From the NCBI RefSeq assembly GCF_003259525.1, contig NZ_QLLO01000010.1:1-64000 (forward strand): DNA of 64,000 bases. The letters run 5' to 3'. Numbering within the stretch: the stretch's first letter is position 1; each line of letters opens with the position of its first letter. The position numbers and the translations under genes are program-made. The notes beneath the pieces were generated by a model. It was not told where the DNA came from. It made no database searches and worked only from the letters and a program-made list of their open reading frames with translations. This DNA is from Olleya aquimaris. Lineage in GTDB: Bacteria; Bacteroidota; Bacteroidia; Flavobacteriales; Flavobacteriaceae. Shown in pieces: positions 1-64,000 of the stretch.

Positions 1-1458
1 GACGGAATAGATAATAACTGTGATGGAAACATCGACGAAGGTTTCGACCAAGATGGTGATGGATTCACAGCGTGTCAAGGCGATTGCGACGATTCAGATG
101 CAAACTCATATCCTGGTGCTCCAGAAGTGTGTGACGGAATTGACAATAACTGTGACGGATTAGTAGATGGAGATGATCCTAGTGTAATTGGACTACCTGA
201 TATTGTTATTACTGAATCACCTCTTGGAGATTTCTGTCAAGGTGTAGCAGAATTAACAGTAGACGTGTTAAATGCTTCAGACTTTAGTTCAATTAGCTAT
301 AGTTGGTCTAATGGAAGTACCGATAGCTCGATTATAGTTTCTGATAACAATACTTATACTGTTTCTGTAACAGGTAATAGCGGATGTACAACAACTTCAA
401 GTTATATGTCTACTGCTGTTCCTTCAGACAACTTATCGGGTTACATTATGTTAGCCAATAAAGAAATCTATCTAAAAGAGACCACAGTAAATGGTGGAGG
501 AGTAGGAGTTATCAATAATGGCAAAAAAGCTAAGGTTAGAGATGACAGTTCAGTCTTTAGTTTTGTTAAAGCCGATCAAATAGATACTGATAATTCAAGC
601 TACATACAGCAAAGTATATTTGATAATGCTTCGGTAACATTACCAACATTCTATTATAATACTGCAGATGATGATTGTGAAATTGATTTAACCGTTCCAG
701 AAAATCAAACAATAACCATTAATTCTGATACGTATGATGATGTAAAAATCAAAAAGAATGGAACATTAATTATAGATATGCCAGAGGTATACATTCATAA
801 ATTAGATTTAGAGGATGGTGCAACTATTATATTTAACCAATCATGTTCTGTTATGATAGATTACGATATGGATGTTAATGACAATTGTTTAATCGATAGT
901 AATGGATATGGTGTTGTATTCTATGTAGAGAAAAAAGTTAAAATAGATAGAGGTACAACCATAGATGCTAATATTTATTCTCAAAAGGAATTACATGTTA
1001 AAGGATATAGCAATAACCACACGACAATGATGGGACTGTTTATTTCTGAATATAAAATAAAATCAGAAAAATACGTCGATTGGTATCCTAGTACTATTTG
1101 CGAAACTATTCCAGCTCCTAGCAATCCATTACCTTGTAATGATGATGATGATGATGATGACGATGATGACGATGATGACGATGATGATCGAGTTGGACAA
1201 GTTAATACTATTGATTTATATCCAGTACCTGCAAAAACTGAATTAAACATTAATTTAGTTAGTCAAACTCATGGAAAAGCTAAGTATTTCATAAGTAATA
1301 TTAGAGGTACAACTGTGATTTCTAAAGAATTTATAGTAACTAAAAGTAATAACAGTCTAAGCGTAGACGTGACTAAATTACCTGAAGGTGAATATATATT
1401 CACAATAGTATTAGACGGAAATAGACTTCAGAAAAAGTTTATCAAACAATCCAATTAA
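1..1458 (+). CDS. T9SS-secreted MopE-like cell-surface protein, 5' end cut by window
   Basis: The frame is open from base 1, so the gene begins upstream; 485 residues are visible. The N-terminal part holds two copies of the D-G-I-D-N-N-C-D-G motif with an intervening D-Q-D-G-D-G-F stretch, as in MopE-type putative metal-binding repeats. A region of beta-rich, low-complexity sequence follows. Codons 381-396 (1141-1188) encode 16 consecutive Asp from GAT/GAC triplets. The last 75 or so residues (L-Y-P-V-P-A-K to the C-terminal K-Q-S-N) match the T9SS type A sorting domain, so the product is probably exported and anchored or released at the surface. The ligand is unknown. A strong terminator follows. 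An in-frame GTG at 127 is not the true start, because the repeat motif continues upstream of it. Confidence 0.85.
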   Translation, partial: DGIDNNCDGNIDEGFDQDGDGFTACQGDCDDSDANSYPGAPEVCDGIDNNCDGLVDGDDPSVIGLPDIVITESPLGDFCQGVAELTVDVLNASDFSSISYSWSNGSTDSSIIVSDNNTYTVSVTGNSGCTTTSSYMSTAVPSDNLSGYIMLANKEIYLKETTVNGGGVGVINNGKKAKVRDDSSVFSFVKADQIDTDNSSYIQQSIFDNASVTLPTFYYNTADDDCEIDLTVPENQTITINSDTYDDVKIKKNGTLIIDMPEVYIHKLDLEDGATIIFNQSCSVMIDYDMDVNDNCLIDSNGYGVVFYVEKKVKIDRGTTIDANIYSQKELHVKGYSNNHTTMMGLFISEYKIKSEKYVDWYPSTICETIPAPSNPLPCNDDDDDDDDDDDDDDDDRVGQVNTIDLYPVPAKTELNINLVSQTHGKAKYFISNIRGTTVISKEFIVTKSNNSLSVDVTKLPEGEYIFTIVLDGNRLQKKFIKQSN

Positions 1459-1484
1459 TAATTAATTTAATTTTTTAAAATCAA

Positions 1485-1517
1485 AAACAGCTTTGAGTGT
1501 TTCAAAGCTGTTTTTTT
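1485..1517 (+). terminator. Rho-independent terminator after the T9SS protein gene
   Basis: A perfect 12-bp stem, AAACAGCTTTGA (1485-1496) with TCAAAGCTGTTT (1502-1513), has a 5-nt loop and runs into a T tract. It lies 27 bases past the stop codon. Confidence 0.9.
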
Positions 1518-1558
1518 ATTGATTATCTTTAAACCGCAATCAAAAAAACTATAATACT

Positions 1559-4384
1559 ATGCGTACACTAAAATTCTTATTTGTCATCACTATCTTAATT
1601 CTATTCTCGTGTGGTACAAATAATTCGTCTACATCTAACAGCACAGACGATTTCAAAATCGATTACGAAAAATTCACATTGGATAATGGCTTAGAAGTAA
1701 TTTTACATGAAGATCACTCAGATCCTATAGTAGCTGTCGCAACTTTAATGCATGTAGGGTCTAACCGAGAAAAACCAGGAAAAACAGGATTCGCTCACTT
1801 CTTCGAGCATATGTCTTTTAACGATTCAGAAAACGTACCTGTTGGTGCTAACCGAAAAATGATTCCAGAATGGGGTGGAAGTCGTAATGGTGGTACATCA
1901 AACGACTACACCGTATATTATGAAGTCGTGCCAAAAGATGCATTTGAAAAAATTATGTGGATAGACTCAGATCGATTTGGTTATATGATTAATACTGTAA
2001 CCGAAGCTGCTTTAGAACGCGAAAAACAAGTAGTTAAAAACGAAAAACGCCAACGTGTTGATAATGCGCCATATGGCTATACAGATGAAATTATTAGAAA
2101 AAACTTATACCCTGAAGGACATCCTTACAGTTGGACTGTTATTGGTGCTTTACCAGATTTACAAGCAGCAACTATTGATGATGTAAAAGAGTTTTATAAG
2201 CAATTTTATGGCGCTAAAAATGCGTCTTTAGTTATTGCTGGAGATATTGATGTTGAAGAAACCAAAAAGCTAGTAGAGCAGTGGTTTGGAGAAATTCCAA
2301 GTGGACCAGATGTTGAAGAGCTAAATATAGATCCAGTTGTTTTAGACAATACCAAGTCATTATACTTTGAAGATAATTTTGCAAAGCTACCAGAACTTAG
2401 AATGGTGTATCCAACCGTTAAAAATTATCACAAAGATTCTTATGCACTGAATATCTTAGGCGAAATGCTAAGCGGAAGCAAAAAATCGCCATTATACAAT
2501 GTGATTGTTGAAGAACAAAAATTAGCACCTCGAGTTGGAACTTATCAAAATAGTAGTGAGTTAGCTGGTGAGTTTGTGTTTAGAGTACGTGCCAATGCAG
2601 GAACAGACTTAGACGAAGTAAAAGCTGCAATTGAAGAAGGTATAGAACGTTTTGAAACAGATGGTGTAAATACAGACGATTTAAAACGTATTAAAGCAGA
2701 ACTAGAGACTAACTTATACCAAGGAGTTAGCACTGTGTTAAATAAAGCGTTTCAATTAGTGCAGGATAACGAGTTTAAAGGTGATCCTGGTTTTATTACA
2801 GAACGTGCTAAATTAACTAATGCTGTCACCGCAGAAGACATCATGCGTGTTTATAAACAATATATTAAAGACAAAAACTATGTTATGACTAGTGTAGTCC
2901 CAAAAGGACAATTGGATTTAGCGGTTGCAGATAGCAAACAAGCAACCGTTTGGATTGAAGAGGTGAAGCAAGATGTAGCTAATGAAGAAGTTAGTCAAGG
3001 TGAAGAAGCAGTTTACGAGAAAACACCAAGTAAGTATGATAGAAGCGAGCCTCCTTTTGGCGAATTACCTGTCTTTAAATCTCCAGAGATTTGGAAAGGA
3101 GAGCTAGATAACGGGATGGCGTTATATGGAATTGAAAATAATGAAGTACCATTAGTACAATTTGATATTACTATTCCTGGTGGACAATTATTAGACCCTA
3201 AAGGAAAAGAGGGTGTTGCTAATTTATTTAGCGATTTAATGATGCAAGGAACAAAAACTAAGACTGCAGCAGACTTAGAAGAAGCTATTGGTTTGTTAGG
3301 TGCACGTATCAATATGTATAGTTCTAGTGAAGACTTACATATTACTGGATCGTGTTTAACTAAAAATTTAAACGAAACCATTAAACTAGTCAAAGAAATT
3401 ATATTAGAACCACGTTGGGATCAAAAAGAATTTGACCGATTAAAACAAGCGTTAGAAACCAGTTTAAAAGGTAGCGAGGCTAATCCAAATGCAATTGCAT
3501 CTAATGTGTATGACCAATTAATTTATGGTCACGATAGTCGTTTTGGTATCAATGGAGCTGGTACTTTAGAAAGTACTAAGGATATTTTTATAGACGACTT
3601 AAAAGCGTATTACAAAAACCTTTCACCAAAAGAAGCCACTTTTCATATTGCTGGAGCGATTAATCAATCGCAAACAGTTGAGGCTTTAAAACCTTTAAAA
3701 GAGTGGAAAGGGGAGCGCATTACCATTCCTAATGTAGATGTACAACCAAAAAACACAGGAGGTACCCTATATTTTGTTGATGTACCAGATGCTAAACAAT
3801 CGGTTTTATATATTGGTAAATTAGCTCTTTCTGCAAAAGATGAAGAAGCTAATAACCTTGATTTTGCAAACGAGATTTTAGGAGGAGGTTCTAGTGGTCG
3901 ATTATTTCAGACCTTAAGAATTGGAAAAGGGTATACTTACGGAGCTTATTCAGGGATTACAGAACGAGAGGCTGTTAGTCCGTTTACCATCAGAACAAGC
4001 GTTCGTGCTAACGCCACTTTAAAATCTCTAGAGATTATAAAAGATATGGTTAACGACTATAAAAATAGTTTTACAGATACCGAAGTCGAGCTAACAAAAA
4101 ACAAGATTCTAAAAGGTAATACCAGAGCTTATGAGAGTCTTGGTGCACAATTAGGTATATTAAGACGTATAAGTAAATACAATAAATCCAATAACTTTTT
4201 AGATCAAGATCAAGACGAATTGATTAATATGACCTTAGCAGACTACAAAGCCATTATTGATAAATATATTACAGAAGAAGATATGGTTTATCTAGTGGTT
4301 GGTGATAAAGCCACACAGTTTGAGCAGGTCAAACAACTTGGTAAACCTGTGGTCCAATTAGATATATATGGTAATAAACTTTAA
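1559..4384 (+). CDS. M16 family zinc metallopeptidase, lipoprotein
   Basis: 941 residues, the usual length of a two-domain (fused) M16B/pitrilysin-like peptidase. A lipoprotein signal ends in I-L-F-S-C with Cys18, so the enzyme is probably anchored on the periplasmic side of a membrane. The inverted zinc motif H-F-F-E-H is at residues 80-84, with the downstream Glu-rich helix E-R-E-K-Q-V-V near 155. The second, non-catalytic M16 domain begins near residue 520 and includes the late R/Y region (G-K-G-Y-T-Y-G-A-Y). The likely role is degradation of peptides in the envelope. It is flanked by terminators on both sides, so it appears monocistronic. A paralogue with the same layout lies at 41826-44795. 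Confidence 0.93.
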   Translation: MRTLKFLFVITILILFSCGTNNSSTSNSTDDFKIDYEKFTLDNGLEVILHEDHSDPIVAVATLMHVGSNREKPGKTGFAHFFEHMSFNDSENVPVGANRKMIPEWGGSRNGGTSNDYTVYYEVVPKDAFEKIMWIDSDRFGYMINTVTEAALEREKQVVKNEKRQRVDNAPYGYTDEIIRKNLYPEGHPYSWTVIGALPDLQAATIDDVKEFYKQFYGAKNASLVIAGDIDVEETKKLVEQWFGEIPSGPDVEELNIDPVVLDNTKSLYFEDNFAKLPELRMVYPTVKNYHKDSYALNILGEMLSGSKKSPLYNVIVEEQKLAPRVGTYQNSSELAGEFVFRVRANAGTDLDEVKAAIEEGIERFETDGVNTDDLKRIKAELETNLYQGVSTVLNKAFQLVQDNEFKGDPGFITERAKLTNAVTAEDIMRVYKQYIKDKNYVMTSVVPKGQLDLAVADSKQATVWIEEVKQDVANEEVSQGEEAVYEKTPSKYDRSEPPFGELPVFKSPEIWKGELDNGMALYGIENNEVPLVQFDITIPGGQLLDPKGKEGVANLFSDLMMQGTKTKTAADLEEAIGLLGARINMYSSSEDLHITGSCLTKNLNETIKLVKEIILEPRWDQKEFDRLKQALETSLKGSEANPNAIASNVYDQLIYGHDSRFGINGAGTLESTKDIFIDDLKAYYKNLSPKEATFHIAGAINQSQTVEALKPLKEWKGERITIPNVDVQPKNTGGTLYFVDVPDAKQSVLYIGKLALSAKDEEANNLDFANEILGGGSSGRLFQTLRIGKGYTYGAYSGITEREAVSPFTIRTSVRANATLKSLEIIKDMVNDYKNSFTDTEVELTKNKILKGNTRAYESLGAQLGILRRISKYNKSNNFLDQDQDELINMTLADYKAIIDKYITEEDMVYLVVGDKATQFEQVKQLGKPVVQLDIYGNKL

Positions 4385-4408
4385 TACTTAAATACCTTTA
4401 AATTAAAA

Positions 4409-4437
4409 AACACAATGTAACCATTGTGTTTTTTTTT
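4409..4437 (+). terminator. Terminator of the M16 peptidase gene
   Basis: Stem AACACAATG (4409-4417) pairs with CATTGTGTT (4422-4430) around a TAAC loop and is followed by a run of T. Confidence 0.9.
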
Positions 4438-4544
4438 ACATTAAAATGAAAATCATATAATCAGAACTAAAAATTATGTAAGACACTTAGCTTTAATATT
4501 TTAGACATTTGCAACAAGCAAAACAAACCCTAAAAAATATTGTT

Positions 4545-4910
4545 ATGAAAAAGATTATTTACATGGTTTTATTTAGTTTAACTACCCTTGGCTATTCTCA
4601 AGACATTTACACCCAAAACAATACTGACGTTTTTGATAAAGAAGCACAACGTATAACAAATGCATACAATAAACAATTAGCCTTAGATGCAGATCAATTT
4701 TTACTATTCGAACAAAAAGTAGAAGAATTTTTGATCACAAGAAGTAAAATTGAATCTAATTATAAAGGAAAAGAAAAGCTAATTAAATTATTTAATATGC
4801 AACAAAAAGAAACTGCAGAAATGGGCGATATTTTAACCAGACCACAGTTAGAATTGTATAAACAAATAAAAAGCGAGATCCAGCCTCTTGATGTAGTAGA
4901 AAGTGATTAA
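4545..4910 (+). CDS. Small exported protein of unknown function
   Basis: 121 residues from ATG 4545. A longer frame reaches TTG 4509, but the ATG directly precedes a clear signal peptide (M-K-K-I-I-Y-M-V-L-F-S-L, cleavage after G-Y-S-Q), so it is the better start. The mature part is about 100 residues, helical and charged, with K-Q-L-A-L-D-A-D-Q-F-L-L-F and T-R-P-Q-L-E-L-Y-K. This resembles the general style of small periplasmic LTXXQ/Spy-like helical proteins, but I see no diagnostic motif. It is the first of three consecutive small exported proteins on this strand. Function unknown. Confidence 0.75.
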   Translation: MKKIIYMVLFSLTTLGYSQDIYTQNNTDVFDKEAQRITNAYNKQLALDADQFLLFEQKVEEFLITRSKIESNYKGKEKLIKLFNMQQKETAEMGDILTRPQLELYKQIKSEIQPLDVVESD

Positions 4911-5025
4911 AATGATTTTAAATCTGTAAATCCTATAACAATCCCTAAAAATTGTATAATACAATTTGTCAAGTATATAATCATCTTTGTACTAGTAAGT
5001 TACTAACCTTAAAAAATATTTAATT

Positions 5026-5352
5026 ATGAAAATTACACATATAATATTCAGCTTGATATTTGTTTTAGTGACGACACTAGTAATACCAAAAGACAACTTT
5101 ACATCAAGCAAAGTAGATATCAAATTAACTAAGGACGTTATTTTTGATGGTTTTGAAGGCGATATATTTTATTTCACAGATACTAATGACAATGTTGTTA
5201 TTGTAGAAGGATTAAAAGCAAGTAAAGTACTAGATCCATTACAACAAAATAATCATGTTGGAGAGACTTTTAATTTAGAATTAAAAGACTTAAAAGAAGA
5301 CAACATGTATAGCGAGATGCAAATTGCAGCAATCCAACCAACAGATAAATAA
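5026..5352 (+). CDS. Small exported hypothetical protein
   Basis: 108 residues with an N-terminal hydrophobic signal (I-I-F-S-L-I-F-V-L-V-T-T-L-V-I). The mature part is short and beta-rich (V-I-F-D-G-F-E-G-D-I-F-Y-F-T-D), then K-A-S-K-V-L-D-P-L. There is no Cys lipobox. I do not recognise the family. The gene ends 3 bases before the ATG of the PepSY-like gene, so the two are probably co-transcribed and may act together in the periplasm. Confidence 0.75.
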   Translation: MKITHIIFSLIFVLVTTLVIPKDNFTSSKVDIKLTKDVIFDGFEGDIFYFTDTNDNVVIVEGLKASKVLDPLQQNNHVGETFNLELKDLKEDNMYSEMQIAAIQPTDK

Positions 5353-5355
5353 TAT

Positions 5356-5778
5356 ATGAGAAATTTTAAATACATCTTTATTGTATTAGTACTATTTAAT
5401 TGCCAACAAAAGGCAAACAGTCAAGTACCAGAAGAGGTTCAAAGTAATTTTGAAGCTAAATATCCAGGAGAAAACGACCCAGATTGGGAAACAGATTCTA
5501 ATGGAAATTATGAAGCACATTTTAAAAAGAAAGGTGTTAAATACAGGGCAGATTTTAGTCCAAATGGACAATGGATAGAAACCGAAACTAGTATAAATAA
5601 AGACGATTTGCCAGAAGCAATAAAAAAAGTAATAAAAAATATGTATGGTGATGAAGACATTACCGAAGTAGAGCTAGTTATTAGTGCCACAAAAGGCACT
5701 TTTTATGACGTCGAGTTTAAGAAAAAAGGCAAAAACAAAGACGTTATGTTTAGAGGGAATGGAACAATTATATATTAA
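5356..5778 (+). CDS. PepSY-like domain exported protein
   Basis: 140 residues. A signal peptide has a possible lipobox (L-V-L-F-N-C, Cys16). The rest matches the beta-lactamase-inhibitor-like PepSY-like fold common in Bacteroidetes: a repeated unit of helix (V-Q-S-N-F-E-A-K-Y-P-G) then W-E-T-D-S-N-G-N-Y-E-A-H-F and a strand with Y-R-A-D-F-S-P-N-G-Q-W. It is repeated once more with L-P-E-A-I-K-K-V-I and F-Y-D-V-E-F. Such proteins are periplasmic, and their ligands are mostly unknown. Co-transcription with the preceding gene is likely (3-base gap). A terminator follows. Confidence 0.8.
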   Translation: MRNFKYIFIVLVLFNCQQKANSQVPEEVQSNFEAKYPGENDPDWETDSNGNYEAHFKKKGVKYRADFSPNGQWIETETSINKDDLPEAIKKVIKNMYGDEDITEVELVISATKGTFYDVEFKKKGKNKDVMFRGNGTIIY

Positions 5779-5817
5779 GTTATATAATCCCTACCCAAAT
5801 CCCTCACTCCCTCAATT

Positions 5818-5846
5818 AGGCTACTTTTAATTAAGTAGCCTTTTTT
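5818..5846 (+). terminator. Terminator after the PepSY-like gene
   Basis: Stem AGGCTACTT (5818-5826) pairs with AAGTAGCCT (5833-5841) and is followed by six T. Confidence 0.88.
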
Positions 5847-6055
5847 GTTTTAATGTTAATATGTTAAAAAAAATTATAAAGATTATTATAGAAACACAAG
5901 TAGAATATTAATTTCAATTTGATAGCTTAAATACTCAATATTAAACACTTAACTTTAGTTTTTTTTAAAAGAAAGTGTATAATTATTTCTTAAACAATTT
6001 TATTTGTTTAATTTTAGTATCCCAGAGCTATTTAAAATTTACTTAACCAGTTGAT

Positions 6056-8236
6056 GTGAAGAAAAAGATTATTTTCCTGTTTTTCGTGTTTTGTTACACA
6101 GTAGTGTTTTCTCAGACAAACACCTATCAGCAACGCGTTTTTACAGATAGTATAAATAAGTTATTAGATCTTGCTAAAACAAATATTAATGCTAATAACT
6201 TTGAGTCTGCGCTTAATTTTTCTACACAAGCAGTTGATTTAACATACAATATAGAAGATAAAAGCCTAAAAAGCGAAGCGTATGCTTGTTTGGGTAATAG
6301 TTATTTAATTGCAGAAGATTATGCTAATTCAGAAAAATATTTTAAACTGGCATTAGGTTTTGCAAAATCCTCAAAAAACAACTTTACAAGGGTTGCTGCA
6401 TTAAATGGTTTAGGTAATGTACAATCAACACACTATAATAATATAGATAAAGCTATATATTATTTTGAGGAAGCATCTAAATACACAAAAAAATTAAACA
6501 GTCATTCTAGCATTTTTATAAACGCTATGAATATGGCGTCCATGTACACAGAGTACAATAAAAGCACTAAAGCTCTAGAATACCTAAAAATAGGAGAGGA
6601 GCATTATCAAAAACTGGAAGAGATTCCATCTGTTTATAGCTTAACTTTATTTGTTAATTATGCCGATCATTATAAACAAATCAAACAATATGATACTGCT
6701 TTAGAATATTATGACAAAGCATTAGACATTGCACAAAAAAATCAATTTTACAATGATATTATTAATATAAGTCATGCTAAATGTGACATTTTTGAAGCAC
6801 AAGGACAATTAGACAAAGCGTTAGAACAACTGCGATTTATTCAGAAAAATAAAAGCATTTTTGTAGAAGCAGAAGCCCAAAAGCAGATTAATCAAATTAA
6901 TGCCAATTTTAAACTAAAAGAATTTGAGCAAGAATTATTAGTTTCTAAATACCAAGCAGAGCTAGCAGAAGCTAATTATAAAAACACTTTAATTATAGTA
7001 TTATCTGTATTAACTGCTATTATCATTGTTTTTTTCTTCTTTTACAGATATAAAAGCAATAAAAAGAAAAGAGAACTTAAAGCTAAAAATGCTGCATTAA
7101 AAATAGAAAAAAATAAAGCTGAAAAAGCTACACAATTAAAATCGGAATTAATTTCCAATATTAGTCATGAGCTTAGAACACCTTTGCATGGTGTAATTGG
7201 AATAACATCCATGTTAATGGAAGATGAGGAGGTTAATAGTAAGCATTCTAGTTTACTACAATCGTTACAATTTTCTGGAGACCACCTTAAAAATTTAGTC
7301 AATAATATTTTAAGAATAAGCGATATCCAATCAGAAAATATTGTGCTACAAAAAACTAATGTTAACCTATATACACTAATTAATAATATAATAGATTCGC
7401 TTAAATTTCAAGCAGAAGAAAAAGGCAATACACTAGAATTAACCATACCAAAAAGCCTAAATAAACTCTATTATACAGATGGTTTTAGGCTATCAGAAAT
7501 ATTAATTAATATTATAGGTAATTCTATTAAATTTACAAGTAATGGTCGCATAAAAGTTCATATTATTAAAGAACAAATCGATCAGAATAGCGAAACTTTG
7601 CTTTTTAAAATATCCGATACAGGCATTGGGATACCATTAGAGAAACAAGAGTTAATTTTCGAAAACTTTAAGCAAGCAGTAAAAGACGAAAACACTTCTT
7701 ATGGTGCAGGTTTAGGGTTGCCAATAGCAAAATACTTGCTAGAAAAAATGGATAGTAAAATTAGACTAAGTAGCATAGAACATCACGGTACAGTAATTAG
7801 TTTTAGAATTGCTTTTGAGGTTTCTAATCAACAGGCCAAAGAATTACAATTTGAACAAAACTTAAAACCATTAAAAGTACTGGTAGTAGAAGACAACAAA
7901 ATTAACCAAATGGTCACTCAAAAACTTATATTATCTATTGGTCATGATTGTAAAATAGCAAAAAATGGTTTAGAAGCAGTTAAAGCTTGCGAGGAAGACA
8001 ACTTTGACCTAATCCTAATGGATTTAAATATGCCTATAATGAATGGTTTTGAAGCCACAGAAAAGATTAAAACCATCAAACCGAATACTAAAATAGTTGC
8101 GTTAACAGCGTTAGAAATAAGCGAAGTCAAACAACGCTGTTTTGATTTAGGTATGGATAGTATTATTAACAAACCAATTAGTAAAAGTCAGTTAGCAGAA
8201 ATTATTGAAATAAAAACCGTCCAACAAGTTTGTTAA
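6056..8236 (+). CDS. TPR hybrid sensor histidine kinase with receiver domain
   Basis: 726 residues starting at GTG 6056; the overlapping ATG two bases upstream is followed at once by a stop. The order is: signal peptide (residues 1-20), TPR-type helical repeats in the periplasm (about 35-270), coiled coil, one membrane segment (about 311-332), HisKA with S-H-E-L-R-T-P (His near 370), HATPase_c (N box I-N-I-I-G-N-S-I, G1 S-D-T-G-I-G, G2 G-A-G-L-G-L) and a C-terminal receiver (phospho-acceptor Asp near 656 in L-M-D-L-N-M-P, Lys near 706 in N-K-P-I-S). The TPR part probably senses through protein contacts. No output regulator is adjacent, so the target is unknown. Confidence 0.93.
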   Translation: MKKKIIFLFFVFCYTVVFSQTNTYQQRVFTDSINKLLDLAKTNINANNFESALNFSTQAVDLTYNIEDKSLKSEAYACLGNSYLIAEDYANSEKYFKLALGFAKSSKNNFTRVAALNGLGNVQSTHYNNIDKAIYYFEEASKYTKKLNSHSSIFINAMNMASMYTEYNKSTKALEYLKIGEEHYQKLEEIPSVYSLTLFVNYADHYKQIKQYDTALEYYDKALDIAQKNQFYNDIINISHAKCDIFEAQGQLDKALEQLRFIQKNKSIFVEAEAQKQINQINANFKLKEFEQELLVSKYQAELAEANYKNTLIIVLSVLTAIIIVFFFFYRYKSNKKKRELKAKNAALKIEKNKAEKATQLKSELISNISHELRTPLHGVIGITSMLMEDEEVNSKHSSLLQSLQFSGDHLKNLVNNILRISDIQSENIVLQKTNVNLYTLINNIIDSLKFQAEEKGNTLELTIPKSLNKLYYTDGFRLSEILINIIGNSIKFTSNGRIKVHIIKEQIDQNSETLLFKISDTGIGIPLEKQELIFENFKQAVKDENTSYGAGLGLPIAKYLLEKMDSKIRLSSIEHHGTVISFRIAFEVSNQQAKELQFEQNLKPLKVLVVEDNKINQMVTQKLILSIGHDCKIAKNGLEAVKACEEDNFDLILMDLNMPIMNGFEATEKIKTIKPNTKIVALTALEISEVKQRCFDLGMDSIINKPISKSQLAEIIEIKTVQQVC

Positions 8237-8642
8237 TTAAAGGATTACAATTATATATAGTTATACAAATCTAAACAGAGAAGTTACTAAAAGTGAGAGG
8301 TTACTCAATTAATTCTATTTTACATACTATTAAAAATACAGATTAAGTATCATTTTTTTTAATACAACTTGGAAGTGAGAGTTTCTTTATCAAAACTCTA
8401 TTTTACATAATATAAATTATAGTACATTTTACAACAATTAGTATAATAGCGCTTTTGGGCGGTATTTTACATACTATTGTATATAATGATCCTGTGGATA
8501 ATTATGTGCAATACAATGACATTTACTAAAACTAATTATAGAATAATCAGTAATAGCTAATTATGGCTATTAAATTTTGCGTAATTGAGTAAAGCTCATG
8601 TTAAATAACAAGGTAAATTTAAAGTTTGAATTAAATTAATTG
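8237..8642. other. Non-coding 0.4-kb patch with imperfect repeats
   Basis: No convincing reading frame on either strand. It contains three near-identical short motifs built on TATTTTACATACTATT: at 8316-8331, at 8399-8414 (one or two changes) and at 8463-8478. The first two are each preceded by AGTGAGAG (8292 and 8373), making an imperfect direct repeat about 81 bases apart. This could be a decayed mobile or regulatory repeat. Nothing else is recognised. Confidence 0.5.
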
Positions 8643-9239
8643 TTATTTTTCTTTCCAACCAAAAAGACCATTTATTTCACGTTTACCAGTATTAGGGTTT
8701 ATTCGTTCACCAGTTTTTTCATATCCAAAAAGACCATCTTTTTCAATTTCTCCTGTTTCTTGATTAATTCTTGTCCCAGTTTCAACTTCACCTAATAAAG
8801 TGTCTTTATATATTTTTCCACTCTCGAAATCTAATCTTTTACCTGTATCAACATTGACTCCAAACAATTCATCCTCTTTTTGGAATTTACCAGTTTGTGA
8901 ATCAAATCCATTTTCTGTATTTAAATTTCCAAGCAATGAATCCTTTTCAAATTTTTCAGTTTTATGGTTATAAAATTCTCCATATTTACCTGGAATAATA
9001 CTTTTATTTCTTTGTTTATTTATCAATTCATCATTTACAAATCTATTTCCATTACTAATATAGCTTACATTATTTTCGATTTTTTTTTCACCTAGAGCAT
9101 TAGTGGTTTTAAATCTTTTATCAGAATTATTTACTTTTAAAATAAAAAATATTATTAAAATAATGATAAATATCACAAATGTTATGACTCCCCAACCTAA
9201 AATATCATATACAAGTTTATCGAATTCTTTAATATCCAT
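8643..9239 (-). CDS. Membrane-anchored protein with five 22-26-residue repeats
   Basis: 198 residues. One N-terminal membrane segment (residues about 15-35, V-I-T-F-V-I-F-I-I-I-L-I-I-F-F-I-L) is followed by a charged linker. From about residue 90 to the end there are five tandem units with core K-D-x-L-(L/F)-G then x-x-x-T-G-x-R-(I/L)-(N/D)-x-x-T-G, the last clipped at L-F-G-W-K-E-K. Flavobacterial proteins often carry such T-G-L-F-G repeats, but I know no function. There is no signal cleavage site, so a membrane anchor with the repeats on one face is the simplest reading. It lies alone between non-coding DNA and the serine hydrolase gene, on the same strand as the latter. Confidence 0.75.
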   Translation of the reverse strand: MDIKEFDKLVYDILGWGVITFVIFIIILIIFFILKVNNSDKRFKTTNALGEKKIENNVSYISNGNRFVNDELINKQRNKSIIPGKYGEFYNHKTEKFEKDSLLGNLNTENGFDSQTGKFQKEDELFGVNVDTGKRLDFESGKIYKDTLLGEVETGTRINQETGEIEKDGLFGYEKTGERINPNTGKREINGLFGWKEK

Positions 9240-9336
9240 ATTACTTACTTTTAAATATTATTAAAACTAATATAAGATATTAATTTATTAGGATTAAATA
9301 AAAGATATTGCTAAATAAACTTTTTGAAATTACACT

Positions 9337-10392
9337 CTAAAGCTTCCTATCCTTTCGCAAAATCTTCACCACACGACTATGTGTAATCTCTAACAAATTC
9401 CATTGGTAGCCTTCAAAATCGGTGGTATTCATAAATTGTACAACAACCGCATCTATATCTTTATGGTATTCTGCTAGACATTGGTAACCTGCTGCCAATC
9501 CACCATGATTAAACTGGTACAGTGAGCTGTACAAATTCATTTCGGCTTTATTAAGTAGTGTGCCATCATTTAACGCTCTTAAAAAACTACCAACATCTGC
9601 TGCAGTTGCTAACATCATGCCTTCATTCTGGGTTTTAAAGTCCTTATTTATACCAACATAATAGCCACTCATCACCTCGTCTAAGTTAACGTCATCCAGT
9701 GATGCGTAAGTGTTTTTTAGTTCCAAAGGGTTTAAAATTTCGGTTTTAAAATAGTCAAAACGTGGACGTCCTGTTACTTGCTCAATGAGTCTTGATAGTA
9801 ATAAATAATTGGTATTAGAATAGCCATAATCTGTATTGGGCTTAAAGTTGGCTGGTTTATCTAGCACATATTGAAGCACGTCTATATTAGTATTGGGTTG
9901 GTTGCTCCAAAACTCTGGACTGTCCGTAAAATTAGGGATGCCACTTCGGTGTTGTACTAGCATGCGTATGGTGATGTCTTCTGCATATTCTATTCTTCCT
10001 ACAAGTTCTGGGAAATAATCTGCAAGCGTTTTGTCTAAGTCTATACGTTTTTGATGGGCTAATTTAGTAATAGCAACCGCAACATACAGCTTACTGATAC
10101 TGGCTATTTTAAATAAAGCATTGGGTTTGGCTGGTATTTTTTGTGTAGTATTATGGTAACCTGCTGTATACGTTGCTGGTGGTTTTCCGGCTTGGTCCAC
10201 ATAAACAATAACACCATCAAAACCATAGCTTAACGTTTGGTTGACCTGCTCTTGTACTGTATCTGGTAAAGGTAAAATCCACGCTTTTACTAAAATCCAT
10301 GGGACAAACCATAAGGACACAAACGTCCCAACAAATAATAGTATTCTGAAAATCTGTTTGCCTTTAGAGGGTTTTGTTTTGGTGTGTGTCAT
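9337..10392 (-). CDS. Serine hydrolase, beta-lactamase class C / penicillin-binding-protein-like family
   Basis: 351 residues. One N-terminal membrane segment (I-F-R-I-L-L-F-V-G-T-F-V-S-L-W-F-V) holds it in the inner membrane facing the periplasm. It carries the family's catalytic motifs: S-I-S-K (Ser-x-x-Lys), Y-S-N in Y-G-Y-S-N-T-N-Y, and H-G-G in place of K-T-G near the C terminus. The H-G-G/H-S-G variant is common among esterase or D-amino-peptidase-like members, so lactam hydrolysis should not be assumed. Substrate unknown. It lies downstream of the SDR gene on the same strand after a gap of about 110 bases and may be transcribed separately. Confidence 0.88.
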   Translation of the reverse strand: MTHTKTKPSKGKQIFRILLFVGTFVSLWFVPWILVKAWILPLPDTVQEQVNQTLSYGFDGVIVYVDQAGKPPATYTAGYHNTTQKIPAKPNALFKIASISKLYVAVAITKLAHQKRIDLDKTLADYFPELVGRIEYAEDITIRMLVQHRSGIPNFTDSPEFWSNQPNTNIDVLQYVLDKPANFKPNTDYGYSNTNYLLLSRLIEQVTGRPRFDYFKTEILNPLELKNTYASLDDVNLDEVMSGYYVGINKDFKTQNEGMMLATAADVGSFLRALNDGTLLNKAEMNLYSSLYQFNHGGLAAGYQCLAEYHKDIDAVVVQFMNTTDFEGYQWNLLEITHSRVVKILRKDRKL

Positions 10393-10505
10393 GATACCTT
10401 AAAATACTAATTTCTGCTATCTTTTATTTACAGAACAAATATATTTAAGATTGTGAGACTTATAAATTTTAGGTTACCAAACTGTCATGTGTTTGGGATG
10501 AATTG

Positions 10506-11303
10506 TTATAGTAAAAAAGTATTAGTATCATCAATAAGTTGCTGTATTTTAACTTCATCATACGCATCAGGATGAGCGTTGCTATAACTTCCTTTATCGT
10601 TGTCAAAATAGTGTCCTGACTTATTTACATGACTGGAATCCGTTGCTAAATCGTACAGTATAGTTACACCTTTATCTGCTGGAGACCAATGTTGACCGTA
10701 AGCTTCCTTAACCATTTTTGTGTTTAATAATGACCCTGGATTTACAGCAATTATAGTAATATTTGGCTCTTGCTTTGCTAAATAAAAACTCCACATGGTT
10801 AAAGCTAATTTACTTTGCGCATAAGCTTCGCTGGAATTAACTGCAGTCGCACCAATTAAAACCCCTTTTGTTACTGTAGATTGTGCAGCAGAACTTAAAT
10901 TAATAATTCTTGGTGCTTCAGATTGCTTTAAATTATCTAAAATAGCATGAGTTAAAGTGTAAGTTGCTAAATAATTTACTACCATTCTGTAATCTAATCC
11001 ATTATCTGCGAAAGTGTCTTTGGTTTTTAATATACCAGCATTATTGATTAAAACATCAAGTTTAGGAATCTCCTTTTTTACTTGTTCTGCCATGAGTTTT
11101 ACAGCATCTAAATCTGAAAAATCGGCAACAAAACCTTTAACATTATCATTGCTTGAAGCCTCTTTAATCTCTGAAATAACTTGATTTAATTTAGCTTCAC
11201 TCCTACCATGGATATATATGAAATGTCCTTCTTCAGCTAGTTTTAAGGCTGTTAATTTTCCAATTCCGTCTGTACTTCCTGTGATTAATATATGTTTATG
11301 CAT
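10506..11303 (-). CDS. Short-chain dehydrogenase/reductase (SDR)
   Basis: 265 residues from ATG 11303. A longer frame starts at 11354, but its first 17 residues lie inside the preceding gene, while M-H-K-H-I-L-I-T-G begins the Rossmann fold normally. It has the cofactor motif T-G-S-T-D-G-I-G, N-N-A-G, and the catalytic Ser (L-S-S-A-A) with Y-A-Q-S-K. The substrate cannot be read from sequence; such enzymes reduce carbonyls or oxidise alcohols with NAD(P)H. Its start overlaps the stop of the luciferase-like gene by 8 bases, implying translational coupling, and places it in the HxlR-associated redox group. Confidence 0.9.
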   Translation of the reverse strand: MHKHILITGSTDGIGKLTALKLAEEGHFIYIHGRSEAKLNQVISEIKEASSNDNVKGFVADFSDLDAVKLMAEQVKKEIPKLDVLINNAGILKTKDTFADNGLDYRMVVNYLATYTLTHAILDNLKQSEAPRIINLSSAAQSTVTKGVLIGATAVNSSEAYAQSKLALTMWSFYLAKQEPNITIIAVNPGSLLNTKMVKEAYGQHWSPADKGVTILYDLATDSSHVNKSGHYFDNDKGSYSNAHPDAYDEVKIQQLIDDTNTFLL

Positions 11304-12273
11304 GGTGTTCTGTTTTTTGCTTATTATGAAATTTTGGTAAAACATATTGAGCAATTTGCTCTAACGCTTTATCTAAAGGCATAGTGTTAAAACGTAAATT
11401 TAACGCTATATGGTTAACTCCAATACCTCGTAAAGTATCTAAATAGCTGGTTAAATGGTTTATTCCTAATCGAAATCCAAGTGGAATGGGTTGTGGTTTT
11501 TCATTTGGGTTTTCCATTATATCTAGGTACATAGGTTGCATAAAGGGTTTGTCAAAACTTCCTGTCTCAGCAACTAATTCTCTATACTGTCTTATGGTAT
11601 TATTTTGAGTATAAAGGTCTCTAGGATAATTCATCCATCCATCTGCATATTGGGCATTCCATTTTAAGGATTGCCTGCTACTTCCTGTCATTAGCATCGG
11701 TATTTTATGCGACGTTGGTTTTGGAAGCATATCTATGGTACCAGTTAAGTTTCCGTAGTTATTGGAGCTAAAAGTTGGAAAATCTCTCTGAACGTTTCTA
11801 ATATAATTGAAAGATTCTTTAAACAATTCGCCTCTTTTTTCATAATCAATTCCCATTGCAGGATATTCATCAAACCGATCTCCAGAAGCCACACCTAAAA
11901 GTAATCTACCATGAGATAATTGATCAATGCTTGTAGCTGATTTCGCGACATGTAATGGATGATGTAATGGTAAGGCTATGCTTGATATTCCTAATGCAAT
12001 TTCAGATGTTTGACCAGCTAAAAAACCTAAGTAGGTAAACGGATCGAAAGTTTGACCAGCATCTCCAAAATTAGGCACGTTATACGGAATATCACGAATC
12101 CATATGGATTTAAAACCAAGAAGTTCGACCTGTTGCGCACGTTTTACATGGTCAAGCATTGTTGGCACAGGACCAGCAGCATATCTTTCGATAGGCACAA
12201 CAATACCAACACTTAATTGGTTTTGTTTAAACACTGAATTATATGCCTTATTTATGGTTTCAAATGGTTTCAT
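11296..12273 (-). CDS. Luciferase-like (LLM) flavin oxidoreductase
   Basis: 325 residues, a TIM-barrel LLM protein of the bacterial luciferase-type class. It shows S-V-G-I-V-V-P-I-E at the first strand, W-I-R-D-I-P near residue 58, the repeated Pro/His loop A-L-P-L-H-H-P and the flavin-site stretch G-R-L-L-L-G-V-A-S-G-D. I place it near the LLM subgroup first noted in Bacillus (BA3436-type) from overall pattern. It would use FMN/F420-like reduced cofactor; the substrate is unknown. It is followed by the overlapping SDR gene and preceded by the nitroreductase gene on the same strand, with a 14-bp hairpin in the gap. Confidence 0.88.
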   Translation of the reverse strand: MKPFETINKAYNSVFKQNQLSVGIVVPIERYAAGPVPTMLDHVKRAQQVELLGFKSIWIRDIPYNVPNFGDAGQTFDPFTYLGFLAGQTSEIALGISSIALPLHHPLHVAKSATSIDQLSHGRLLLGVASGDRFDEYPAMGIDYEKRGELFKESFNYIRNVQRDFPTFSSNNYGNLTGTIDMLPKPTSHKIPMLMTGSSRQSLKWNAQYADGWMNYPRDLYTQNNTIRQYRELVAETGSFDKPFMQPMYLDIMENPNEKPQPIPLGFRLGINHLTSYLDTLRGIGVNHIALNLRFNTMPLDKALEQIAQYVLPKFHNKQKTEHHA

Positions 12274-12290
12274 ACTATGTTGTTTTTATT

Positions 12291-12322
12291 AGAAGAAGTC
12301 ACTTAAAAAAGTGACTTCTTCT
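12291..12322. other. Perfect 14-bp hairpin between nitroreductase and LLM genes
   Basis: AGAAGAAGTCACTT (12291-12304) pairs fully with AAGTGACTTCTTCT (12309-12322) around AAAA. On the minus strand it is followed by an A-rich, not T-rich, sequence. It is therefore a weak terminator candidate and may instead be an mRNA structure in the leader of the LLM gene. Confidence 0.6.
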
Positions 12323-12365
12323 TGCTATCAATCAATACTTAAGGATGTTGATTAACTTTGCTTTT

Positions 12366-13040
12366 TTATTTCCAAGTGACTATGTCATCAAAATCACGTC
12401 TTGATTTTGGAAATTCTGGATCTGCTTTTCTGTAACCAAAAGCTACCATAAACGATAAGCCGTATTTATCTGTATCTACTCCAAATTTTTCTCTTAATAA
12501 CGCTTCAGCTTGTTCTTGATGAAACCCTTCAATCGGACAACTATCAATACCTACCAATGCAGCAGCAGTCATCATATTACCTAAAGCAATGTAGGTTTGC
12601 TTAGATGACCAATCGAATAATTTTTTATCTGTATCTAAATCGAAATCACGCTCCTGAAATTCTCTATAAAATTTAGAATACATGTCTATCACATCTTCTG
12701 GCATTTGCTTGACATCTTTCATCATATGATTAATATATTCTGCGTCGTGTTTTACCATAGGTGCTTTCATACTTAATCCTAAAATAAAATGACTTGCGGT
12801 ATCTAATTTTAAAGGTGCTCCCCAAGCTACTGGTTTTAATGACTCGCGTAATTCTTTATCTTGAACAACAATAAAATGCCAAGGTTCGAATCCAAAAGAA
12901 CTTGGGGATAAATGTCCTGTTTTTAAAATGAAATTAATATCCTCCTCTGAAACTTTTTTAGTGACATCAAATTCTTTGGTAGCATGTCTATAATTAAATG
13001 CGTTTAAAATGTCTTCTTTTGCAATGTTTGGTGTAATCAT
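12366..13040 (-). CDS. NAD(P)H-dependent nitroreductase family flavoprotein
   Basis: 224 residues, typical of NfsB-like enzymes. N-terminal F-N-Y-R-H-A-T-K-E-F-D contains the FMN-phosphate-binding Arg. S-S-F-G-F-E-P-W-H-F-I-V-V is the characteristic FMN-binding stretch, and G-I-D-S-C-P-I-E-G-F near residue 165 and G-Y-R-K near the end fit the fold. It reduces nitro groups, quinones or related electrophiles with NAD(P)H. It is transcribed divergently from the HxlR regulator, and a matching operator lies over its promoter, so it is probably repressed until a reactive electrophile is sensed (inference from the YodB/YodC-type arrangement). Confidence 0.92.
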   Translation of the reverse strand: MITPNIAKEDILNAFNYRHATKEFDVTKKVSEEDINFILKTGHLSPSSFGFEPWHFIVVQDKELRESLKPVAWGAPLKLDTASHFILGLSMKAPMVKHDAEYINHMMKDVKQMPEDVIDMYSKFYREFQERDFDLDTDKKLFDWSSKQTYIALGNMMTAAALVGIDSCPIEGFHQEQAEALLREKFGVDTDKYGLSFMVAFGYRKADPEFPKSRRDFDDIVTWK

Positions 13041-13070
13041 TATTATATTTTTAAAAGTTTAAATTCAATA

Positions 13071-13089
13071 TACTATCAAAAGTATAGTA
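13071..13089. promoter_or_regulatory. HxlR operator candidate 1 (nitroreductase side)
   Basis: Inverted repeat TACTAT-N7-ATAGTA. It sits just downstream of, and close to, the probable -7 element of the nitroreductase promoter, where a bound dimer would block transcription. The same repeat with identical spacing recurs at 13210. Confidence 0.7.
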
Positions 13090-13090
13090 A

Positions 13091-13121
13091 CAAAAGTATG
13101 TTTAGTTTTAATGACTTGCAA
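13091..13121 (-). promoter_or_regulatory. Bacteroidetes-type promoter for the nitroreductase gene
   Basis: On the minus strand, TTG (13121-13119) is followed after 20 bases by TACTTTTG (13098-13091), matching the -33/-7 pattern TTG...TANNTTTG. A second TACTTTTG lies at 13084-13077 inside the operator. Confidence 0.6.
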
Positions 13122-13209
13122 TAACGGTCAAAAAGGATAGTATAAATTTACACTGTATTAAACAAGCAAATCCTTAATAAACACAGGTGTTTTAAGTAGA
13201 TGTTAAAAT

Positions 13210-13228
13210 TACTATAAAAAGTATAGTT
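13210..13228. promoter_or_regulatory. HxlR operator candidate 2 (regulator side)
   Basis: TACTAT-N7-ATAGTT, one base from a perfect copy of operator 1. It overlaps the -33 element of the regulator gene. A third half-like copy, AAGTATAGTA, lies at 13237-13246 between -33 and -7. Confidence 0.68.
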
Positions 13229-13257
13229 GTATAATTAAGTATAGTAATATATCTTTG
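13227..13257 (+). promoter_or_regulatory. Promoter of the HxlR-type regulator
   Basis: TTG (13227-13229), 20 bases, then TATCTTTG (13250-13257), an exact TANNTTTG. Both operator 2 and the third half-site overlap it, which fits autorepression. Confidence 0.65.
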
Positions 13258-13276
13258 TGTTTTAAAACAACATTAT

Positions 13277-13621
13277 ATGTATACATTTAAAGGTAAAGAA
13301 TACCCTTGTTGCGCTAGTTTAACCATGGGAGTCATCGGTGGAAAATGGAAAACTGTTATATTATATCACCTTATTGATGGACCTTTACGTTATAACGAAT
13401 TACGAAAAGAGATGCCTACAGTTACTGAGCGTACTTTAAGTTTGCAGTTAAAAACTTTAGAGGAAGATGGTATTGTAAAACGAAAAGTGTATACCACCAA
13501 ACCACCTTTAAAAGTAGAATACTCGTTAACCGATTTTGGAAAAACGCTAATTCCGTTAATTAAATCTATTGCAGATTGGGGCGTTTTTGTGATTGAGAAA
13601 AAAGGAGAAATTGAGGTATAA
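13277..13621 (+). CDS. HxlR family transcriptional regulator
   Basis: 114 residues, the normal length of a single-domain winged-helix HxlR protein. Core family motifs are visible: G-G-K-W-K-T-V-I-L-Y-H-L, G-P-L-R-Y-N-E-L-R, and E-R-T-L-S-L-Q-L-K-T-L-E-E-D-G-I-V-K-R, followed by Y-S-L-T-D-F-G-K-T-L. Two adjacent cysteines (residues 11-12, Y-P-C-C-A) occupy the N-terminal position of the redox-sensing Cys in YodB/HypR-like members, so thiol-based electrophile sensing is plausible. It binds as a dimer, which matches the inverted repeats in the divergent promoter region shared with the nitroreductase gene. Confidence 0.93.
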   Translation: MYTFKGKEYPCCASLTMGVIGGKWKTVILYHLIDGPLRYNELRKEMPTVTERTLSLQLKTLEEDGIVKRKVYTTKPPLKVEYSLTDFGKTLIPLIKSIADWGVFVIEKKGEIEV

Positions 13622-13987
13622 GAATTAATATTAGTTTTTAACTATACCATTCTACACACATCTTCACCACTACTTCACCCTCACAGAAAAAAAGTGTTCC
13701 ATTAACATTGTAGAAGAAACTTTTAGGTATAAATTTTTTAAAGAAACTAAAGTTTGCCAAAGCGCCAACTGGCTCATTCGCTAAAATAGTCCACAGGACT
13801 ATTTCTTAACGCTCTACCCTGCTTTTAACCAAATCGACAAAGGAGATTCACGATTTCGTTAATATAAAATAAAAATCAATGAGTAAAGATCAAGTTACAA
13901 AACGCAGAACATTATTGTACAAATGGATTTATTAGCTATAATGTAGTAAAATCAAATTGCTAGGATAACACCAAAACCCAGACTAAA
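13622..13987. other. Non-coding region with a hairpin, possible dispersed element
   Basis: No supportable gene in about 365 bases. It contains a 9-bp hairpin AAATAGTCC (13784-13792) / GGACTATTT (13796-13804) with a 3-nt ACA loop, embedded in a GC-richer stretch (about 13756-13860) unlike the AT-rich flanks. There is no T tract after the hairpin. The stretch looks like a decayed or non-coding repeat; this is inference. Confidence 0.45.
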
Positions 13988-15205
13988 TTATAAATCTTCG
14001 TATTCAAGATCTAACGGAAGTAAGATGGTATAGCTAACACCTTCGCCAGGTACAGATTTTGCTTCCATAGCACCTAAATGTTTTTCAACAATTTGCTTAC
14101 AATACGCCAGACCAATATTTACCATATTTAAATGCTGTGTCTTTTGTAAGATTTTATCTAGTTTATAGTTAAATCCTAGACCATTGTCTGTATAAATAAT
14201 TTTTACAAATTTTTTATACTGGTATTTTTCGTTATTATTAAAATAATAATTCTTTACCGTTTTAACAGCTGTAATGGTAATGTTTAGTATGTTATTTTCT
14301 GGATTTTGTTCCTTTATAGAGTTACGTAGCAATTCTATAAAAAGGCGTCTTAGCATTTTTTCGTTTCCTAGTAATATAATATTGTTTTTGGGGTAAACTA
14401 TTTCTACTTGTTTATTGTCTTTTAGCTGTAAAGCATTTGATGCACTAATTATAATGTCGTTTAGAGCTATAGAACTATAGTTGAGTTTTGCACGTTCTAA
14501 CTCCTTATACCTTAATAAGGTTAACAATATTTCGCTCATGTATGTATTATAACCTATAATTTTGTTTAAACGATCTTTAATTTCGCTTGGCAATTCTTTA
14601 AATTTAGTGAGTACATAATCACTCATAAATATAGATTTACGTAATGGTTCTTGAAGATCATGTGCAATAAGTTTATATACTTCCTGTTGCTGTTCTTTTA
14701 GTAACTTTACTTCTCGGTATTTTAATTCTAAAATAGTTTGCTGTTCTTGTAACTTATTTTTAGCTTTTGTAAGCTCTACGTTTTCTGCTAACGCAACTTC
14801 TGCTGCTTTTTTGGCATCTAAAAGTTCTTTTTCAAATTTATTTCGATTTGAAATTTCGATACCACCACAAAGTATTTCTACTTCACCATTATTTTGCTTT
14901 ACTTCCACATTTAATAACGCAGGTATTTGCTTGTCGACACCTTTAAATACAAGGTAAATTTCGCGAGCAGAGTTTTGCATTTTAATTAAGGGATAAAAAT
15001 GTGTTTGGTAAAATATTTTACTACCTACGGTAAGTAAATCTTCCAATTGGCAACCTATAACCTGCTCTGCTTCTACTCCTAATTTTGTTCGTAATTCAAG
15101 ATTCATTTTCATAATTTTTCCGGTGTCGGAAATAGAAAATAAAAAGCATGGAGTCTCCTCAAAGATACTTTGCCAGGACGATTGATTTGTAGAGTTATGA
15201 TTAAT
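13988..15205 (-). CDS. PAS-domain sensor histidine kinase, partner of the RsbQ-like hydrolase; non-canonical start
   Basis: The open frame runs from 15217. The first ATG (15112) falls inside the PAS domain, after the conserved-looking F-L-F-S-I-S-D-T-G-K-I, so a start there would delete the first PAS strands. No ATG, GTG, TTG or CTG occurs in frame upstream of it; the best candidate is ATT 15205-15203, which overlaps the hydrolase stop (ATTAA). From ATT the protein has 405 residues: PAS, a coiled coil, a HisKA-type helix with I-A-H-D-L-Q-E-P-L-R, then HATPase_c (N box L-L-R-N-S-I, G1 Y-T-D-N-G-L-G-F, G2 G-E-G-V-S-Y). There is no membrane segment, so it is cytoplasmic. A +1 frameshift from the hydrolase gene, or a start at ATG with a clipped PAS, are the alternatives. 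Confidence 0.8.
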   Translation of the reverse strand: MNHNSTNQSSWQSIFEETPCFLFSISDTGKIMKMNLELRTKLGVEAEQVIGCQLEDLLTVGSKIFYQTHFYPLIKMQNSAREIYLVFKGVDKQIPALLNVEVKQNNGEVEILCGGIEISNRNKFEKELLDAKKAAEVALAENVELTKAKNKLQEQQTILELKYREVKLLKEQQQEVYKLIAHDLQEPLRKSIFMSDYVLTKFKELPSEIKDRLNKIIGYNTYMSEILLTLLRYKELERAKLNYSSIALNDIIISASNALQLKDNKQVEIVYPKNNIILLGNEKMLRRLFIELLRNSIKEQNPENNILNITITAVKTVKNYYFNNNEKYQYKKFVKIIYTDNGLGFNYKLDKILQKTQHLNMVNIGLAYCKQIVEKHLGAMEAKSVPGEGVSYTILLPLDLEYEDL

Positions 15206-16004
15206 GATCGTGCGTTTTTAGATAATTTTTTATAATGGCTATAGTTTCTTTTGGATGACTTAAATGGGGACAATGACCTGTCGCCTTCATTTTCACAAAT
15301 GTACTGTCTTGAATTTGATTGTGGATATATTGCCCTACTGTATCTGGTGCAATTGCATCTTCAGAACACTGCATGACCAAACACGGTTTTGAAAGCTGAC
15401 TGAGATCTTCTCTATTGTCTGAGAAAAAAGTGACTTCGGCAAACTTACGTGTAATGATTGGATCTGTAGAACAGAAACTATCTTGAAGCTCTTTAGTTAA
15501 CTCAGGCTTGTCTTCATTTTTCATAACCACAGGTGCTAAATATGTTGCCCAACCTAAATAATTATTATCCATGACATCTAATAAGCCTTCTAGGTCTTGA
15601 CGTGAAAAACCGCCTAAATAGTTAGTATCATTTACATAACATGCTGATGGTCCAATAAAAATTAAATTAGAGAAAAAATTTGGCTGTTCTATAGCTGCCA
15701 ATACACCTATCATACAACTCACACTGTGTCCAACAAATGTAACATCTTCTAGTTGAAGTGTATTGCATATTTCTAGGACGTCTTGTGCATAGCCTTGTAA
15801 CTCAGAATAGCGTTCTGCATGGTAAGCAGATAGGTCCGATTTTCCGCAACCAACATAATCAAATACAACAATTTTAAAGTCATCTTCAAATGCCGGTATT
15901 ATAAAACGCCACATGTTTTGATCACATCCAAATCCATGTGCTAACAGCATTGTTTTTTTACCTTGACCAAGAATCTTAACATTGTTACGTTTAATAATAT
16001 TCAT
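15201..16004 (-). CDS. RsbQ-like alpha/beta hydrolase
   Basis: 267 residues, closely matching the remembered Bacillus RsbQ pattern over its length: H-G-F-G-C-D-Q-N-M-W, F-D-Y-V-G-C-G-K-S-D-L, G-Y-A-Q-D-V-L, the nucleophile elbow G-H-S-V-S (Ser94), F-C-S-T-D-P-I-I, F-F-S-D-N-R-E-D-L, Asp216 in S-E-D-A-I-A-P, and His244 in G-H-C-P-H. RsbQ is a cytoplasmic hydrolase that is needed to activate the PAS domain of its partner RsbP, possibly by making or delivering a small hydrophobic ligand. Here the partner encoded directly downstream is a PAS histidine kinase instead of the RsbP phosphatase. The two genes overlap. Confidence 0.92.
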   Translation of the reverse strand: MNIIKRNNVKILGQGKKTMLLAHGFGCDQNMWRFIIPAFEDDFKIVVFDYVGCGKSDLSAYHAERYSELQGYAQDVLEICNTLQLEDVTFVGHSVSCMIGVLAAIEQPNFFSNLIFIGPSACYVNDTNYLGGFSRQDLEGLLDVMDNNYLGWATYLAPVVMKNEDKPELTKELQDSFCSTDPIITRKFAEVTFFSDNREDLSQLSKPCLVMQCSEDAIAPDTVGQYIHNQIQDSTFVKMKATGHCPHLSHPKETIAIIKNYLKTHDH

Positions 16005-16207
16005 AGTCCTATTTTATCTAAGTTAAAATTAATGTTTTTTTTTATTTAACCTAAAGAAGTAAAGAAATTATAGCCTAAGTTTTTATATGTGTGTTTTAAA
16101 TCAGTATTGATTATATATTTGCTAATTGTGATTAGCTAAATAATACTATTATAAAAAAAAATCACACTAATTTTAATTAGCATATTTCCCAAAACTTAGT
16201 TTTTTAA

Positions 16208-17518
16208 TTATACTTCTTGAACACGCACCTTTTTCTTCTTAAGTCTTGTATTGTTAGTATCACTAATAACTTGGTTGACTTTAGCTTTTGGTATAGCAAC
16301 AAATGCACAATCTTGTTTTAACTCGATAACTCCTAATTCGTTTTTGTTAAGATTAGCTTGTTTAAAAAACAAGCCTGCAATATCTCCTTTAGAGATTTTA
16401 TCTTTTCGTCCTCCTGAAATAAATAAAGTAGTCCATGGTGTTTCTAAGGTTTTTACAATGCCTTTAGGAGTTACTACGTCATCTGTTTTAATAAAATCGG
16501 GTATGGTCTCTCCTTCCCATTGCAACACATAGGCTGTCCCTTGTGCATTCATTCGTGCAGTTCGACCGTTTCTGTGTGTAAATTCTTCAGCCTTTAAAGG
16601 TAATTGGTAATGAATGATAAAGTTAAGCTCTGGTATATCTAATCCACGAGCAGCTAAGTCTGTAGCGATAATAATTTGGTGTGTTCCGTTTCTAAATTTT
16701 ATTAAAGCGCGCTCACGATCTATTTGCTCCATACCACCTTGAAAACAACCATGCGGAATGTTGTTTTTATTTAAAAAATCGCTAACAAATTGAATCGTAT
16801 CTTTAAAATTACAAAAGATGATACCTGGTTTATTACCAATATCATGTAGTAAATCTACTAACGTTTGTAACTTATTTTTATCTGGAGACAATACTGTTTT
16901 AATCTCTAAATTAGAGTCTTTAGTATCTAAGTAATCAATCACTAATTCGTTTTGTAATCCTACAAAACGTGGGATTTCTATATCTTGAGTTGCAGAGGTT
17001 AAAATACGTTTTGAAATTTTTGGAAGACTTGCTATAATTTCGCTCATTTCTTTTTCAAAACCAACTTCTAGAGATTTATCAAATTCGTCTAAAACCAAAG
17101 TTGTAATATCCTCCACTAAAAATGTTTCACGTCTTAAATGGTCTGCTACTCGACCAGGAGTACCTACTAATATTGCTGGAGTGTGCGCTAAGTCTATTTT
17201 GTCTTTGCTAAATGGTCTGCCACCATACACCGCATTGGCTTTAAAACCAGAACCCATTGTACGAATAACTTGTTCTATCTGAATAGCTAGCTCACGTGAA
17301 GGCACTAAAATTAACAACTGAACATTAGGGTTGTCTTTATCTAAAGCTGCTATAGTAGGTAATAAAAAAGCTACCGTTTTACCTGTTCCGGTTGGAGATA
17401 GTAAAACTGTATTTGCAGTACTAGTAATAGACAATAACGCTTCTTCCTGCATTGGATTAAGCGCTTTAATGTTAAGTTTATCTAATATGTCTTGCTGTGC
17501 TTTGATGTAATGACCCAT
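16208..17518 (-). CDS. DEAD-box RNA helicase with DbpA-like RNA-binding domain
   Basis: 436 residues. Helicase core: Q motif region (N-P-M-Q-E-E-A-L), Walker A S-P-T-G-T-G-K-T, motif II written D-E-F-D in place of D-E-A-D, S-A-T (motif III), then D-L-A-A-R-G-L-D (V) and H-R-N-G-R-T-A-R (VI, usually H-R-x-G-R-x-x-R). The last 75 residues (W-T-T-L-F-I-S-G-G-R-K-D-K-I) match the DbpA/CsdA-type RNA-binding domain, suggesting a job in ribosome assembly. It lies 3 bases downstream of the other helicase gene, so they form a pair in one operon. Confidence 0.9.
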   Translation of the reverse strand: MGHYIKAQQDILDKLNIKALNPMQEEALLSITSTANTVLLSPTGTGKTVAFLLPTIAALDKDNPNVQLLILVPSRELAIQIEQVIRTMGSGFKANAVYGGRPFSKDKIDLAHTPAILVGTPGRVADHLRRETFLVEDITTLVLDEFDKSLEVGFEKEMSEIIASLPKISKRILTSATQDIEIPRFVGLQNELVIDYLDTKDSNLEIKTVLSPDKNKLQTLVDLLHDIGNKPGIIFCNFKDTIQFVSDFLNKNNIPHGCFQGGMEQIDRERALIKFRNGTHQIIIATDLAARGLDIPELNFIIHYQLPLKAEEFTHRNGRTARMNAQGTAYVLQWEGETIPDFIKTDDVVTPKGIVKTLETPWTTLFISGGRKDKISKGDIAGLFFKQANLNKNELGVIELKQDCAFVAIPKAKVNQVISDTNNTRLKKKKVRVQEV

Positions 17519-17521
17519 TTT

Positions 17522-18862
17522 TTATTTTTTCTTTTTTGGTTTTACAACCTCAGGTTTTTCAGCTATAGTTTTAGTTTCAGCAATGTAATTTGCTAAAATT
17601 TTATCTACTAATTCTTCTTTTGTTAGGTGATGAAATATAGTTTTAATTTTTGCTTTAAATTCTTCTGAAACGTCTCTGTTAGGCTTCGTTTTAAAAATAC
17701 GTCTAGCCCAAAGTAAACCATTATTTTCTTCGATACTTTGTGCATCTGCTTTTTTGTATTCTTTAAAAGTAATGCCTAATTCATCTTCAAACTCTGGAAT
17801 ATCTTGTACTTCGTCTTCCTGGATCACACTTAAAGCTAACCCCTTTGCTCCTGCTCTAGCTGTACGACCACTTCTATGCACATAAGCCTCGTAAGTATCT
17901 GGTAAATGGTAATTTACCACAAACGCAAGATCTTTAACATCTATACCTCGTGCAGCTAAATCTGTAGCTACTAGAATATTGATGTGCTCTGCTCTAAACT
18001 GTTCCATGATGCGATCACGAATCCCTTGAGACAAGCTACCATGTAAAGCACCAGACGAAAATTTATTAATTGCTAAGTTTTTAGCCAGTTTATTAACTGC
18101 TGCTTTAGTTTTACAAAAGATAATACCACGCTGACCATGGTTAGCATTTAAAAAATGCATCAACACATTTAGTTTTTCAATAGGCTCCACAACCACATAT
18201 TGATGGTCTACACCTTGATGACCAACCGTGTCCATATCTGCCTCAATAGTAATAACCTTTTTGGATAAACTATTTTGTATGAGTTGCTTAATAGTTCCTG
18301 GTAATGTTGCAGTAAATAACATCGTACGTCTAGACTTGGGTAATGTTTTTATAATAACATCTACACCTTCTTTGTGTGCGGTAACCATTTCATCTGCTTC
18401 ATCTAAAACAAAATAGCTAACCTCTTTTAAGTCAATAGCATTTTTATCTATCAAATCTGCCAAACGACCTGGAGTTGCTACGACAATTTGTGTGGTGTGT
18501 TTTAAGCGTTCTATTTGTGGTTTTATTGGAATTCCTCCAAATACTCCAGCAATTGACACATTTAAAGTGTCTGAATTAAAATCTTCTAAGTGTTTAAATA
18601 TTTGCTGCCCTAACTCTCTTGTTGGTGCTAAAATCACTGCTTGAATGCTGGTGTTTTCAGGGTTAACTAATTGCAATAATGGTAACCCGAAAGCTGCAGT
18701 TTTTCCGGTTCCTGTTTTTGCTATCGCGACAACATCTTCTGTTTTGTTAAGAATTACAGGTATTACTTGTTTTTGAATAGTAGTTGGAACTGTTATTTGC
18801 AAGTCTACTAAACGACCTTGTAACGCTTTATTAATACCTAAACTAGAAAATTGTTGTGACAT
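17522..18862 (-). CDS. DEAD-box ATP-dependent RNA helicase (RhlE/CsdA type)
   Basis: 446 residues with the full motif set: T-I-Q-K-Q (Q motif), A-K-T-G-T-G-K-T (I), P-T-R-E-L (Ia), D-E-A-D (II), T-A-T (III), R-G-I-D (V) and H-R-S-G-R-T-A-R-A-G (VI). It ends in a short Lys-rich tail (P-K-K-K-K), typical of RNA-contacting extensions. Such helicases remodel rRNA precursors and structured mRNAs, often at low temperature. It is the first gene of the two-helicase operon. A TATCTTTG -7 element is present 17 bases before the start. Confidence 0.92.
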   Translation of the reverse strand: MSQQFSSLGINKALQGRLVDLQITVPTTIQKQVIPVILNKTEDVVAIAKTGTGKTAAFGLPLLQLVNPENTSIQAVILAPTRELGQQIFKHLEDFNSDTLNVSIAGVFGGIPIKPQIERLKHTTQIVVATPGRLADLIDKNAIDLKEVSYFVLDEADEMVTAHKEGVDVIIKTLPKSRRTMLFTATLPGTIKQLIQNSLSKKVITIEADMDTVGHQGVDHQYVVVEPIEKLNVLMHFLNANHGQRGIIFCKTKAAVNKLAKNLAINKFSSGALHGSLSQGIRDRIMEQFRAEHINILVATDLAARGIDVKDLAFVVNYHLPDTYEAYVHRSGRTARAGAKGLALSVIQEDEVQDIPEFEDELGITFKEYKKADAQSIEENNGLLWARRIFKTKPNRDVSEEFKAKIKTIFHHLTKEELVDKILANYIAETKTIAEKPEVVKPKKKK

Positions 18863-18878
18863 ACATTTAAATTTTGCA

Positions 18879-18886
18879 CAAAGATA
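18879..18886 (-). promoter_or_regulatory. -7 promoter element of the helicase operon
   Basis: TATCTTTG on the minus strand (plus CAAAGATA) matches the Bacteroidetes TANNTTTG. I see no clear -33 TTG at the usual distance. Confidence 0.45.
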
Positions 18887-18924
18887 GAAGAGTTTTAGTG
18901 GATATAACTAATTTATAGCTCAGG

Positions 18925-20556
18925 TTATCGTTTTAACGTAAAATGTCCTTTTTGCGTTCGACCATCAAACAGTTCTATAAAATACCAATAGTCGTCTGTG
19001 GGAAGTTTGCTACCTTTAAAAGTACCATCCCAACCTTCATTTGTATTGGTTATAGTTTTTAGCAGTTTACCATAACGATCAAAGATGAAAATTTGTTTGA
19101 CTTCATGTTCAGTATCAGTAACTTTCCAGGTATTATTATATGCATCTCCATTAGCTGTAAAAAAAGATGGTGCATGTATTGGGTAGTCTATAATGGTAAA
19201 GGATTCTTGTTGACAACCAAATGCTTCGCCAACATCATTATAAGGTGTAATTGATACATAAATAGTTTCGCCTTCAGGCCAATCTAAAATAGGCGTATAA
19301 CTTGTATCAAACACATCTAGATTGTTTACTAAGTCTGTACCATTAATAGTTGTACCTAAGCTAAGTGAATATCCATTAGCATTATTTACAGAATACCATG
19401 TTATACTTGTATTTTCAAGTACATCAAATTCGCCATTATATGGGGAAATTAAATAAGTACATTCAGGAATGACATCTTCTGTAGTAAAAAAGACTTCTAA
19501 ACAACCAGTTGCGTTTCCAAAATCATTATAAGGAATAATTGTCACATAATATGCTGTATTAGCCTCTAAAACACCTGTCAAGTTATAAGTTGTAACATCA
19601 CCAACATCTAAATTATTTAAAGTATCAGAACTATTTGAAGACGTTCCAATGGTTAACATATAACCTTCTACGTTGGTTATTGCTTGCCAAGATAAACTAG
19701 AAGTTAATGGTACATCTATTGCATTATTTGTAGGGAATATTATATCGCTACAGTCTGGCTCTATTGGTAAAGACAGTTTGGTAGTAAAGCTTTGCTCTTG
19801 GCAACCCGAAGGAGACCCATAACTATTGTAAGGTATTATGGTTACAAACACCTCTGTTAATGGTAATAAATCATTTGGGAAATTGTAAGTGGTAACATTT
19901 CCAACATTTATATTATTTACTAATTCTGTACCACCGGAAGTCAGTCCTATTGTTAAATAATATCCTTCTGCTAAATCGACTGCATTCCAAGAAATATCTG
20001 TAGATAGTGAAACATCTACAGCTCCATTAATTGGATTGGAAAGCGCAGCACAAATTGGTATTTGCGATCCTGTGACAAAAGTTTCTTCTGTACAACCTAT
20101 TGCGCTTTCTGAGGTATTATAAGGGGTTACTGTAACATAATATTGGGTATTTGGCAATAACGGTGTAGTAAACGTATAAAATGGAATTGGACCTACATCA
20201 AAATTATCTAAAACATCATTTCCTCCACAAGTGGAGCCTACGGTAAGTAAATATCCACTGGAGGCTGCAACTATGGTCCAACTTAAATCGGTTACGATAG
20301 ATACATTAGTTTCTGTATTAAATGGACTAATTAAATTAGTACAATCTAAACTATTGGTTTGTGTTGCATTATTATCTTCAAAACTATTGAAGGTTGTTTT
20401 AGAAAAAGTATTAGTTGATGTAGTTTTGAAAACCTGTGATGTTTCAGGTAAAACAGATGAATAAGCGCATATAGTTGAGCTACCAATACTAGGACTCATT
20501 AAATAAGCTAGACTTGATAGACAACAAAATAATAATAAAACGCCATTATTTTTCAT
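18925..20556 (-). CDS. T9SS type B secreted adhesin with four Fn3-like repeats
   Basis: 543 residues from ATG 20556; a frame from 20589 adds 11 residues ahead of the signal peptide and is less likely. After the signal (G-V-L-L-L-F-C-C-L-S-S-L) come four repeats of about 85-90 residues. Each begins C-x-x-L/I-I-x-P-x-N, has W-x-x-x-x-x-A-x-G-Y-x-L-x-(I/V/L)-G, then Y-V-T-(I/V)-x-P-Y-N and G-C-x-E. These are fibronectin III-like beta domains with paired cysteines. The C terminus (F-F-T-A-N-G-D-A-Y-N-N-T-W, F-D-R-Y-G-K-L-L, G-W-D-G-T-F-K-G) is the CHU_C gliding-motility-associated sorting domain. A cell-surface adhesive role is likely; the ligand is unknown. Confidence 0.9.
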   Translation of the reverse strand: MKNNGVLLLFCCLSSLAYLMSPSIGSSTICAYSSVLPETSQVFKTTSTNTFSKTTFNSFEDNNATQTNSLDCTNLISPFNTETNVSIVTDLSWTIVAASSGYLLTVGSTCGGNDVLDNFDVGPIPFYTFTTPLLPNTQYYVTVTPYNTSESAIGCTEETFVTGSQIPICAALSNPINGAVDVSLSTDISWNAVDLAEGYYLTIGLTSGGTELVNNINVGNVTTYNFPNDLLPLTEVFVTIIPYNSYGSPSGCQEQSFTTKLSLPIEPDCSDIIFPTNNAIDVPLTSSLSWQAITNVEGYMLTIGTSSNSSDTLNNLDVGDVTTYNLTGVLEANTAYYVTIIPYNDFGNATGCLEVFFTTEDVIPECTYLISPYNGEFDVLENTSITWYSVNNANGYSLSLGTTINGTDLVNNLDVFDTSYTPILDWPEGETIYVSITPYNDVGEAFGCQQESFTIIDYPIHAPSFFTANGDAYNNTWKVTDTEHEVKQIFIFDRYGKLLKTITNTNEGWDGTFKGSKLPTDDYWYFIELFDGRTQKGHFTLKR

Positions 20557-20621
20557 CCTCCTAAAATGAGTTTTAAAATACAAAAACAATCACATTTATC
20601 ATTCCAATATCTATCAATAAT

Positions 20622-20654
20622 AAAAAAACCTCTTTAAAATGCTTTAAAGAGGTT
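20622..20654 (-). terminator. Terminator of the cold-shock-domain gene
   Basis: AACCTCTTTAAA (20627-20638) pairs with TTTAAAGAGGTT (20643-20654). Read on the minus strand, the stem is followed by a T run (plus A run 20622-20628). Confidence 0.88.
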
Positions 20655-20680
20655 GAATATTTAATAATATGTTATTTAAC

Positions 20681-21136
20681 TTATATCTTCTTAACTTTTA
20701 CAGCATTCATACCCTTCATTCCTCTTTCAAGTTCAAAAGATACTTTATCATTTTCTGCAATTTGATCTACTAAACCACTAACGTGACAGAAATATTTCTC
20801 GTTATTTTCTGTATCTATAATAAATCCAAACCCTTTAGAGGTATCAAAAAAGGATACTTTACCGTTTCTTACTGGATCTTCTTCTTCGCCTTCCACTTTT
20901 TTAGGTACACCTAAAACAATTTCTTCTGCATCAATCTTCTCCTTTAATTCTGGATCTGGTGGAGTATCTACCAAATTACCATTAAAGTCTACATATGCAA
21001 ATTGGATACCATCAGAGCCTCCATTTGCTTCTTTTTCGGCTTTTCTAGCCTCCATTTTTTTACGCTTATCTTCTCTTTTCTTTAAGCGTTTTTTTTCTTT
21101 TTCACTTTTATTAAATGTTTGTTGTGATTTTGCCAT
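20681..21136 (-). CDS. Cold-shock-domain protein with basic N-terminal extension
   Basis: 151 residues. The first 40 are very basic, nearly all Lys, Arg and Glu, a likely helical or disordered RNA-contacting arm. The C-terminal 65 form a cold-shock OB fold: N-G-K-V-S-F-F-D-T-S-K-G-F-G-F-I (RNP1), then K-Y-F-C-H-V-S (RNP2 variant with Cys before His), E-N-D-K-V-S-F-E-L-E-R-G and N-A-V-K-V. This makes it an RNA chaperone of the CspA-like family with an added arm. The leader is long: a -7 candidate TATCTTTG lies at 21273-21266, about 130 bases before the start, consistent with the long structured leaders of cold-shock genes. Confidence 0.9.
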   Translation of the reverse strand: MAKSQQTFNKSEKEKKRLKKREDKRKKMEARKAEKEANGGSDGIQFAYVDFNGNLVDTPPDPELKEKIDAEEIVLGVPKKVEGEEEDPVRNGKVSFFDTSKGFGFIIDTENNEKYFCHVSGLVDQIAENDKVSFELERGMKGMNAVKVKKI

Positions 21137-21265
21137 TAGCGTTATTAAATAGGTTTTAAAATGAATTCATTTAACAGAAAGTAATAAAAAGCTATGTTCT
21201 GCTTAACGATTCTATACTACTTGCCAGGTGAGAAAAAGGAAAGGTTTACTTGCTTAAATGAGTTA

Positions 21266-21273
21266 CAAAGATA
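21266..21273 (-). promoter_or_regulatory. -7 promoter candidate of the cold-shock-domain gene
   Basis: TATCTTTG on the minus strand lies inside the inverted repeat GTTAC-N7-GTAAC (21262-21278). A transcript from here would carry a leader of about 120 bases. Confidence 0.4.
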
Positions 21274-21323
21274 GTAACTTTTTAATTAATTGTATATGAA
21301 GTAATTATACTTAGTAATAAATA

Positions 21324-22241
21324 TTATTTTCTTAATCTAGAAAGTGGGACAAATTTCTTCTTAGAATTTATAAAATACACACCTAAAAGCAAGATGAAAG
21401 CTGCAACAATAGATTGTGTGCTTAGTTGTTCTTCTAGGACGTACCATCCTAAAAATAATGCTATAACTGGATTAACATATGCAGACGTGGCTACTTTTTC
21501 TGTAGAAACTTCTTTTAGTAAATAATTAAAGGCTGTAAATGCTACAACACCTCCAAAAATTATAAGTAATACCATTGACCATTGCGCATTGGTACTCCAA
21601 GTACTTGGTGCAGACCAAGTCTCGTTAAAACAAAAACTTAATACAATTAGCATGGCACTAGCTATAATCATTTGGTATCCAGTAGTGACAAGGTAACTTT
21701 TTGGCAAATCTGCTTTAGACACAAAAATACTTCCGTAGCTCCAACTTAAAACACAAGTAAACATAAGAACAATTCCAATAATGCTATCTTGATTTATTAA
21801 TAAGCCCTCTTGGGAAACTAAAAGGTACATCCCAATTAATCCTAATACTACACCTATCAAAGCTTTAGTCTTAATTTGAAAACCATTTAAAACACGCATT
21901 AATAAAATTACAAATAAGGGTTGTGTGGCTGCTATTAAGGCTGCAAAACCACTATCTACATATTTTAAAGCCCAAACAAAAACTCCATTACCATAAACAA
22001 GAAATAAAAATCCAATAATAACAGAATTTTTAAGTTGTTTTAATGTAATTTTTAGAGACAGCTTCATAAATAAAGCGATACATAATATTAAAATTGCAGA
22101 ACAAAAAAACCTTACAGATGCTAAGTATAGTGGTTGTACTTCCTGGACAACTATTTTATTAAACATATAAGTGGATCCCCAAATAACATAAATAGAGAAA
22201 AAAGAAAGAATAATTAATATTGATTTTCTAGTCGTGTCCAT
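21324..22241 (-). CDS. EamA/DMT superfamily transporter
   Basis: 305 residues with ten hydrophobic segments arranged as two EamA repeats. Typical marks are I-W-G-S-T-Y-M-F-N-K near the N terminus and the second-half counterpart V-N-P-V-I-A-L-F-L-G-W. It is an inner-membrane exporter of small metabolites; members include amino acid, drug and nucleotide-sugar transporters, and the substrate cannot be told. It is transcribed alone and divergent from the DUF3817 gene. Confidence 0.9.
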   Translation of the reverse strand: MDTTRKSILIILSFFSIYVIWGSTYMFNKIVVQEVQPLYLASVRFFCSAILILCIALFMKLSLKITLKQLKNSVIIGFLFLVYGNGVFVWALKYVDSGFAALIAATQPLFVILLMRVLNGFQIKTKALIGVVLGLIGMYLLVSQEGLLINQDSIIGIVLMFTCVLSWSYGSIFVSKADLPKSYLVTTGYQMIIASAMLIVLSFCFNETWSAPSTWSTNAQWSMVLLIIFGGVVAFTAFNYLLKEVSTEKVATSAYVNPVIALFLGWYVLEEQLSTQSIVAAFILLLGVYFINSKKKFVPLSRLRK

Positions 22242-22332
22242 AGTAAAATTAAACTAACGAAATTAATGATAAATCCAATGTAAAATCATAATTAGCAAAA
22301 CAATATTTATCTTTGTAATAAAGTTACTTATT

Positions 22333-22608
22333 ATGCTAAACACATTCCGTATTGTTGCCTTATTAGAAGGTGTCTCTTACTTATTATTAATGGCTGCAGC
22401 CATATACAAAAGACTACCATCTGGAGATGATTTTTATGTAAAATTACTAGGTATGCCACATGGATTATTATTTGTAGCTTACATAGCATTAGCGTTTTTA
22501 TTAAAACCAGAACAACAATGGTCAAATAAAGATTTTAGTATTATTTTGTTAGCCTCTATCCTACCTTTTGGAACTTTCTATGTTGATAAAAAATATTTGA
22601 AGTCTTAA
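22333..22608 (+). CDS. DUF3817 small membrane protein
   Basis: 91 residues with three membrane segments. L-L-E-G-V-S-Y-L-L-L, K-L-L-G-M-P-H-G-L-L-F and L-P-F-G-T-F-Y-V-D are characteristic of DUF3817, small inner-membrane proteins of unknown function. It is 46 bases upstream of the thioredoxin-like lipoprotein start, and the two may share a transcript. Confidence 0.85.
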   Translation: MLNTFRIVALLEGVSYLLLMAAAIYKRLPSGDDFYVKLLGMPHGLLFVAYIALAFLLKPEQQWSNKDFSIILLASILPFGTFYVDKKYLKS

Positions 22609-22654
22609 ATTGTTGAATAAAAAATAGTAATATTGAATGGTTAACTCATTCATT

Positions 22655-23866
22655 ATGAACATTTTTACTAGACTCTCTCTGCTTTTAGCCTGTCTTTTAC
22701 TTTTTAATTGTGACTCTTTTACTTCAAAAAAACAGCCTTCAACAACACCTGATGTTGTTAACACTACTAAACAAGAAACAGTACTATTTGACAATCAATT
22801 TTTAATTAATGGACACAGTTTTAGCGATGCACTTACTACAGTTTATTTACACAAAATAAAAAATAGAATTCCAATTATTATAGACTCGGTTACTGTTGTT
22901 GATAAACAATTTCAGTTTAAAGGGCATATTGACACTCCAGATTATTACAGCTTATCCAGCAATTTAAGTAATAAGCGTTTTAGATTACTTGTTGATGCTT
23001 CTAAAATAGATGTCTTTTTAAATGAAACTATAGAAAACTCATCAAGCTACTCTTCTACTTCGGTTCAAAAAGATTATGCAGCATACACTAAAAAAATGTA
23101 TGATTTTAGAAATAAAGGTGTGGGTTTATACTATAATTTAAAAGGCGATTTTTCTAATAAAAGTATTTCTAAACTTAGAAAAGACCGATCTGCTTTGTTT
23201 AAGCAAACTAGCGATTATACCATGCAGTTTATAAAAGATCATCCAAACTCTTATTATTCTACTTTAATTATTAAAGAAAATATTGATGCGTATGGACATC
23301 AAAAATTAAGAGAGTTTTACAATAGTTTATCGCCAGAAATTAAAAGTTTAGCCTCAGTAAAAGCAATAGATAGTTTAATTAAAGAAAAAGAAAACTATGT
23401 TGCTAAACCTATACCTGTAAAAGCAGAAACTGTTGCAACAACTTATGAGGAATACAGACCAAAAGCATATAGTTTAAGTGGTCAAAACCCATATGGCGAA
23501 ACCATGTCCTTAAACTCTATTCCTCGTGGTAAAGTTATTTTGCTTGACTTTTGGGCAAGTTGGTGTGGTCCTTGTCGTGCATCTAACCCAAATTTGGTAG
23601 CCTTATACAACAAATACAATGCGGATGGGTTTGAAATTATGAGTATTAGCGAAGATAAAGGTCAAGCCGAATGGATTACAGCCATAAATGTAGATAACCT
23701 AAATTGGGAGTATCATATATTAGATAAAAACAAATCCATTGCCTTTAGATATGGCGTAGAGAGTATTCCATTTAAGCTACTAATTGACAAAAAAGGACGC
23801 ATTGCTAGCGAGAAAATATCTGGACGAAAGCTAGAGCAACGTATTAAAGAGTTGTTGGCTGAATAG
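22655..23866 (+). CDS. TlpA-like thioredoxin-fold lipoprotein with DUF4369 domain
   Basis: 403 residues from ATG 22655. The frame extends to 22637, but the lipoprotein signal M-N-I-F-T-R-L-S-L-L-L-A begins here and ends at L-F-N-C (lipobox). N-terminal DUF4369 (I-N-G-H-S-F-S-D-A through H-I-D-T-P-D-Y) is followed by a helical linker and a C-terminal thioredoxin fold with D-F-W-A-S-W-C-G-P-C-R-A-S (the CXXC active site) and the cis-Pro loop V-E-S-I-P-F. It is a membrane-anchored periplasmic disulfide reductase or oxidase of the TlpA/ResA kind; in Bacteroidetes such proteins are common, with unknown clients. It ends base-to-base against the convergent thioesterase gene. Confidence 0.9.
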   Translation: MNIFTRLSLLLACLLLFNCDSFTSKKQPSTTPDVVNTTKQETVLFDNQFLINGHSFSDALTTVYLHKIKNRIPIIIDSVTVVDKQFQFKGHIDTPDYYSLSSNLSNKRFRLLVDASKIDVFLNETIENSSSYSSTSVQKDYAAYTKKMYDFRNKGVGLYYNLKGDFSNKSISKLRKDRSALFKQTSDYTMQFIKDHPNSYYSTLIIKENIDAYGHQKLREFYNSLSPEIKSLASVKAIDSLIKEKENYVAKPIPVKAETVATTYEEYRPKAYSLSGQNPYGETMSLNSIPRGKVILLDFWASWCGPCRASNPNLVALYNKYNADGFEIMSISEDKGQAEWITAINVDNLNWEYHILDKNKSIAFRYGVESIPFKLLIDKKGRIASEKISGRKLEQRIKELLAE

Positions 23867-24256
23867 TTAATTATTCAATCTATCCTTTACAAACTCAATT
23901 TTAGTTTTTCCGTGTGGTTTTGGGTTACCATGTTCGTCTAGATTAACCATTATGATATTATCTACCGTAATAATAGTTTCGCGTGTACGCATGTTTCTTA
24001 CCTCGCAATTTAAGGTTATTGAAGAACGTCCAAATTTTTGAACCTCCATCCCTATTTCAATTATATCACCTTTAACAGCTTTGCTCATAAAGTTAATTTC
24101 ACTCATATATTTAGTGACTACTTTATTATTTTCTAATTGTACAACTGTATATAAAGCAGCTTCTTCATCTATCCAAGCTAAAAGTTGACCTCCAAATAAG
24201 GTTCCGTTTGGGTTTAAATCTTCTGGTTTTACCCATTTTCTGGTATGAAATCTCAT
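23867..24256 (-). CDS. Acyl-CoA thioesterase, hotdog fold (YciA/BACH-like)
   Basis: 129 residues with the hotdog features: N-P-N-G-T-L-F-G-G-Q-L-L-A-W-I-D-E, with the Asp/Glu pair, then M-S-E-I-N-F-M-S-K-A-V-K-G-D, G-R-S-S-I-T, and T-V-D-N-I-I-M-V. It hydrolyses acyl-CoA to free acid and CoA in the cytoplasm; chain length is not predictable. It stops base-to-base against the opposite TlpA-like gene. A good TTTG...TATTTTTG promoter lies 17-47 bases upstream. Confidence 0.9.
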   Translation of the reverse strand: MRFHTRKWVKPEDLNPNGTLFGGQLLAWIDEEAALYTVVQLENNKVVTKYMSEINFMSKAVKGDIIEIGMEVQKFGRSSITLNCEVRNMRTRETIITVDNIIMVNLDEHGNPKPHGKTKIEFVKDRLNN

Positions 24257-24273
24257 GGTTTTAATTCTTTACA

Positions 24274-24303
24274 CAAAAATACAATAACCTAATTGTTAAC
24301 AAA
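24274..24303 (-). promoter_or_regulatory. Promoter of the thioesterase gene
   Basis: Minus strand TTTG (24303-24300), 18 bases, then TATTTTTG (24281-24274), an exact TANNTTTG. Confidence 0.55.
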
Positions 24304-24375
24304 GCGGTTAAAAAGTAATTTTATCGATGCTTGCATTGGTGTTTTTTATCGATATTTTTAATAAAACAAATTACC

Positions 24376-24792
24376 ATGACTACACGAGACGAGCAACTTT
24401 TGGCTATTAGACCTGTAATTTTATCTATTAAATTATCTGACAATATGAGTGATGATGAGCGTTTTCAGAACATTACTTTACGTCCTATAATTAAACTGCA
24501 AAACGATTTATTTGTATCGGTTTTTAAAAATTACATTGTCAAACATAAAAATGTATTTTATCAATTAACTATTGAAAAACGCCTGAATTATATTGATAAC
24601 GCTATCCATAAAGACATCAAATTTAGAAATAGCTTAAAAGGAATTGTAATTGGGCAATTTACTACTGAAGAATATGAGCTTTACATCAAAAACTCGTCTT
24701 CACTTAATAAACGTATGATGAACATTGTAAAACAGCGTTTACAAAGTAGTATTCAGTTATTTGAAAATGCAGATATATTAAAAGCGGTTTAG
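24376..24792 (+). CDS. Conserved flavobacterial hypothetical protein
   Basis: 138 residues from ATG 24376. A frame to TTG 24331 adds 15 residues of poor quality. It is all-helical and cytoplasmic in look, with A-I-R-P-V-I-L-S-I, L-R-P-I-I-K-L-Q-N-D-L-F-V-S-V-F-K and the central R-N-S-L-K-G-I-V-I-G-Q-F-T. I recall similar proteins in flavobacteria annotated as glyoxalase, but no metal-binding glyoxalase motif is visible and I do not support that name. Six bases separate it from the Gre-like gene, so the two are likely co-transcribed. Confidence 0.78.
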   Translation: MTTRDEQLLAIRPVILSIKLSDNMSDDERFQNITLRPIIKLQNDLFVSVFKNYIVKHKNVFYQLTIEKRLNYIDNAIHKDIKFRNSLKGIVIGQFTTEEYELYIKNSSSLNKRMMNIVKQRLQSSIQLFENADILKAV

Positions 24793-24798
24793 CCCTAT

Positions 24799-25245
24799 AT
24801 GACCATAAAACAACAACTTTTGCAAGTGTGTAATGCCTATGTAGAAAAACGCATATTGGATTACAAAAACGAAATAGAATTAATAAAAGAATCTATTGAA
24901 AGTAATGATAAAGGCAATTCTGAAGATGACGATGCTGGAAATGGTAAGCTTTTAAACGATCTTGAAAAAAATAATGGTTATTTAAACGATGCCAGAAAAA
25001 CACAAGAGTATTTAAAACTGGTTAAAACTAATTTACTTTCTCCTAATGCAGCATTAGGAAGTTTAGTAAAAACAGATAGCCTTCATTTTTTTATATCTAT
25101 TAGCATTGGAAAAATTGAACTTGATAATGAAACTTATTACGCCATATCGTTACAATCACCAATTGGCCAATTGCTAAAACAAAAACAAAAAGGGGATACG
25201 TTTGAGTTTAACGGAACAAAATATACAGTTACAGATGTTATTTAA
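24799..25245 (+). CDS. Gre-like (GreA/GreB C-terminal-domain) protein
   Basis: 148 residues. The first 80 form two long helices (coiled coil) joined by an acidic turn, N-S-E-D-D-D-A-G-N-G, much as the GreA finger holds acidic residues at its tip. The C-terminal half ends Y-A-I-S-L-Q-S-P-I-G-Q-L-L-K-Q-K-Q-K-G-D, then F-N-G-T-K-Y-T-V, closely resembling the GreA/GreB C-terminal strand-helix-strand (S-P-I-x-x-x-L-x-x-x-x-x-D). It may therefore insert into the RNA polymerase secondary channel. This is inference; it is shorter than GreA and is not the housekeeping Gre. It overlaps the convergent DUF2461 gene by 8 bases. Confidence 0.72.
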   Translation: MTIKQQLLQVCNAYVEKRILDYKNEIELIKESIESNDKGNSEDDDAGNGKLLNDLEKNNGYLNDARKTQEYLKLVKTNLLSPNAALGSLVKTDSLHFFISISIGKIELDNETYYAISLQSPIGQLLKQKQKGDTFEFNGTKYTVTDVI

Positions 25246-25918
25246 TTAGAGAAACTCCATTTAAATCTGTGGTTAGCACCTCACTCATATAATCAAAAAA
25301 TGGTCGTATAGCTTTAAACGCTTGATTTACCTCTTTTAAAAAGTTAGAAGATAGCACCTCTTTATCTGTATATTTTTTTGTGAAAATAAATTGTTTTCGT
25401 CTAATTAAATCTATAGCAGGATGATCTTTATCAAAACCTTTAGGTGCTGTTTTAAGCTCGTCACCCACAAAACCACCCCAAACAGAATTAAATGATTTAT
25501 TATTTAAAATATCACGCATGTCTTGATCGTCCATTTCAAACTCTTTTCTAATTCTTAATAAATCCTCTTTTGAAGGTTCCCAAAAACCAGTAGCTATAAA
25601 ACTCTCGTTATTAGGTTGAATATGTAAGTAGTAACCACCTCTCAATCTTGGCTTTACTCGGTTAAAAGAACCACCAAAATGGGTTTTGTATGGTAATTTG
25701 TTTTTAGAAAACCTAACATCTCTATAAATTCTAAATAGCTTGACTTTATCAATCTCGTCATGCTTATTTAACATTTGAAACAACTGATTGTAGACTTGTT
25801 TAATCTCAGATTCTATTTCTTTAAAAGCACTTTTGTGCTCGTTAAACCAGTCTCGATTATTGTTTTTTTCTAGATCTTTTAAAAAAGTGAAAGTTTCTCT
25901 TGGAATAGTTTCTGTCAT
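25238..25918 (-). CDS. DUF2461 domain protein
   Basis: 226 residues, the usual length for the DUF2461 (TIGR02453) family. Motifs: F-L-K-D-L-E-K-N-N-N-R-D-W-F at the N terminus, R-I-Y-R-D-V-R-F-S-K-N-K-L-P-Y-K-T, G-G-Y-Y-L-H-I-Q-P, then a C-terminal F-D-K-D-H-P-A-I-D-L-I-R-R-K. Cytoplasmic; function unknown. It overlaps the Gre-like gene by 8 bases at the convergent 3' ends. A terminator of the upstream stress cluster lies before its start. Confidence 0.88.
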   Translation of the reverse strand: MTETIPRETFTFLKDLEKNNNRDWFNEHKSAFKEIESEIKQVYNQLFQMLNKHDEIDKVKLFRIYRDVRFSKNKLPYKTHFGGSFNRVKPRLRGGYYLHIQPNNESFIATGFWEPSKEDLLRIRKEFEMDDQDMRDILNNKSFNSVWGGFVGDELKTAPKGFDKDHPAIDLIRRKQFIFTKKYTDKEVLSSNFLKEVNQAFKAIRPFFDYMSEVLTTDLNGVSLIK

Positions 25919-25944
25919 GATTAATATTTATCATTCTAAAGTAC

Positions 25945-25975
25945 AAAAAAAGTCTCGATTGTAAATCGAGACTTT
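25945..25975 (-). terminator. Terminator at the end of the DUF1328 transcript
   Basis: AAAGTCTCGATT (25949-25960) pairs perfectly with AATCGAGACTTT (25964-25975) around GTA. On the minus strand it is followed by T (plus A run 25945-25950). Confidence 0.85.
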
Positions 25976-26115
25976 GCTATTAATCAAATAGTATTTAATA
26001 ATATTGTATTTGATTGGGTAATATACTTGAAATGTAACTACTGTATGCTTGCTTCTTATTTTTGCTTCTAAACTAATTTTCAGTTAACAAACATACTATA
26101 GTTAATGTCTTAAAT

Positions 26116-26277
26116 TTAGCTCTTCACGCCACCTTTGATAAGTGATAGTAAAAATAATACTATAAAAATGAAGAATAAAATTTTAGCAATTCCTGCAGAT
26201 GCTCCTGCTATACCTCCAAATCCTAAGATTCCAGCTATAATTGCAATAATAATAAATGTGATTGTCCAACGTAACAT
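26116..26277 (-). CDS. DUF1328 (YtjA-type) two-span membrane peptide
   Basis: 53 residues, read directly from the sequence. It begins M-L-R-W-T-I-T-F and has two hydrophobic spans separated by the family signature [16 protein letters not shown], ending [14 protein letters not shown]1328/YtjA proteins are small inner-membrane peptides of unknown role, often linked to envelope or general stress. It is downstream of the small lipoprotein gene on the same strand, within a stress-like cluster that also holds MscS and Dps. Confidence 0.85.
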
Positions 26278-26342
26278 AATTTTTGTGTTTTAAGGGTTAG
26301 TAAATAATTCTAAATTTTTCTTTTTCTTTTCTAGCAATTTTT

Positions 26343-26486
26343 TTAGTCTACAGTATCTTCAACATCGTCTGCAACACTTTCTACAGCATCTTCAACTTTT
26401 TCTCCTGTTGATTTTTCTTCTCTGCAACCAGTCAATACTATTGATACTGAAAATAGAATTAAAAAGGTATAAGCTAATTTTTTCAT
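26343..26486 (-). CDS. 47-residue lipoprotein with acidic tail
   Basis: Read directly: M-K-K-L-A-Y-T-F-L-I, hydrophobic core, lipobox V-L-T-G-C (Cys21), then an acidic tail with K-V-E-D-A-V-E-S-V-A-D-D-V-E-D. It is a very small outer- or inner-membrane-anchored peptide; mature length is 27 residues. The heptad-like V-E-D-A-V/V-A-D-D-V pattern suggests an amphipathic helix. A CATCTTTG sequence (26531-26524) upstream may be its -7 promoter element; the Dps gene has the same octamer. It probably acts in osmotic or envelope stress together with its neighbours (inference). Confidence 0.75.
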   Translation of the reverse strand: MKKLAYTFLILFSVSIVLTGCREEKSTGEKVEDAVESVADDVEDTVD

Positions 26487-26593
26487 GATTTTTGGTTTTA
26501 AATGGTTAATTAATTTCTTACTTCAAAGATGCAACTAATTAAAGGGGTTTGTGTTACATCATTTAGTCGTTATGTTATATAATTTGAATGTTA

Positions 26594-27499
26594 CTAATTA
26601 TTAGAAAATTGCTTGTTATCCATTTCTGGCATTTCAAAGTCTAATTTATTATCAAATTGTAATGTTCTAATAGGAAACGGTATATTGATATCCTCTTTAT
26701 CATAGGCTTTCTTAACTTCTATAATAGCTTTGCTTTTAGCTCTTAGTTTTTCTAAAGCATTTTCGGCATCAATCCAAAATCTACATAAATAGTTTATAGA
26801 GCTTCCTCCAAATTCTGTGTAATAAAACTCAACATCATCCGGAGATTCAATTTGATCAAATGTGTTGCAAATGGTTTCTTTAGTTAATTTTTCTACAAGA
26901 TCTAAATCAGACTCGTAGCCTACTCCACATTCTAAAAAGATTCGCATTCTTGTAGTTAACGTATAGTTTTTAAGTGGATTTTCTAAAATCAATTTATTTG
27001 GAATAACAACCATGTTGTTATCTGCCTCTTTTAAGGTAAAATCTTTCAGGTTGATGTCCATGACTTCACCAGAAAATCCATTAGTTTCAACCCAATGTCC
27101 TATTTGTATTTTTTTTCTAAATGACAATACTATACCAGCAAAGGTGTTAGATAATGTCCCTTGTAAAGCAAGTCCTATAGCCAAACCAGCTACACCTGCA
27201 CCTGCTAATAATGAAGTTAATGTTTTTCCTAAATTTAAGATTCCTAAAGCTAAAAATAATCCAGCAAGTACTACTACTACTGCAGATAGACGACCTATCA
27301 TGTTAGTAATAGAATTTTCTTGTACACGTTTTGCAACTAGCTTAGATACATATTTGTTGACATATTTAGCAACAAAATATGAAGTAGCCAATACTAAGAT
27401 GGCTAATACTAAATTTGGGATGTTTGTTATAATTAGATTAAACCAACCTTCTAATTTTTCGATTAGTAAATTATAGGCTTCGGTTAGTTGAGATTTCAT
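26594..27499 (-). CDS. MscS-family mechanosensitive ion channel
   Basis: 301 residues. Three membrane segments are followed by the pore-lining helix with A-G-V-A-G-L-A-I-G-L-A-L-Q-G-T-L, then the conserved beta domain entry F-R-K-K-I-Q-I-G-H-W-V and the P-N-K-L-I-L-E-N-P-L-K-N-Y-T stretch. Its length matches the short MscS of E. coli, and it forms a heptameric channel that releases solutes on hypo-osmotic shock. It lies between the small lipoprotein and Dps genes on the same strand. Confidence 0.93.
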   Translation of the reverse strand: MKSQLTEAYNLLIEKLEGWFNLIITNIPNLVLAILVLATSYFVAKYVNKYVSKLVAKRVQENSITNMIGRLSAVVVVLAGLFLALGILNLGKTLTSLLAGAGVAGLAIGLALQGTLSNTFAGIVLSFRKKIQIGHWVETNGFSGEVMDINLKDFTLKEADNNMVVIPNKLILENPLKNYTLTTRMRIFLECGVGYESDLDLVEKLTKETICNTFDQIESPDDVEFYYTEFGGSSINYLCRFWIDAENALEKLRAKSKAIIEVKKAYDKEDINIPFPIRTLQFDNKLDFEMPEMDNKQFSNN

Positions 27500-27553
27500 A
27501 TGCGTGAGTTTAAGTTTTTAAATTGGTAATTAATGTTGTGTATTTAAGCTAGT

Positions 27554-28057
27554 TTAACTGGCTTTATTCATTTTATTAAGTTGCTTTGAGGTGTCTTTTG
27601 ACCATGCATTTAGCATCCAGCTGGTTTTTTCTAATTCTCTTATGTAGGCACCCATTAAATCTATGGTACCCTCGTCATTAGCCGCTTCTGCATTTTTAAT
27701 TACTAGAGACATTTGCTCTAAAATAATTTTATGGTCGTTTAACAATTCTGTCACCATCTCTTGGTCTGTTACCATAGCAGATGCTTCAGAGATTTTAGAT
27801 AGTCTTAAATAATCGTTTAATTTGCTTAAAGGATGGTGTCTTAAAGTTAGAATGCGTTCGGCTATTTCATCAATTTTTACTTTTGCATCGTTGTACATGT
27901 CTTCAAATTGATTGTGCAAATCAAAAAAGTTTTTTCCAAGAACATTCCAATGAAAGCTTCTAAGCTTTTGATAATATATGTGGTAATTAGCTAGTAATAA
28001 ATTTAATTCTTTTACTACAGGTACTAATTTTTCGTCGTTGATATTTAAATAGCTCAT
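27554..28057 (-). CDS. dps: Dps-family ferritin-like iron-storage and DNA-protection protein
   Basis: 167 residues, the normal Dps length. The ferroxidase ligands are visible in S-F-H-W-N-V-L-G-K-N-F-F-D-L-H-N-Q-F-E-D-M-Y-N (His, then His and Asp/Glu residues of the shared intersubunit site). Twelve subunits form a shell that oxidises Fe(II) with peroxide. The N terminus is short with few lysines, so strong DNA binding is not certain. The gene leads the stress cluster; an upstream CATCTTTG (28100-28093) could be a -7 element shared in type with the lipoprotein gene. Confidence 0.92.
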   Translation of the reverse strand: MSYLNINDEKLVPVVKELNLLLANYHIYYQKLRSFHWNVLGKNFFDLHNQFEDMYNDAKVKIDEIAERILTLRHHPLSKLNDYLRLSKISEASAMVTDQEMVTELLNDHKIILEQMSLVIKNAEAANDEGTIDLMGAYIRELEKTSWMLNAWSKDTSKQLNKMNKAS

Positions 28058-28239
28058 TTTTTTTGTTTTTAACGTTTGTAATCCTTTTAATGCAAAGATG
28101 CATCACAAATCAAGCAAATCTGTTATAAGATTTTTTTTGATTGTTATAGAATTTCAATAATGGCTAATAAATAAGCGGTATTATAAGATAATTTGAAAAA
28201 TTAAAAAGAAGATATTTAAAGGGTAAGAATCAATTATGG

Positions 28240-29019
28240 TTATTCAAATTCAATAGAATTTAATATTAACCCTGAAGCTGGAGCAATATATTGCATGTTG
28301 TATTTATAGTCTGGTTTTAAGCTAGCTTCAATATCTTGTAAGGTACGTTTACCTTGACCTAATTCTATCAAGGTACCCATCATTAATCGGATTTGATTAC
28401 GCATAAATCCTTTACCCTTTACTCGCAACATATAACTTTTTTCTGGAAAAAAATTGGCAGTATAGATATTATTTTCTACCAATTCGCATTTTAATATTGT
28501 TCTGTTATAAATCCCATTATCAGTAGGTTTATAGCAATAGGCTTTAAGATAGTGTTTGCCTTCAAAAAGCTTGGCTCCTTGTTGCATTAAATCTATATCT
28601 AGATTGTCTAAAATAGTCGTTAATATTGGTGCACAAAACGGATGAAATTTGTTTCCAAAAGCAAACAAATACAAGTATTCTTTAACTTTAGAGTGTTGTA
28701 TAATATTAAAATCTTGATCTACTTCTCTAATAGTTTTAGCTCGAATATCCTGAGGTAAATTATAATTAAACAATGCTAAAAAGGCATCAAAATCTTCAAT
28801 AGGTTCTTCTAAAAACAACTCGAATGCAGCTTGTTCTGCACTTACCATTGCATCTGTACGACCAGAAGTAAGCGTTTTAAATTTCTTTTTTTCTAAAATG
28901 AAGTTAAGCGTACGATCAATCATTAAATGCAAAGTTTTTAGGTTTGGCTGTTTTTGCCAACCATGAAACCGATAACCCAAATATTGAATAGTAATAACGT
29001 AGAAATACTTTTTTTGCAT
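28240..29019 (-). CDS. Divergent TruA-type tRNA pseudouridine synthase
   Basis: 259 residues from ATG 29019. An upstream ATG at 29055 adds 12 residues unlike the family. The N-terminal Y-F-Y-V-I-T-I-Q-Y-L-G-Y-R-F-H-G-W-Q-K-Q matches TruA well, and the catalytic Asp is present in S-G-R-T-D-A. However the canonical G-R-T-D-A-G-V-H-A is written G-R-T-D-A-M-V-S-A, losing the Gly and His. C-terminal F-M-R-N-Q-I-R-L-M-M-G-T-L matches the R-N-Q-I-R family motif. It is therefore a paralogue that pseudouridylates an RNA not necessarily tRNA 38-40. Confidence 0.85.
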   Translation of the reverse strand: MQKKYFYVITIQYLGYRFHGWQKQPNLKTLHLMIDRTLNFILEKKKFKTLTSGRTDAMVSAEQAAFELFLEEPIEDFDAFLALFNYNLPQDIRAKTIREVDQDFNIIQHSKVKEYLYLFAFGNKFHPFCAPILTTILDNLDIDLMQQGAKLFEGKHYLKAYCYKPTDNGIYNRTILKCELVENNIYTANFFPEKSYMLRVKGKGFMRNQIRLMMGTLIELGQGKRTLQDIEASLKPDYKYNMQYIAPASGLILNSIEFE

Positions 29020-29112
29020 AATAATTATTGAACGTCGAAAATACAGTTTTAGCAAGCATCTCGCAAAATTTTTATAAATTGAAACTTATTAACTAACTAA
29101 AAAATAAAAATT

Positions 29113-29532
29113 ATGTCAACAACCACCACACAAAAACCACCAATTTGGTTCTGGATAGTCGCAGTAATTGGACTAATTTGGAACGGAATGGGAGTCAATG
29201 CTTATTTACAACAAGCTTACAATACCGAAAGTTTTAGAAGCATGTACACAGAAGAACAAATAAATATTGTAGCCAATACACCATCTTGGGTTACCGCAGC
29301 ATTTGCTATTGCAGTATTTGCTGGGTTTTTTGCTTTTGTATTTATTTTATTACGAAAAAAATTAGGCTATACTTTAATGTTATTATCACTGTTAGCAGTG
29401 ATTGTACAAATGAGTTATTTACTAATCAACAATTATGTTAGTAGTATGGTAATGACCATAATGATTATAGTTTTTGCTATAGTTTTTGTTGTTTTGGCTA
29501 GACTATTTGTACAAAAAGGCTGGATTAGCTAA
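29113..29532 (+). CDS. Four-span membrane protein of unknown function
   Basis: 139 residues with four hydrophobic helices (I-W-F-W-I-V-A-V-I-G-L-I-W-N-G, A-F-A-I-A-V-F-A-G-F-F-A-F, L-M-L-L-S-L-L-A-V-I-V-Q and the last M-V-M-T-I-M-I-I-V-F). The only loop of size carries N-T-E-S-F-R-S-M-Y-T-E-E-Q. Similar proteins are frequent in flavobacteria, sometimes labelled sugar transporter, which I cannot support. It is divergent from truA and ends at a bidirectional terminator shared with hisIE. Confidence 0.8.
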   Translation: MSTTTTQKPPIWFWIVAVIGLIWNGMGVNAYLQQAYNTESFRSMYTEEQINIVANTPSWVTAAFAIAVFAGFFAFVFILLRKKLGYTLMLLSLLAVIVQMSYLLINNYVSSMVMTIMIIVFAIVFVVLARLFVQKGWIS

Positions 29533-29548
29533 CAAAATATACACATAA

Positions 29549-29577
29549 AAAAAGGCATCAATTTGATGCCTTTTTTT
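29549..29577. terminator. Bidirectional terminator between the membrane protein gene and hisIE
   Basis: GGCATCA (29554-29560) pairs with TGATGCC (29564-29570), with A runs on the left and T runs on the right, so it can end transcripts from both sides. Confidence 0.88.
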
Positions 29578-30175
29578 ATTGTTCTCTTTCTTTTAAAACT
29601 GTCACCACATCTTTTAGTTTAAACCCTTTAGCTTGCAACAACATTAAATAATGAAATAATAAATCGGCACTTTCATTTAAAAATAAACCATCGTTTTGGT
29701 CTTTAGCCTCAATAACTACTTCTACAGCTTCCTCTCCTACTTTTTGAGCGATTTTATTTATACCTGAAGCAAATAGTGAAGCTACATAAGAGGTTGAAGC
29801 ATCTCCAGTTTTTACACGGTTTTCTATGGTGTTTTCTAATTTTGAAATAAATCCAAAAGTCTCTGTATTGGCTTCATCCCAACAGGTGTCACTTCCTTTA
29901 TGGCAGGTTGGACCATTTGGATTGACTTGAATGAGTAGTGTGTCATTATCACAATCTAGTTTTATATCTACTAAATGTAACACGTTGCCACTTTCTTCAC
30001 CTTTAGTCCATAAACGATTTTTAGTTCTGCTATAAAACGTTACCAAATTGGTTTCCATAGTTTTGTTAAAAGCCTCTTGATTCATGTAGCCTAACATCAA
30101 TACATTTTTTGTTTGTGCATCCTGAATAATTGCTGGTACTAATCCGTCGTTATTTTTATTGAAATTTATGTTCAT
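29576..30175 (-). CDS. hisIE: Bifunctional phosphoribosyl-AMP cyclohydrolase / phosphoribosyl-ATP pyrophosphatase
   Basis: 199 residues, the usual length of the fusion. The HisI half has C-D-N-D-T-L-L-I-Q-V and the zinc/Cys motif G-P-T-C-H-K-G-S-D-T-C-W. The HisE half has the MazG-like metal site V-G-E-E-A-V-E-V-V-I-E-A-K. It catalyses steps 2 and 3 of histidine synthesis, turning phosphoribosyl-ATP into ProFAR in the cytoplasm. It is the last gene of the operon, ending at the bidirectional terminator. A cloverleaf repeat fills its 130-base gap from hisF. Confidence 0.95.
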   Translation of the reverse strand: MNINFNKNNDGLVPAIIQDAQTKNVLMLGYMNQEAFNKTMETNLVTFYSRTKNRLWTKGEESGNVLHLVDIKLDCDNDTLLIQVNPNGPTCHKGSDTCWDEANTETFGFISKLENTIENRVKTGDASTSYVASLFASGINKIAQKVGEEAVEVVIEAKDQNDGLFLNESADLLFHYLMLLQAKGFKLKDVVTVLKEREQ

Positions 30176-30197
30176 TCTGTTATATGTATTTAGGACT

Positions 30198-30299
30198 CGT
30201 CAGTTCGAGTGAAATTGCTTTTTAGCAATTTTGTATCGAGAACTTATAATGACTTCTCGATACTATTTGTTCATGCTTCACAAATCACTCGAAGTGACG
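30198..30299. repeat. Cloverleaf palindromic element, copy 1 (hisF-hisIE spacer)
   Basis: An outer stem CGTCAGTTCGAGTGA (30198-30212) / TCACTCGAAGTGACG (30285-30299), 14 of 15 pairing, encloses three hairpins: AAATTGCT/AGCAATTT (30212-30231), GTATCGAGAA/TTCTCGATAC (30233-30263) and ATTTGT/ACAAAT (30265-30285). The result is a four-way, tRNA-shaped fold. A second copy lies at 32528. Confidence 0.85.
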
Positions 30300-30305
30300 A
30301 TATAA

Positions 30306-31061
30306 TTATAATCGTACTTCTATATTATTATCTCTTAATTCTTCTTTTAAATCTTTTATAGCTATTTCACCAAAATGAAACACACTAGCAGCCAAAGCAG
30401 CATCTGCTTTACCCTCTTTAAAGGTATCCACAAAATGTTGTACAGTTCCTGCTCCTCCAGAAGCTATTATTGGAATATTTAAAGTTTCAGATAACTTAGC
30501 CAAAGCTTCGTTAGCAAAACCATTTTTGGTACCATCATTATTCATGGAAGTAAATAATATTTCTCCTGCTCCTCTTTGTTCTACCTCTTTAGCCCATTCA
30601 AATAAATCTAAATTAGTTGGTATACTTCCACCTGCTAAGTGTACTTTCCATTCGCTATCTATTTGTTTGGCGTCTATTGCTACCACCACACATTGACTTC
30701 CAAATTTGTTTGCCAACTCGTTAATTAATTCAGGTCTTTTTACTGCTGAAGAATTTATAGAAACCTTATCTGCACCAGATTTTAACAACACATCTACATC
30801 TTCTACAGAAGATATCCCACCTCCTACCGTAAACGGAATATTAACTTGCTCTGCCACCTGTAACACCATGTCAATCATGGTTTTTCTGCCTTCTAAAGTG
30901 GCTGAAATATCTAAAAACACCAGCTCGTCCGCACCTTTTACAGCATATTGTTTAGCCAGTTCTACTGGATCTCCAGCATCACGTAAATTAACAAAATTGA
31001 CACCTTTTACGGTTCGTCCGTTTTTAATGTCTAGACAGGGTATGATTCGTTTTGTAAGCAT
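30306..31061 (-). CDS. hisF: Imidazole glycerol phosphate synthase, cyclase subunit
   Basis: 251 residues, TIM barrel. The catalytic Asp residues are in [13 protein letters not shown] and V-V-A-I-D-A-K-Q. Phosphate-binding loops G-G-G-I and A-S-G-G-A-G-T are present. With HisH it turns PRFAR plus ammonia into imidazole glycerol phosphate and AICAR. It is the penultimate gene of the his operon, flanked by palindromic repeat spacers on both sides. Confidence 0.96.
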
Positions 31062-31066
31062 CTTTT

Positions 31067-31126
31067 GGCTTTTGGCTTTTAGCTTTTGGCGATTAGCTAA
31101 CTGCTAAAACCCAAAAGCTAAAGGCT
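31067..31126. repeat. Tandem-plus-inverted repeat, family D copy 1 (hisA-hisF spacer)
   Basis: The octamer CTTTTGGC is repeated with small changes from about 31062 to 31090. An inverted repeat TAGCTTTTGG (31080-31089) / CCAAAAGCTA (31111-31120) closes a stem-loop. A related sequence fills the hisH-hisA spacer. Confidence 0.7.
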
Positions 31127-31128
31127 AT

Positions 31129-31863
31129 TTATATAAATCGTTGTAATTCTCTTAATGTAATTCTGTTTTCATAAAGTGCTTTTCCAATAATCACACCTTC
31201 GCAACCAATTTCTGCAAGCGTTTCCAAATCTTGAATAGTTGTAACACCTCCTGAAGCTATTAATTTAACCGATTGGTCTGTACTACCATTACTACATTGA
31301 CTAATAATGTTTTTATATAACTCAATAGAAGGTCCTTCTAACATACCATCTTTTGAAATATCTGTGCAAATCACATATTTAATGCCTTGTTTTTGATAGT
31401 CTTTTATAAACGGAATGACATCCAGATTACTTTCTTCTAACCAACCACTAATGGCTATTTTTTGGTTATTACAATCTGCACCCAAAATTATTTTTTGTGA
31501 GCCATATTTACTAATCCAACTTTCAAAAATGTCTCTGTTTTTTACTGCAATACTTCCTCCAGTTATTTGTCTAGCTCCAGAATTGAATGCGGTAATAATA
31601 TCGTTATCAGACTTTAAGCCACCTCCAAAATCGATTTTTAAATTGGTTTTAGAAGCCACCTGCTCTAACACACGATAATTAACAACATGTGCTGCTTTGG
31701 CACCATCTAAATCGACCATGTGTAAATACTCGATGCCTGCATCTTCAAACTGTTTAGCTATTTCTAATGGGTTTTCGTTATAAATTTTAGTGGTATTGTA
31801 ATCGCCTTTTGTTAAACGAACACACTTCCCGTCTATGATATCTATTGCTGGTATTATTCTCAT
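31129..31863 (-). CDS. hisA: ProFAR isomerase
   Basis: 244 residues, TIM barrel paralogue of HisF. Catalytic Asp in [13 protein letters not shown] and the second in C-T-D-I-S-K-D-G-M. Phosphate loops G-G-G-L and S-G-G-V are visible. It performs the Amadori isomerisation of ProFAR to PRFAR, step 4. It lies between hisH and hisF in the operon, with family D repeats in both gaps. Confidence 0.96.
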
Positions 31864-31867
31864 ATTT

Positions 31868-31926
31868 TGACTTTTGGCTTTTGGCTTATGACTATTAGCG
31901 TTAGGCTAACAGCAAACAGCTAAAAG
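31868..31926. repeat. Family D repeat, copy 2 (hisH-hisA spacer)
   Basis: CTTTTGGCTTTTGGCTT with later GCTAACAGC and CAGCTAAAAG, the same sequence style as the hisA-hisF spacer: direct CTTTTGGC units followed by inverted GCTAAAAG units. Confidence 0.65.
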
Positions 31927-32511
31927 TTATTTTAACTCTATAAAATTCTTTAATAATTGTTCTCCTGCTGTACTGCTTTTTTCTGGGTGAAATTGCACGC
32001 CATAAAAATTATCCCTTTGTAAAGCAGATGCGTAATCTAATCCATAATTAGTTACTGCAATGCTTTGGTTACAATTTTCTGCATAAAAACTATGTACGCA
32101 ATACATAAACTCACGGTTTTTAACGCCATTAAACAAATCTGTTTTTAAATTGGTAATGGTATTCCATCCCATTTGTGGCACTTTAACGGTATTGTTAAAT
32201 CGTTTTACTTCTGTATTAAAAATGCCTAATCCTATTGTATTACCCTCTTCTGAAGAGTTACACATCAATTGCATCCCTAAACAAATACCTAAAACGGGTT
32301 GTTTTAAAGTCGGAATTAAAGTATCCAAACCACTTGTTCTTAACATACTCATCGCACTACTTGCTTCTCCAACACCAGGAAAAATAACTTTATCTGCTGC
32401 TTCAATCTCTTCAGGGTTATTAGATAATATAGCATCATAACCTAAGCGTTTAAAAGCAAACTGAATGCTTTTAATGTTTCCTGCTCCGTAATTTATTATT
32501 ACTATTTTCAT
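31927..32511 (-). CDS. hisH: Imidazole glycerol phosphate synthase, glutaminase subunit
   Basis: 194 residues. Class I amidotransferase triad: nucleophile Cys in L-G-I-C-L-G-M-Q-L-M, and His/Glu in V-Q-F-H-P-E-K-S. N-terminal I-I-N-Y-G-A-G-N-I and P-G-V-G-E-A-S set the oxyanion/substrate loops. It supplies ammonia to HisF through the barrel. It lies between hisB and hisA; the upstream spacer holds cloverleaf copy 2. Confidence 0.96.
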   Translation of the reverse strand: MKIVIINYGAGNIKSIQFAFKRLGYDAILSNNPEEIEAADKVIFPGVGEASSAMSMLRTSGLDTLIPTLKQPVLGICLGMQLMCNSSEEGNTIGLGIFNTEVKRFNNTVKVPQMGWNTITNLKTDLFNGVKNREFMYCVHSFYAENCNQSIAVTNYGLDYASALQRDNFYGVQFHPEKSSTAGEQLLKNFIELK

Positions 32512-32527
32512 TTTTTAGTTTTTGTTA

Positions 32528-32633
32528 CGTCAGTTCTAGTGAAATTGCTATTCAGCAATTTTGTATCGAGAACTTATTTCTCTATACGTCTCGATACAAT
32601 TTGCTCATACTTCACAAATCACTATAAGTGACG
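32528..32633. repeat. Cloverleaf palindromic element, copy 2 (hisB-hisH spacer)
   Basis: Outer stem CGTCAGTTCTAGTGA (32528-32542) / TCACTATAAGTGACG (32619-32633). Inner hairpins: AAATTGCT/AGCAATTT (32542-32561), GTATCGAGA/TCTCGATAC (32563-32597), ATTTG/CAAAT (third arm). It has the same order and spacing as copy 1, with changes mainly in loops. Confidence 0.85.
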
Positions 32634-32656
32634 TTAAATTAATAAACTAATACAGC

Positions 32657-33796
32657 TTACAACATTCCTTTAGTTGATGGTAAATACATCTTGTTAGCAT
32701 CACGTTTGACTGCCATTTTCATTGCTTTTGCAAATGCTTTAAAAATGCCTTCAATTTTATGGTGTTCGTTAGTACCTTCTGCTTTTATGTTTAAGTTGCA
32801 TTTGGCACCATCTGTAAACGATTTAAACAAATGGAAAAACATTTCGGTTGGCATATCACCAATTTTTTCGCGTTTAAAATCAGCATCCCATTCTAACCAA
32901 TTTCTACCTCCAAAGTCCACTGCTACTTGTGCTAAACAGTCGTCCATAGGTAAGCAAAACCCGTATCGCTCGATACCTAATTTATTACCTAAGGTTTTAT
33001 TAAATAATTCGCCTAAAGCAATCATAGTATCTTCAATAGTGTGGTGCTCATCCACTTCTAAATCGCCATCTACTTTAACGGTTAAATCCATTGCGCCATG
33101 ACGACCAATTTGGTCTAACATATGATCAAAAAACTTTAATCCTGTATCGATGTCATTTTTACCAGAACCATCAAGGTTTAATTTAATGTAAATTTTGGTT
33201 TCGTTAGTGTTTCTGGTAATCTCAGCAACGCGATCTTCTAATTTTAAAAACTCGTAAATCGCTTTCCAATCTGTACTTGTCAAAACTATACAATCTAAAA
33301 TAGCTTGTTTAGAGCTTTCAATTTCATCTGCTCCTAACTCTGGATTTTCAGATAAAAAAATACCTTTAGCACCCAAGTTTTTAGCCAATTCCATGTCTGT
33401 GATTCGGTCACCTAAAACAAAACTGTTTTTTAAATCGTATTTAGTAGCATCTAAATATTTAGATAATAACCCAGTTCTAGGCTTACGTGTGTCTGCATTT
33501 TCATGCGGAAATGTTTTGTCTATGCAAACTTCAGAAAACACTACACCTTCCTTTTCAAAAGCTGAGATAATTTTGTTTTGAGCAGGCCAAAAGGTGTCTT
33601 CTGGAAACGAATCGGTTCCTAAACCATCCTGATTGGTCACCATAACTAGTTCGTAATCTAACTCTGAAGCTATTTTAGCCATGTATTGAAACACTTTTGG
33701 GTAAAACTCTAACTTCTCTAAACTATCTAACTGATAATCTACAGGTGGCTCTAAAACTAATGTCCCATCTCTGTCTATAAAAAGTACTTTTTTCAT
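32657..33796 (-). CDS. hisB: Bifunctional histidinol-phosphatase / imidazoleglycerol-phosphate dehydratase
   Basis: 379 residues. N-terminal HAD phosphatase: F-I-D-R-D-G-T-L-V (nucleophile Asp), then [11 protein letters not shown]-terminal dehydratase from about residue 190: [15 protein letters not shown], and N-E-H-H-K-I-E-G, the Mn-binding His pairs. This enterobacterial-style fusion is standard in Bacteroidetes and does steps 6 and 8 of the pathway. It sits between hisC and hisH. Confidence 0.96.
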
Positions 33797-33810
33797 TTTA
33801 TTTTTTATTT

Positions 33811-33875
33811 TGTCAAGCTGAATTTATTTCAGCATCTCATTATTCTGTTGTGTGATTCTGAAACAAGTTCAGAAC
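33811..33875. repeat. Two-hairpin palindromic repeat, family C (hisC-hisB spacer)
   Basis: Hairpin GCTGAA-ATTTA-TTTCAGC region (33817-33833) followed by TTCTGAA (33856-33862) / TTCAGAA (33868-33874). The two hairpins share the TTCAG/CTGAA core. Confidence 0.7.
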
Positions 33876-33883
33876 AATCACAA

Positions 33884-34933
33884 TTATATTTTTTTTAGTG
33901 CTTCAATTAATCTTTTATTTTCAGTTTTAGTTCCAACTGTTAGTCTTAAACAGTTTTCACACAACGGTTGATTGGTTCTGTTTCTAACCACAATGCCTTG
34001 CATTATTAATTGATTGTAACGCTTATTTGCATCATCCACTTTAACTAACACAAAATTAGCATCTGAGGGATAAATAGTTGATACAAAATTTATAGTTTTT
34101 AAAGCCAACATTAACTGCTCTCTTTCAGTAATAATTGAAGTTATTTCTTCTGAAACTTCAGCTTGATTTTTTAATCGTTCAATTGCTTTTTGTTGTGTTA
34201 ACTCATTGACGTTATAAGGTGGTTTTATTTTATTTAAAACTGCAATAATTTCTGCAGAAGCATAACAAACCCCTAATCTAATTCCAGCCATACCATAGGC
34301 TTTAGATAGTGTTTGTGTAACAATTACATTAGGAAATTCTTGCAATCTACTAATCCAACTTTGCTGATTTGAAAAATCGATATACGCTTCGTCAATCACC
34401 ACAATGCCTTGAAAATTAGTTATTAATTTTTCAATTATTGAAGCCTCAAAACTATTGGCTGTTGGGTTGTTTGGCGAGCAAAGAAACAATAGTTTGGTTT
34501 CTGTGTTAGATGCTTTCAAAATTTCATCAAAATCAGGCTGGAAGTCTTTAGTTAGTTCAATTTTAATAACTTCTATTGCATTGGTATTTGCTAAAACTTC
34601 ATACATACCATAGGTTGGCGGAAGCGTAATTATTTTATCTTGATTTGGATCGCAAAACGCTCTGAAAATTAAGTCTAATACTTCATCGCTACCGTTACCC
34701 AATAAAATTTGATTTGTTGAAACCTTTTTAATTTTTGACAATAGAGCTTTAACATCTTGTTGTTGTGGATCTGGATAACGATTGACGCCATTTTCAAACG
34801 GATTCTCGTTAGCATCCAAAAAGACCATATTTTGTGACGTTGCATCCTTATACTCGTCTCTTGCAGACGAATATGGTTTTAGCGCTTTGATGTTAGCTCT
34901 AACTAGGTTGTTTATGTTGAATGTTGTTTTCAT
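33884..34933 (-). CDS. hisC: Histidinol-phosphate aminotransferase
   Basis: 349 residues, fold type I PLP enzyme. PLP Lys in T-L-S-K-A-Y-G-M-A-G-I-R-L-G, with N-P-T-A (C-S-P-N-N-P-T-A-N-S), D-E-A-Y-I-D-F and the phosphate-binding G-N-G-S-D-E near residue 80. It converts imidazole acetol phosphate to histidinol phosphate with glutamate. It lies between hisD and hisB in the operon. Confidence 0.96.
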   Translation of the reverse strand: MKTTFNINNLVRANIKALKPYSSARDEYKDATSQNMVFLDANENPFENGVNRYPDPQQQDVKALLSKIKKVSTNQILLGNGSDEVLDLIFRAFCDPNQDKIITLPPTYGMYEVLANTNAIEVIKIELTKDFQPDFDEILKASNTETKLLFLCSPNNPTANSFEASIIEKLITNFQGIVVIDEAYIDFSNQQSWISRLQEFPNVIVTQTLSKAYGMAGIRLGVCYASAEIIAVLNKIKPPYNVNELTQQKAIERLKNQAEVSEEITSIITEREQLMLALKTINFVSTIYPSDANFVLVKVDDANKRYNQLIMQGIVVRNRTNQPLCENCLRLTVGTKTENKRLIEALKKI

Positions 34934-34944
34934 TTTATTCTATT

Positions 34945-35005
34945 TGTCATTCCGAACACAGTGAGGAATCTCATCAAATGAATCTTCGCTTCGCTCTGAA
35001 TGACA
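34945..35005. repeat. Palindromic repeat, family B (hisD-hisC spacer)
   Basis: Outer arms TGTCATTCCGA (34945-34955) / TCTGAATGACA (34995-35005), 10 of 11 pairing, with inner G/C-richer arms around GTGAGGAATC and TTCGCTTCGC. A shorter piece of similar sequence (CTTCGCTAAGTATGACA) is in the hisG-hisD spacer near 36311-36327. Confidence 0.75.
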
Positions 35006-35006
35006 T

Positions 35007-36290
35007 TTATTTTAAATCTTTTAATCGAATTGAAACCGCATTTTTGTGTGCTTGTAATCCTTCGGCTTCAGCCATTAATTCTATAGTGTTACCTATATTT
35101 AACAAGCCTTCCTTTGTGATGTTTTGAAACGTAATGGCTTTTGTAAAACTGTCTAGGTTTACACCAGAATACGCTTTACTAAACCCATTTGTTGGCAAAG
35201 TGTGATTGGTCCCAGACGCATAATCTCCAGCACTTTCTGGTGAGTAATTACCAATAAAAACAGAACCTGCATTTTGAATATTAGCTACAAAAAAATCATT
35301 GTCGTTAGTGCATAAAATTAAGTGTTCTGGTGCATAGTCGTTTATCAAACTTAGTGCGTCATTAGCATCTTCCATAATGATGGCTTTGGAATTTTTTAAA
35401 GCATTTTTTGCGATGTCTTTTCTTGGCAGATCTTTCACTTGTTTATCTATTTCTTTTTGAACCTCTTCTACAAAATCTTGAGAGTCTGACACCAATATAA
35501 CTTGACTGTCTGCTCCATGTTCTGCTTGACTTAATAAATCTGAAGCCACATAACTTGCATTAGCACTTTTGTCTGCAGCCACTAACAATTCGCTTGGACC
35601 TGCAGGCATATCGATAGCTACTCCATATTTGGTTGCTAATTGTTTGGCAACCGTTACAAACTGGTTTCCTGGACCAAAAATCTTATACACTTGCGGAATG
35701 CTTTCTGTACCAAACGTTAAACCAGCAATAGCCTGAATACCACCAACTTTAATTATTTTAGTAACTCCACAAAGCTGCGCTGCATATAAAATTTCGTTAG
35801 CAATATTACCTTCTTTATTAGGAGGCGAACACAATACTATCTCTTTGCAACCAGCAATTTGTGCAGGAACAGCCAACATTAAAACGGTTGAAAATAATGG
35901 CGCACTACCAGCAGGAATATATATACCTACTTTATTAATCGCTCTTTTTTCTTGCCAACACGTAACACCAATTGTTGTTTCAATACTGATTGTTTCTGTT
36001 TGCTGTGCTTTGTGAAACGTTTCAATATTTTGTTTTGCTTGTTGAATAGCTTGTTTTAATTCTGAAGAAATGTTAGAACTGGCTAGCTCGACTTCTTTTG
36101 TGGTTACACTATTTGAATCTAATTCGACTCCATCAAACAGTTGCGTGTATTTAGCAACAGCCTGATCACCATTGCGTTGTACGTCATCAAAGATTTGAGT
36201 AACTGTAGTTTCTATATCGTCTATAGTTTGTGTTGGTCTTTTTAAAAGGGTTGACCAAGTGGATTGGTTTGGATTTATAAATGTTTTCAT
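35007..36290 (-). CDS. hisD: Histidinol dehydrogenase
   Basis: 427 residues, standard length. Zinc and active-site motifs: [18 protein letters not shown], the A-G-P-S-E-L-L-V loop, and [11 protein letters not shown], with the His acting as base. It oxidises histidinol to histidine in two NAD steps, the last reactions of the pathway. It is the second gene of the operon. Confidence 0.96.
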
Positions 36291-36340
36291 AATTGTTATT
36301 TCATTTGCACATCGACTTCGCTAAGTATGACATTAGATTA

Positions 36341-37198
36341 TTAAATCACCATTTTTTCTATTGGACAAACTAAAATACCCTGTGCACCATTCGCTTTTAA
36401 TTCGTCAATAACTTCCCAAAATTGATTTTTGTCAATTACAGAGTGTACACTACTCCAACCTGCTTCTGCTAATGGTAAAACCGTTGGGCTTTTCATTCCT
36501 GGTAAAATATTAATAATGTCATTTAACTTATGGTTAGGTGCATTTAGCAACACATATTTTGAGTTTTGTCCTTTTAAAACCGATTGAATTCTAAATTGGA
36601 TTTTTTCAAGCAGCTTTTGATTTTCAGCAGAAATTTTAGGTGATACTGCTAATACCGCTTCCGACTTTAAAATAACTTCAACTTCTTTTAAACCGTTTTT
36701 AAACAAGGTGCTTCCGCTGGATACAATATCTACTATAGCATCTGCTAATCCAATATTTGGAGCAATTTCAACCGAACCATTAATGATGTGTAATTTAGCA
36801 GATACCTTATTTTTATCTAAAAACTGATTGACTGTATTTGGGTATGACGTAGCAATACGCTTACCTTCTAAATCTTTAACCGAGTTGTATGTTGCACCTT
36901 TTGGCACAGCAACAGATACTTTACAGCTGGAAAAGCCTAGCTTTTCAGCAACCTTGATATCGTTACCTTTTTCGATTAATACGTTTTCACCAATAATAGC
37001 AACATCTACTACACCATCTTTTAAATACTGCGGAATGTCTCCATTACGTAAATAGAAAATTTCTAAAGGAAAATTTCTGGCTGATGCTTTAAGTTGGTCT
37101 TTTCCATTGTCTATAGAAATACCAATGTCTTTAAGGATTTTCATGGAATCCTCATTTAATCGTCCTGATTTTTGAACTGCAATTTTTAATTTACTCAT
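36341..37198 (-). CDS. hisG: ATP phosphoribosyltransferase, long form
   Basis: 285 residues, i.e. the long HisG with a C-terminal regulatory ACT-like domain (from about residue 215: L-L-N-A-P-N-H-K-L, P-G-M-K-S-P-T-V), so it needs no HisZ. Catalytic part: A-V-Q-K-S-G-R-L at the N terminus, and the phosphoribosyl-binding I-V-D-I-V-S-S-G-S-T-L. It catalyses the first committed step and is feedback-inhibited by histidine. As first gene of the operon it follows the leader peptide and attenuator. Confidence 0.96.
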   Translation of the reverse strand: MSKLKIAVQKSGRLNEDSMKILKDIGISIDNGKDQLKASARNFPLEIFYLRNGDIPQYLKDGVVDVAIIGENVLIEKGNDIKVAEKLGFSSCKVSVAVPKGATYNSVKDLEGKRIATSYPNTVNQFLDKNKVSAKLHIINGSVEIAPNIGLADAIVDIVSSGSTLFKNGLKEVEVILKSEAVLAVSPKISAENQKLLEKIQFRIQSVLKGQNSKYVLLNAPNHKLNDIINILPGMKSPTVLPLAEAGWSSVHSVIDKNQFWEVIDELKANGAQGILVCPIEKMVI

Positions 37199-37256
37199 TT
37201 TAATTTTTTTTAATTGTGTTTGAGTAAATCTTTAATTAGGAAAGTTGTTATAAACA

Positions 37257-37287
37257 AAAAACCGTTTGATTTACTCAAACGGTTTTT
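37257..37287 (-). terminator. Attenuator hairpin of the histidine operon
   Basis: AAAAACCGTTTGA (37257-37269) pairs with TCAAACGGTTTTT (37275-37287) around a 5-nt loop. On the minus strand it reads straight into a T run. It lies between the leader peptide stop and hisG. Its leading arm contains GTTTGAGT (plus ACTCAAAC, 37273-37280), which can instead pair with ACTCAAGC inside the leader peptide gene (plus GCTTGAGT, 37323-37330), giving an antiterminator. Confidence 0.85.
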
Positions 37288-37315
37288 AAATATGTTGATT
37301 TTATACAATACATCT

Positions 37316-37372
37316 TCAGTTCGCTTGAGTGCAAATATGAAAATGATGATGATGTGATTGAATAAAATTCAT
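37316..37372 (-). CDS. hisL: Histidine operon leader peptide
   Basis: 18 codons reading MNFIQSHHHHFHICTQAN then TGA: five His in six codons, four of them consecutive. This is the classical arrangement of a ribosome-mediated attenuator, as in the enterobacterial his leader. When charged His-tRNA is scarce the ribosome stalls on the His run. That leaves the downstream ACTCAAGC free to pair with the terminator arm, so hisG and the rest of the operon are transcribed. With ample His-tRNA the ribosome runs to the stop at 37316, covering that segment, and the hairpin terminates. The peptide itself needs no function. Confidence 0.88.
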   Translation of the reverse strand: MNFIQSHHHHFHICTQAN

Positions 37373-37390
37373 TTGTTTTTTTTTCGTTTA

Positions 37391-37423
37391 CAAATATTGT
37401 GAATTTAAATTTTAAAAAGCAAA
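37391..37423 (-). promoter_or_regulatory. Probable promoter of the histidine operon
   Basis: Minus-strand TTTG (37423-37420), 21 bases, then AATATTTG (37398-37391), one mismatch from TANNTTTG. It lies 19 bases before the leader peptide ATG. Confidence 0.45.
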
Positions 37424-37477
37424 CCAATTCTCATTAAAATTTAAATTTTATGAAAATCTTAGCTTTTGGACTTTAAA

Positions 37478-38293
37478 TTATTGATTTCCTAGAATAATTG
37501 GCATTCCGCTATCTCCTGAGCCAATAACAATTACTTTACTATTAGGAGATTCTGATAACTTTACAGTCGCTTCAATCCCTTTATCTTGTAAAATTTTATC
37601 AGTAAGTGATGCACTTAAAATTTTGTTTGCATCAGCTTTACCTTGTGCTTCAATAATTACTTTTTCTGCTTCTTTAGCAGCAGTAACTAACCTAAACTCA
37701 TACTCTAAAGACTCTTGTTCTTGACGTAATTTACGCTCGATAGCTTCTTTAATTGTATTTGGTAAAGTAACATCACGTACTAATACCTCGTTTAATTGCA
37801 CGTATTGTTTTTCTAAAATCTTTTTTGTTTCTGCAAAAATTTCATCTTGAATTGCATCACGTTTGCTAGAGTATAATTGTTCTGGTGTGTAACGACCAAC
37901 AACACTACGGGCAGCACTACGTATAGCAGGCTGTATAACACGTTGTAGGTAGTTTTGACCTAGTGATTGGTGAAGATTTCCTAACTCGTCGTAAACAGGC
38001 TCGTACCAAGCAGAAGCATCAATTTGTATTTCTAGTCCGTTAGACGATAATACTTTCATTTTTTCAAACAATTCTTGTTGACGTACTTCATAAATAAAGA
38101 CTTTATTCCATGGTGCAACAATATGAAACCCTTCACCCATTGGAGGCTCGTCGGTTACAACACCGTCTCCAAAGGTTTCAAACAACACTCCAGCTTCTCC
38201 AGAGTCTATTGTTACTGCTGATTTAGCAATTAAAATAATTCCGATAATAACCGCTATGATTATTGGGAATGCAATTTTTGGTAATTTTTCCAT
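37478..38293 (-). CDS. Prohibitin/SPFH (band 7) family membrane protein
   Basis: 271 residues. One N-terminal membrane segment (I-A-F-P-I-I-I-A-V-I-I-G-I-I-L-I-A) is followed by an SPFH domain with the prohibitin-like marks E-A-G-V-L-F-E-T-F-G, G-F-H-I-V-A-P-W and V-G-R-Y-T-P-E-Q-L-Y, then a long Glu/Lys-rich coiled coil (R-Q-E-Q-E-S-L-E-Y-E-F-R). Such proteins assemble into membrane rings, often binding FtsH-type proteases. No FtsH gene is adjacent. It has its own start just past the VWA-like gene on the same strand. Confidence 0.92.
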   Translation of the reverse strand: MEKLPKIAFPIIIAVIIGIILIAKSAVTIDSGEAGVLFETFGDGVVTDEPPMGEGFHIVAPWNKVFIYEVRQQELFEKMKVLSSNGLEIQIDASAWYEPVYDELGNLHQSLGQNYLQRVIQPAIRSAARSVVGRYTPEQLYSSKRDAIQDEIFAETKKILEKQYVQLNEVLVRDVTLPNTIKEAIERKLRQEQESLEYEFRLVTAAKEAEKVIIEAQGKADANKILSASLTDKILQDKGIEATVKLSESPNSKVIVIGSGDSGMPIILGNQ

Positions 38294-38308
38294 AACTAAT
38301 TTTTAATT

Positions 38309-40342
38309 TTATATTAATCCTTTATATTTTCTTATAAACCATTCTAAAGCCAAGGATAAAGCTATTATAAACAGTAGATATTGCCAATCTATCAAAGGTA
38401 CAACACTTTTATTACTTTTTTGGATAGGTTGGTAACGATTATCCTTTAATAAGTTTTCTGAAATTACAGCGTAATTATCTATAAAGAAAGCTTCACCATT
38501 ACTGTTAGTAGCTAACTGTTGTAACTTTGTTACATTGGCATTTAAAAATTGCTGCTCGATATTATATTCCACAATTTTAAAATTTCCAGAAACTGCTATG
38601 TTTTCTGAGTTTGCGCTGACTGTAAAGTTATAATCTCCTGCTGGAATATTGCTTAAGTTGACCTGATAGTTGTTACCTTTTAAAATCAGTGGTCTTTTAG
38701 ACGTTTTATTGGTGTCTTTGTTTTTAAGTGATATGGTTAAAGCTTCACTATTATCAAACTCGTAATTCTTATTAAAAAATTGTGCGCTTATTATAATGTT
38801 TTCACTTCCGTTGTAAAATGAATTATAATCAACATTTAATCTGTTTTTTCGCTTGTTTGACGCTAAATACTGAACTAGCTTACCAATAAAATTATCGAAT
38901 TCTAAAAAACTTCCATTGTTTAAATAGCTTTGTGCACGCCATCTCCAAAGGTTTTCGCCAAATAAGACTGCTTCTCTTCTACCATTGGTTTCAATAGTAG
39001 TTAGTAAAGGTTCTTGTGTTTTGATACCAGAAACGGTTTTGTATAAAATAGCCTCAAAAGGTGTTTTAAACTCTGAGTCTCCAAATGTAGATTTTAGAGG
39101 TGGAAAGCTCTCAAAATCTAAATCTTCAATGATGAATGAGGTGTAATTAGGATTTAGATTAGGTTGGTAATCATCGGTTTGAGAAGAAAAATCAAAGGTA
39201 TAAACTTGTGAAACATTGTTTAAAAATCGCCAATCTGTTTTTGGACCTGTTATGATCCATTTATTAATGTTTTCAGTATTTAATTTATCAAATAAACCTT
39301 TAAATGCATTGTTTGGCTGATACAATATAACTAATTGAAAATCATTTAATTGTGATTCTAATTGATTGGGTTTCAAAAACACAACTTCACGTTGCTCGTT
39401 ACTAGAAATACTCTTTTTTAAAGTACCTAAATCTGGATGTAAAATCGTACTGACAATTGCTATTTTGGTTTTTTGATCTATGACTTCAACCGCAAAATTT
39501 TTATAGTTATTTACTATATTTTTTTCTGCAACTAATGGTACCACTTGTGCTTTGTACTCTTGTACACCTACACCAGTTGCTGGTAAAGTAAAATTTAAAA
39601 CCTCACTACTTTTGGTTTTGCTTAATGACAGCGGTTTAGAATACACCGTTGTATTCCCTTTTGTAACTACAAATTTACTGGTTACAGCTTCACTACCATT
39701 ATAAACTATAATCGCTTCAATAGGAAATTTGTTTTTTAAATAAGCGTATTTATTAACGTTTAACTGACTTATTTTTAAATCTGAATACGTTATGGTATCC
39801 CCTAATATAATGGGATAAATAGGTTGTTTATAGTTTTTAGCAGAAAACTGATAATCGTTTCCTACCGTTTGGTTACCATCTGTTAAAAGTATGGTTGGTG
39901 AAATTGTGTTTTTATATATCTGAGTTAGCTCTTTAAAGGTTTTATCTAAATTGGTTTGTTGATTGGTAAAAGATACGCTATCACTAGCCTCTAATGTGTT
40001 TCCGAAGGAATATACTTCAACATTAAATTTATCTTTTAATTCTTGATTATTTACTAATTGTTGAAGCGCATTTTTAGCATTCTGGTCTTGATTTAAGTAT
40101 TGTAATGATGCTGAATTGTCTACTGCTACTATTAAATTAGGTTTTTGGGTGAAATATTTAAACTGCTCAAACTTAGGGTTAATTAGCAATAATAAAATTG
40201 AAAATAAGGTAATAAAACGCAAAAATGTAAAAAGCGCAACAGATTGTGATGCGCTTTTAGATTTGTATTTGTACTGGAATAAGGCTAGTAGAAGTGCTAC
40301 TATACCTGCTAAAATGATGTATAAAAGAGTTTCTGTTGACAC
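38309..40342 (-). CDS. Large membrane protein with VWA-like domain
   Basis: 677 residues starting at GTG 40342. Two N-terminal membrane segments (residues about 5-25 and 38-58) precede a von Willebrand A-like domain with the MIDAS-like D-N-S-A-S motif (near residue 76) and L-L-T-D-G-N-Q. A large beta-rich region and a C-terminal membrane segment (Y-L-L-F-I-I-A-L-S-L-A-L-E-W-F) follow. The layout recalls BatA/BatB-like and similar envelope proteins of Bacteroidetes, but no BatC/D/E or MoxR genes are adjacent. Its start overlaps the preceding gene's stop by one base (TAGTG), so translation is coupled. Function unknown. Confidence 0.85.
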   Translation of the reverse strand: MSTETLLYIILAGIVALLLALFQYKYKSKSASQSVALFTFLRFITLFSILLLLINPKFEQFKYFTQKPNLIVAVDNSASLQYLNQDQNAKNALQQLVNNQELKDKFNVEVYSFGNTLEASDSVSFTNQQTNLDKTFKELTQIYKNTISPTILLTDGNQTVGNDYQFSAKNYKQPIYPIILGDTITYSDLKISQLNVNKYAYLKNKFPIEAIIVYNGSEAVTSKFVVTKGNTTVYSKPLSLSKTKSSEVLNFTLPATGVGVQEYKAQVVPLVAEKNIVNNYKNFAVEVIDQKTKIAIVSTILHPDLGTLKKSISSNEQREVVFLKPNQLESQLNDFQLVILYQPNNAFKGLFDKLNTENINKWIITGPKTDWRFLNNVSQVYTFDFSSQTDDYQPNLNPNYTSFIIEDLDFESFPPLKSTFGDSEFKTPFEAILYKTVSGIKTQEPLLTTIETNGRREAVLFGENLWRWRAQSYLNNGSFLEFDNFIGKLVQYLASNKRKNRLNVDYNSFYNGSENIIISAQFFNKNYEFDNSEALTISLKNKDTNKTSKRPLILKGNNYQVNLSNIPAGDYNFTVSANSENIAVSGNFKIVEYNIEQQFLNANVTKLQQLATNSNGEAFFIDNYAVISENLLKDNRYQPIQKSNKSVVPLIDWQYLLFIIALSLALEWFIRKYKGLI

Positions 40343-40884
40343 TAATCTTCTTTAACTTTTAGCATATCAAACGAGTCCATAAATCGTTTAATATCTTCGT
40401 TTTCATCTTTATCTGTTAAGCAAATAACTTGAACTACAAACATAGTATTATTGACTAAATAGGCATTCATATAAATAAAAGCACCACTAATTTTTATTTT
40501 TATACTACGTCCAGGAAAACCGTTATGTGTTATTTTTTCATCAGAAGTTAACTCGCCATTAACATTAGTTGTAGCACCATTAACTGCACCATCTAACACA
40601 GAATTGTTATACTCGTCATCAGCATCTTTAAATTCCTCCTCAGGATAATCTGATCTAATTATTGAATACACCATATTATCATCACTAGAATCAGCACTAT
40701 GCATTATCATGTGCATATCAATAATTCCTATAGCTGTTTCAACTTCTTGAACAGTACGTTCTGGTTCTCCAGGAAACTCAGCTATAAAAGCTAAATCCTC
40801 AGATTTATAATCTATCCAATCTTGTGCATTTACAAGTGAAGTAGTTACTAAAAATAATGCAATGAAGTGAAACAGGTTTTTCAT
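40342..40884 (-). CDS. Exported protein of unknown function
   Basis: 180 residues with a clean signal peptide (F-H-F-I-A-L-F-L-V-T-T-S-L-V-N-A, cleavage before Q-D-W). The mature part begins W-I-D-Y-K-S-E-D-L-A-F-I-A-E-F-P-G-E-P, a pattern I associate with small periplasmic proteins that begin with a PsbP-like or stress-associated fold, but this is weak. The final TAG shares its G with the GTG start of the VWA-like gene, so the two are coupled and probably act together in the envelope. Confidence 0.78.
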   Translation of the reverse strand: MKNLFHFIALFLVTTSLVNAQDWIDYKSEDLAFIAEFPGEPERTVQEVETAIGIIDMHMIMHSADSSDDNMVYSIIRSDYPEEEFKDADDEYNNSVLDGAVNGATTNVNGELTSDEKITHNGFPGRSIKIKISGAFIYMNAYLVNNTMFVVQVICLTDKDENEDIKRFMDSFDMLKVKED

Positions 40885-40910
40885 GGTAGTATAGTTTTTA
40901 AAATTATTAA

Positions 40911-41657
40911 TTAGGTTAACATTCCACCATCTACATTAATGGTTTGACCTGTTACATAAGCAGACATGTCTGATGCTAAAAACACACAAGCGTTAGCGAT
41001 ATCTTCTGGAGTACCACCACGTTTTAAAGGAATTGCACTGCGCCATCCTTTTACAGTTTCTTCATCAAGTTTTGCAGTCATTTCTGTTTCGATAAAACCT
41101 GGTGCTATCACATTACTTCTAATGTTTCTAGAACCCAATTCTAATGCTACAGACTTAGAAAATCCAATAATACCTGCTTTAGACGCAGCATAATTGGTTT
41201 GACCTGCATTACCTTTAACACCAACTACAGAACTCATATTAATTATAGATCCTTTTCGTTGTTTAAGCATTGTACGCTGTACAGCTTTTGTCATGTTAAA
41301 AACGGATTTTAAGTTAACTTCAATTACTTGATCAAAGTCCTCTTCTCCCATTCTCATTAACAGATTATCTTTTGTTATTCCAGCGTTATTAACTAATATA
41401 TCAATACTACCAAATTCTGTTAAAACATCTTCTGCTAATTGTTGCGCTTCATCAAAACTTGCTGCATTACTTTTGTATCCTTTAGCTTTAATTCCAAAAG
41501 CATTTAACTCTTTTTCTAATGTGTTTGCTGCTTCTACAGAAGAGCTATAAGTAAATGCTACATTAGCTCCTTGTTGAGCAAATACTTGCGCAATACCTTT
41601 ACCAATTCCTCTGGAAGCACCTGTTATAATTGCTGTTTTTCCTTCTAAAAGTTTCAT
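40911..41657 (-). CDS. fabG: 3-oxoacyl-ACP reductase
   Basis: 248 residues from ATG 41657. A frame to 41696 adds 13 residues with no counterpart in FabG. It has T-G-A-S-R-G-I-G-K-G at the cofactor site, N-N-A-G-I, catalytic Ser in N-M-S-S-V-V-G, Y-A-A-S-K, and the C-terminal G-G-M-L-T. The NADPH-dependent reduction of 3-oxoacyl-ACP is the second step of each fatty acid elongation cycle. No other fab genes are adjacent. Confidence 0.95.
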   Translation of the reverse strand: MKLLEGKTAIITGASRGIGKGIAQVFAQQGANVAFTYSSSVEAANTLEKELNAFGIKAKGYKSNAASFDEAQQLAEDVLTEFGSIDILVNNAGITKDNLLMRMGEEDFDQVIEVNLKSVFNMTKAVQRTMLKQRKGSIINMSSVVGVKGNAGQTNYAASKAGIIGFSKSVALELGSRNIRSNVIAPGFIETEMTAKLDEETVKGWRSAIPLKRGGTPEDIANACVFLASDMSAYVTGQTINVDGGMLT

Positions 41658-41744
41658 TAAGAATAATTTATTTTGTTTCGAATATATCGAAAACAAGTTG
41701 TTAGTTTACTAATTCAAATATAACAATAACTACGTGTTCTAAAT

Positions 41745-41784
41745 AAAAAAAGCCCTATAATTTGTTATAAAATTATAAGGCTAT
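41745..41784 (-). terminator. Terminator of the second M16 peptidase gene
   Basis: AGCCCTATAATTT (41751-41763) pairs with AAATTATAAGGCT (41770-41782) with one mismatch; the minus strand continues as a T run. Confidence 0.75.
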
Positions 41785-41825
41785 TTTGTAAATATTTACC
41801 TTTAAAAAATATAAATATTATTTGT

Positions 41826-44795
41826 TTACATTTTTACTTCTTCAGGTTTTTCATAATTAAATAAATAGTCAACGTCCATTTCTTGAACTTTCCCTAATTT
41901 GCTTAACGCTTTCATATCTACATCATTTTTGTTTCCAATCACCATGACGTTATAATCTTCTCCTTTGATGTTTTTATTAAAAAACTCGCGTAAATCTTCA
42001 ATAGTCATGTCTTTAATAGCATTGTACATTGCTTCTCTGTTATCTTCAGACATTCCTAATTTTTGAAGTCGTTCATAACTCCAAAAGATATTAGATTTAT
42101 TAATACGTTGTGCTGCTAATTTTTTTAATGTCGACTCTTTTGCAGCTAGAAATTGAGCTTCAGATTCTGGCATATCATTCATTAAGTCCATCATAGCATC
42201 AACAGCTTCAGGCATTTTATTGGCTTGCGTCCCAATGTATGCCATCACATAATTTGAATCGTCTTTATCATTTGCTGTACTATATCTAGACCAAGCAGAA
42301 TACGCTAATGATTTAGACTCTCTAATCTCTTGAAAAACTATTGAAGATAATCCACCACCAAAATAAGTATTAAACAATGTTGATGCAGCCATATTTTCTG
42401 GCTTAAATGGTTCTCCTTTAGCTAAAAACATCATTTCTGATTGCACCATGTCAAAGTCTACAAAATACACGTTTCCACCAGTTTCTAACTCGTTAAACGC
42501 CAACGCTTCAGGATAATCTTTTAATTCTGAAGACACTTTATGTGAGGTGTTTAAAGCAGCAACCGCATTATCTATATCTTTACCATAGTAAAAAACACGT
42601 TGTTTGTAGTTTTTTAAGTGTTTAGTTAAGCTAACTAACTCTTGTGGATTAATCTGATTAAGCTGACTTACAGGAATAATATTACGTAGACTTGAGTTTT
42701 CACCATACTTGGCATACTCTACCAAACCACGTCTTAAGATGCTTCCTTTGTTAGTTTTATTGTTTTGCCTACCTTTTGCTATAGACTGTACATATTTATC
42801 ATACGCTTCTTGATTAGGCACTGCGTGATCAAGTAAGTGCTCTAATAGCTCTAAACCTTTTGGTAAGTTTTCTTTTAATCCGTTTAAACCTATATATGTT
42901 TTTTCGCTACCAGTATTTACGTAATAGTCAATTCCTAATTTATAGAATTCTTTTTTTAACTCTTCGTTAGTGTACTTATCAGTCCCTAAATACTCTAAAT
43001 ATCCTACTGCTAAATCTAATTTTTTGTCATTATCGCTACCCATATCAAAAATGATATTCATATCAAATAAATCATTAGTTTCATTTTCAATGTAGGATAC
43101 TTTGATTCCGCTTTCTGTTTCAGTCTTTTTAATAGCTGAAGCATAATCTACATAAACAGGTTTTAATGGTTCAGATTGCATTTTATTAAACTCTTCAATA
43201 TATTTAGAGTTAGCACCTCTGTTAAGGTTTACAGGAGTAATTCCTGGGTTTTGAACTTTAACAATTTTATCGTCTGCCCCTTTACGTTTATAGGTTACTA
43301 CATAATTATCCTTATAAAATGAATTTGCAAAATCTACTAATTCTTGCTTAGTCACTTTTTTAAGGTCATCTAAAAACTTGACTTTATCTTCCCATTTTTC
43401 ATTATGAATAAATGCATTAACATAAGCGTTAGCTACAGCTGTATTACTTTCGTACTCTTGTAATTTAGACTTTTTAAGATCGTTAATAACTGCATCTAAC
43501 ATCCAGTCTTCAAATTCTCCTTTTTTTAATTTTTCAATTTGTTCTAAGATTAGTTTTTTAACCTCGTCTAGAGATTGACCTTCTTTTGGAGAACCAGAAA
43601 ACACATGATATCCATAGTCGTTTAAAAATGTAGGTGAACTACCAGCATATTGCACTACTTGTTGCTGATTAAGGTTTAAATCTATTAAACCAGCATTACC
43701 ATTAGCTAAAATCATATCTGCTAAGGTCACTAACTTTTCATCTTTAGTATTAACTCCACCAGAGCGATACGCTATAGAAATACTTTCTGCAGTTGGTCCG
43801 AAAACTTCTTTTTCTACAACAGAATTTAAAGGTTCTTCTTTTGGTAATTCTGGGTGTTGTACTTCTTTACGTTCAAATTTTCCAAACGTATCATTTACCT
43901 TTTTGATAGTTGTATCAAAATCGATATCACCAACTAATATTACTGCCATGTTATTAGGTACATAATACTTATCAAAATAATTATGAATATCTACCATGGA
44001 TGGATTTTTTAGATGTTCTGCAGTACCAATAGTTGTTTGTTGTCCATAAGGGTGATTAGGGAATAAACCTTCTAGCATTGCTGCATAACGCTTTCTACCA
44101 TCGCTATCCTGTCCTCTATTAAACTCTTCGAAAACTGCTTCAAGTTCTGTATGAAATAAACGCAACACTACTTGACTAAAACGTTCGCTTTCTAAAGCTA
44201 AAAATTTGTCTAATTCGTTTGTCGGAATTTTATTAGTGTACACGGTTTGCTCAAACCATGTGTAAGCATTTGTACCAGTTGCACCTAAAGAACTTGACAT
44301 TTTATCATACTCGTTAGCAACAGAATAGTTTGAAGCAGCTAATGATACTCTATCAATTTCTTTATAAATCGCTTTTTTTAAATCTGGATCTTTTTCTGCT
44401 CTATGTTTTTCGTATAAATTAGAAATGGTATCTAAATACTTTTTTTCTGTTTCCCAATCTATGGTACCAACTTCATCTGTACCTTTAAACACCATATGTT
44501 CTAGGTAATGTGCCAATCCTGTAGATTCTTTTGGGTCGTAATTAGACCCAGCTCTAACAGCAATATATGTTTGTATTTTAGGTTCGTCAGTATTTTTACT
44601 TAAATACACTTTTAAACCATTATCTAGAGTATACAAACGTAAACCTGTTGGATCATTACTGACGCTTTCGTAACTAAATCCATTAGCATCTTTTTGTGTT
44701 TCGGTTTTAACAGCTACGTCGCCAGAATTACTTTTTTTACAACTTGCTACAAAAGTAATTATAGCAATAGCTAGTATTAATTTTAAGTGTTTCAT
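41826..44795 (-). CDS. M16 family zinc metallopeptidase, lipoprotein, second copy
   Basis: 989 residues, two M16 domains. The signal peptide ends F-V-A-S-C-K-K (lipobox). The catalytic H-Y-L-E-H is near residue 84, and the matching downstream Glu stretch E-A-V-F-E-E-F is near 220. The second domain carries S-L-A-Y-S-A-W-S-R-Y, the late R/Y substrate loop. Compared with the copy at 1559 the spacing between zinc motifs is much longer, so the two are distinct subfamilies rather than recent duplicates. Anchored in the envelope; probably trims peptides or processes secreted proteins. Confidence 0.93.
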   Translation of the reverse strand: MKHLKLILAIAIITFVASCKKSNSGDVAVKTETQKDANGFSYESVSNDPTGLRLYTLDNGLKVYLSKNTDEPKIQTYIAVRAGSNYDPKESTGLAHYLEHMVFKGTDEVGTIDWETEKKYLDTISNLYEKHRAEKDPDLKKAIYKEIDRVSLAASNYSVANEYDKMSSSLGATGTNAYTWFEQTVYTNKIPTNELDKFLALESERFSQVVLRLFHTELEAVFEEFNRGQDSDGRKRYAAMLEGLFPNHPYGQQTTIGTAEHLKNPSMVDIHNYFDKYYVPNNMAVILVGDIDFDTTIKKVNDTFGKFERKEVQHPELPKEEPLNSVVEKEVFGPTAESISIAYRSGGVNTKDEKLVTLADMILANGNAGLIDLNLNQQQVVQYAGSSPTFLNDYGYHVFSGSPKEGQSLDEVKKLILEQIEKLKKGEFEDWMLDAVINDLKKSKLQEYESNTAVANAYVNAFIHNEKWEDKVKFLDDLKKVTKQELVDFANSFYKDNYVVTYKRKGADDKIVKVQNPGITPVNLNRGANSKYIEEFNKMQSEPLKPVYVDYASAIKKTETESGIKVSYIENETNDLFDMNIIFDMGSDNDKKLDLAVGYLEYLGTDKYTNEELKKEFYKLGIDYYVNTGSEKTYIGLNGLKENLPKGLELLEHLLDHAVPNQEAYDKYVQSIAKGRQNNKTNKGSILRRGLVEYAKYGENSSLRNIIPVSQLNQINPQELVSLTKHLKNYKQRVFYYGKDIDNAVAALNTSHKVSSELKDYPEALAFNELETGGNVYFVDFDMVQSEMMFLAKGEPFKPENMAASTLFNTYFGGGLSSIVFQEIRESKSLAYSAWSRYSTANDKDDSNYVMAYIGTQANKMPEAVDAMMDLMNDMPESEAQFLAAKESTLKKLAAQRINKSNIFWSYERLQKLGMSEDNREAMYNAIKDMTIEDLREFFNKNIKGEDYNVMVIGNKNDVDMKALSKLGKVQEMDVDYLFNYEKPEEVKM

Positions 44796-44816
44796 TTTTT
44801 GGTTGGTTTATAAATT

Positions 44817-44853
44817 AAAAAAGTTCGTTAGCTAAAATAAGCTAACGAACTTT
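44817..44853 (-). terminator. Terminator of sucD
   Basis: AAAGTTCGTTAGCT (44820-44833) pairs perfectly with AGCTAACGAACTTT (44840-44853). It lies between the sucD stop and the M16 gene start, both on the minus strand. Confidence 0.85.
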
Positions 44854-44900
44854 AATCGTTTATATATTTGGATTATTTTAACACATTAGTGTTAGATATG

Positions 44901-45773
44901 TTAGCCTACAACTTCGGCTACTTTTTTACCAATTTCTGCTGGAGAATCTACAACATGAATACCACAATCTCTCATAATTGCTTTTTTAGCTTGTGCTGTA
45001 TCATCAGATCCACCTACAATAGCTCCTGCATGTCCCATTGTACGTCCTGCTGGAGCAGTTTCTCCTGCTATAAACCCAACAATAGGTTTTTTACTTCCTG
45101 ACGCTTTATACCAATTAGCAGCATCTGCTTCTAACTGACCTCCAATTTCTCCTATCATTACCACACATTCTGTTTCTGGATCGTTAATTAATAACTCAAC
45201 CGCTTCCTTAGTTGTGGTTCCGATAATAGGGTCACCACCAATACCAATAGCAGTAGTAATACCTAAACCTTGCTTAACCACCTGGTCTGCAGCTTCATAA
45301 GTTAATGTGCCTGATTTAGAAACAATACCTACTTTTCCTTTTTTGAATACAAAACCTGGCATAATTCCAACTTTAGCTTCACCTGGAGTGATTACTCCTG
45401 GACAGTTAGGACCAATTAATCTACAATCTTTATCTTTAATATAATCTGAAGCTTTAATCATATCTGCAACAGGTATCCCTTCAGTAATACAAATAATTAC
45501 TTTAATTCCTGCGTTTGCAGCTTCCATAATAGCGTCTGCAGCAAATGCTGGCGGAACAAAAATAATAGTTGTATCTGCACCTACTTTTTCTACAGCTTCT
45601 TGAACAGTATTAAAAACCGGTTTATCTAGATGAGTTTGACCACCTTTACCTGGCGTAACACCACCAACTACATTAGTACCATACTCTATCATTTGTCCAG
45701 CGTGAAATGTTCCTTCACTACCTGTAAATCCTTGAACTATTATTTTTGAATCTTTGTTTACTAAAACGCTCAT
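44901..45773 (-). CDS. sucD: Succinyl-CoA synthetase, alpha subunit
   Basis: 290 residues. CoA-binding N-terminal domain with [10 protein letters not shown], then [10 protein letters not shown], and the phospho-His loop M-G-H-A-G-A-I-V. It forms succinate and ATP/GTP from succinyl-CoA in the TCA cycle with the beta subunit SucC. sucC is not in the window, so the two subunit genes are separated, which is common in Bacteroidetes. A TACTTTTG -7 element lies at 45828-45821. Confidence 0.96.
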
Positions 45774-45858
45774 GTTTTGTATTGATTAAGAAATTTTATA
45801 ATAAATTATTTTTTGCTCTGCAAAAGTAAGTTTTTGATAGCTATTTTTTAAAACTATT

Positions 45859-46266
45859 TTAGATTTTTATTTCAGAAAATGAATTTGATTCTAAAGTTTT
45901 GTCATCTGCTAGCTGACTTATTTCGTGACAACGAAACAATTTGCCATCTTTAACTTCCCAAATAGAAGTAAAATGAGCTAAAGCAATTTCATTATCTGGA
46001 TCTTCAATAGTATTGCCAAACAACGTATGTCTAGTGGTTACAAATGGGTTGTCTTCTAAAATATGGCTGAACTTAAAACGAAGGGCTTTGTACGATTGAC
46101 GTGTCCCTTCAAAAAAGCCTTCTAATCCATCATAATCCAGTATTGTAAATCCTTGACTACTATTCCAATGCAATTGACAATCTTTATGAAAAAACGTTGA
46201 CACTACTGATGCATCATTAGCTAAATCTGAGTCGTAAAACGCCTTAACTATCTCTTTTGCTGACAT
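45859..46266 (-). CDS. NTF2-like / SnoaL-fold protein
   Basis: 135 residues with the small cone-shaped NTF2 fold pattern: V-K-A-F-Y-D-S-D-L, H-W-N-S-S-Q-G-F, F-E-G-T-R-Q-S-Y, and F-T-S-I-W-E-V-K-D-G-K-L. The ATG at 46266 follows the stop of the second lpxD-like gene with no gap (TAG then ATG), so translation is coupled. Its role in the lipid A cluster is unknown; it may be a binding protein or isomerase. Confidence 0.85.
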   Translation of the reverse strand: MSAKEIVKAFYDSDLANDASVVSTFFHKDCQLHWNSSQGFTILDYDGLEGFFEGTRQSYKALRFKFSHILEDNPFVTTRHTLFGNTIEDPDNEIALAHFTSIWEVKDGKLFRCHEISQLADDKTLESNSFSEIKI

Positions 46267-47202
46267 CTATTTATTTTTTAATTGGTCTAATATTTCAGGA
46301 ATTTTCTTTATGTATGCTAACTCTTTTAGTTTTACACGAGATTCTTCAATTGGAGTTCCGAAGTACGATTTTCCACCTTCAATAGATTTAGTAACACCAG
46401 TTTGACCTAACACATTGGCTTTTTTACCAATGGTTATTCCACTAGTAGTTCCAACTTGTCCCCAAAGGGTAACTTCATCTTCAATAATACAACAACCAGC
46501 AATACCTGTTTGTGAGGCTATCAAGCATTTTTTACCAATAACCGTATCATGTCCAACTTGGATTTGATTATCTAATTTAGAGCCTTCACCAATAATAGTA
46601 TCTCCTGTAACTCCTTTATCTATGGTGCATAAAGCACCAATATCTACATTGTCTTTAATAACTACTCTACCTCCAGATTTTAATTGATCAAACCCTTCTG
46701 GTCTGTTTTTGTAATAAAAAGCACTTGCACCTAAAACACATCCAGCGTGAATAGTTACATTGTTACCTATAACAGCATCATCATAAATACTTACATTAGA
46801 ATGTATGACACAATTATCTCCTATGGTTACATTATTACCAATAAAGCAATTGGGTTGAATAATGGTGTTTTTTCCAATTTTTGCTGAAGCAGAAATAGAA
46901 ACATTAGAGCTTTTAAAAGGTTTAAAGTGATTGGTTAATTTATTGAAATCTCTAAACGGATCATCACTTATTAAAAGTGCTTTACCTTCTGGACAATCCA
47001 CTTCTTTATTAATTAATACTATAGTTGCAGCACTTTGTAGTGCTTTATCATAGTATTTTGGATGATCTACAAAAACAATATCTCCAGGTTCAACCACATG
47101 GATTTCATTCATACCTAATACCATAAACTCTGAGTCGCCAATAAATTGACAATCAATTAGGTTTGCGATATGCTCTAAGGTATGTGGATTAGGGAATTTC
47201 AT
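46267..47202 (-). CDS. LpxD-like left-handed beta-helix acyltransferase, second copy
   Basis: 311 residues. An N-terminal LpxD-type domain (H-T-L-E-H-I-A-N-L-I-D-C) is followed by many hexapeptide repeats (I-G-K-N-T-I-I, I-G-N-N-V-T-I) and the catalytic-like H in Q-V-G-H-D-T-V-I-G. It is shorter than the main LpxD at 50076 and lacks its C-terminal end. It lies two genes from lpxA, as in other flavobacteria. It may acylate a different UDP-sugar, perhaps at another position or with another chain, but the donor is not predictable. Confidence 0.85.
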   Translation of the reverse strand: MKFPNPHTLEHIANLIDCQFIGDSEFMVLGMNEIHVVEPGDIVFVDHPKYYDKALQSAATIVLINKEVDCPEGKALLISDDPFRDFNKLTNHFKPFKSSNVSISASAKIGKNTIIQPNCFIGNNVTIGDNCVIHSNVSIYDDAVIGNNVTIHAGCVLGASAFYYKNRPEGFDQLKSGGRVVIKDNVDIGALCTIDKGVTGDTIIGEGSKLDNQIQVGHDTVIGKKCLIASQTGIAGCCIIEDEVTLWGQVGTTSGITIGKKANVLGQTGVTKSIEGGKSYFGTPIEESRVKLKELAYIKKIPEILDQLKNK

Positions 47203-47211
47203 AATATAAAC

Positions 47212-47778
47212 CTACTCCTTAACGCGTTCTTTGTAAGTTCCCTTGTCGGTTTCTACTTTAATTTTATCACCTTCGTTGATAAATAAAGGCACGTTTACTG
47301 TTGCTCCAGTTTCAACTGTAGCAGGTTTTGTAGCGTTTGTTGCTGTATTACCTTTAACTCCAGGTTCTGTTGCAGTGACTTCTAATATAACACTTGCTGG
47401 CATTTCTACAGAAAGTGGCATATTGTCTTCTGTATTAATAATAACCGTCACAACTTCTCCTTCTTTCATTAATTCTGGAGTATCTAAAGCTGCTTCTAAT
47501 AATCTAATTTGCGTGTAATCAGCTTCATTCATAAAATGATAGAATTCGCCATCATTATATAAATATTGAAATTTATGAGTTTCTACTCTAACATCATCTA
47601 ATTTATGACCTGCAGAAAACGTATTATCAATTACTTTACCGTTAGTAACACTTTTTAATTTTGTTCTAACAAATGCAGGACCTTTACCTGGTTTTACATG
47701 TAAAAATTCTATGATTTTATAAATATCATTATTATATCTTATACATAATCCATTTCTAATATCTGAAGTTGTAACCAT
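47212..47778 (-). CDS. efp: Translation elongation factor P
   Basis: 188 residues, three beta-barrel domains. The tip loop H-V-K-P-G-K-G-P-A-F-V-R-T-K-L-K places the modifiable Lys at position 32 (M1 numbering). No epmA/B, earP or other modification gene is nearby. EF-P relieves ribosome stalling at polyproline. It sits inside the lipid A cluster between lpxA and the second lpxD-like gene, 9 bases upstream of the latter's start. Confidence 0.96.
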   Translation of the reverse strand: MVTTSDIRNGLCIRYNNDIYKIIEFLHVKPGKGPAFVRTKLKSVTNGKVIDNTFSAGHKLDDVRVETHKFQYLYNDGEFYHFMNEADYTQIRLLEAALDTPELMKEGEVVTVIINTEDNMPLSVEMPASVILEVTATEPGVKGNTATNATKPATVETGATVNVPLFINEGDKIKVETDKGTYKERVKE

Positions 47779-47799
47779 TGTTGTTTATTATTTTATATT

Positions 47800-48585
47800 T
47801 TAATTTGATTTGAAATATCCTTTCATAATTCCACGATGCGAATTTTTGATAAATTGAAGAATTTCATCGCGTTCTGTTGTTGCTTCCATTTCTGCTTCAA
47901 TAATAGCAGCAGCTTGAGAATTATTGTAATTTTTTTGGTACAGAATTCTAAAAATATCTTGAATTTCTCTAATTTTTTCTGTGGTGAATCCTCTACGTCT
48001 TAGTCCTACAGAATTAATACCAACATATGATAATGGTTCACGACCAGCTTTTACAAATGGTGGAACATCCTTACGCACTAACGATCCTCCTGTAACAAAC
48101 GCATGATTCCCAACAGAGCAAAATTGATGTACTGCAGTCATACCTGCTAAAATCACATAATCACCTATGGTGATATGTCCTGCTAAAGTGCTGTTATTTG
48201 AAAAAATACAATTGTTTCCAACAATACAATCGTGAGCAATATGGCAATATGCCATAATCAAACAGTTATTACCAACTACCGTTTTCATTCTGTCTGTTGT
48301 CCCTCTGTTGATGGTTACACATTCTCTGATGGTTACATTATCACCAATAATAGTTAATGTATCCTCATCATCATATTTTAAATCTTGTGGTACCGCAGAA
48401 ATTACTGATCCTGGAAAAATATTACAATTTTTACCAATTCTTGCGCCTTCCATTATTGTGACATTACTTCCAATCCATGTTCCTTCGCCAATTGTAACAT
48501 TGTTATAAATAGTTGTAAATGGTTCAATAACAACATTCTTGGCAATTTTAGCTCCTGGATGTACGTATGCTAGAGGTTGGTTCAT
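47800..48585 (-). CDS. lpxA: UDP-N-acetylglucosamine acyltransferase
   Basis: 261 residues, left-handed parallel beta helix of hexapeptide repeats, with the helical C-terminal end R-R-G-F-T-T-E-K-I-R. Catalytic His in Y-C-H-I-A-H-D-C-I-V. It transfers a 3-hydroxyacyl chain from ACP to UDP-GlcNAc, the first step of lipid A synthesis. It lies downstream of lpxC/fabZ and upstream of efp in the same direction. Confidence 0.96.
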   Translation of the reverse strand: MNQPLAYVHPGAKIAKNVVIEPFTTIYNNVTIGEGTWIGSNVTIMEGARIGKNCNIFPGSVISAVPQDLKYDDEDTLTIIGDNVTIRECVTINRGTTDRMKTVVGNNCLIMAYCHIAHDCIVGNNCIFSNNSTLAGHITIGDYVILAGMTAVHQFCSVGNHAFVTGGSLVRKDVPPFVKAGREPLSYVGINSVGLRRRGFTTEKIREIQDIFRILYQKNYNNSQAAAIIEAEMEATTERDEILQFIKNSHRGIMKGYFKSN

Positions 48586-48682
48586 TTTTATAATTTTATT
48601 TTATTAAATGTCTAAAATATGTATGTATTTTAAACTTAAAAATTACTTAGAGTAACGAAGGATTACTCGTTTCATTTTATAA

Positions 48683-50089
48683 TTATTTTACTTTAGTAAT
48701 TTGTGCCATAAGCTCAGCTTCTGCACAAAGCTTTCCGTTAGTATAGGCATATCCTTGCATATGACAAATACCTCTTCTAATAGGTGATATTAATGAACAT
48801 TTAAATATTAACGTATCACCAGGCACTACTTTTTGTTTAAACTTAACATTATCCATTTTCATGAAAAAAGTTAAGTAATTTTCAGGATCAGGTACTGTAC
48901 TTAAAACCAAGATTCCTCCAGTTTGCGCCATTGCTTCTACAATTAAAACACCTGGCATTACTGGTGCTCCTGGGAAGTGTCCTTTAAAAAACTCCTCATT
49001 CATGGTTACGTTTTTAAGACCTATAACATGATTGTCTGATAGTTCAAAAACCTTATCCAATAATAAAAATGGTTGTCTGTGAGGCAACATGTCCATGATT
49101 TGATTAACATCCATTACTGGAGGTTGATTTAAATCAATTTTTGGAACATTATTACGTCTTTCGTTTTTAATTAACTTAGACATTTTTTTCGCAAACTGTG
49201 TGTTTACAAAATGTCCAGGTTTGTTAGCAATTACTTTTCCTCTAATTCTTGTTCCAATTAAAGCTAAATCGCCAATAACATCTAAAAGCTTATGTCTAGC
49301 TGCTTCGTTGGGATAATGCAGTGTTAAATTATCTAATATTCCATTGGGCTTAACTGCTATAGAGTCTTTTTTAAAAGCGACTTTTAGCTTTTCCATGGTT
49401 GATGGAGACAACTCTTTATCTACATAAACAATTGCATTATTTAAATCGCCACCTTTAATTAATCCGTTTTCTAACAACGATTCTAATTCATGCAAAAAAC
49501 TAAACGTCCTCGAGTCCGAGATATTAGTTTTAAAATCTGACATGTGATTTAACGTCGCATTTTGAGTGCCTAATACTTTAGTGCCAAAATCCACCATGGT
49601 TGTGACTTGGTATTCTTTAGCTGGCATAACTAATATTTCGCTTCCAGATTCTTCATCTGTATAAGATATCACATCTGTTACTTCATATTCTTCACGACAA
49701 GCCTCTTGTGTCTCTATTCCAGCTTTTTCTAAAGCTTCAACAAAAAACTTAGCTGAACCGTCCATAATTGGTGGTTCGGTATCGTTTAATTCAATTATAG
49801 CATTATCTATATCTAGTCCAACCAATGCAGCTAATACATGCTCGCAAGTTTGAATGGTGACTCCGTTTTTTTCTAAACAAGTACCACGTTGTGTATTAGT
49901 TACATAATTGGCATCTGCTTCAATTACAGGGCTTCCTTCTAAATCTATTCTTTTAAACGCAAATCCAGCATTTTCTGGAGCAGGTTTAAAAGTTAAGGTA
50001 ACGTCTTTTCCTGTATGTAAGCCAACACCTTTAAGGGATACTTCCTTTTGGATTGTTTTTTGCTTTATATCGGTACTAATTATTCCCAT
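48683..50089 (-). CDS. lpxC/fabZ: Bifunctional LpxC deacetylase / FabZ dehydratase
   Basis: 468 residues, the fusion typical of Bacteroidetes. LpxC part (to about residue 310): E-H-V-L-A-A-L (zinc His), M-D-G-S-A-K, and A-R-H-K-L-L-D-V-I-G-D-L. FabZ part: M-L-P-H-R-Q-P-F-L-L-L-D-K-V, then G-H-F-P-G-A-P-V-M-P-G-V and E-A-M-A-Q-T-G-G with the catalytic His/Glu. It couples the committed step of lipid A synthesis with the dehydration step that feeds fatty acid elongation. It overlaps lpxD by 14 bases. Confidence 0.96.
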   Translation of the reverse strand: MGIISTDIKQKTIQKEVSLKGVGLHTGKDVTLTFKPAPENAGFAFKRIDLEGSPVIEADANYVTNTQRGTCLEKNGVTIQTCEHVLAALVGLDIDNAIIELNDTEPPIMDGSAKFFVEALEKAGIETQEACREEYEVTDVISYTDEESGSEILVMPAKEYQVTTMVDFGTKVLGTQNATLNHMSDFKTNISDSRTFSFLHELESLLENGLIKGGDLNNAIVYVDKELSPSTMEKLKVAFKKDSIAVKPNGILDNLTLHYPNEAARHKLLDVIGDLALIGTRIRGKVIANKPGHFVNTQFAKKMSKLIKNERRNNVPKIDLNQPPVMDVNQIMDMLPHRQPFLLLDKVFELSDNHVIGLKNVTMNEEFFKGHFPGAPVMPGVLIVEAMAQTGGILVLSTVPDPENYLTFFMKMDNVKFKQKVVPGDTLIFKCSLISPIRRGICHMQGYAYTNGKLCAEAELMAQITKVK

Positions 50090-51104
50090 TGCCTTTTTTT
50101 TCTAATTCATTTATAGTTTTAACTAATTTAGGAAGGTTTTTAAAGTAAACATAAGATTTATTCCAGTCTCCATAACTAAAAGCAGGTGAACCTTGTAATA
50201 TTTCGTTATCTTTTATATTTCTTCCTATACCAGATTGTGCTTGTATCTTTACATTATTTCCAATAGTCAAATGACCTGCAAAACCTACTTGGCCTCCTAT
50301 TTGGCAGTTTTCGCCAATTTTAGTAGATCCAGCTATACCTGTTTGAGCAGCAATTACTGTGTTTTTTCCAATTTCTACGTTGTGTGCAATTTGAATTTGG
50401 TTATCTAACTTTACGCCTTGTCTAATAATCGTCGAACCTAACGTTGCACGATCTATAGTTGTAGCTGCACCAACATCCACATAATCTTCTAAAATAACAT
50501 TTCCAATTTGTGGTACTTTAGTATATTCTCCATTCTCGTTTGGCGCAAACCCAAAGCCATCTGCTCCAATTATTGCTCCAGAATTGATAACACAATGTTT
50601 ACCAATAATACAGTCCGAATAAACTTTAGCTCCAGAAAATAACACAGAATTATCTCCTATAACAACATTATCTCCTATATAACTGTTAGCAAAAATCTTG
50701 ACGTTATCACCTATTGTAACATTATCTCCAATAACAGTAAACGCACCAATATAAATATCTTTACCAATTTTAGCCGATTTAGAAATTGAGCTTGGTTGCT
50801 CAATACCAAATTTATTTAGCTTTACTTGATTATAATATTCTAATAGTTTTGAAAACGATTTATAAGCGTCTTCAACTTTAATTAACGTACAATTTATATC
50901 CTGTTCTGGTACAAAATCTTTATCAACAATTGCAATAGTCGCTTTTGTTGTATATATATAAGGTGTGTATTTTGGATTTGCCAAAAAGGTTAATGCCCCT
51001 TTAACACCTTCTTCAATTTTGGATAGTTTAGAGACCTCTGCTTGAGGGTTGCCTACTACGACACCATCTAAAATACCAGCTATTTGTTCTGCTGTAAATT
51101 TCAT
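50076..51104 (-). CDS. lpxD: UDP-3-O-(3-hydroxyacyl)glucosamine N-acyltransferase
   Basis: 342 residues from ATG 51104. An in-frame start at 51113 adds only three residues (M-W-T). It has an N-terminal uridine-binding domain, then a long run of hexapeptide repeats (I-G-K-D-I-Y-I, V-T-I-G-D-N-V), catalytic His in Q-I-A-H-N-V-E-I-G, and a C-terminal helix with Y-F-K-N-L-P-K-L. It adds the second acyl chain in lipid A synthesis. It is first in the cluster and ends with a 14-base overlap into lpxC/fabZ, so the two are co-translated. Confidence 0.96.
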   Translation of the reverse strand: MKFTAEQIAGILDGVVVGNPQAEVSKLSKIEEGVKGALTFLANPKYTPYIYTTKATIAIVDKDFVPEQDINCTLIKVEDAYKSFSKLLEYYNQVKLNKFGIEQPSSISKSAKIGKDIYIGAFTVIGDNVTIGDNVKIFANSYIGDNVVIGDNSVLFSGAKVYSDCIIGKHCVINSGAIIGADGFGFAPNENGEYTKVPQIGNVILEDYVDVGAATTIDRATLGSTIIRQGVKLDNQIQIAHNVEIGKNTVIAAQTGIAGSTKIGENCQIGGQVGFAGHLTIGNNVKIQAQSGIGRNIKDNEILQGSPAFSYGDWNKSYVYFKNLPKLVKTINELEKKGNGNN

Positions 51105-51129
51105 TGTCCACAAAAATAGAAAAAATGTG

Positions 51130-52359
51130 CTAAAGTTGGTCTTTTGGATAGCATATATAATATTTAGTCACAGGTTTTGATAAGGCTTTAAGATTTAACT
51201 GGTCTGATGCTTTAACAATATCTTCAACTTTACCATTTTTATGCAAAATTTTTATGTTTTGCTTTTTTTGAGAATAAGCTTGATTGCTAATCTGTCCTGT
51301 AAACACAAAATAGTTTGCTTCTGCTTCAGTGATATTATATTTTACTTGCAAAGCATTAATATGGCTTTGTAAGCTTTCGGTTTTAATAGGTTTCTTTTTA
51401 ATTTTAATTTTTAAAAGGTTTCTGTTAATAATCATTTCGCATAAATTACTAAGCACGAAATCTTCATGATACTGCCAATTTTTCATAGCAGAAACTATAT
51501 CATAATCGTCTAACTTTGCAAAAGTTTCTAAACAGTTATTATTAAATTCTTTTAATGTAATTTCATTATTCAAAAAGAAGGACAAGGGTTGACTAGCATT
51601 TAATGACACTCCGTTTTTGGTTAGCTCTTTAGCACGTTTTAATACACGAATTAGTAATTGTTCTGCTACCAAACTAGTTTTGTGCAAATACACTTGCCAA
51701 TACATTAAACGTCTAGCCACTAAAAACTTTTCGACACTATAAATGCCTTTATCCTCTATTACTAGCTCGTCGTTTTTCACATTAAGCATAGTAATTAATC
51801 GCTCGCTATTAATGTTACCCTCTGCAACACCTGTATAAAAACTATCACGTTTTAAATAGTCTGCACGATCCATATCTATTTGACTAGATATTAACTGTAA
51901 CATAAATTTTCTGTGATACTCTCCTTTAAAAATTTGGATAGCAAGTGTTAAATCGTCGTTAAATTCTGCATTTAATTCTTGCATAAAAAGTAGCGAAATT
52001 TCTTCATGAGAGACACCATTTACAATGCTATGTTCCATTGCGTGACTAAATGGACCATGTCCAATATCGTGCAATAAAATAGCTATGTATAAGGCTTTTT
52101 CTTCATCTACAGAAATTTCAACACCCTTAAAACGAAGGACTTGTATGGCTTTTTGCATTAAATGCATACAGCCAATTGCATGATGAAAACGTGTGTGATG
52201 AGCGCCTGGATATACTAAATAAGACAACCCCATTTGAGAAATGCGTCTTAAGCGCTGAAAATATTTATGCTCTATTAATTCAAAAATAGATGAATTTGGT
52301 ATTGTAATAAATCCGTAAATTGGATCGTTTAAGATTTTAAGTTTGTTACTTGGTTTCAA
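51130..52359 (-). CDS. HD-domain phosphohydrolase (dGTPase/SAMHD1-like family)
   Basis: 409 residues if it starts at TTG 52359, 419 if at ATG 52389. I prefer TTG because the upstream ATG overlaps a TATATTTG promoter element (52394-52387) and lies 6 bases from the divergent porX start, leaving no leader. It opens with L-K-I-L-N-D-P-I-Y-G-F-I. HD residues: Y-P-G-A-H-H-T-R-F-H-H-A-I-G (first His pair), then L-L-H-D-I-G-H-G-P-F-S-H-A-M-E-H, and D-M-D-R-A-D-Y-L later. It probably acts on nucleotides; the exact substrate is unknown. Confidence 0.85.
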   Translation of the reverse strand: MKPSNKLKILNDPIYGFITIPNSSIFELIEHKYFQRLRRISQMGLSYLVYPGAHHTRFHHAIGCMHLMQKAIQVLRFKGVEISVDEEKALYIAILLHDIGHGPFSHAMEHSIVNGVSHEEISLLFMQELNAEFNDDLTLAIQIFKGEYHRKFMLQLISSQIDMDRADYLKRDSFYTGVAEGNINSERLITMLNVKNDELVIEDKGIYSVEKFLVARRLMYWQVYLHKTSLVAEQLLIRVLKRAKELTKNGVSLNASQPLSFFLNNEITLKEFNNNCLETFAKLDDYDIVSAMKNWQYHEDFVLSNLCEMIINRNLLKIKIKKKPIKTESLQSHINALQVKYNITEAEANYFVFTGQISNQAYSQKKQNIKILHKNGKVEDIVKASDQLNLKALSKPVTKYYICYPKDQL

Positions 52360-52395
52360 GCTTAAGCTATTAATAATTAATACACACAAATATAC

Positions 52396-53949
52396 ATGAA
52401 CAATATAAATATTCTTTGGGTTGACGACGAAATAGATTTACTAAAACCTCACATCCTGTTTTTGGAGAAAAAAAATTACCATGTTACTACTTGTAATAGT
52501 GGTACTGAAGCTTTAGAAATATTAGATGAAAAGAAATTTGATATTGTTTTTTTAGACGAAAACATGCCTGGTCTTACTGGTTTAGAAACTTTAAATGAAA
52601 TTAAAGAAAAACAAGACACCCTTCCTGTAGTGATGATTACTAAAAGCGAAGAGGAATATATCATGGAAGAAGCAATTGGTAATAAAATTGCAGACTACTT
52701 AATTAAACCTGTTAATCCTAACCAAATTCTTCTGAGTTTAAAAAAGAATTTAGACCATTCTAGATTAGTATCAGAGAAAACCACATCTAATTACCAACAG
52801 GAATTTAGGAAAATTGCAATGGATTTGTCCATGGTAAATAGTTATGAAGAATGGGTTGACTTATATAAAAAACTAATCTATTGGGAAATGCAACTTGAGG
52901 ATATTGAAGACCCAAGTATGTTCGAGATTTTAGAATCTCAGAAAAACGAAGCCAATATCCAATTTGGAAAGTTTATAGATAAAGTTTATCCAACATGGTT
53001 TGAGCCTAATACAGATGCGCCAACTTTATCACATACATTATTTAGAGAAAAGATTGCTCCAGAATTAAGTAAAGAACAACCAACATTGTTAATTGTGGTA
53101 GATAATTTACGCTACGACCAATGGAAAGCGTTTGAGCCATCAGTAAACAATCACTACAAAAAACAAAAAGAAGAAGCTTTTTTTAGCATTTTACCTACAG
53201 CAACACAATATGCCAGAAATGCAATTTTCTCTGGTTTAATGCCTAGTGATATGGAGAAGCTACATCCAGAGTATTGGAAAAACGATACTGATGATGGTGG
53301 TAAAAACTTGCATGAAGCCGATTTTTTAAACGCACAAATGAAACGATTAGGATTAACTAATCTTAAACATGAATATTATAAAATTACTAACCTATCTCAG
53401 GGTAAAAAATTAGCAGAAAACTTTAGAGGGCTTAAAGACAACGATTTAACAGTAGTGGTTTATAATTTTGTAGACATGTTGTCGCACTCTAAAACAGAAA
53501 TGGATGTCGTTAAGGAGTTAGCCTCAAATGACAAAGCTTATAGAAGCTTAACACAGAGTTGGTTTAAAAACTCGCCATTACTTGAAATGATTCAGCAAGC
53601 CCAACAAATGGGTTTTAAACTAATCATTACTACAGATCACGGAACTATTAATGTTAAAAACCCTTCAAAAGTAATTGGCGATAGAGATACCAGTTTAAAT
53701 TTACGCTATAAAACTGGTCGCAGTTTAAGCTATGAAGCTAAAGATGTGTTAGCAGCTAAAGACCCAAAGACTATTCACTTACCATCTATTAATATGAATA
53801 GCTCGTTTATTTTTGCTAAAAGTGATTTGTTTTTTGCTTATCCTAATAACTACAACCATTATGTAAGCTACTACAGAAACACTTACCAACATGGTGGAGT
53901 ATCTTTAGAAGAAATGATTATTCCGTTTGCTGTTTTAAGTCCTAAATAA
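52396..53949 (+). CDS. porX: PorX, response regulator with PglZ/alkaline-phosphatase-like effector domain
   Basis: 517 residues. Receiver domain with acidic pocket D10-D11, phospho-acceptor Asp54 in V-F-L-D-E-N-M-P-G and Lys104 in L-I-K-P-V. A helical linker leads to the alkaline-phosphatase-superfamily (PglZ) domain with V-D-N-L-R-Y-D-Q-W, a Thr nucleophile in L-P-T-A-T-Q-Y-A-R-N, and T-T-D-H-G-T-I. PorX with PorY regulates T9SS genes in Porphyromonas and other Bacteroidetes. Its presence fits the sorting-domain proteins in this window. It shares a 6-36 base divergent gap with the HD gene and precedes tsaE by 26 bases. Confidence 0.95.
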   Translation: MNNINILWVDDEIDLLKPHILFLEKKNYHVTTCNSGTEALEILDEKKFDIVFLDENMPGLTGLETLNEIKEKQDTLPVVMITKSEEEYIMEEAIGNKIADYLIKPVNPNQILLSLKKNLDHSRLVSEKTTSNYQQEFRKIAMDLSMVNSYEEWVDLYKKLIYWEMQLEDIEDPSMFEILESQKNEANIQFGKFIDKVYPTWFEPNTDAPTLSHTLFREKIAPELSKEQPTLLIVVDNLRYDQWKAFEPSVNNHYKKQKEEAFFSILPTATQYARNAIFSGLMPSDMEKLHPEYWKNDTDDGGKNLHEADFLNAQMKRLGLTNLKHEYYKITNLSQGKKLAENFRGLKDNDLTVVVYNFVDMLSHSKTEMDVVKELASNDKAYRSLTQSWFKNSPLLEMIQQAQQMGFKLIITTDHGTINVKNPSKVIGDRDTSLNLRYKTGRSLSYEAKDVLAAKDPKTIHLPSINMNSSFIFAKSDLFFAYPNNYNHYVSYYRNTYQHGGVSLEEMIIPFAVLSPK

Positions 53950-53975
53950 TTTATTTTTGCAAAAAACTTTAAACA

Positions 53976-54389
53976 GTGACCATTAATTATAATCTAGACG
54001 ACGTCGAGTCTGTAGCAAAAAAAATCTTAGAGCAGGCAACTTCTAAAACTATTTTATTTGAAGGCGATATGGGTGTTGGTAAAACTACATTAATAAAAAC
54101 CCTTGTAAAACTATTGGGTAGTAATGATATTGTAAGTAGCCCAACGTTTTCTTTGGTTAACGAGTATGTAACTGATGAAGAGTCTATCTATCATTTTGAC
54201 CTTTATCGTGTTGAGGATGAAGATGAATTATATGATTTTGGAATAGAAACTTATATTTATAGTGATCAATATGTGTTTGTGGAGTGGCCAAGTCTATTAA
54301 AACCTTTACTTCAAGATGATTACACTATTGTTAACATCACTTTGTCCGAAAATACTGCAAGAGCCCTAACATTAAAGAATTTTGGATAA
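53976..54389 (+). CDS. tsaE: tRNA threonylcarbamoyladenosine biosynthesis ATPase
   Basis: 137 residues from GTG 53976. P-loop G-D-M-G-V-G-K-T-T, then S-P-T-F-S-L-V-N-E-Y, F-D-L-Y-R-V, and F-V-E-W-P. TsaE acts with TsaB and TsaD to make t6A37 on ANN-decoding tRNAs. It is downstream of porX on the same strand, an order I recall as common in flavobacteria together with the alanine dehydrogenase gene further on. Confidence 0.94.
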   Translation: MTINYNLDDVESVAKKILEQATSKTILFEGDMGVGKTTLIKTLVKLLGSNDIVSSPTFSLVNEYVTDEESIYHFDLYRVEDEDELYDFGIETYIYSDQYVFVEWPSLLKPLLQDDYTIVNITLSENTARALTLKNFG

Positions 54390-54558
54390 AATTTCTCTTT
54401 TTTCTTTCAATAAAATGTGTATTTTTGACTAAATGCGGTTTAAACCACATCGCAAAATTTAAAAAATGCGTTTTTTAACATAATTTTAACATTTAGACAC
54501 TTTTTGATTACGGATTTTCTATACTTTAGACGTATTAATTAATTAAATCCCTAACATT

Positions 54559-54702
54559 ATGAGTACTAAAAAGTATGTAATTGCATTAGCAATTTTTGGT
54601 GGTGTATTATTCACTGCACAAGCAACAAATCTGATTGATTTAAATGGACAACAAACAACAGAAATCGACGGTAGAAAAATTAAAATCCCAGCAAACGGGT
54701 AA
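54559..54702 (+). CDS. 47-residue exported peptide overlapping the next gene
   Basis: Read directly: M-S-T-K-K-Y-V-I-A-L-A-I-F, a signal-like core, then A-Q-A-T-N, and a short tail G-R-K-I-K-I-P-A-N-G. Its last 59 bases overlap the start of the next gene in another frame. The start has an AT-rich leader like a true gene, but no family is known, so it may be a leader peptide or a short exported product. Confidence 0.55.
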   Translation: MSTKKYVIALAIFGGVLFTAQATNLIDLNGQQTTEIDGRKIKIPANG

Positions 54703-55189
54703 TAAGAAAATTATTATAACAGGTTCGATTTTAGCCACAATTATCGCTTTAACACCTTATCTGTTTTACATTTATGAAAGTGTTCCAGATCAACCGATTT
54801 GGGACACTTTTTTTTACACTTTTGAAAGTAAAAATATAGAAAGTGCTCAGATAGTGGTATGGACAGCGACTGGCAAATTGGTACCATTATTGTTGTTGTG
54901 TATTTGGTTTTTAACATGCAGACATTGGTGGCATCACGCACTTTTAGTACCAATAATTATGTATGCTTACCAATTACTTGGATTTGCTTTATCTGACACT
55001 TATTTATTTGATGAATTTGAATTAATACATATGGTTCCATTTATGGCAATTATAATCCCTTCAATATATCTAATAAGAGCACGTATATTTAATAGGCTTA
55101 ATACAGTTGATCAATCCATACAAGATTTAGAAGACGAGTTAACCTTCAAACCAAAAACTTTATGGGGTAAAATTAAGCAGTATTTTTAA
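54644..55189 (+). CDS. Conserved membrane protein of unknown function
   Basis: 181 residues. A charged N terminus (K-S-T-V-E-K-L-K-S-Q) precedes four hydrophobic segments including I-I-I-T-G-S-I-L-A-T-I-I-A-L-T-P-Y-L-F and V-P-L-L-L-L-C-I-W-F-L-T-C. The W-H-H pair (R-H-W-W-H-H-A-L) is striking. The start at 54644 lies inside the 47-residue peptide gene in another frame. Role unknown; it sits between tsaE and the alanine dehydrogenase gene, so it may be co-transcribed. Confidence 0.75.
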   Translation: MDNKQQKSTVEKLKSQQTGNKKIIITGSILATIIALTPYLFYIYESVPDQPIWDTFFYTFESKNIESAQIVVWTATGKLVPLLLLCIWFLTCRHWWHHALLVPIIMYAYQLLGFALSDTYLFDEFELIHMVPFMAIIIPSIYLIRARIFNRLNTVDQSIQDLEDELTFKPKTLWGKIKQYF

Positions 55190-55247
55190 TAGTACAATTT
55201 TGCATTTTATTTTGTAATTTGTTTCTGTTTAAAAAACCAACTTAATT

Positions 55248-56447
55248 ATGTCCAAACCCCTCTCCCCTTTTTCTAAAGCACAATTATTACCACAAGAAGA
55301 AACTTTAGAAATTTATAAACACAAAAGCGAGCTTTTTATTGGTATCCCAAAAGAGACAGCGTTTCAAGAAAAACGTGTGTGCTTGACACCAGATGCAGTA
55401 TCGGCAATTGTTAATAATGGTCATAAAGTATTAATAGAGTCTGAAGCTGGTAAAGGTGCCAACTTTAGCGATAGAGATTATAGCGAAGCTGGTGCAGAAG
55501 TCACCAAAGACACCGCAAAAGTCTACGCGTGTCCTATGATTTTAAAGGTCGAACCTCCTACTCTAGACGAATTACAATTAATAAATCCGCAGACCACACT
55601 TATTTCTGCGCTTCAAATAAAAACACAAACCAAAAAATACTTTGAAACATTAGCGTCTAAACGTATTACTGCGTTAGCGTTTGAGTTTATTCGTGATGAA
55701 GATGGTGCGTATCCAGCTGTACGTGCATTAAGTGAAATTGCAGGAACTGCTTCTGTGTTAATTGCTGCAGAACTACTCAGTAATTCTAGTAACGGTAATG
55801 GGTTAATGTTTGGTAATATTAGCGGTGTACCACCAGTTGAAGTTGTAATATTAGGCGCAGGAACTGTCGGCGAATTTGCTGCTAGAAGCGCAGTGGGATT
55901 AGGCGCTAATGTTAAAGTGTTTGATAATTCTATTACAAAATTACGCTGTTTACAAGCCAATTTAGGACGAACATTGTACACGTCCACCATTCAGCCAAAA
56001 TATTTAAGCAAAGCTTTAAAACGTTGCGATGTGGTTATTGGTGCAGTAAGGGGAAAAGACAGAGCACCTATTATCGTGTCCGAGACTATGGTTGAAAGCA
56101 TGAAAAAAGGTTCAGTAATAATTGATGTTAGTATAGATATGGGAGGGTGTTTTGAAACTAGTGACGTCACCACACACAATAATCCTACGTACAACAAACA
56201 TGGTGTTATCCATTATTGCGTGCCTAATATTCCTGCGCGATACTCTAGGACTGCTTCCGCTTCTATTAGTAATATTTTCACGCCTTATTTACTTAAAATT
56301 GCAGATGATGGTGGTTTAGAACAATCCATTAGGTTTGATAAAGGCTTAAAAAATGGATTATATTTTTATCATGGTATTTTAACTAGTCGAGCAGTTGGTG
56401 AATGGTTTGATCTAAAACATAGTGATATTAATCTATTAATATTCTAA
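55248..56447 (+). CDS. ald: Alanine dehydrogenase
   Basis: 399 residues, the length of the Bacteroidetes-type enzyme. Substrate/NAD motifs: I-P-K-E-T-A-F-Q-E-K-R-V-C-L-T-P, then the Rossmann G-A-G-T-V-G-E-F-A, D-V-S-I-D-M-G-G-C-F, and the C-terminal N-I-P-A-R-Y-S-R-T-A. It interconverts alanine and pyruvate plus ammonia with NADH. The N-terminal extension (about 30 residues) is longer than in Bacillus Ald. Downstream of the small membrane protein gene. Confidence 0.92.
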   Translation: MSKPLSPFSKAQLLPQEETLEIYKHKSELFIGIPKETAFQEKRVCLTPDAVSAIVNNGHKVLIESEAGKGANFSDRDYSEAGAEVTKDTAKVYACPMILKVEPPTLDELQLINPQTTLISALQIKTQTKKYFETLASKRITALAFEFIRDEDGAYPAVRALSEIAGTASVLIAAELLSNSSNGNGLMFGNISGVPPVEVVILGAGTVGEFAARSAVGLGANVKVFDNSITKLRCLQANLGRTLYTSTIQPKYLSKALKRCDVVIGAVRGKDRAPIIVSETMVESMKKGSVIIDVSIDMGGCFETSDVTTHNNPTYNKHGVIHYCVPNIPARYSRTASASISNIFTPYLLKIADDGGLEQSIRFDKGLKNGLYFYHGILTSRAVGEWFDLKHSDINLLIF

Positions 56448-56470
56448 ATTTGCAGCTCAATAATTAGTAC

Positions 56471-56854
56471 ATGAAATTATTACACAGATTTGGATATTAC
56501 TTAGGTGGATTTGCTATTGGACTTGTCATTTTAGCCTTATTTTTAAACGGAAGAGGCGTCTCTTGCGAATATAACTATGGTCCTGAAGGACGCGTATTAA
56601 AAAGTATTAGAACTAAAACACTTAAATTTTCTACAGAAAGCGAAGCATTAATTGCATCAAAAACGATTGATACTGCTGCAATTAGCTATATATTAAAAGA
56701 AGGCGACGTTAATTTTTCTAAAAGCGAACCTAGAAAAGAACCTTGTGGCGTTTACTACATTTCTGGCACAACAAAAGATCAACAAAACGTATCTTTTTAC
56801 ATCGAAAACTGTGATAGTATTGCTACCTTACAATCTATTCAGTTTTTAAATTAA
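56471..56854 (+). CDS. Membrane-anchored DUF4258-like hypothetical protein
   Basis: 127 residues. One N-terminal membrane segment (Y-Y-L-G-G-F-A-I-G-L-V-I-L-A-L-F-L) is followed by a small periplasmic domain with three cysteines (V-S-C-E-Y-N-Y-G-P-E-G-R, E-P-C-G-V-Y-Y-I, and E-N-C-D-S) that could form disulfides. I place it near the DUF4258 family only tentatively. It follows the alanine dehydrogenase gene by 23 bases and overlaps the convergent prodh gene by 4 bases. Confidence 0.72.
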   Translation: MKLLHRFGYYLGGFAIGLVILALFLNGRGVSCEYNYGPEGRVLKSIRTKTLKFSTESEALIASKTIDTAAISYILKEGDVNFSKSEPRKEPCGVYYISGTTKDQQNVSFYIENCDSIATLQSIQFLN

Positions 56855-58023
56855 GTCTTTCTACGCTTCATTTCTTTATTTAACAAGGTTAATTCTCTAC
56901 CTGTTTGTCCTGCTACACTTGTATTTTCTTCAGCACGACGAATTAAATATGGAATTACTTCTTTAACAGGTCCAAACGGAATTAATTTTGCTGTATTATA
57001 ACCATGTTGGGAGAGGTTAAAACTAATATGGTCGCTCATACCATATAATTGACCAAACCAAACTGTATTATCATTACTCTCTATCTTTTTATTATCCATA
57101 ATGTCCATAGCTAAATAAGAGCTAGCTTCGTTATGTGTCCCAACAAACACAGAAAAATCTTGTTTGTTATTTAAAATATATTTTAAAGCCTCATTAAAAG
57201 TGATATCTGTTTCTTCTTTTGTTGCACAAATTGGTGATGGATACCCTTTCTCTTCTGCACGTTCTCTTTCTTTTTCCATGTAAGCACCTCTTACTATTTT
57301 CATTCCGCACATAAATCCTTTGTCTTTAGCGCGTTGATGGATGGCTTTTAAATAATCTATTCTATCCCATCTGTAACACTGTAACGTGTTATATACTGTC
57401 ATACGGTTTGTATTGTAGCGCTCCATCATAAGCTCTACCAAATCATCTGCAGCATCTTGCATCCAACTTTCTTCCGCATCAATAAGTACACGTAATTCTG
57501 CATCATACGTTGCTTTACATATACTATCAAAACGATCAACAATACGTTGCCACTCTTGTTCTTCTGCTTGAGTTAAAGGTTTCTTTTCAGACACCTTTTG
57601 CCACAAAGCAAAACGCCCTAAAGCAGTAGGTTTCATAGCTACTATAGGGATTTCTTTATTGGCTTTTGCAAAAGCTACTAATTCTACTTTCTTTTTGGCT
57701 GCAGCATCAAAATCAGCTTCACTTTCTTTGCCTTCAACAGAATAATCCATAATAGAAGACACACCTACTTCATTTAGTTTATGAATAACAGGAAGACATT
57801 CTTGCTCTGTTTCTCCACCGCAAAATTGATTGAATATGGTTTTTTTAATTAAGCCTTTTACTGGTAATCCTAAATTTAAAGATGTTCTAGTTAACCAAGA
57901 TCCAATTTTTACTAACCATGGATTGGACATCATTTTAAAGAGGAAACGTGTTTTTTGAAGTTCTTTTTTAGATTTTAAAGCGAAAGCTATTTCGGTATTA
58001 TCAAAAATTTTTTCTGGACTCAT
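56851..58023 (-). CDS. Proline dehydrogenase
   Basis: 390 residues. FAD-binding TIM barrel: A-M-K-P-T-A-L-G-R, L-I-D-A-E-E-S-W, M-K-I-V-R-G-A-Y-M-E-K-E-R, G-T-H-N-E-A-S-S-Y, and the C-terminal R-R-A-E-E-N-T-S-V-A-G. It oxidises proline to pyrroline-5-carboxylate and passes electrons to the quinone pool. It is the monofunctional Bacteroidetes type, without the PutA C-terminal aldehyde dehydrogenase. It overlaps the previous gene by 4 bases at the convergent ends and is divergent from aroB. Confidence 0.95.
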   Translation of the reverse strand: MSPEKIFDNTEIAFALKSKKELQKTRFLFKMMSNPWLVKIGSWLTRTSLNLGLPVKGLIKKTIFNQFCGGETEQECLPVIHKLNEVGVSSIMDYSVEGKESEADFDAAAKKKVELVAFAKANKEIPIVAMKPTALGRFALWQKVSEKKPLTQAEEQEWQRIVDRFDSICKATYDAELRVLIDAEESWMQDAADDLVELMMERYNTNRMTVYNTLQCYRWDRIDYLKAIHQRAKDKGFMCGMKIVRGAYMEKERERAEEKGYPSPICATKEETDITFNEALKYILNNKQDFSVFVGTHNEASSYLAMDIMDNKKIESNDNTVWFGQLYGMSDHISFNLSQHGYNTAKLIPFGPVKEVIPYLIRRAEENTSVAGQTGRELTLLNKEMKRRKT

Positions 58024-58114
58024 TAGATCTCAAAATTATAATGACAAATATAAACCTTCAAACCCATATTTATTTAAAAACTCCTTATTTTTACATTTCA
58101 TTATTATAAAAAAT

Positions 58115-59179
58115 ATGACTTCAATTTCTACTCAAGATTATATCATTCATTTTAACCAAAATAGCTATACAGCTTTAAACAATTACATTAAAGAAAATTC
58201 GTTTTCTAATATATTTGTTTTAGTGGATTCTAACACTTCAACTCACTGTTTACCTGTATTATTAAGCAATTTGGTTACAGAATTAACCATAGAAGTCATC
58301 GAGATAGAAGCTGGCGAACAACACAAAACCATAGACACTTGTTTAGGTGTTTGGGAAACTTTATCTGAGTTACGAGCAGACCGCAAAACATTACTGATTA
58401 ATTTGGGTGGTGGAGTTGTAACGGATTTAGGAGGATTTGTAGCTTGTACTTACCAAAGAGGAATTCAGTTTATAAACATTCCGACCACATTATTATCCAT
58501 GGTAGACGCTTCTATTGGTGGAAAGAATGGTGTAGACTTAGGTCCTATAAAAAATCAAATTGGGATTATTAAAACTCCTAATATGGTGCTGGTTGATACC
58601 AATTATTTATCAACACTATCCGCAAGAGAAATGCGCTCTGGGCTAGCAGAAATGCTAAAACATGGACTAATTTACAATGAGTCTTACTATAATAAATTAA
58701 CCGAATTGTCCGATTTAACCCTTGATGATTTGGACCAATTAATTTATGATTCTATAGAAATTAAAAAAGCTATAGTAGAGCAAGACCCAACAGAACAAAA
58801 CCTAAGAAAATCGCTAAACTTTGGTCATACACTTGGACACGCCATAGAATCGTTTTATTTAAACCATAAAACCAAAGCGTTATTACATGGTGAAGCAATA
58901 GCTATTGGAATGATTCTAGAAAGTTTTTTATCTGCAGAGTTGCTAAACTTATCCATGGACAAAGCACAACAGATTAAAAATAATACTATAAAGGTATTTG
59001 GTAAAATAGATATTCCTGAAACAGACTACGCAGCTATTATCGACTTAATGAAATTTGATAAGAAAAATGAAAAAGGAACCATTAATTTTGCACTTATTGA
59101 AACTATTGGTAAATCCAAAATTAATTGCGTAGCTTCCAATGAATTGATAATCAATTCTTTTAAATTTTATAACGAATAA
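58115..59179 (+). CDS. aroB: 3-dehydroquinate synthase
   Basis: 354 residues. NAD site G-G-G-V-V-T-D-L-G-G-F, Lys and acid residues around V-D-A-S-I-G-G-K-N-G-V-D, and the metal His ligands in F-G-H-T-L-G-H-A-I-E-S and L-L-H-G-E-A-I-A-I-G-M. It converts DAHP to 3-dehydroquinate, the second step of the shikimate pathway. It stands alone among the shikimate genes in this window. Confidence 0.96.
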   Translation: MTSISTQDYIIHFNQNSYTALNNYIKENSFSNIFVLVDSNTSTHCLPVLLSNLVTELTIEVIEIEAGEQHKTIDTCLGVWETLSELRADRKTLLINLGGGVVTDLGGFVACTYQRGIQFINIPTTLLSMVDASIGGKNGVDLGPIKNQIGIIKTPNMVLVDTNYLSTLSAREMRSGLAEMLKHGLIYNESYYNKLTELSDLTLDDLDQLIYDSIEIKKAIVEQDPTEQNLRKSLNFGHTLGHAIESFYLNHKTKALLHGEAIAIGMILESFLSAELLNLSMDKAQQIKNNTIKVFGKIDIPETDYAAIIDLMKFDKKNEKGTINFALIETIGKSKINCVASNELIINSFKFYNE

Positions 59180-59266
59180 TACTTTTGCTTAAAAAAAAAT
59201 TGTAATTTTAGGTAATTGCTATGTTACAAGACTATTCTAATTAAATATTAATTTAAATAAATTGAT

Positions 59267-59581
59267 ATGAGAAGAGTAATTGTAGATTATAAAAAATTAA
59301 CTCCTGAGGTACTAAATTTGCTTACCCAAAAGTATCCTGATGGTTATGGAGACAATGATATAATTGTTTTTGATAACCATAAAAATGAAACTATTGAAGC
59401 GGTAGAAGTTAAAACTGATGACACTATTTATTTAGTAAAAGTTAGCAGTAAATTACACTACACCATGACAAATTTTGATTCTAACGTAGAAGTAGAAACC
59501 AATAGTGAAGGTCATGTTGTGGTTGATTTTAACGAAAAGCAATTGGATGAGCAGTTAATTTTATCTGACGAAGAAGAGTAG
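59267..59581 (+). CDS. Conserved acidic hypothetical protein
   Basis: 104 residues, cytoplasmic, strongly acidic, ending S-D-E-E-E. It starts with M-R-R-V-I-V-D-Y-K-K-L-T-P and has F-D-N-H-K-N-E-T-I-E-A-V-E-V-K. It is short, with beta-rich pattern; I do not recognise a family beyond having seen similar flavobacterial proteins. It follows aroB by 87 bases and abuts the convergent DinB gene with no gap. Confidence 0.75.
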   Translation: MRRVIVDYKKLTPEVLNLLTQKYPDGYGDNDIIVFDNHKNETIEAVEVKTDDTIYLVKVSSKLHYTMTNFDSNVEVETNSEGHVVVDFNEKQLDEQLILSDEEE

Positions 59582-60097
59582 TTATAAATAGCGCTGATTA
59601 ATAATGTCTATATGATGCTTTTCATGACCAATTATTAAAAACCCTAAAGCCCTAACAGACACCTCTCCTGCTCCAGCCACACCTTTACGCATTAAACTTT
59701 GATTAGCAAAACTATTAAACAAAGTAATAGTTGCCTGTCTAACCGTTGTATATTCTTCCAGCAAGCTTTTAATTGTTCTAGTTTTTGCATAACTGTAGTC
59801 CACATAATTGTTTTCGTCAAAACCTGGTAAGATAGTGTTGTCATGCCTTGCAAAGCATAATGCTCTGTAGCAAAATATACGCTCTGTATCTATTAAATGA
59901 CTTATAATTTCTTTAATATTCCACTTATTTTCAGCATATCTAAAATCTAATTTTTCTTCAGGAATTGAGGTGTAAAATTGATAAGCCTTTTTAAATTCAG
60001 ATTCCAAACCTGATAACAACTCTACACCTTTTGCTTTATCTATATAATTTTTAAAATAAGGTAAGTATTCGTCTTGTTGCAAATCTGTAGTTGTCAT
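59582..60097 (-). CDS. DinB-like four-helix metal-binding protein
   Basis: 171 residues. The DinB/YfiT His triad is visible: I-S-H-L-I-D-T-E-R, and I-G-H-E-K-H-H-I-D-I near the C terminus. Members include thiol-dependent transferases and proteins of unknown role; this one is of unknown substrate. It abuts the acidic hypothetical gene convergently. Confidence 0.88.
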   Translation of the reverse strand: MTTTDLQQDEYLPYFKNYIDKAKGVELLSGLESEFKKAYQFYTSIPEEKLDFRYAENKWNIKEIISHLIDTERIFCYRALCFARHDNTILPGFDENNYVDYSYAKTRTIKSLLEEYTTVRQATITLFNSFANQSLMRKGVAGAGEVSVRALGFLIIGHEKHHIDIINQRYL

Positions 60098-60121
60098 TTA
60101 AACTATTTTTAATTAAAGAAA

Positions 60122-60150
60122 CAAAAAAACGCTTCAATATTGAAGCGTTT
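60122..60150 (-). terminator. Terminator of the Lrp/AsnC gene
   Basis: AAACGCTTCAAT pairs with ATTGAAGCGTTT as one 24-base palindrome (60127-60150); the minus strand continues into T. Confidence 0.8.
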
Positions 60151-60175
60151 CTGTAAAACTTATGCTTTGTTGTAT

Positions 60176-60655
60176 TTATAAATCGTTAAAAATACTATGC
60201 ATTAAACGCTTTTTATCATTAATACTTTCTTCTAAAGATATCATAGTTTCTGTTCTGTAAACACCTTCAATATCATCTAACATAAAAATAATATCTTTTG
60301 CATGCTCTGTATTACGTGCTCTAATTTTACAGAACACATTAAATTTTCCAGTAGTCACGTGTGCTACAGTAACAAAAGGAATCTCGTTAATGCGCTCTAA
60401 AACAAAAGAAGTTCTAGACGTGTTTTGTAAAAAAACACCAACATAAGCGATAAAAGAATATCCTAATTTTTTGTAATCTAAAGTTAAAGAAGATCCTTTA
60501 ATTATACCTGCATCTTCCATTTTTTTAACTCTAACATGAACAGTACCTGCTGATATCAATAATTTTTTTGCTATATCTGTAAACGGAACACGTGTGTTCT
60601 CAATTAACATATCCAAAATCTGGTGATCAATTTCGTCTAATTTAAACTTTGCCAT
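60176..60655 (-). CDS. Lrp/AsnC family transcriptional regulator
   Basis: 159 residues. N-terminal HTH: D-E-I-D-H-Q-I-L-D-M-L, then I-A-K-K-L-L-I-S-A-G-T-V-H-V-R-V-K-K-M-E. C-terminal RAM effector domain: Y-V-G-V-F-L-Q-N-T, F-C-K-I-R-A-R-N-T, and M-L-D-D-I-E-G-V. It binds DNA as an octamer-like ring and responds to amino acids. A TAATTTTG (60688-60681) may be its -7 element. Confidence 0.93.
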   Translation of the reverse strand: MAKFKLDEIDHQILDMLIENTRVPFTDIAKKLLISAGTVHVRVKKMEDAGIIKGSSLTLDYKKLGYSFIAYVGVFLQNTSRTSFVLERINEIPFVTVAHVTTGKFNVFCKIRARNTEHAKDIIFMLDDIEGVYRTETMISLEESINDKKRLMHSIFNDL

Positions 60656-60717
60656 TTTCTTGTGTTTATTATATAATAGACAAAATTAAAACATTTTTAA
60701 TGAATAATATGCATTAA

Positions 60718-61866
60718 TTAACGAATTTTATAAAGATTTAGTGATGATTTCACATTATTAATAGTTACGAAATCGTTTGAGTCACCCAAATTAATTAGCT
60801 CTCCTTTTGGATTTAAAATCTTACTACCATTGGCATTTAGCTCATTATGACCATAAAAATTAGATAAATCATCAATTGTAACCACTTCTGGAATAAATTT
60901 TAAGGAATTATCTACCAATTTTTCTTGATAATTGATACCTACATCAAAAGTCCCGTTTTCAAATTGCCCATTTCTTATAATAATATCGTAAAACTGTTTC
61001 CCGTTTTCTGGTATATTAAAGTAATCTTTATAAACCTGTCCAGTAATATCATTATTAGATATATAATTAATGGCATGTAGCAAAGCATTATATGTAAATA
61101 CTCTTACCTCCTCTCTAACATAGTCGTTTTTATAGTGTCCAGCCTCAAAAAGTACAGTTGGAGCTTGTAAAGATTGAAAAGTGTCACCAACACAATTAAT
61201 ATTAAATCCATCATCATAACGACCAATTTGATTAGGCAATCTATCTTTAAGCATGTTGTTAATGTGCACTATAATTTCCATAGCTTTTTTTCTTGTCTCT
61301 GTAATGCTTCTTTGCTCATCTTCCGCAGGAGATAAAAACGATAAAGTTGCAGTACGACTACTTTGACCAACACTATACATAGTACGTTGACCATGTAAAT
61401 TAAAGCAATAGTTAGGTTTAAAAGCGTCAAAACACGATCGAAGCACCTTGCTTTCTGGTTGGGATAAATCCTGCGCATCTCTATTTAAATCAACCCTATT
61501 GGCATTTAGCCTAGTATAAGCTTTAGCACCATCTGGATTTAGCATTGGAATTATTTTAATAGTACAATCTTTTAAGATACTATCTAATTGATGGTCTTTA
61601 AAAACATTTAAAAGATCAAAAACAGCTTTAGTGGTGGTAGACTCGTTACCATGCATTTGAGACCACATTAATATTTTTTTAGAGCCAGATCCAAAAGTTA
61701 TAGAATGTATGTCTTGATTTAAAACAGAGCGTCCTATGACATCAATGTTAAATTGAGAGGGTAAGTTTTTTATAAGAGGATTAATATCTTCTAGTCTAAT
61801 ATAACGCCCAAATAAAGCATCTTCTTTATAAGAGTTATATAAGTCATTAATTAGTTTATGATTCAT
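60718..61866 (-). CDS. M14 family zinc carboxypeptidase-like protein
   Basis: 382 residues, cytoplasmic, with no signal. Zinc site M-H-G-N-E-S-T (His and Glu), later N-L-H-G-Q-R-T (third ligand His), and the Glu of L-F-E-A-G-H-Y. The domain order fits the M14 carboxypeptidases of the AGBL/succinylglutamate-desuccinylase-like type. The substrate could be a peptide or an amide. It is divergent from the XRE regulator, with six palindromic operators between, so it is likely under that regulator's control. Confidence 0.88.
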   Translation of the reverse strand: MNHKLINDLYNSYKEDALFGRYIRLEDINPLIKNLPSQFNIDVIGRSVLNQDIHSITFGSGSKKILMWSQMHGNESTTTKAVFDLLNVFKDHQLDSILKDCTIKIIPMLNPDGAKAYTRLNANRVDLNRDAQDLSQPESKVLRSCFDAFKPNYCFNLHGQRTMYSVGQSSRTATLSFLSPAEDEQRSITETRKKAMEIIVHINNMLKDRLPNQIGRYDDGFNINCVGDTFQSLQAPTVLFEAGHYKNDYVREEVRVFTYNALLHAINYISNNDITGQVYKDYFNIPENGKQFYDIIIRNGQFENGTFDVGINYQEKLVDNSLKFIPEVVTIDDLSNFYGHNELNANGSKILNPKGELINLGDSNDFVTINNVKSSLNLYKIR

Positions 61867-62179
61867 AGCTGTCTAATTGGTTTACAAATGTAACCAATTG
61901 ATTATTTACATTTGTAAACAATAAATTTTACATTTGTAATTTACTTCTGTAAACAATTTGATGTTTTATACCTACTTAAATTCAAGTCAAGCACGATAAT
62001 TATAATCAGAATTAATTATTATTATTTAATTTACTCTATTTCAATGATTTAATATATTTTATTTAAAGTATAAGTATAATGTTTTAGATGTCTTTTGAAG
62101 AGGTTTTCTCTATATGTATCATATAATTTTACAAATGTAACACTACAATTATTAATTATTTGTTTACATTTGTACCACC
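61867..62179. promoter_or_regulatory. Divergent control region with six TTTACA-WW-TGTAAA palindromes
   Basis: Four sites cluster on the M14 side (61881-61894, 61905-61918, 61927-61940, 61940-61953) and two on the regulator side (62128-62141, 62163-62176, the last ending 3 bases before the ATG). The consensus is TTTACAWWTGTAAA; site 2 is perfect and site 4 has two changes. The palindrome itself contains TACATTTG, matching the -7 pattern TANNTTTG in both directions, so binding would block both promoters. The middle 174 bases hold no gene. Confidence 0.82.
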
Positions 62180-62611
62180 ATGATAAACAACGCAGAATTT
62201 TCTAAAAGACTTCAAAAAATTATTGATTATTACGGTGAAAGTGCCTCCTCTTTTGCTGAAAAAATTGGTGTGCAACGATCTAGTATTTCTCATATACTAT
62301 CTGGAAGAAATAAACCAAGTTTAGAATTTGTTTTAAAAGTCCTTGCCTCTTTTCCGGAAGTTGAATTGTATTGGTTGATGAATGGTAAAGGTCAATTTCC
62401 AAAATCTGATGCCACTATAAAAACAGAACAACAAAATTCTAAAAACATAAATCAAGATTTATTTACCGAATCTGAAAACAAAAACAACTCTAATCCTATA
62501 GTTTCAGAATCTGAAAAAAATAGTATCAAAAAGACTTCTGAAGGAAAAACAATTGAACGTATCGTTATTTTTTATACAGACGGTAGTTTTTCAAATTTTG
62601 AGAATTCGTGA
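62180..62611 (+). CDS. XRE family HTH transcriptional regulator
   Basis: 143 residues. HTH in residues 5-60: F-S-K-R-L-Q-K-I-I-D-Y, A-S-S-F-A-E-K-I-G-V-Q-R-S-S-I-S-H-I-L-S-G-R-N-K-P-S. A linker rich in Asn, Glu and Ser follows, then a short C-terminal strand R-I-V-I-F-Y-T-D-G-S-F. This is a common flavobacterial type; targets are unknown. Adjacent operators suggest autoregulation and control of the divergent M14 gene. Confidence 0.9.
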   Translation: MINNAEFSKRLQKIIDYYGESASSFAEKIGVQRSSISHILSGRNKPSLEFVLKVLASFPEVELYWLMNGKGQFPKSDATIKTEQQNSKNINQDLFTESENKNNSNPIVSESEKNSIKKTSEGKTIERIVIFYTDGSFSNFENS

Positions 62612-62711
62612 TAAGCTACAGATAATTTTCAAATACGCGATTTATAGAAAGGTTGTCTTTTTCAAAATTTTAAACTAACAATTCATTAATTTTGTATTAA
62701 ATACAATTTTA

Positions 62712-63086
62712 ATGAAGCATCGTTTTATTTTTCTTTTTTTCTTAATAGTATTGACTAGCTGCTACCAAGTAGAGCGTAATTGTAGCGACTTTAAAACTGG
62801 ATTATTTTACAGTGAAGTCATTATTAATGATAAAATATTTACTTCTACCTTTTCTAGAACAGATAGCATACAGGTTGAGTTTTATAATGGAAAAGTTGAT
62901 AGTACACAAATAAGATGGATCAATGACTGTGAGGTTGTTTATAAAACTATCAATCCTAAAAATATGGCAGAACGTAAAGATGTACATCTTAAAATATTAA
63001 AAACAACAGATTCCTCTTACACTTTTGAATATTCTTATGTTGGAGAAAATTTTAAGCAAAAAGGAATTGCTTACCGAAAAAAATAA
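62712..63086 (+). CDS. Small lipoprotein of unknown function
   Basis: 124 residues. Signal with lipobox L-T-S-C (Cys17). The mature domain holds a second Cys pair (R-N-C-S-D-F and N-D-C-E-V-V) that could form a disulfide, plus beta strands such as S-I-Q-V-E-F-Y-N-G-K-V-D. I do not recognise a fold. It precedes the terC gene by 6 bases, so they are co-transcribed. Confidence 0.75.
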   Translation: MKHRFIFLFFLIVLTSCYQVERNCSDFKTGLFYSEVIINDKIFTSTFSRTDSIQVEFYNGKVDSTQIRWINDCEVVYKTINPKNMAERKDVHLKILKTTDSSYTFEYSYVGENFKQKGIAYRKK

Positions 63087-63092
63087 TACACT

Positions 63093-63878
63093 ATGTTAGA
63101 ATTTTTCACCTCAAGTGATGCCATTTTTGCATTGCTTACCTTAACGTTTCTAGAAATAATTTTAGGAATAGATAATATAGTTTTTATATCCATAGCTGCT
63201 AATAAGCTTCCAGAAAACCAACGCGGTAAAGTCACAAATATTGGATTAATTCTAGCAATGGTCCAACGTATTATACTACTGTTTTTTGTATCGTTTTTAG
63301 TTGGACTTTCTAAACCATTTTATACTTTGGATTTAGATTGGATGCACTTAGAGCTTAGTTGGCAAGCCTTGATATTATTTTTTGGAGGTTTATTTTTAAT
63401 TTACAAATCTACTTCAGAAATTAGAGAAAAAGTTGAAACCCCTAAACATGATGAAGATGAAGTAAAGGGAAAGGTTATACAGTCTTTACAACAAGCAATT
63501 GTACAAATTTTAATAATAGATTTTATATTTTCTATAGATTCTATTTTAACTGCGGTAGGAATGACAAATGGATTGTCTGATAACCATAATTATAATTTAG
63601 TGTTAATGATTATTGCGGTTATGATTTCTATAATTATCATGATTGTTTTTGCTAATAAAATAAGACGATTTATAGATAGTAATCCAAGTATTCAGATCTT
63701 AGGATTATCATTTTTAATTTTAATTGGCTTTATGCTAATTACAGAAGCTGGACATTTATCCCACACTACATTTTTTGGTAAAACTGTAGGCGCTATCCCT
63801 AAAGGATACTTATATTTTGCAATAGCGTTTTCTTTGTTTGTAGAGTTTTTGAACCAGAAAATTAGTAAGAAGAAATAA
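63093..63878 (+). CDS. TerC family integral membrane protein
   Basis: 261 residues, seven or so hydrophobic segments. Metal-site acidic residues inside membrane helices: L-E-I-I-L-G-I-D-N-I-V-F-I near the N terminus and I-I-D-F-I-F-S-I-D-S-I-L-T-A-V in the second half, the hallmark of TerC/Alx-like proteins. These proteins handle manganese or tellurite-linked metal export. It is co-transcribed with the small lipoprotein. A bidirectional terminator follows. Confidence 0.92.
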   Translation: MLEFFTSSDAIFALLTLTFLEIILGIDNIVFISIAANKLPENQRGKVTNIGLILAMVQRIILLFFVSFLVGLSKPFYTLDLDWMHLELSWQALILFFGGLFLIYKSTSEIREKVETPKHDEDEVKGKVIQSLQQAIVQILIIDFIFSIDSILTAVGMTNGLSDNHNYNLVLMIIAVMISIIIMIVFANKIRRFIDSNPSIQILGLSFLILIGFMLITEAGHLSHTTFFGKTVGAIPKGYLYFAIAFSLFVEFLNQKISKKK

Positions 63879-63908
63879 AAAAAGCCCATCAAAATTGATG
63901 GGCTTTTT
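63878..63908. terminator. Bidirectional terminator after terC
   Basis: AAAGCCCATCAA (63881-63892) pairs with TTGATGGGCTTT (63895-63906) with A and T runs on either side, serving also the convergent gene at 63922. Confidence 0.9.
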
Positions 63909-63921
63909 AAGTTTTTAAAAC

Positions 63922-64000
63922 TTATTTAGATAAATAAACAGATGAAGCTGCAGCTAAAGTAGTATTAATAATTGGCGATATATTTCCACCAGACGCAAAA
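63922..64000 (-). CDS. C-terminal end of an unidentified protein, cut by window
   Basis: Reading the minus strand back from TAA at 63924-63922 gives 25 residues ending with A-A-A-S-S-V-Y-L-S-K. The frame stays open to the window edge. It is too short to name. The terminator next to it supports a real gene. Confidence 0.55.
   Translation of the reverse strand, partial: FASGGNISPIINTTLAAASSVYLSK

Follow-up and report, generated by a model that had tools for sequence, protein, structure and literature searches.

A conserved ATT that overlaps the stop codon of an RsbQ-type hydrolase gene is the probable start of a PAS histidine kinase in Olleya aquimaris and related flavobacteria

Where does a histidine kinase begin when its reading frame offers no canonical start codon ahead of its first domain? 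The question is raised by a pair of genes of Olleya aquimaris, found in the first 64,000 nucleotides of contig NZ_QLLO01000010.1 (this whole stretch is called the window here). Both genes lie on the reverse strand, with an RsbQ-type hydrolase first and a PAS histidine kinase after it. The open frame of the kinase spans 15217 to 13988, with an in-frame TAA at 15220-15218 just above it. From 15217 onwards it reads AAA CGC ACG ATC ATT AAT CAT AAC, and not a single ATG, GTG, TTG or CTG occurs in it before an ATG at 15112. The ATT at 15205-15203 and the stop codon TAA of the hydrolase at 15203-15201 have one base in common, forming the overlap ATTAA. A sequence-only reading of this DNA had pointed out the missing start and had named this ATT as a plausible substitute. 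Its coordinates, strands and frames were all right, and conservation of the ATT in nine of nine related modules supports it as the likely start. The features of the locus are listed below.

15201-16004, reverse strand: RsbQ-type alpha/beta hydrolase of 267 amino acids, from ATG 16004 to TAA 15201, with Ser94, Asp216 and His244
15201-15203, reverse strand: stop codon TAA of the hydrolase, whose T is the final base of the proposed kinase start ATT
15203-15205, reverse strand: proposed kinase start ATT, invariant in the nine of nine clade modules that share this layout
15218-15220, reverse strand: in-frame TAA just above the open kinase frame, the same in all nine modules sharing the layout
13988-15205, reverse strand: PAS histidine kinase of 405 amino acids counted from the ATT, stop codon within the coordinates
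14855-15184, reverse strand: PAS domain, with a helix at residues 8-17, strands at 21-26 and at 30-34 and a final strand up to 117, from AlphaFold2, NCBIfam and Pfam
15110-15112, reverse strand: earliest ATG in the kinase frame, at residue 32, which lies within the second PAS strand
14660-14662, reverse strand: His182 in HDLQEPL, the presumed phosphoacceptor, invariant in an alignment of 24 kinases (A1)

The identity of the first protein is clear. In a sequence search of the structure database, the best solved match of the hydrolase was Bacillus RsbQ (1wom, E 3.7e-103, residues 2-265), and this full-length similarity to RsbQ is accompanied by the catalytic triad Ser94-Asp216-His244. The hydrolase had been called a close RsbQ look-alike with exactly these three residues, and both the likeness and the triad positions held. 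The PAS protein is encoded directly downstream of the hydrolase and carries its PAS domain at the most N-terminal position, which is the bipartite layout of RsbQ-PAS modules. In Bacillus subtilis, activation of sigma-B when energy is limiting requires both RsbQ and RsbP, and the pairing of RsbQ with a PAS domain has been described as a module to which a phosphatase, kinase or cyclase output is attached (PMC3183031). That hydrolase-PAS modules with varied outputs were already described had likewise been recognised, and the kinase output was catalogued in 2011 (PMC3183031). The locus of O. aquimaris resembles these modules in having an RsbQ homologue directly upstream, an N-terminal PAS domain and then an output domain, and kinase outputs from Gram-negative bacteria are among those catalogued. 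It is unlike the modules described in that its kinase has no canonical start; the main text of PMC3183031 mentions neither start codon nor overlap.

The second protein is a histidine kinase, the output that had been proposed for it. It matched the Pfam family HATPase_c at 37.3 bits (cut-off 26.4) and the NCBIfam model sensory_box at 25.9 bits (cut-off 22.9); the Pfam PAS match falls slightly under its cut-off, and no receiver domain is among the kinase's Pfam matches. A profile made from the 24 aligned kinases (A1) matches solved histidine kinases, the best of them being 8f71 (E 1.8e-43). The protein displays the motifs HDLQEPL (182), LLRNS (292), DNGLGF (340) and IGLAYC (364), which we take to be the phosphoacceptor histidine, the N box and the G boxes, and which mark it as a member of the histidine kinase family. 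In an AlphaFold2 model built from the same 24 kinases (mean pLDDT 81.2, pTM 0.54), a helix at residues 8-17 and strands at 21-26 and 30-34 are followed by PAS-like elements up to residue 117, a long helix and the kinase core. Searched alone by sequence against the PDB, the PAS domain matched no RsbP and no convincing PAS entry. The residues required in the PAS domain of B. subtilis RsbP are L48, F55, Y59, E72 and P86 (PMC3183031). With a constant offset of 10, set by eye, they would correspond to L58, F65, H69, E82 and P95 of the window (the last being one off); also by eye, the A1 columns of L58, H69 and P95 are nearly invariant and that of E82 is invariant. Ten neighbour proteins (from the window, L065, L066 and L070) were run through Pfam and included no response regulator.

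We collected hydrolase-PAS modules from whole genomes and from a set of named genomes, covering the best 80 of 590 relatives and family, order and genus searches of about 400 genomes each, drawn from larger groups. This gave 128 loci (L038-L164 and the window). Eight were dropped for lack of a detected PAS kinase downstream of the hydrolase, and 14 of the remaining 120 had a hydrolase gene already represented by another row, which left 106 distinct modules; two of these, with hydrolase identity below 50%, were omitted from the hydrolase tree. A start was counted as canonical under a lenient rule, by which any ATG, GTG or TTG qualifies that lies no more than 45 codons ahead of the conserved PAS proline. 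By this rule a canonical start is in range in 93 of the 106 modules, and 13 are without one. Eleven of those 13 fall in a single flavobacterial clade of 27 rows (support 100/100), the other 16 rows of which have canonical starts.

This clade contains a subclade of ten rows (support 95/81), made up of the window, its Olleya sister, Bizionia arctica, Gelidibacter sediminis, G441, G370, G830, G1131, G1000 and L072. The ATT is found at the identical place in nine of the ten, as ATTAA in seven and as ATTAG in two. These nine modules come from five genera (two from Olleya, one from Bizionia, two from Gelidibacter including G441, three from Flavobacterium, namely G830, G1131 and G1000, whose genus also contains two Flavobacterium records according to identical hydrolase genes, and that of G370), and all of them share the same layout: an in-frame TAA, then four variable codons, then the invariant ATT overlapping the hydrolase stop. 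The tenth member, L072 (Flavobacterium sp. 7A), has an ATG located 24 bases downstream of where its hydrolase stop codon starts. Aligning the region in related flavobacteria had been suggested as a check, with a normal ATG in the relatives as the outcome that would speak for an error or a local mutation; the overlap and the missing start are kept in nine of the ten, and L072 is the member with an ATG. With this start retained by several related genera, a sequencing error is unlikely. One of the nine, L157 (G1000), has besides the ATT a GTG at +37, which lies five codons ahead of the PAS proline and makes the module canonical by the rule; it could use this GTG instead of the ATT.

Outside the nine, the startless sisters L067 and L158 have an ATC 18 and 16 codons, respectively, ahead of the PAS proline, the ATT of the window being 18 codons ahead of it, and F. 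rivuli L070, which lies outside the ten-row subclade, has both ATA and ATT. Two sisters of startless modules, L159 and L160, have a GTG in range. Of the two startless rows beyond the 27-row clade, L128 has a disrupted frame and is probably not genuinely startless. The other, L116 from Pyrinomonadaceae, has an ATA; an AAGGAG lies eight bases upstream of this ATA near the hydrolase stop, and the PAS protein may start there. Overall, the module is patchy, being present in two of the ten genomes of the genus and in 24 of 397 genomes of the family sample at E 1e-40. Among the matches listed by a search with the kinase in 99 genomes (its own included), one was close, that in G002 (94%), a genome of the same genus; the rest were far weaker and mostly to the kinase core alone.

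How much weight can the shared ATT bear? In the window, AT stands before a TAA or TAG stop in six of the 50 open reading frames of at least 150 amino acids, so one such overlap on its own carries no meaning. Furthermore, the third base of the ATT is fixed by the stop codon, and hence only its first two bases count as independent evidence. On the hydrolase tree these two bases underwent no change, whereas every one of the 11 sites between -13 and -3 changed one to four times (mean 2.6); the sites from -17 to -14, which comprise the in-frame TAA and the next A, were also unchanged. The ATT is the sole invariant column among the first 18 columns of the nine aligned kinases. Elsewhere in these proteins isoleucine is encoded by ATT 154 times, by ATA 124 times and by ATC 52 times. 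The combination of no canonical start (save for the additional GTG of L157) and a conserved ATT in nine of nine modules is what the sequence of a gene of the AUH start class would look like. From these comparisons of sequences, we conclude that the absence of a canonical start is real, that the ATT is a conserved and likely non-canonical start, and that the kinase belongs to a known kind of sensor module.

Several readings compete with a start at the ATT. One, raised by the sequence-only reading itself, is a +1 ribosomal frameshift at the hydrolase stop (CAT or TAT followed by TAA), which would produce a hydrolase-PAS-kinase fusion and make a separate start needless. The kinase frame is indeed the +1 frame of the hydrolase and overlaps it, and the invariant (C/T)ATTA(A/G) of all nine modules is a pattern that a shift site would also give. 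However, a tRNA paired with CAU or UAU is unable to pair again with AUU. The startless sisters L067 and L158 end in GCA TAG and GTC TAA, so the startless members have neither a shift site nor a shift-prone pre-stop codon in common, and none of CAT, TAT, GCA and GTC re-pairs after a +1 slip. The 93 of 106 modules with canonical starts in range point to mostly ordinary separate starts, and the RNA at the junction folds only weakly better than shuffled sequences (z -2.06, with 8 of 200 as good). The varied pre-stop codons and the prevalence of separate starts lead us to regard a frameshift as improbable. It is very improbable that the kinase begins at ATG 15112 or 15106 and does without the first PAS elements. 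These are the starts that annotation by common start codons would pick, 15112 being the first canonical one, and the Met ATG of the KMN/RMN motif is kept in nine of nine kinases. Against this, the codons above them change in the manner of coding sequence and form the first PAS strands in the structure model. Among the nine kinases, the stretch between the PC motif and residue 33 has mismatches of 0.25, 0.19 and 0.49 at codon positions 1, 2 and 3, position 3 being the most variable, as it is in the rest of the PAS domain (0.30, 0.23 and 0.54) and in the kinase core (0.39, 0.28 and 0.58). For residues 2-33, dN/dS is 0.11-0.34 in five of six pairs of distant members (dS computable, near saturation). 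P19, invariant in the 24 aligned kinases, and F23, nearly invariant in them, both lie above the first ATG and would be lost. The first PAS strands had been read as lying upstream of this ATG, and the model agrees, with helix 1, strand 1 and the start of strand 2 placed there; a start at 15112 would, according to the model, delete the first helix, the first strand and part of the second.

It is highly improbable that the kinase starts at a different one of the first five codons, for example ATC 15208-15206 or ACG, or at a mixture of codons. The ATC directly precedes the ATT in the window and in L044, and L067 and L158 have an ATC without a following ATT, but in the remaining seven of the nine modules the position before the ATT is occupied by CTC, CTT, CCT or TTT. 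Finally, the kinase might be decaying and be poorly or not expressed, the missing start being part of this decay. Two of the nine kinases are damaged: that of the Olleya sister (L064) has an in-frame TAG at codon 101, near other clustered changes, and that of L042 (genus Gelidibacter) carries a TAG at codon 67 and altered G boxes and lacks the Pro-Leu that normally follows HDLQE, its hydrolase frame being intact. This damage suggests that the kinase is dispensable somewhere. Nevertheless, seven of the nine frames are uninterrupted and the position of the start is kept across genera. Between the window and L064, selection on the kinase can still be seen: dN/dS is 0.14 for the kinase and 0.11 for the hydrolase, and it is 0.13 for the part of the kinase that follows the TAG position. 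Decay is the least probable of these readings.

The reading that we favour is a two-protein sensor of an RsbQ-type hydrolase and a PAS kinase, in which the kinase begins at AUU; we consider it likely that this start is used, probably coupled to termination of the hydrolase and restrained by IF3, and that there is less kinase than hydrolase. Use of the AUU, termination-reinitiation, IF3 sensitivity, an excess of hydrolase and activation of the PAS domain by the hydrolase are what we infer for this pair. The initiator tRNA would read AUU to begin the kinase. Because of the AUUAA overlap, a ribosome or 30S subunit finishing the hydrolase would be the likely source of initiation. IF3 would discriminate against AUU and let only a small fraction of ribosomes start, so that the hydrolase would exceed the kinase. 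The hydrolase would then supply an activity to the PAS domain of the kinase, following the RsbQ-RsbP model of B. subtilis. The start had been expected to set the ratio of kinase to hydrolase; its possible relevance for this ratio stands, as a weak overlapping start may keep the kinase scarce, and the frameshift route to it is disfavoured.

Some of these steps can be set beside what is known of translation in bacteria. Bacteroidetes are described as lacking SD sequences and as favouring an A at -3 and at -6, and in F. johnsoniae an A at -3 promotes initiation (PMC6847099). Among the nine ATT modules, an A stands at -6 in seven and at -3 in just two (the window and L044), which suggests that context alone is not strong and makes coupling plausible. 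In E. coli, overproduction of IF3 lowers reinitiation almost threefold (PMC2268962), and in S. aureus grown in poor medium non-canonical AUU/AUA starts are about 10% as active as AUG (PMC13009471).

A second gene points in the same direction. We compared infC, which encodes IF3, in the genome of the window and in 18 flavobacterial genomes chosen for carrying the module. In all 19, no ATG, GTG or TTG precedes the matched IF3 region, and an ATA is invariant within G(C/T)C ATA GCA; a GTG or TTG lies 12-14 codons inside the matched region in six of the 19. The infC gene starts at AUU in E. coli (cited in PMC2268962) and at AUA in S. aureus (PMC13009471). The lack of a canonical start in all 19 genomes together with the retained ATA suggests that these flavobacteria seem to use the AUH start class. 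More tentatively, AUH starts might constitute a regulatory class of Flavobacteriaceae that extends beyond infC, in which the level of the kinase and the gain of signalling would follow IF3 and the capacity for reinitiation, and a two-component sensor would thereby be tied directly to the condition of the translation machinery; we offer this as a possibility that we rather doubt.

This arrangement is reminiscent of known systems and departs from each of them. In Streptomyces, sigR has a GTC start that is repressed by IF3 and sets the balance of sigma and anti-sigma factor (PMC5472188). As in sigR-rsrA, a non-canonical start in a stress-signalling pair would set the ratio of the partners, which for the present pair is our expectation. 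In sigR-rsrA, the weak GTC is on the first gene and is accompanied by an extensive ribosome binding site (PMC5472188). Here, in contrast, the AUU is on the second gene and overlaps the stop of the first, in a phylum described as lacking SD sequences. In E. coli, infC and pcnB reportedly both start at AUU. In S. aureus, ccpN starts at AUA and cvfC1 at AUU, both at sites conserved among relatives (PMC13009471). Together with those E. coli genes and with infC, ccpN and cvfC1 of S. aureus (PMC13009471), the kinase would belong to the inefficient AUU/AUA start class. Unlike the kinase, the S. aureus sites have extended SD motifs, and no overlapping coupled kinase gene is described in the available text of PMC13009471. 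The overlap itself resembles the ATGA and TGATG termination-reinitiation pairs, in which stop and start share bases (PMC6728339). It differs from them in using ATT, and the string ATTA does not occur in the available text of PMC6728339. Among the titles and abstract openings listed by a search of open-access literature there was no AUU-start kinase, no non-canonical infC start in Bacteroidetes and no case of coupling in Flavobacterium.

These findings have implications for annotation and for the study of weak starts. Gene callers rely on ATG, GTG and TTG, which suggests that callers accepting only common starts would record these kinases too short, without their first PAS strands. The non-canonical starts of sigR and of S. 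aureus lie behind strong ribosome binding sites (PMC5472188, PMC13009471). A conserved AUU joined to an upstream stop, in a phylum described as having no SD sequences, offers a concrete and easily mutated site at which start choice and reinitiation can be studied, and the same site lets one ask whether a weak start sets the stoichiometry of a sensor.

Some further observations concern the Olleya sister and the surroundings of the pair. Positions 13947-16113 of the window and 3892-6058 of L064 are 95% similar, and this similarity sets in near 16113, a short way upstream of the two genes. The DNA of L064 further upstream matches nothing in the window, which suggests that the module moved or that its neighbourhood was rearranged. 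Within the kinase, the first 100 codons (14906-15205) differ from those of L064 at 3 silent sites, compared with 34 silent differences in the other 304 codons (Fisher p 0.015; p 0.10 when the first 100 codons are set against the hydrolase). Such a scarcity of silent changes could be a sign of a regulatory RNA, a reading that comparisons with the other genera do not help to judge, silent sites being near saturation in them. Beside the kinase, at 12366-13621 of the window, an HxlR-type regulator and a nitroreductase are encoded in divergent orientation.
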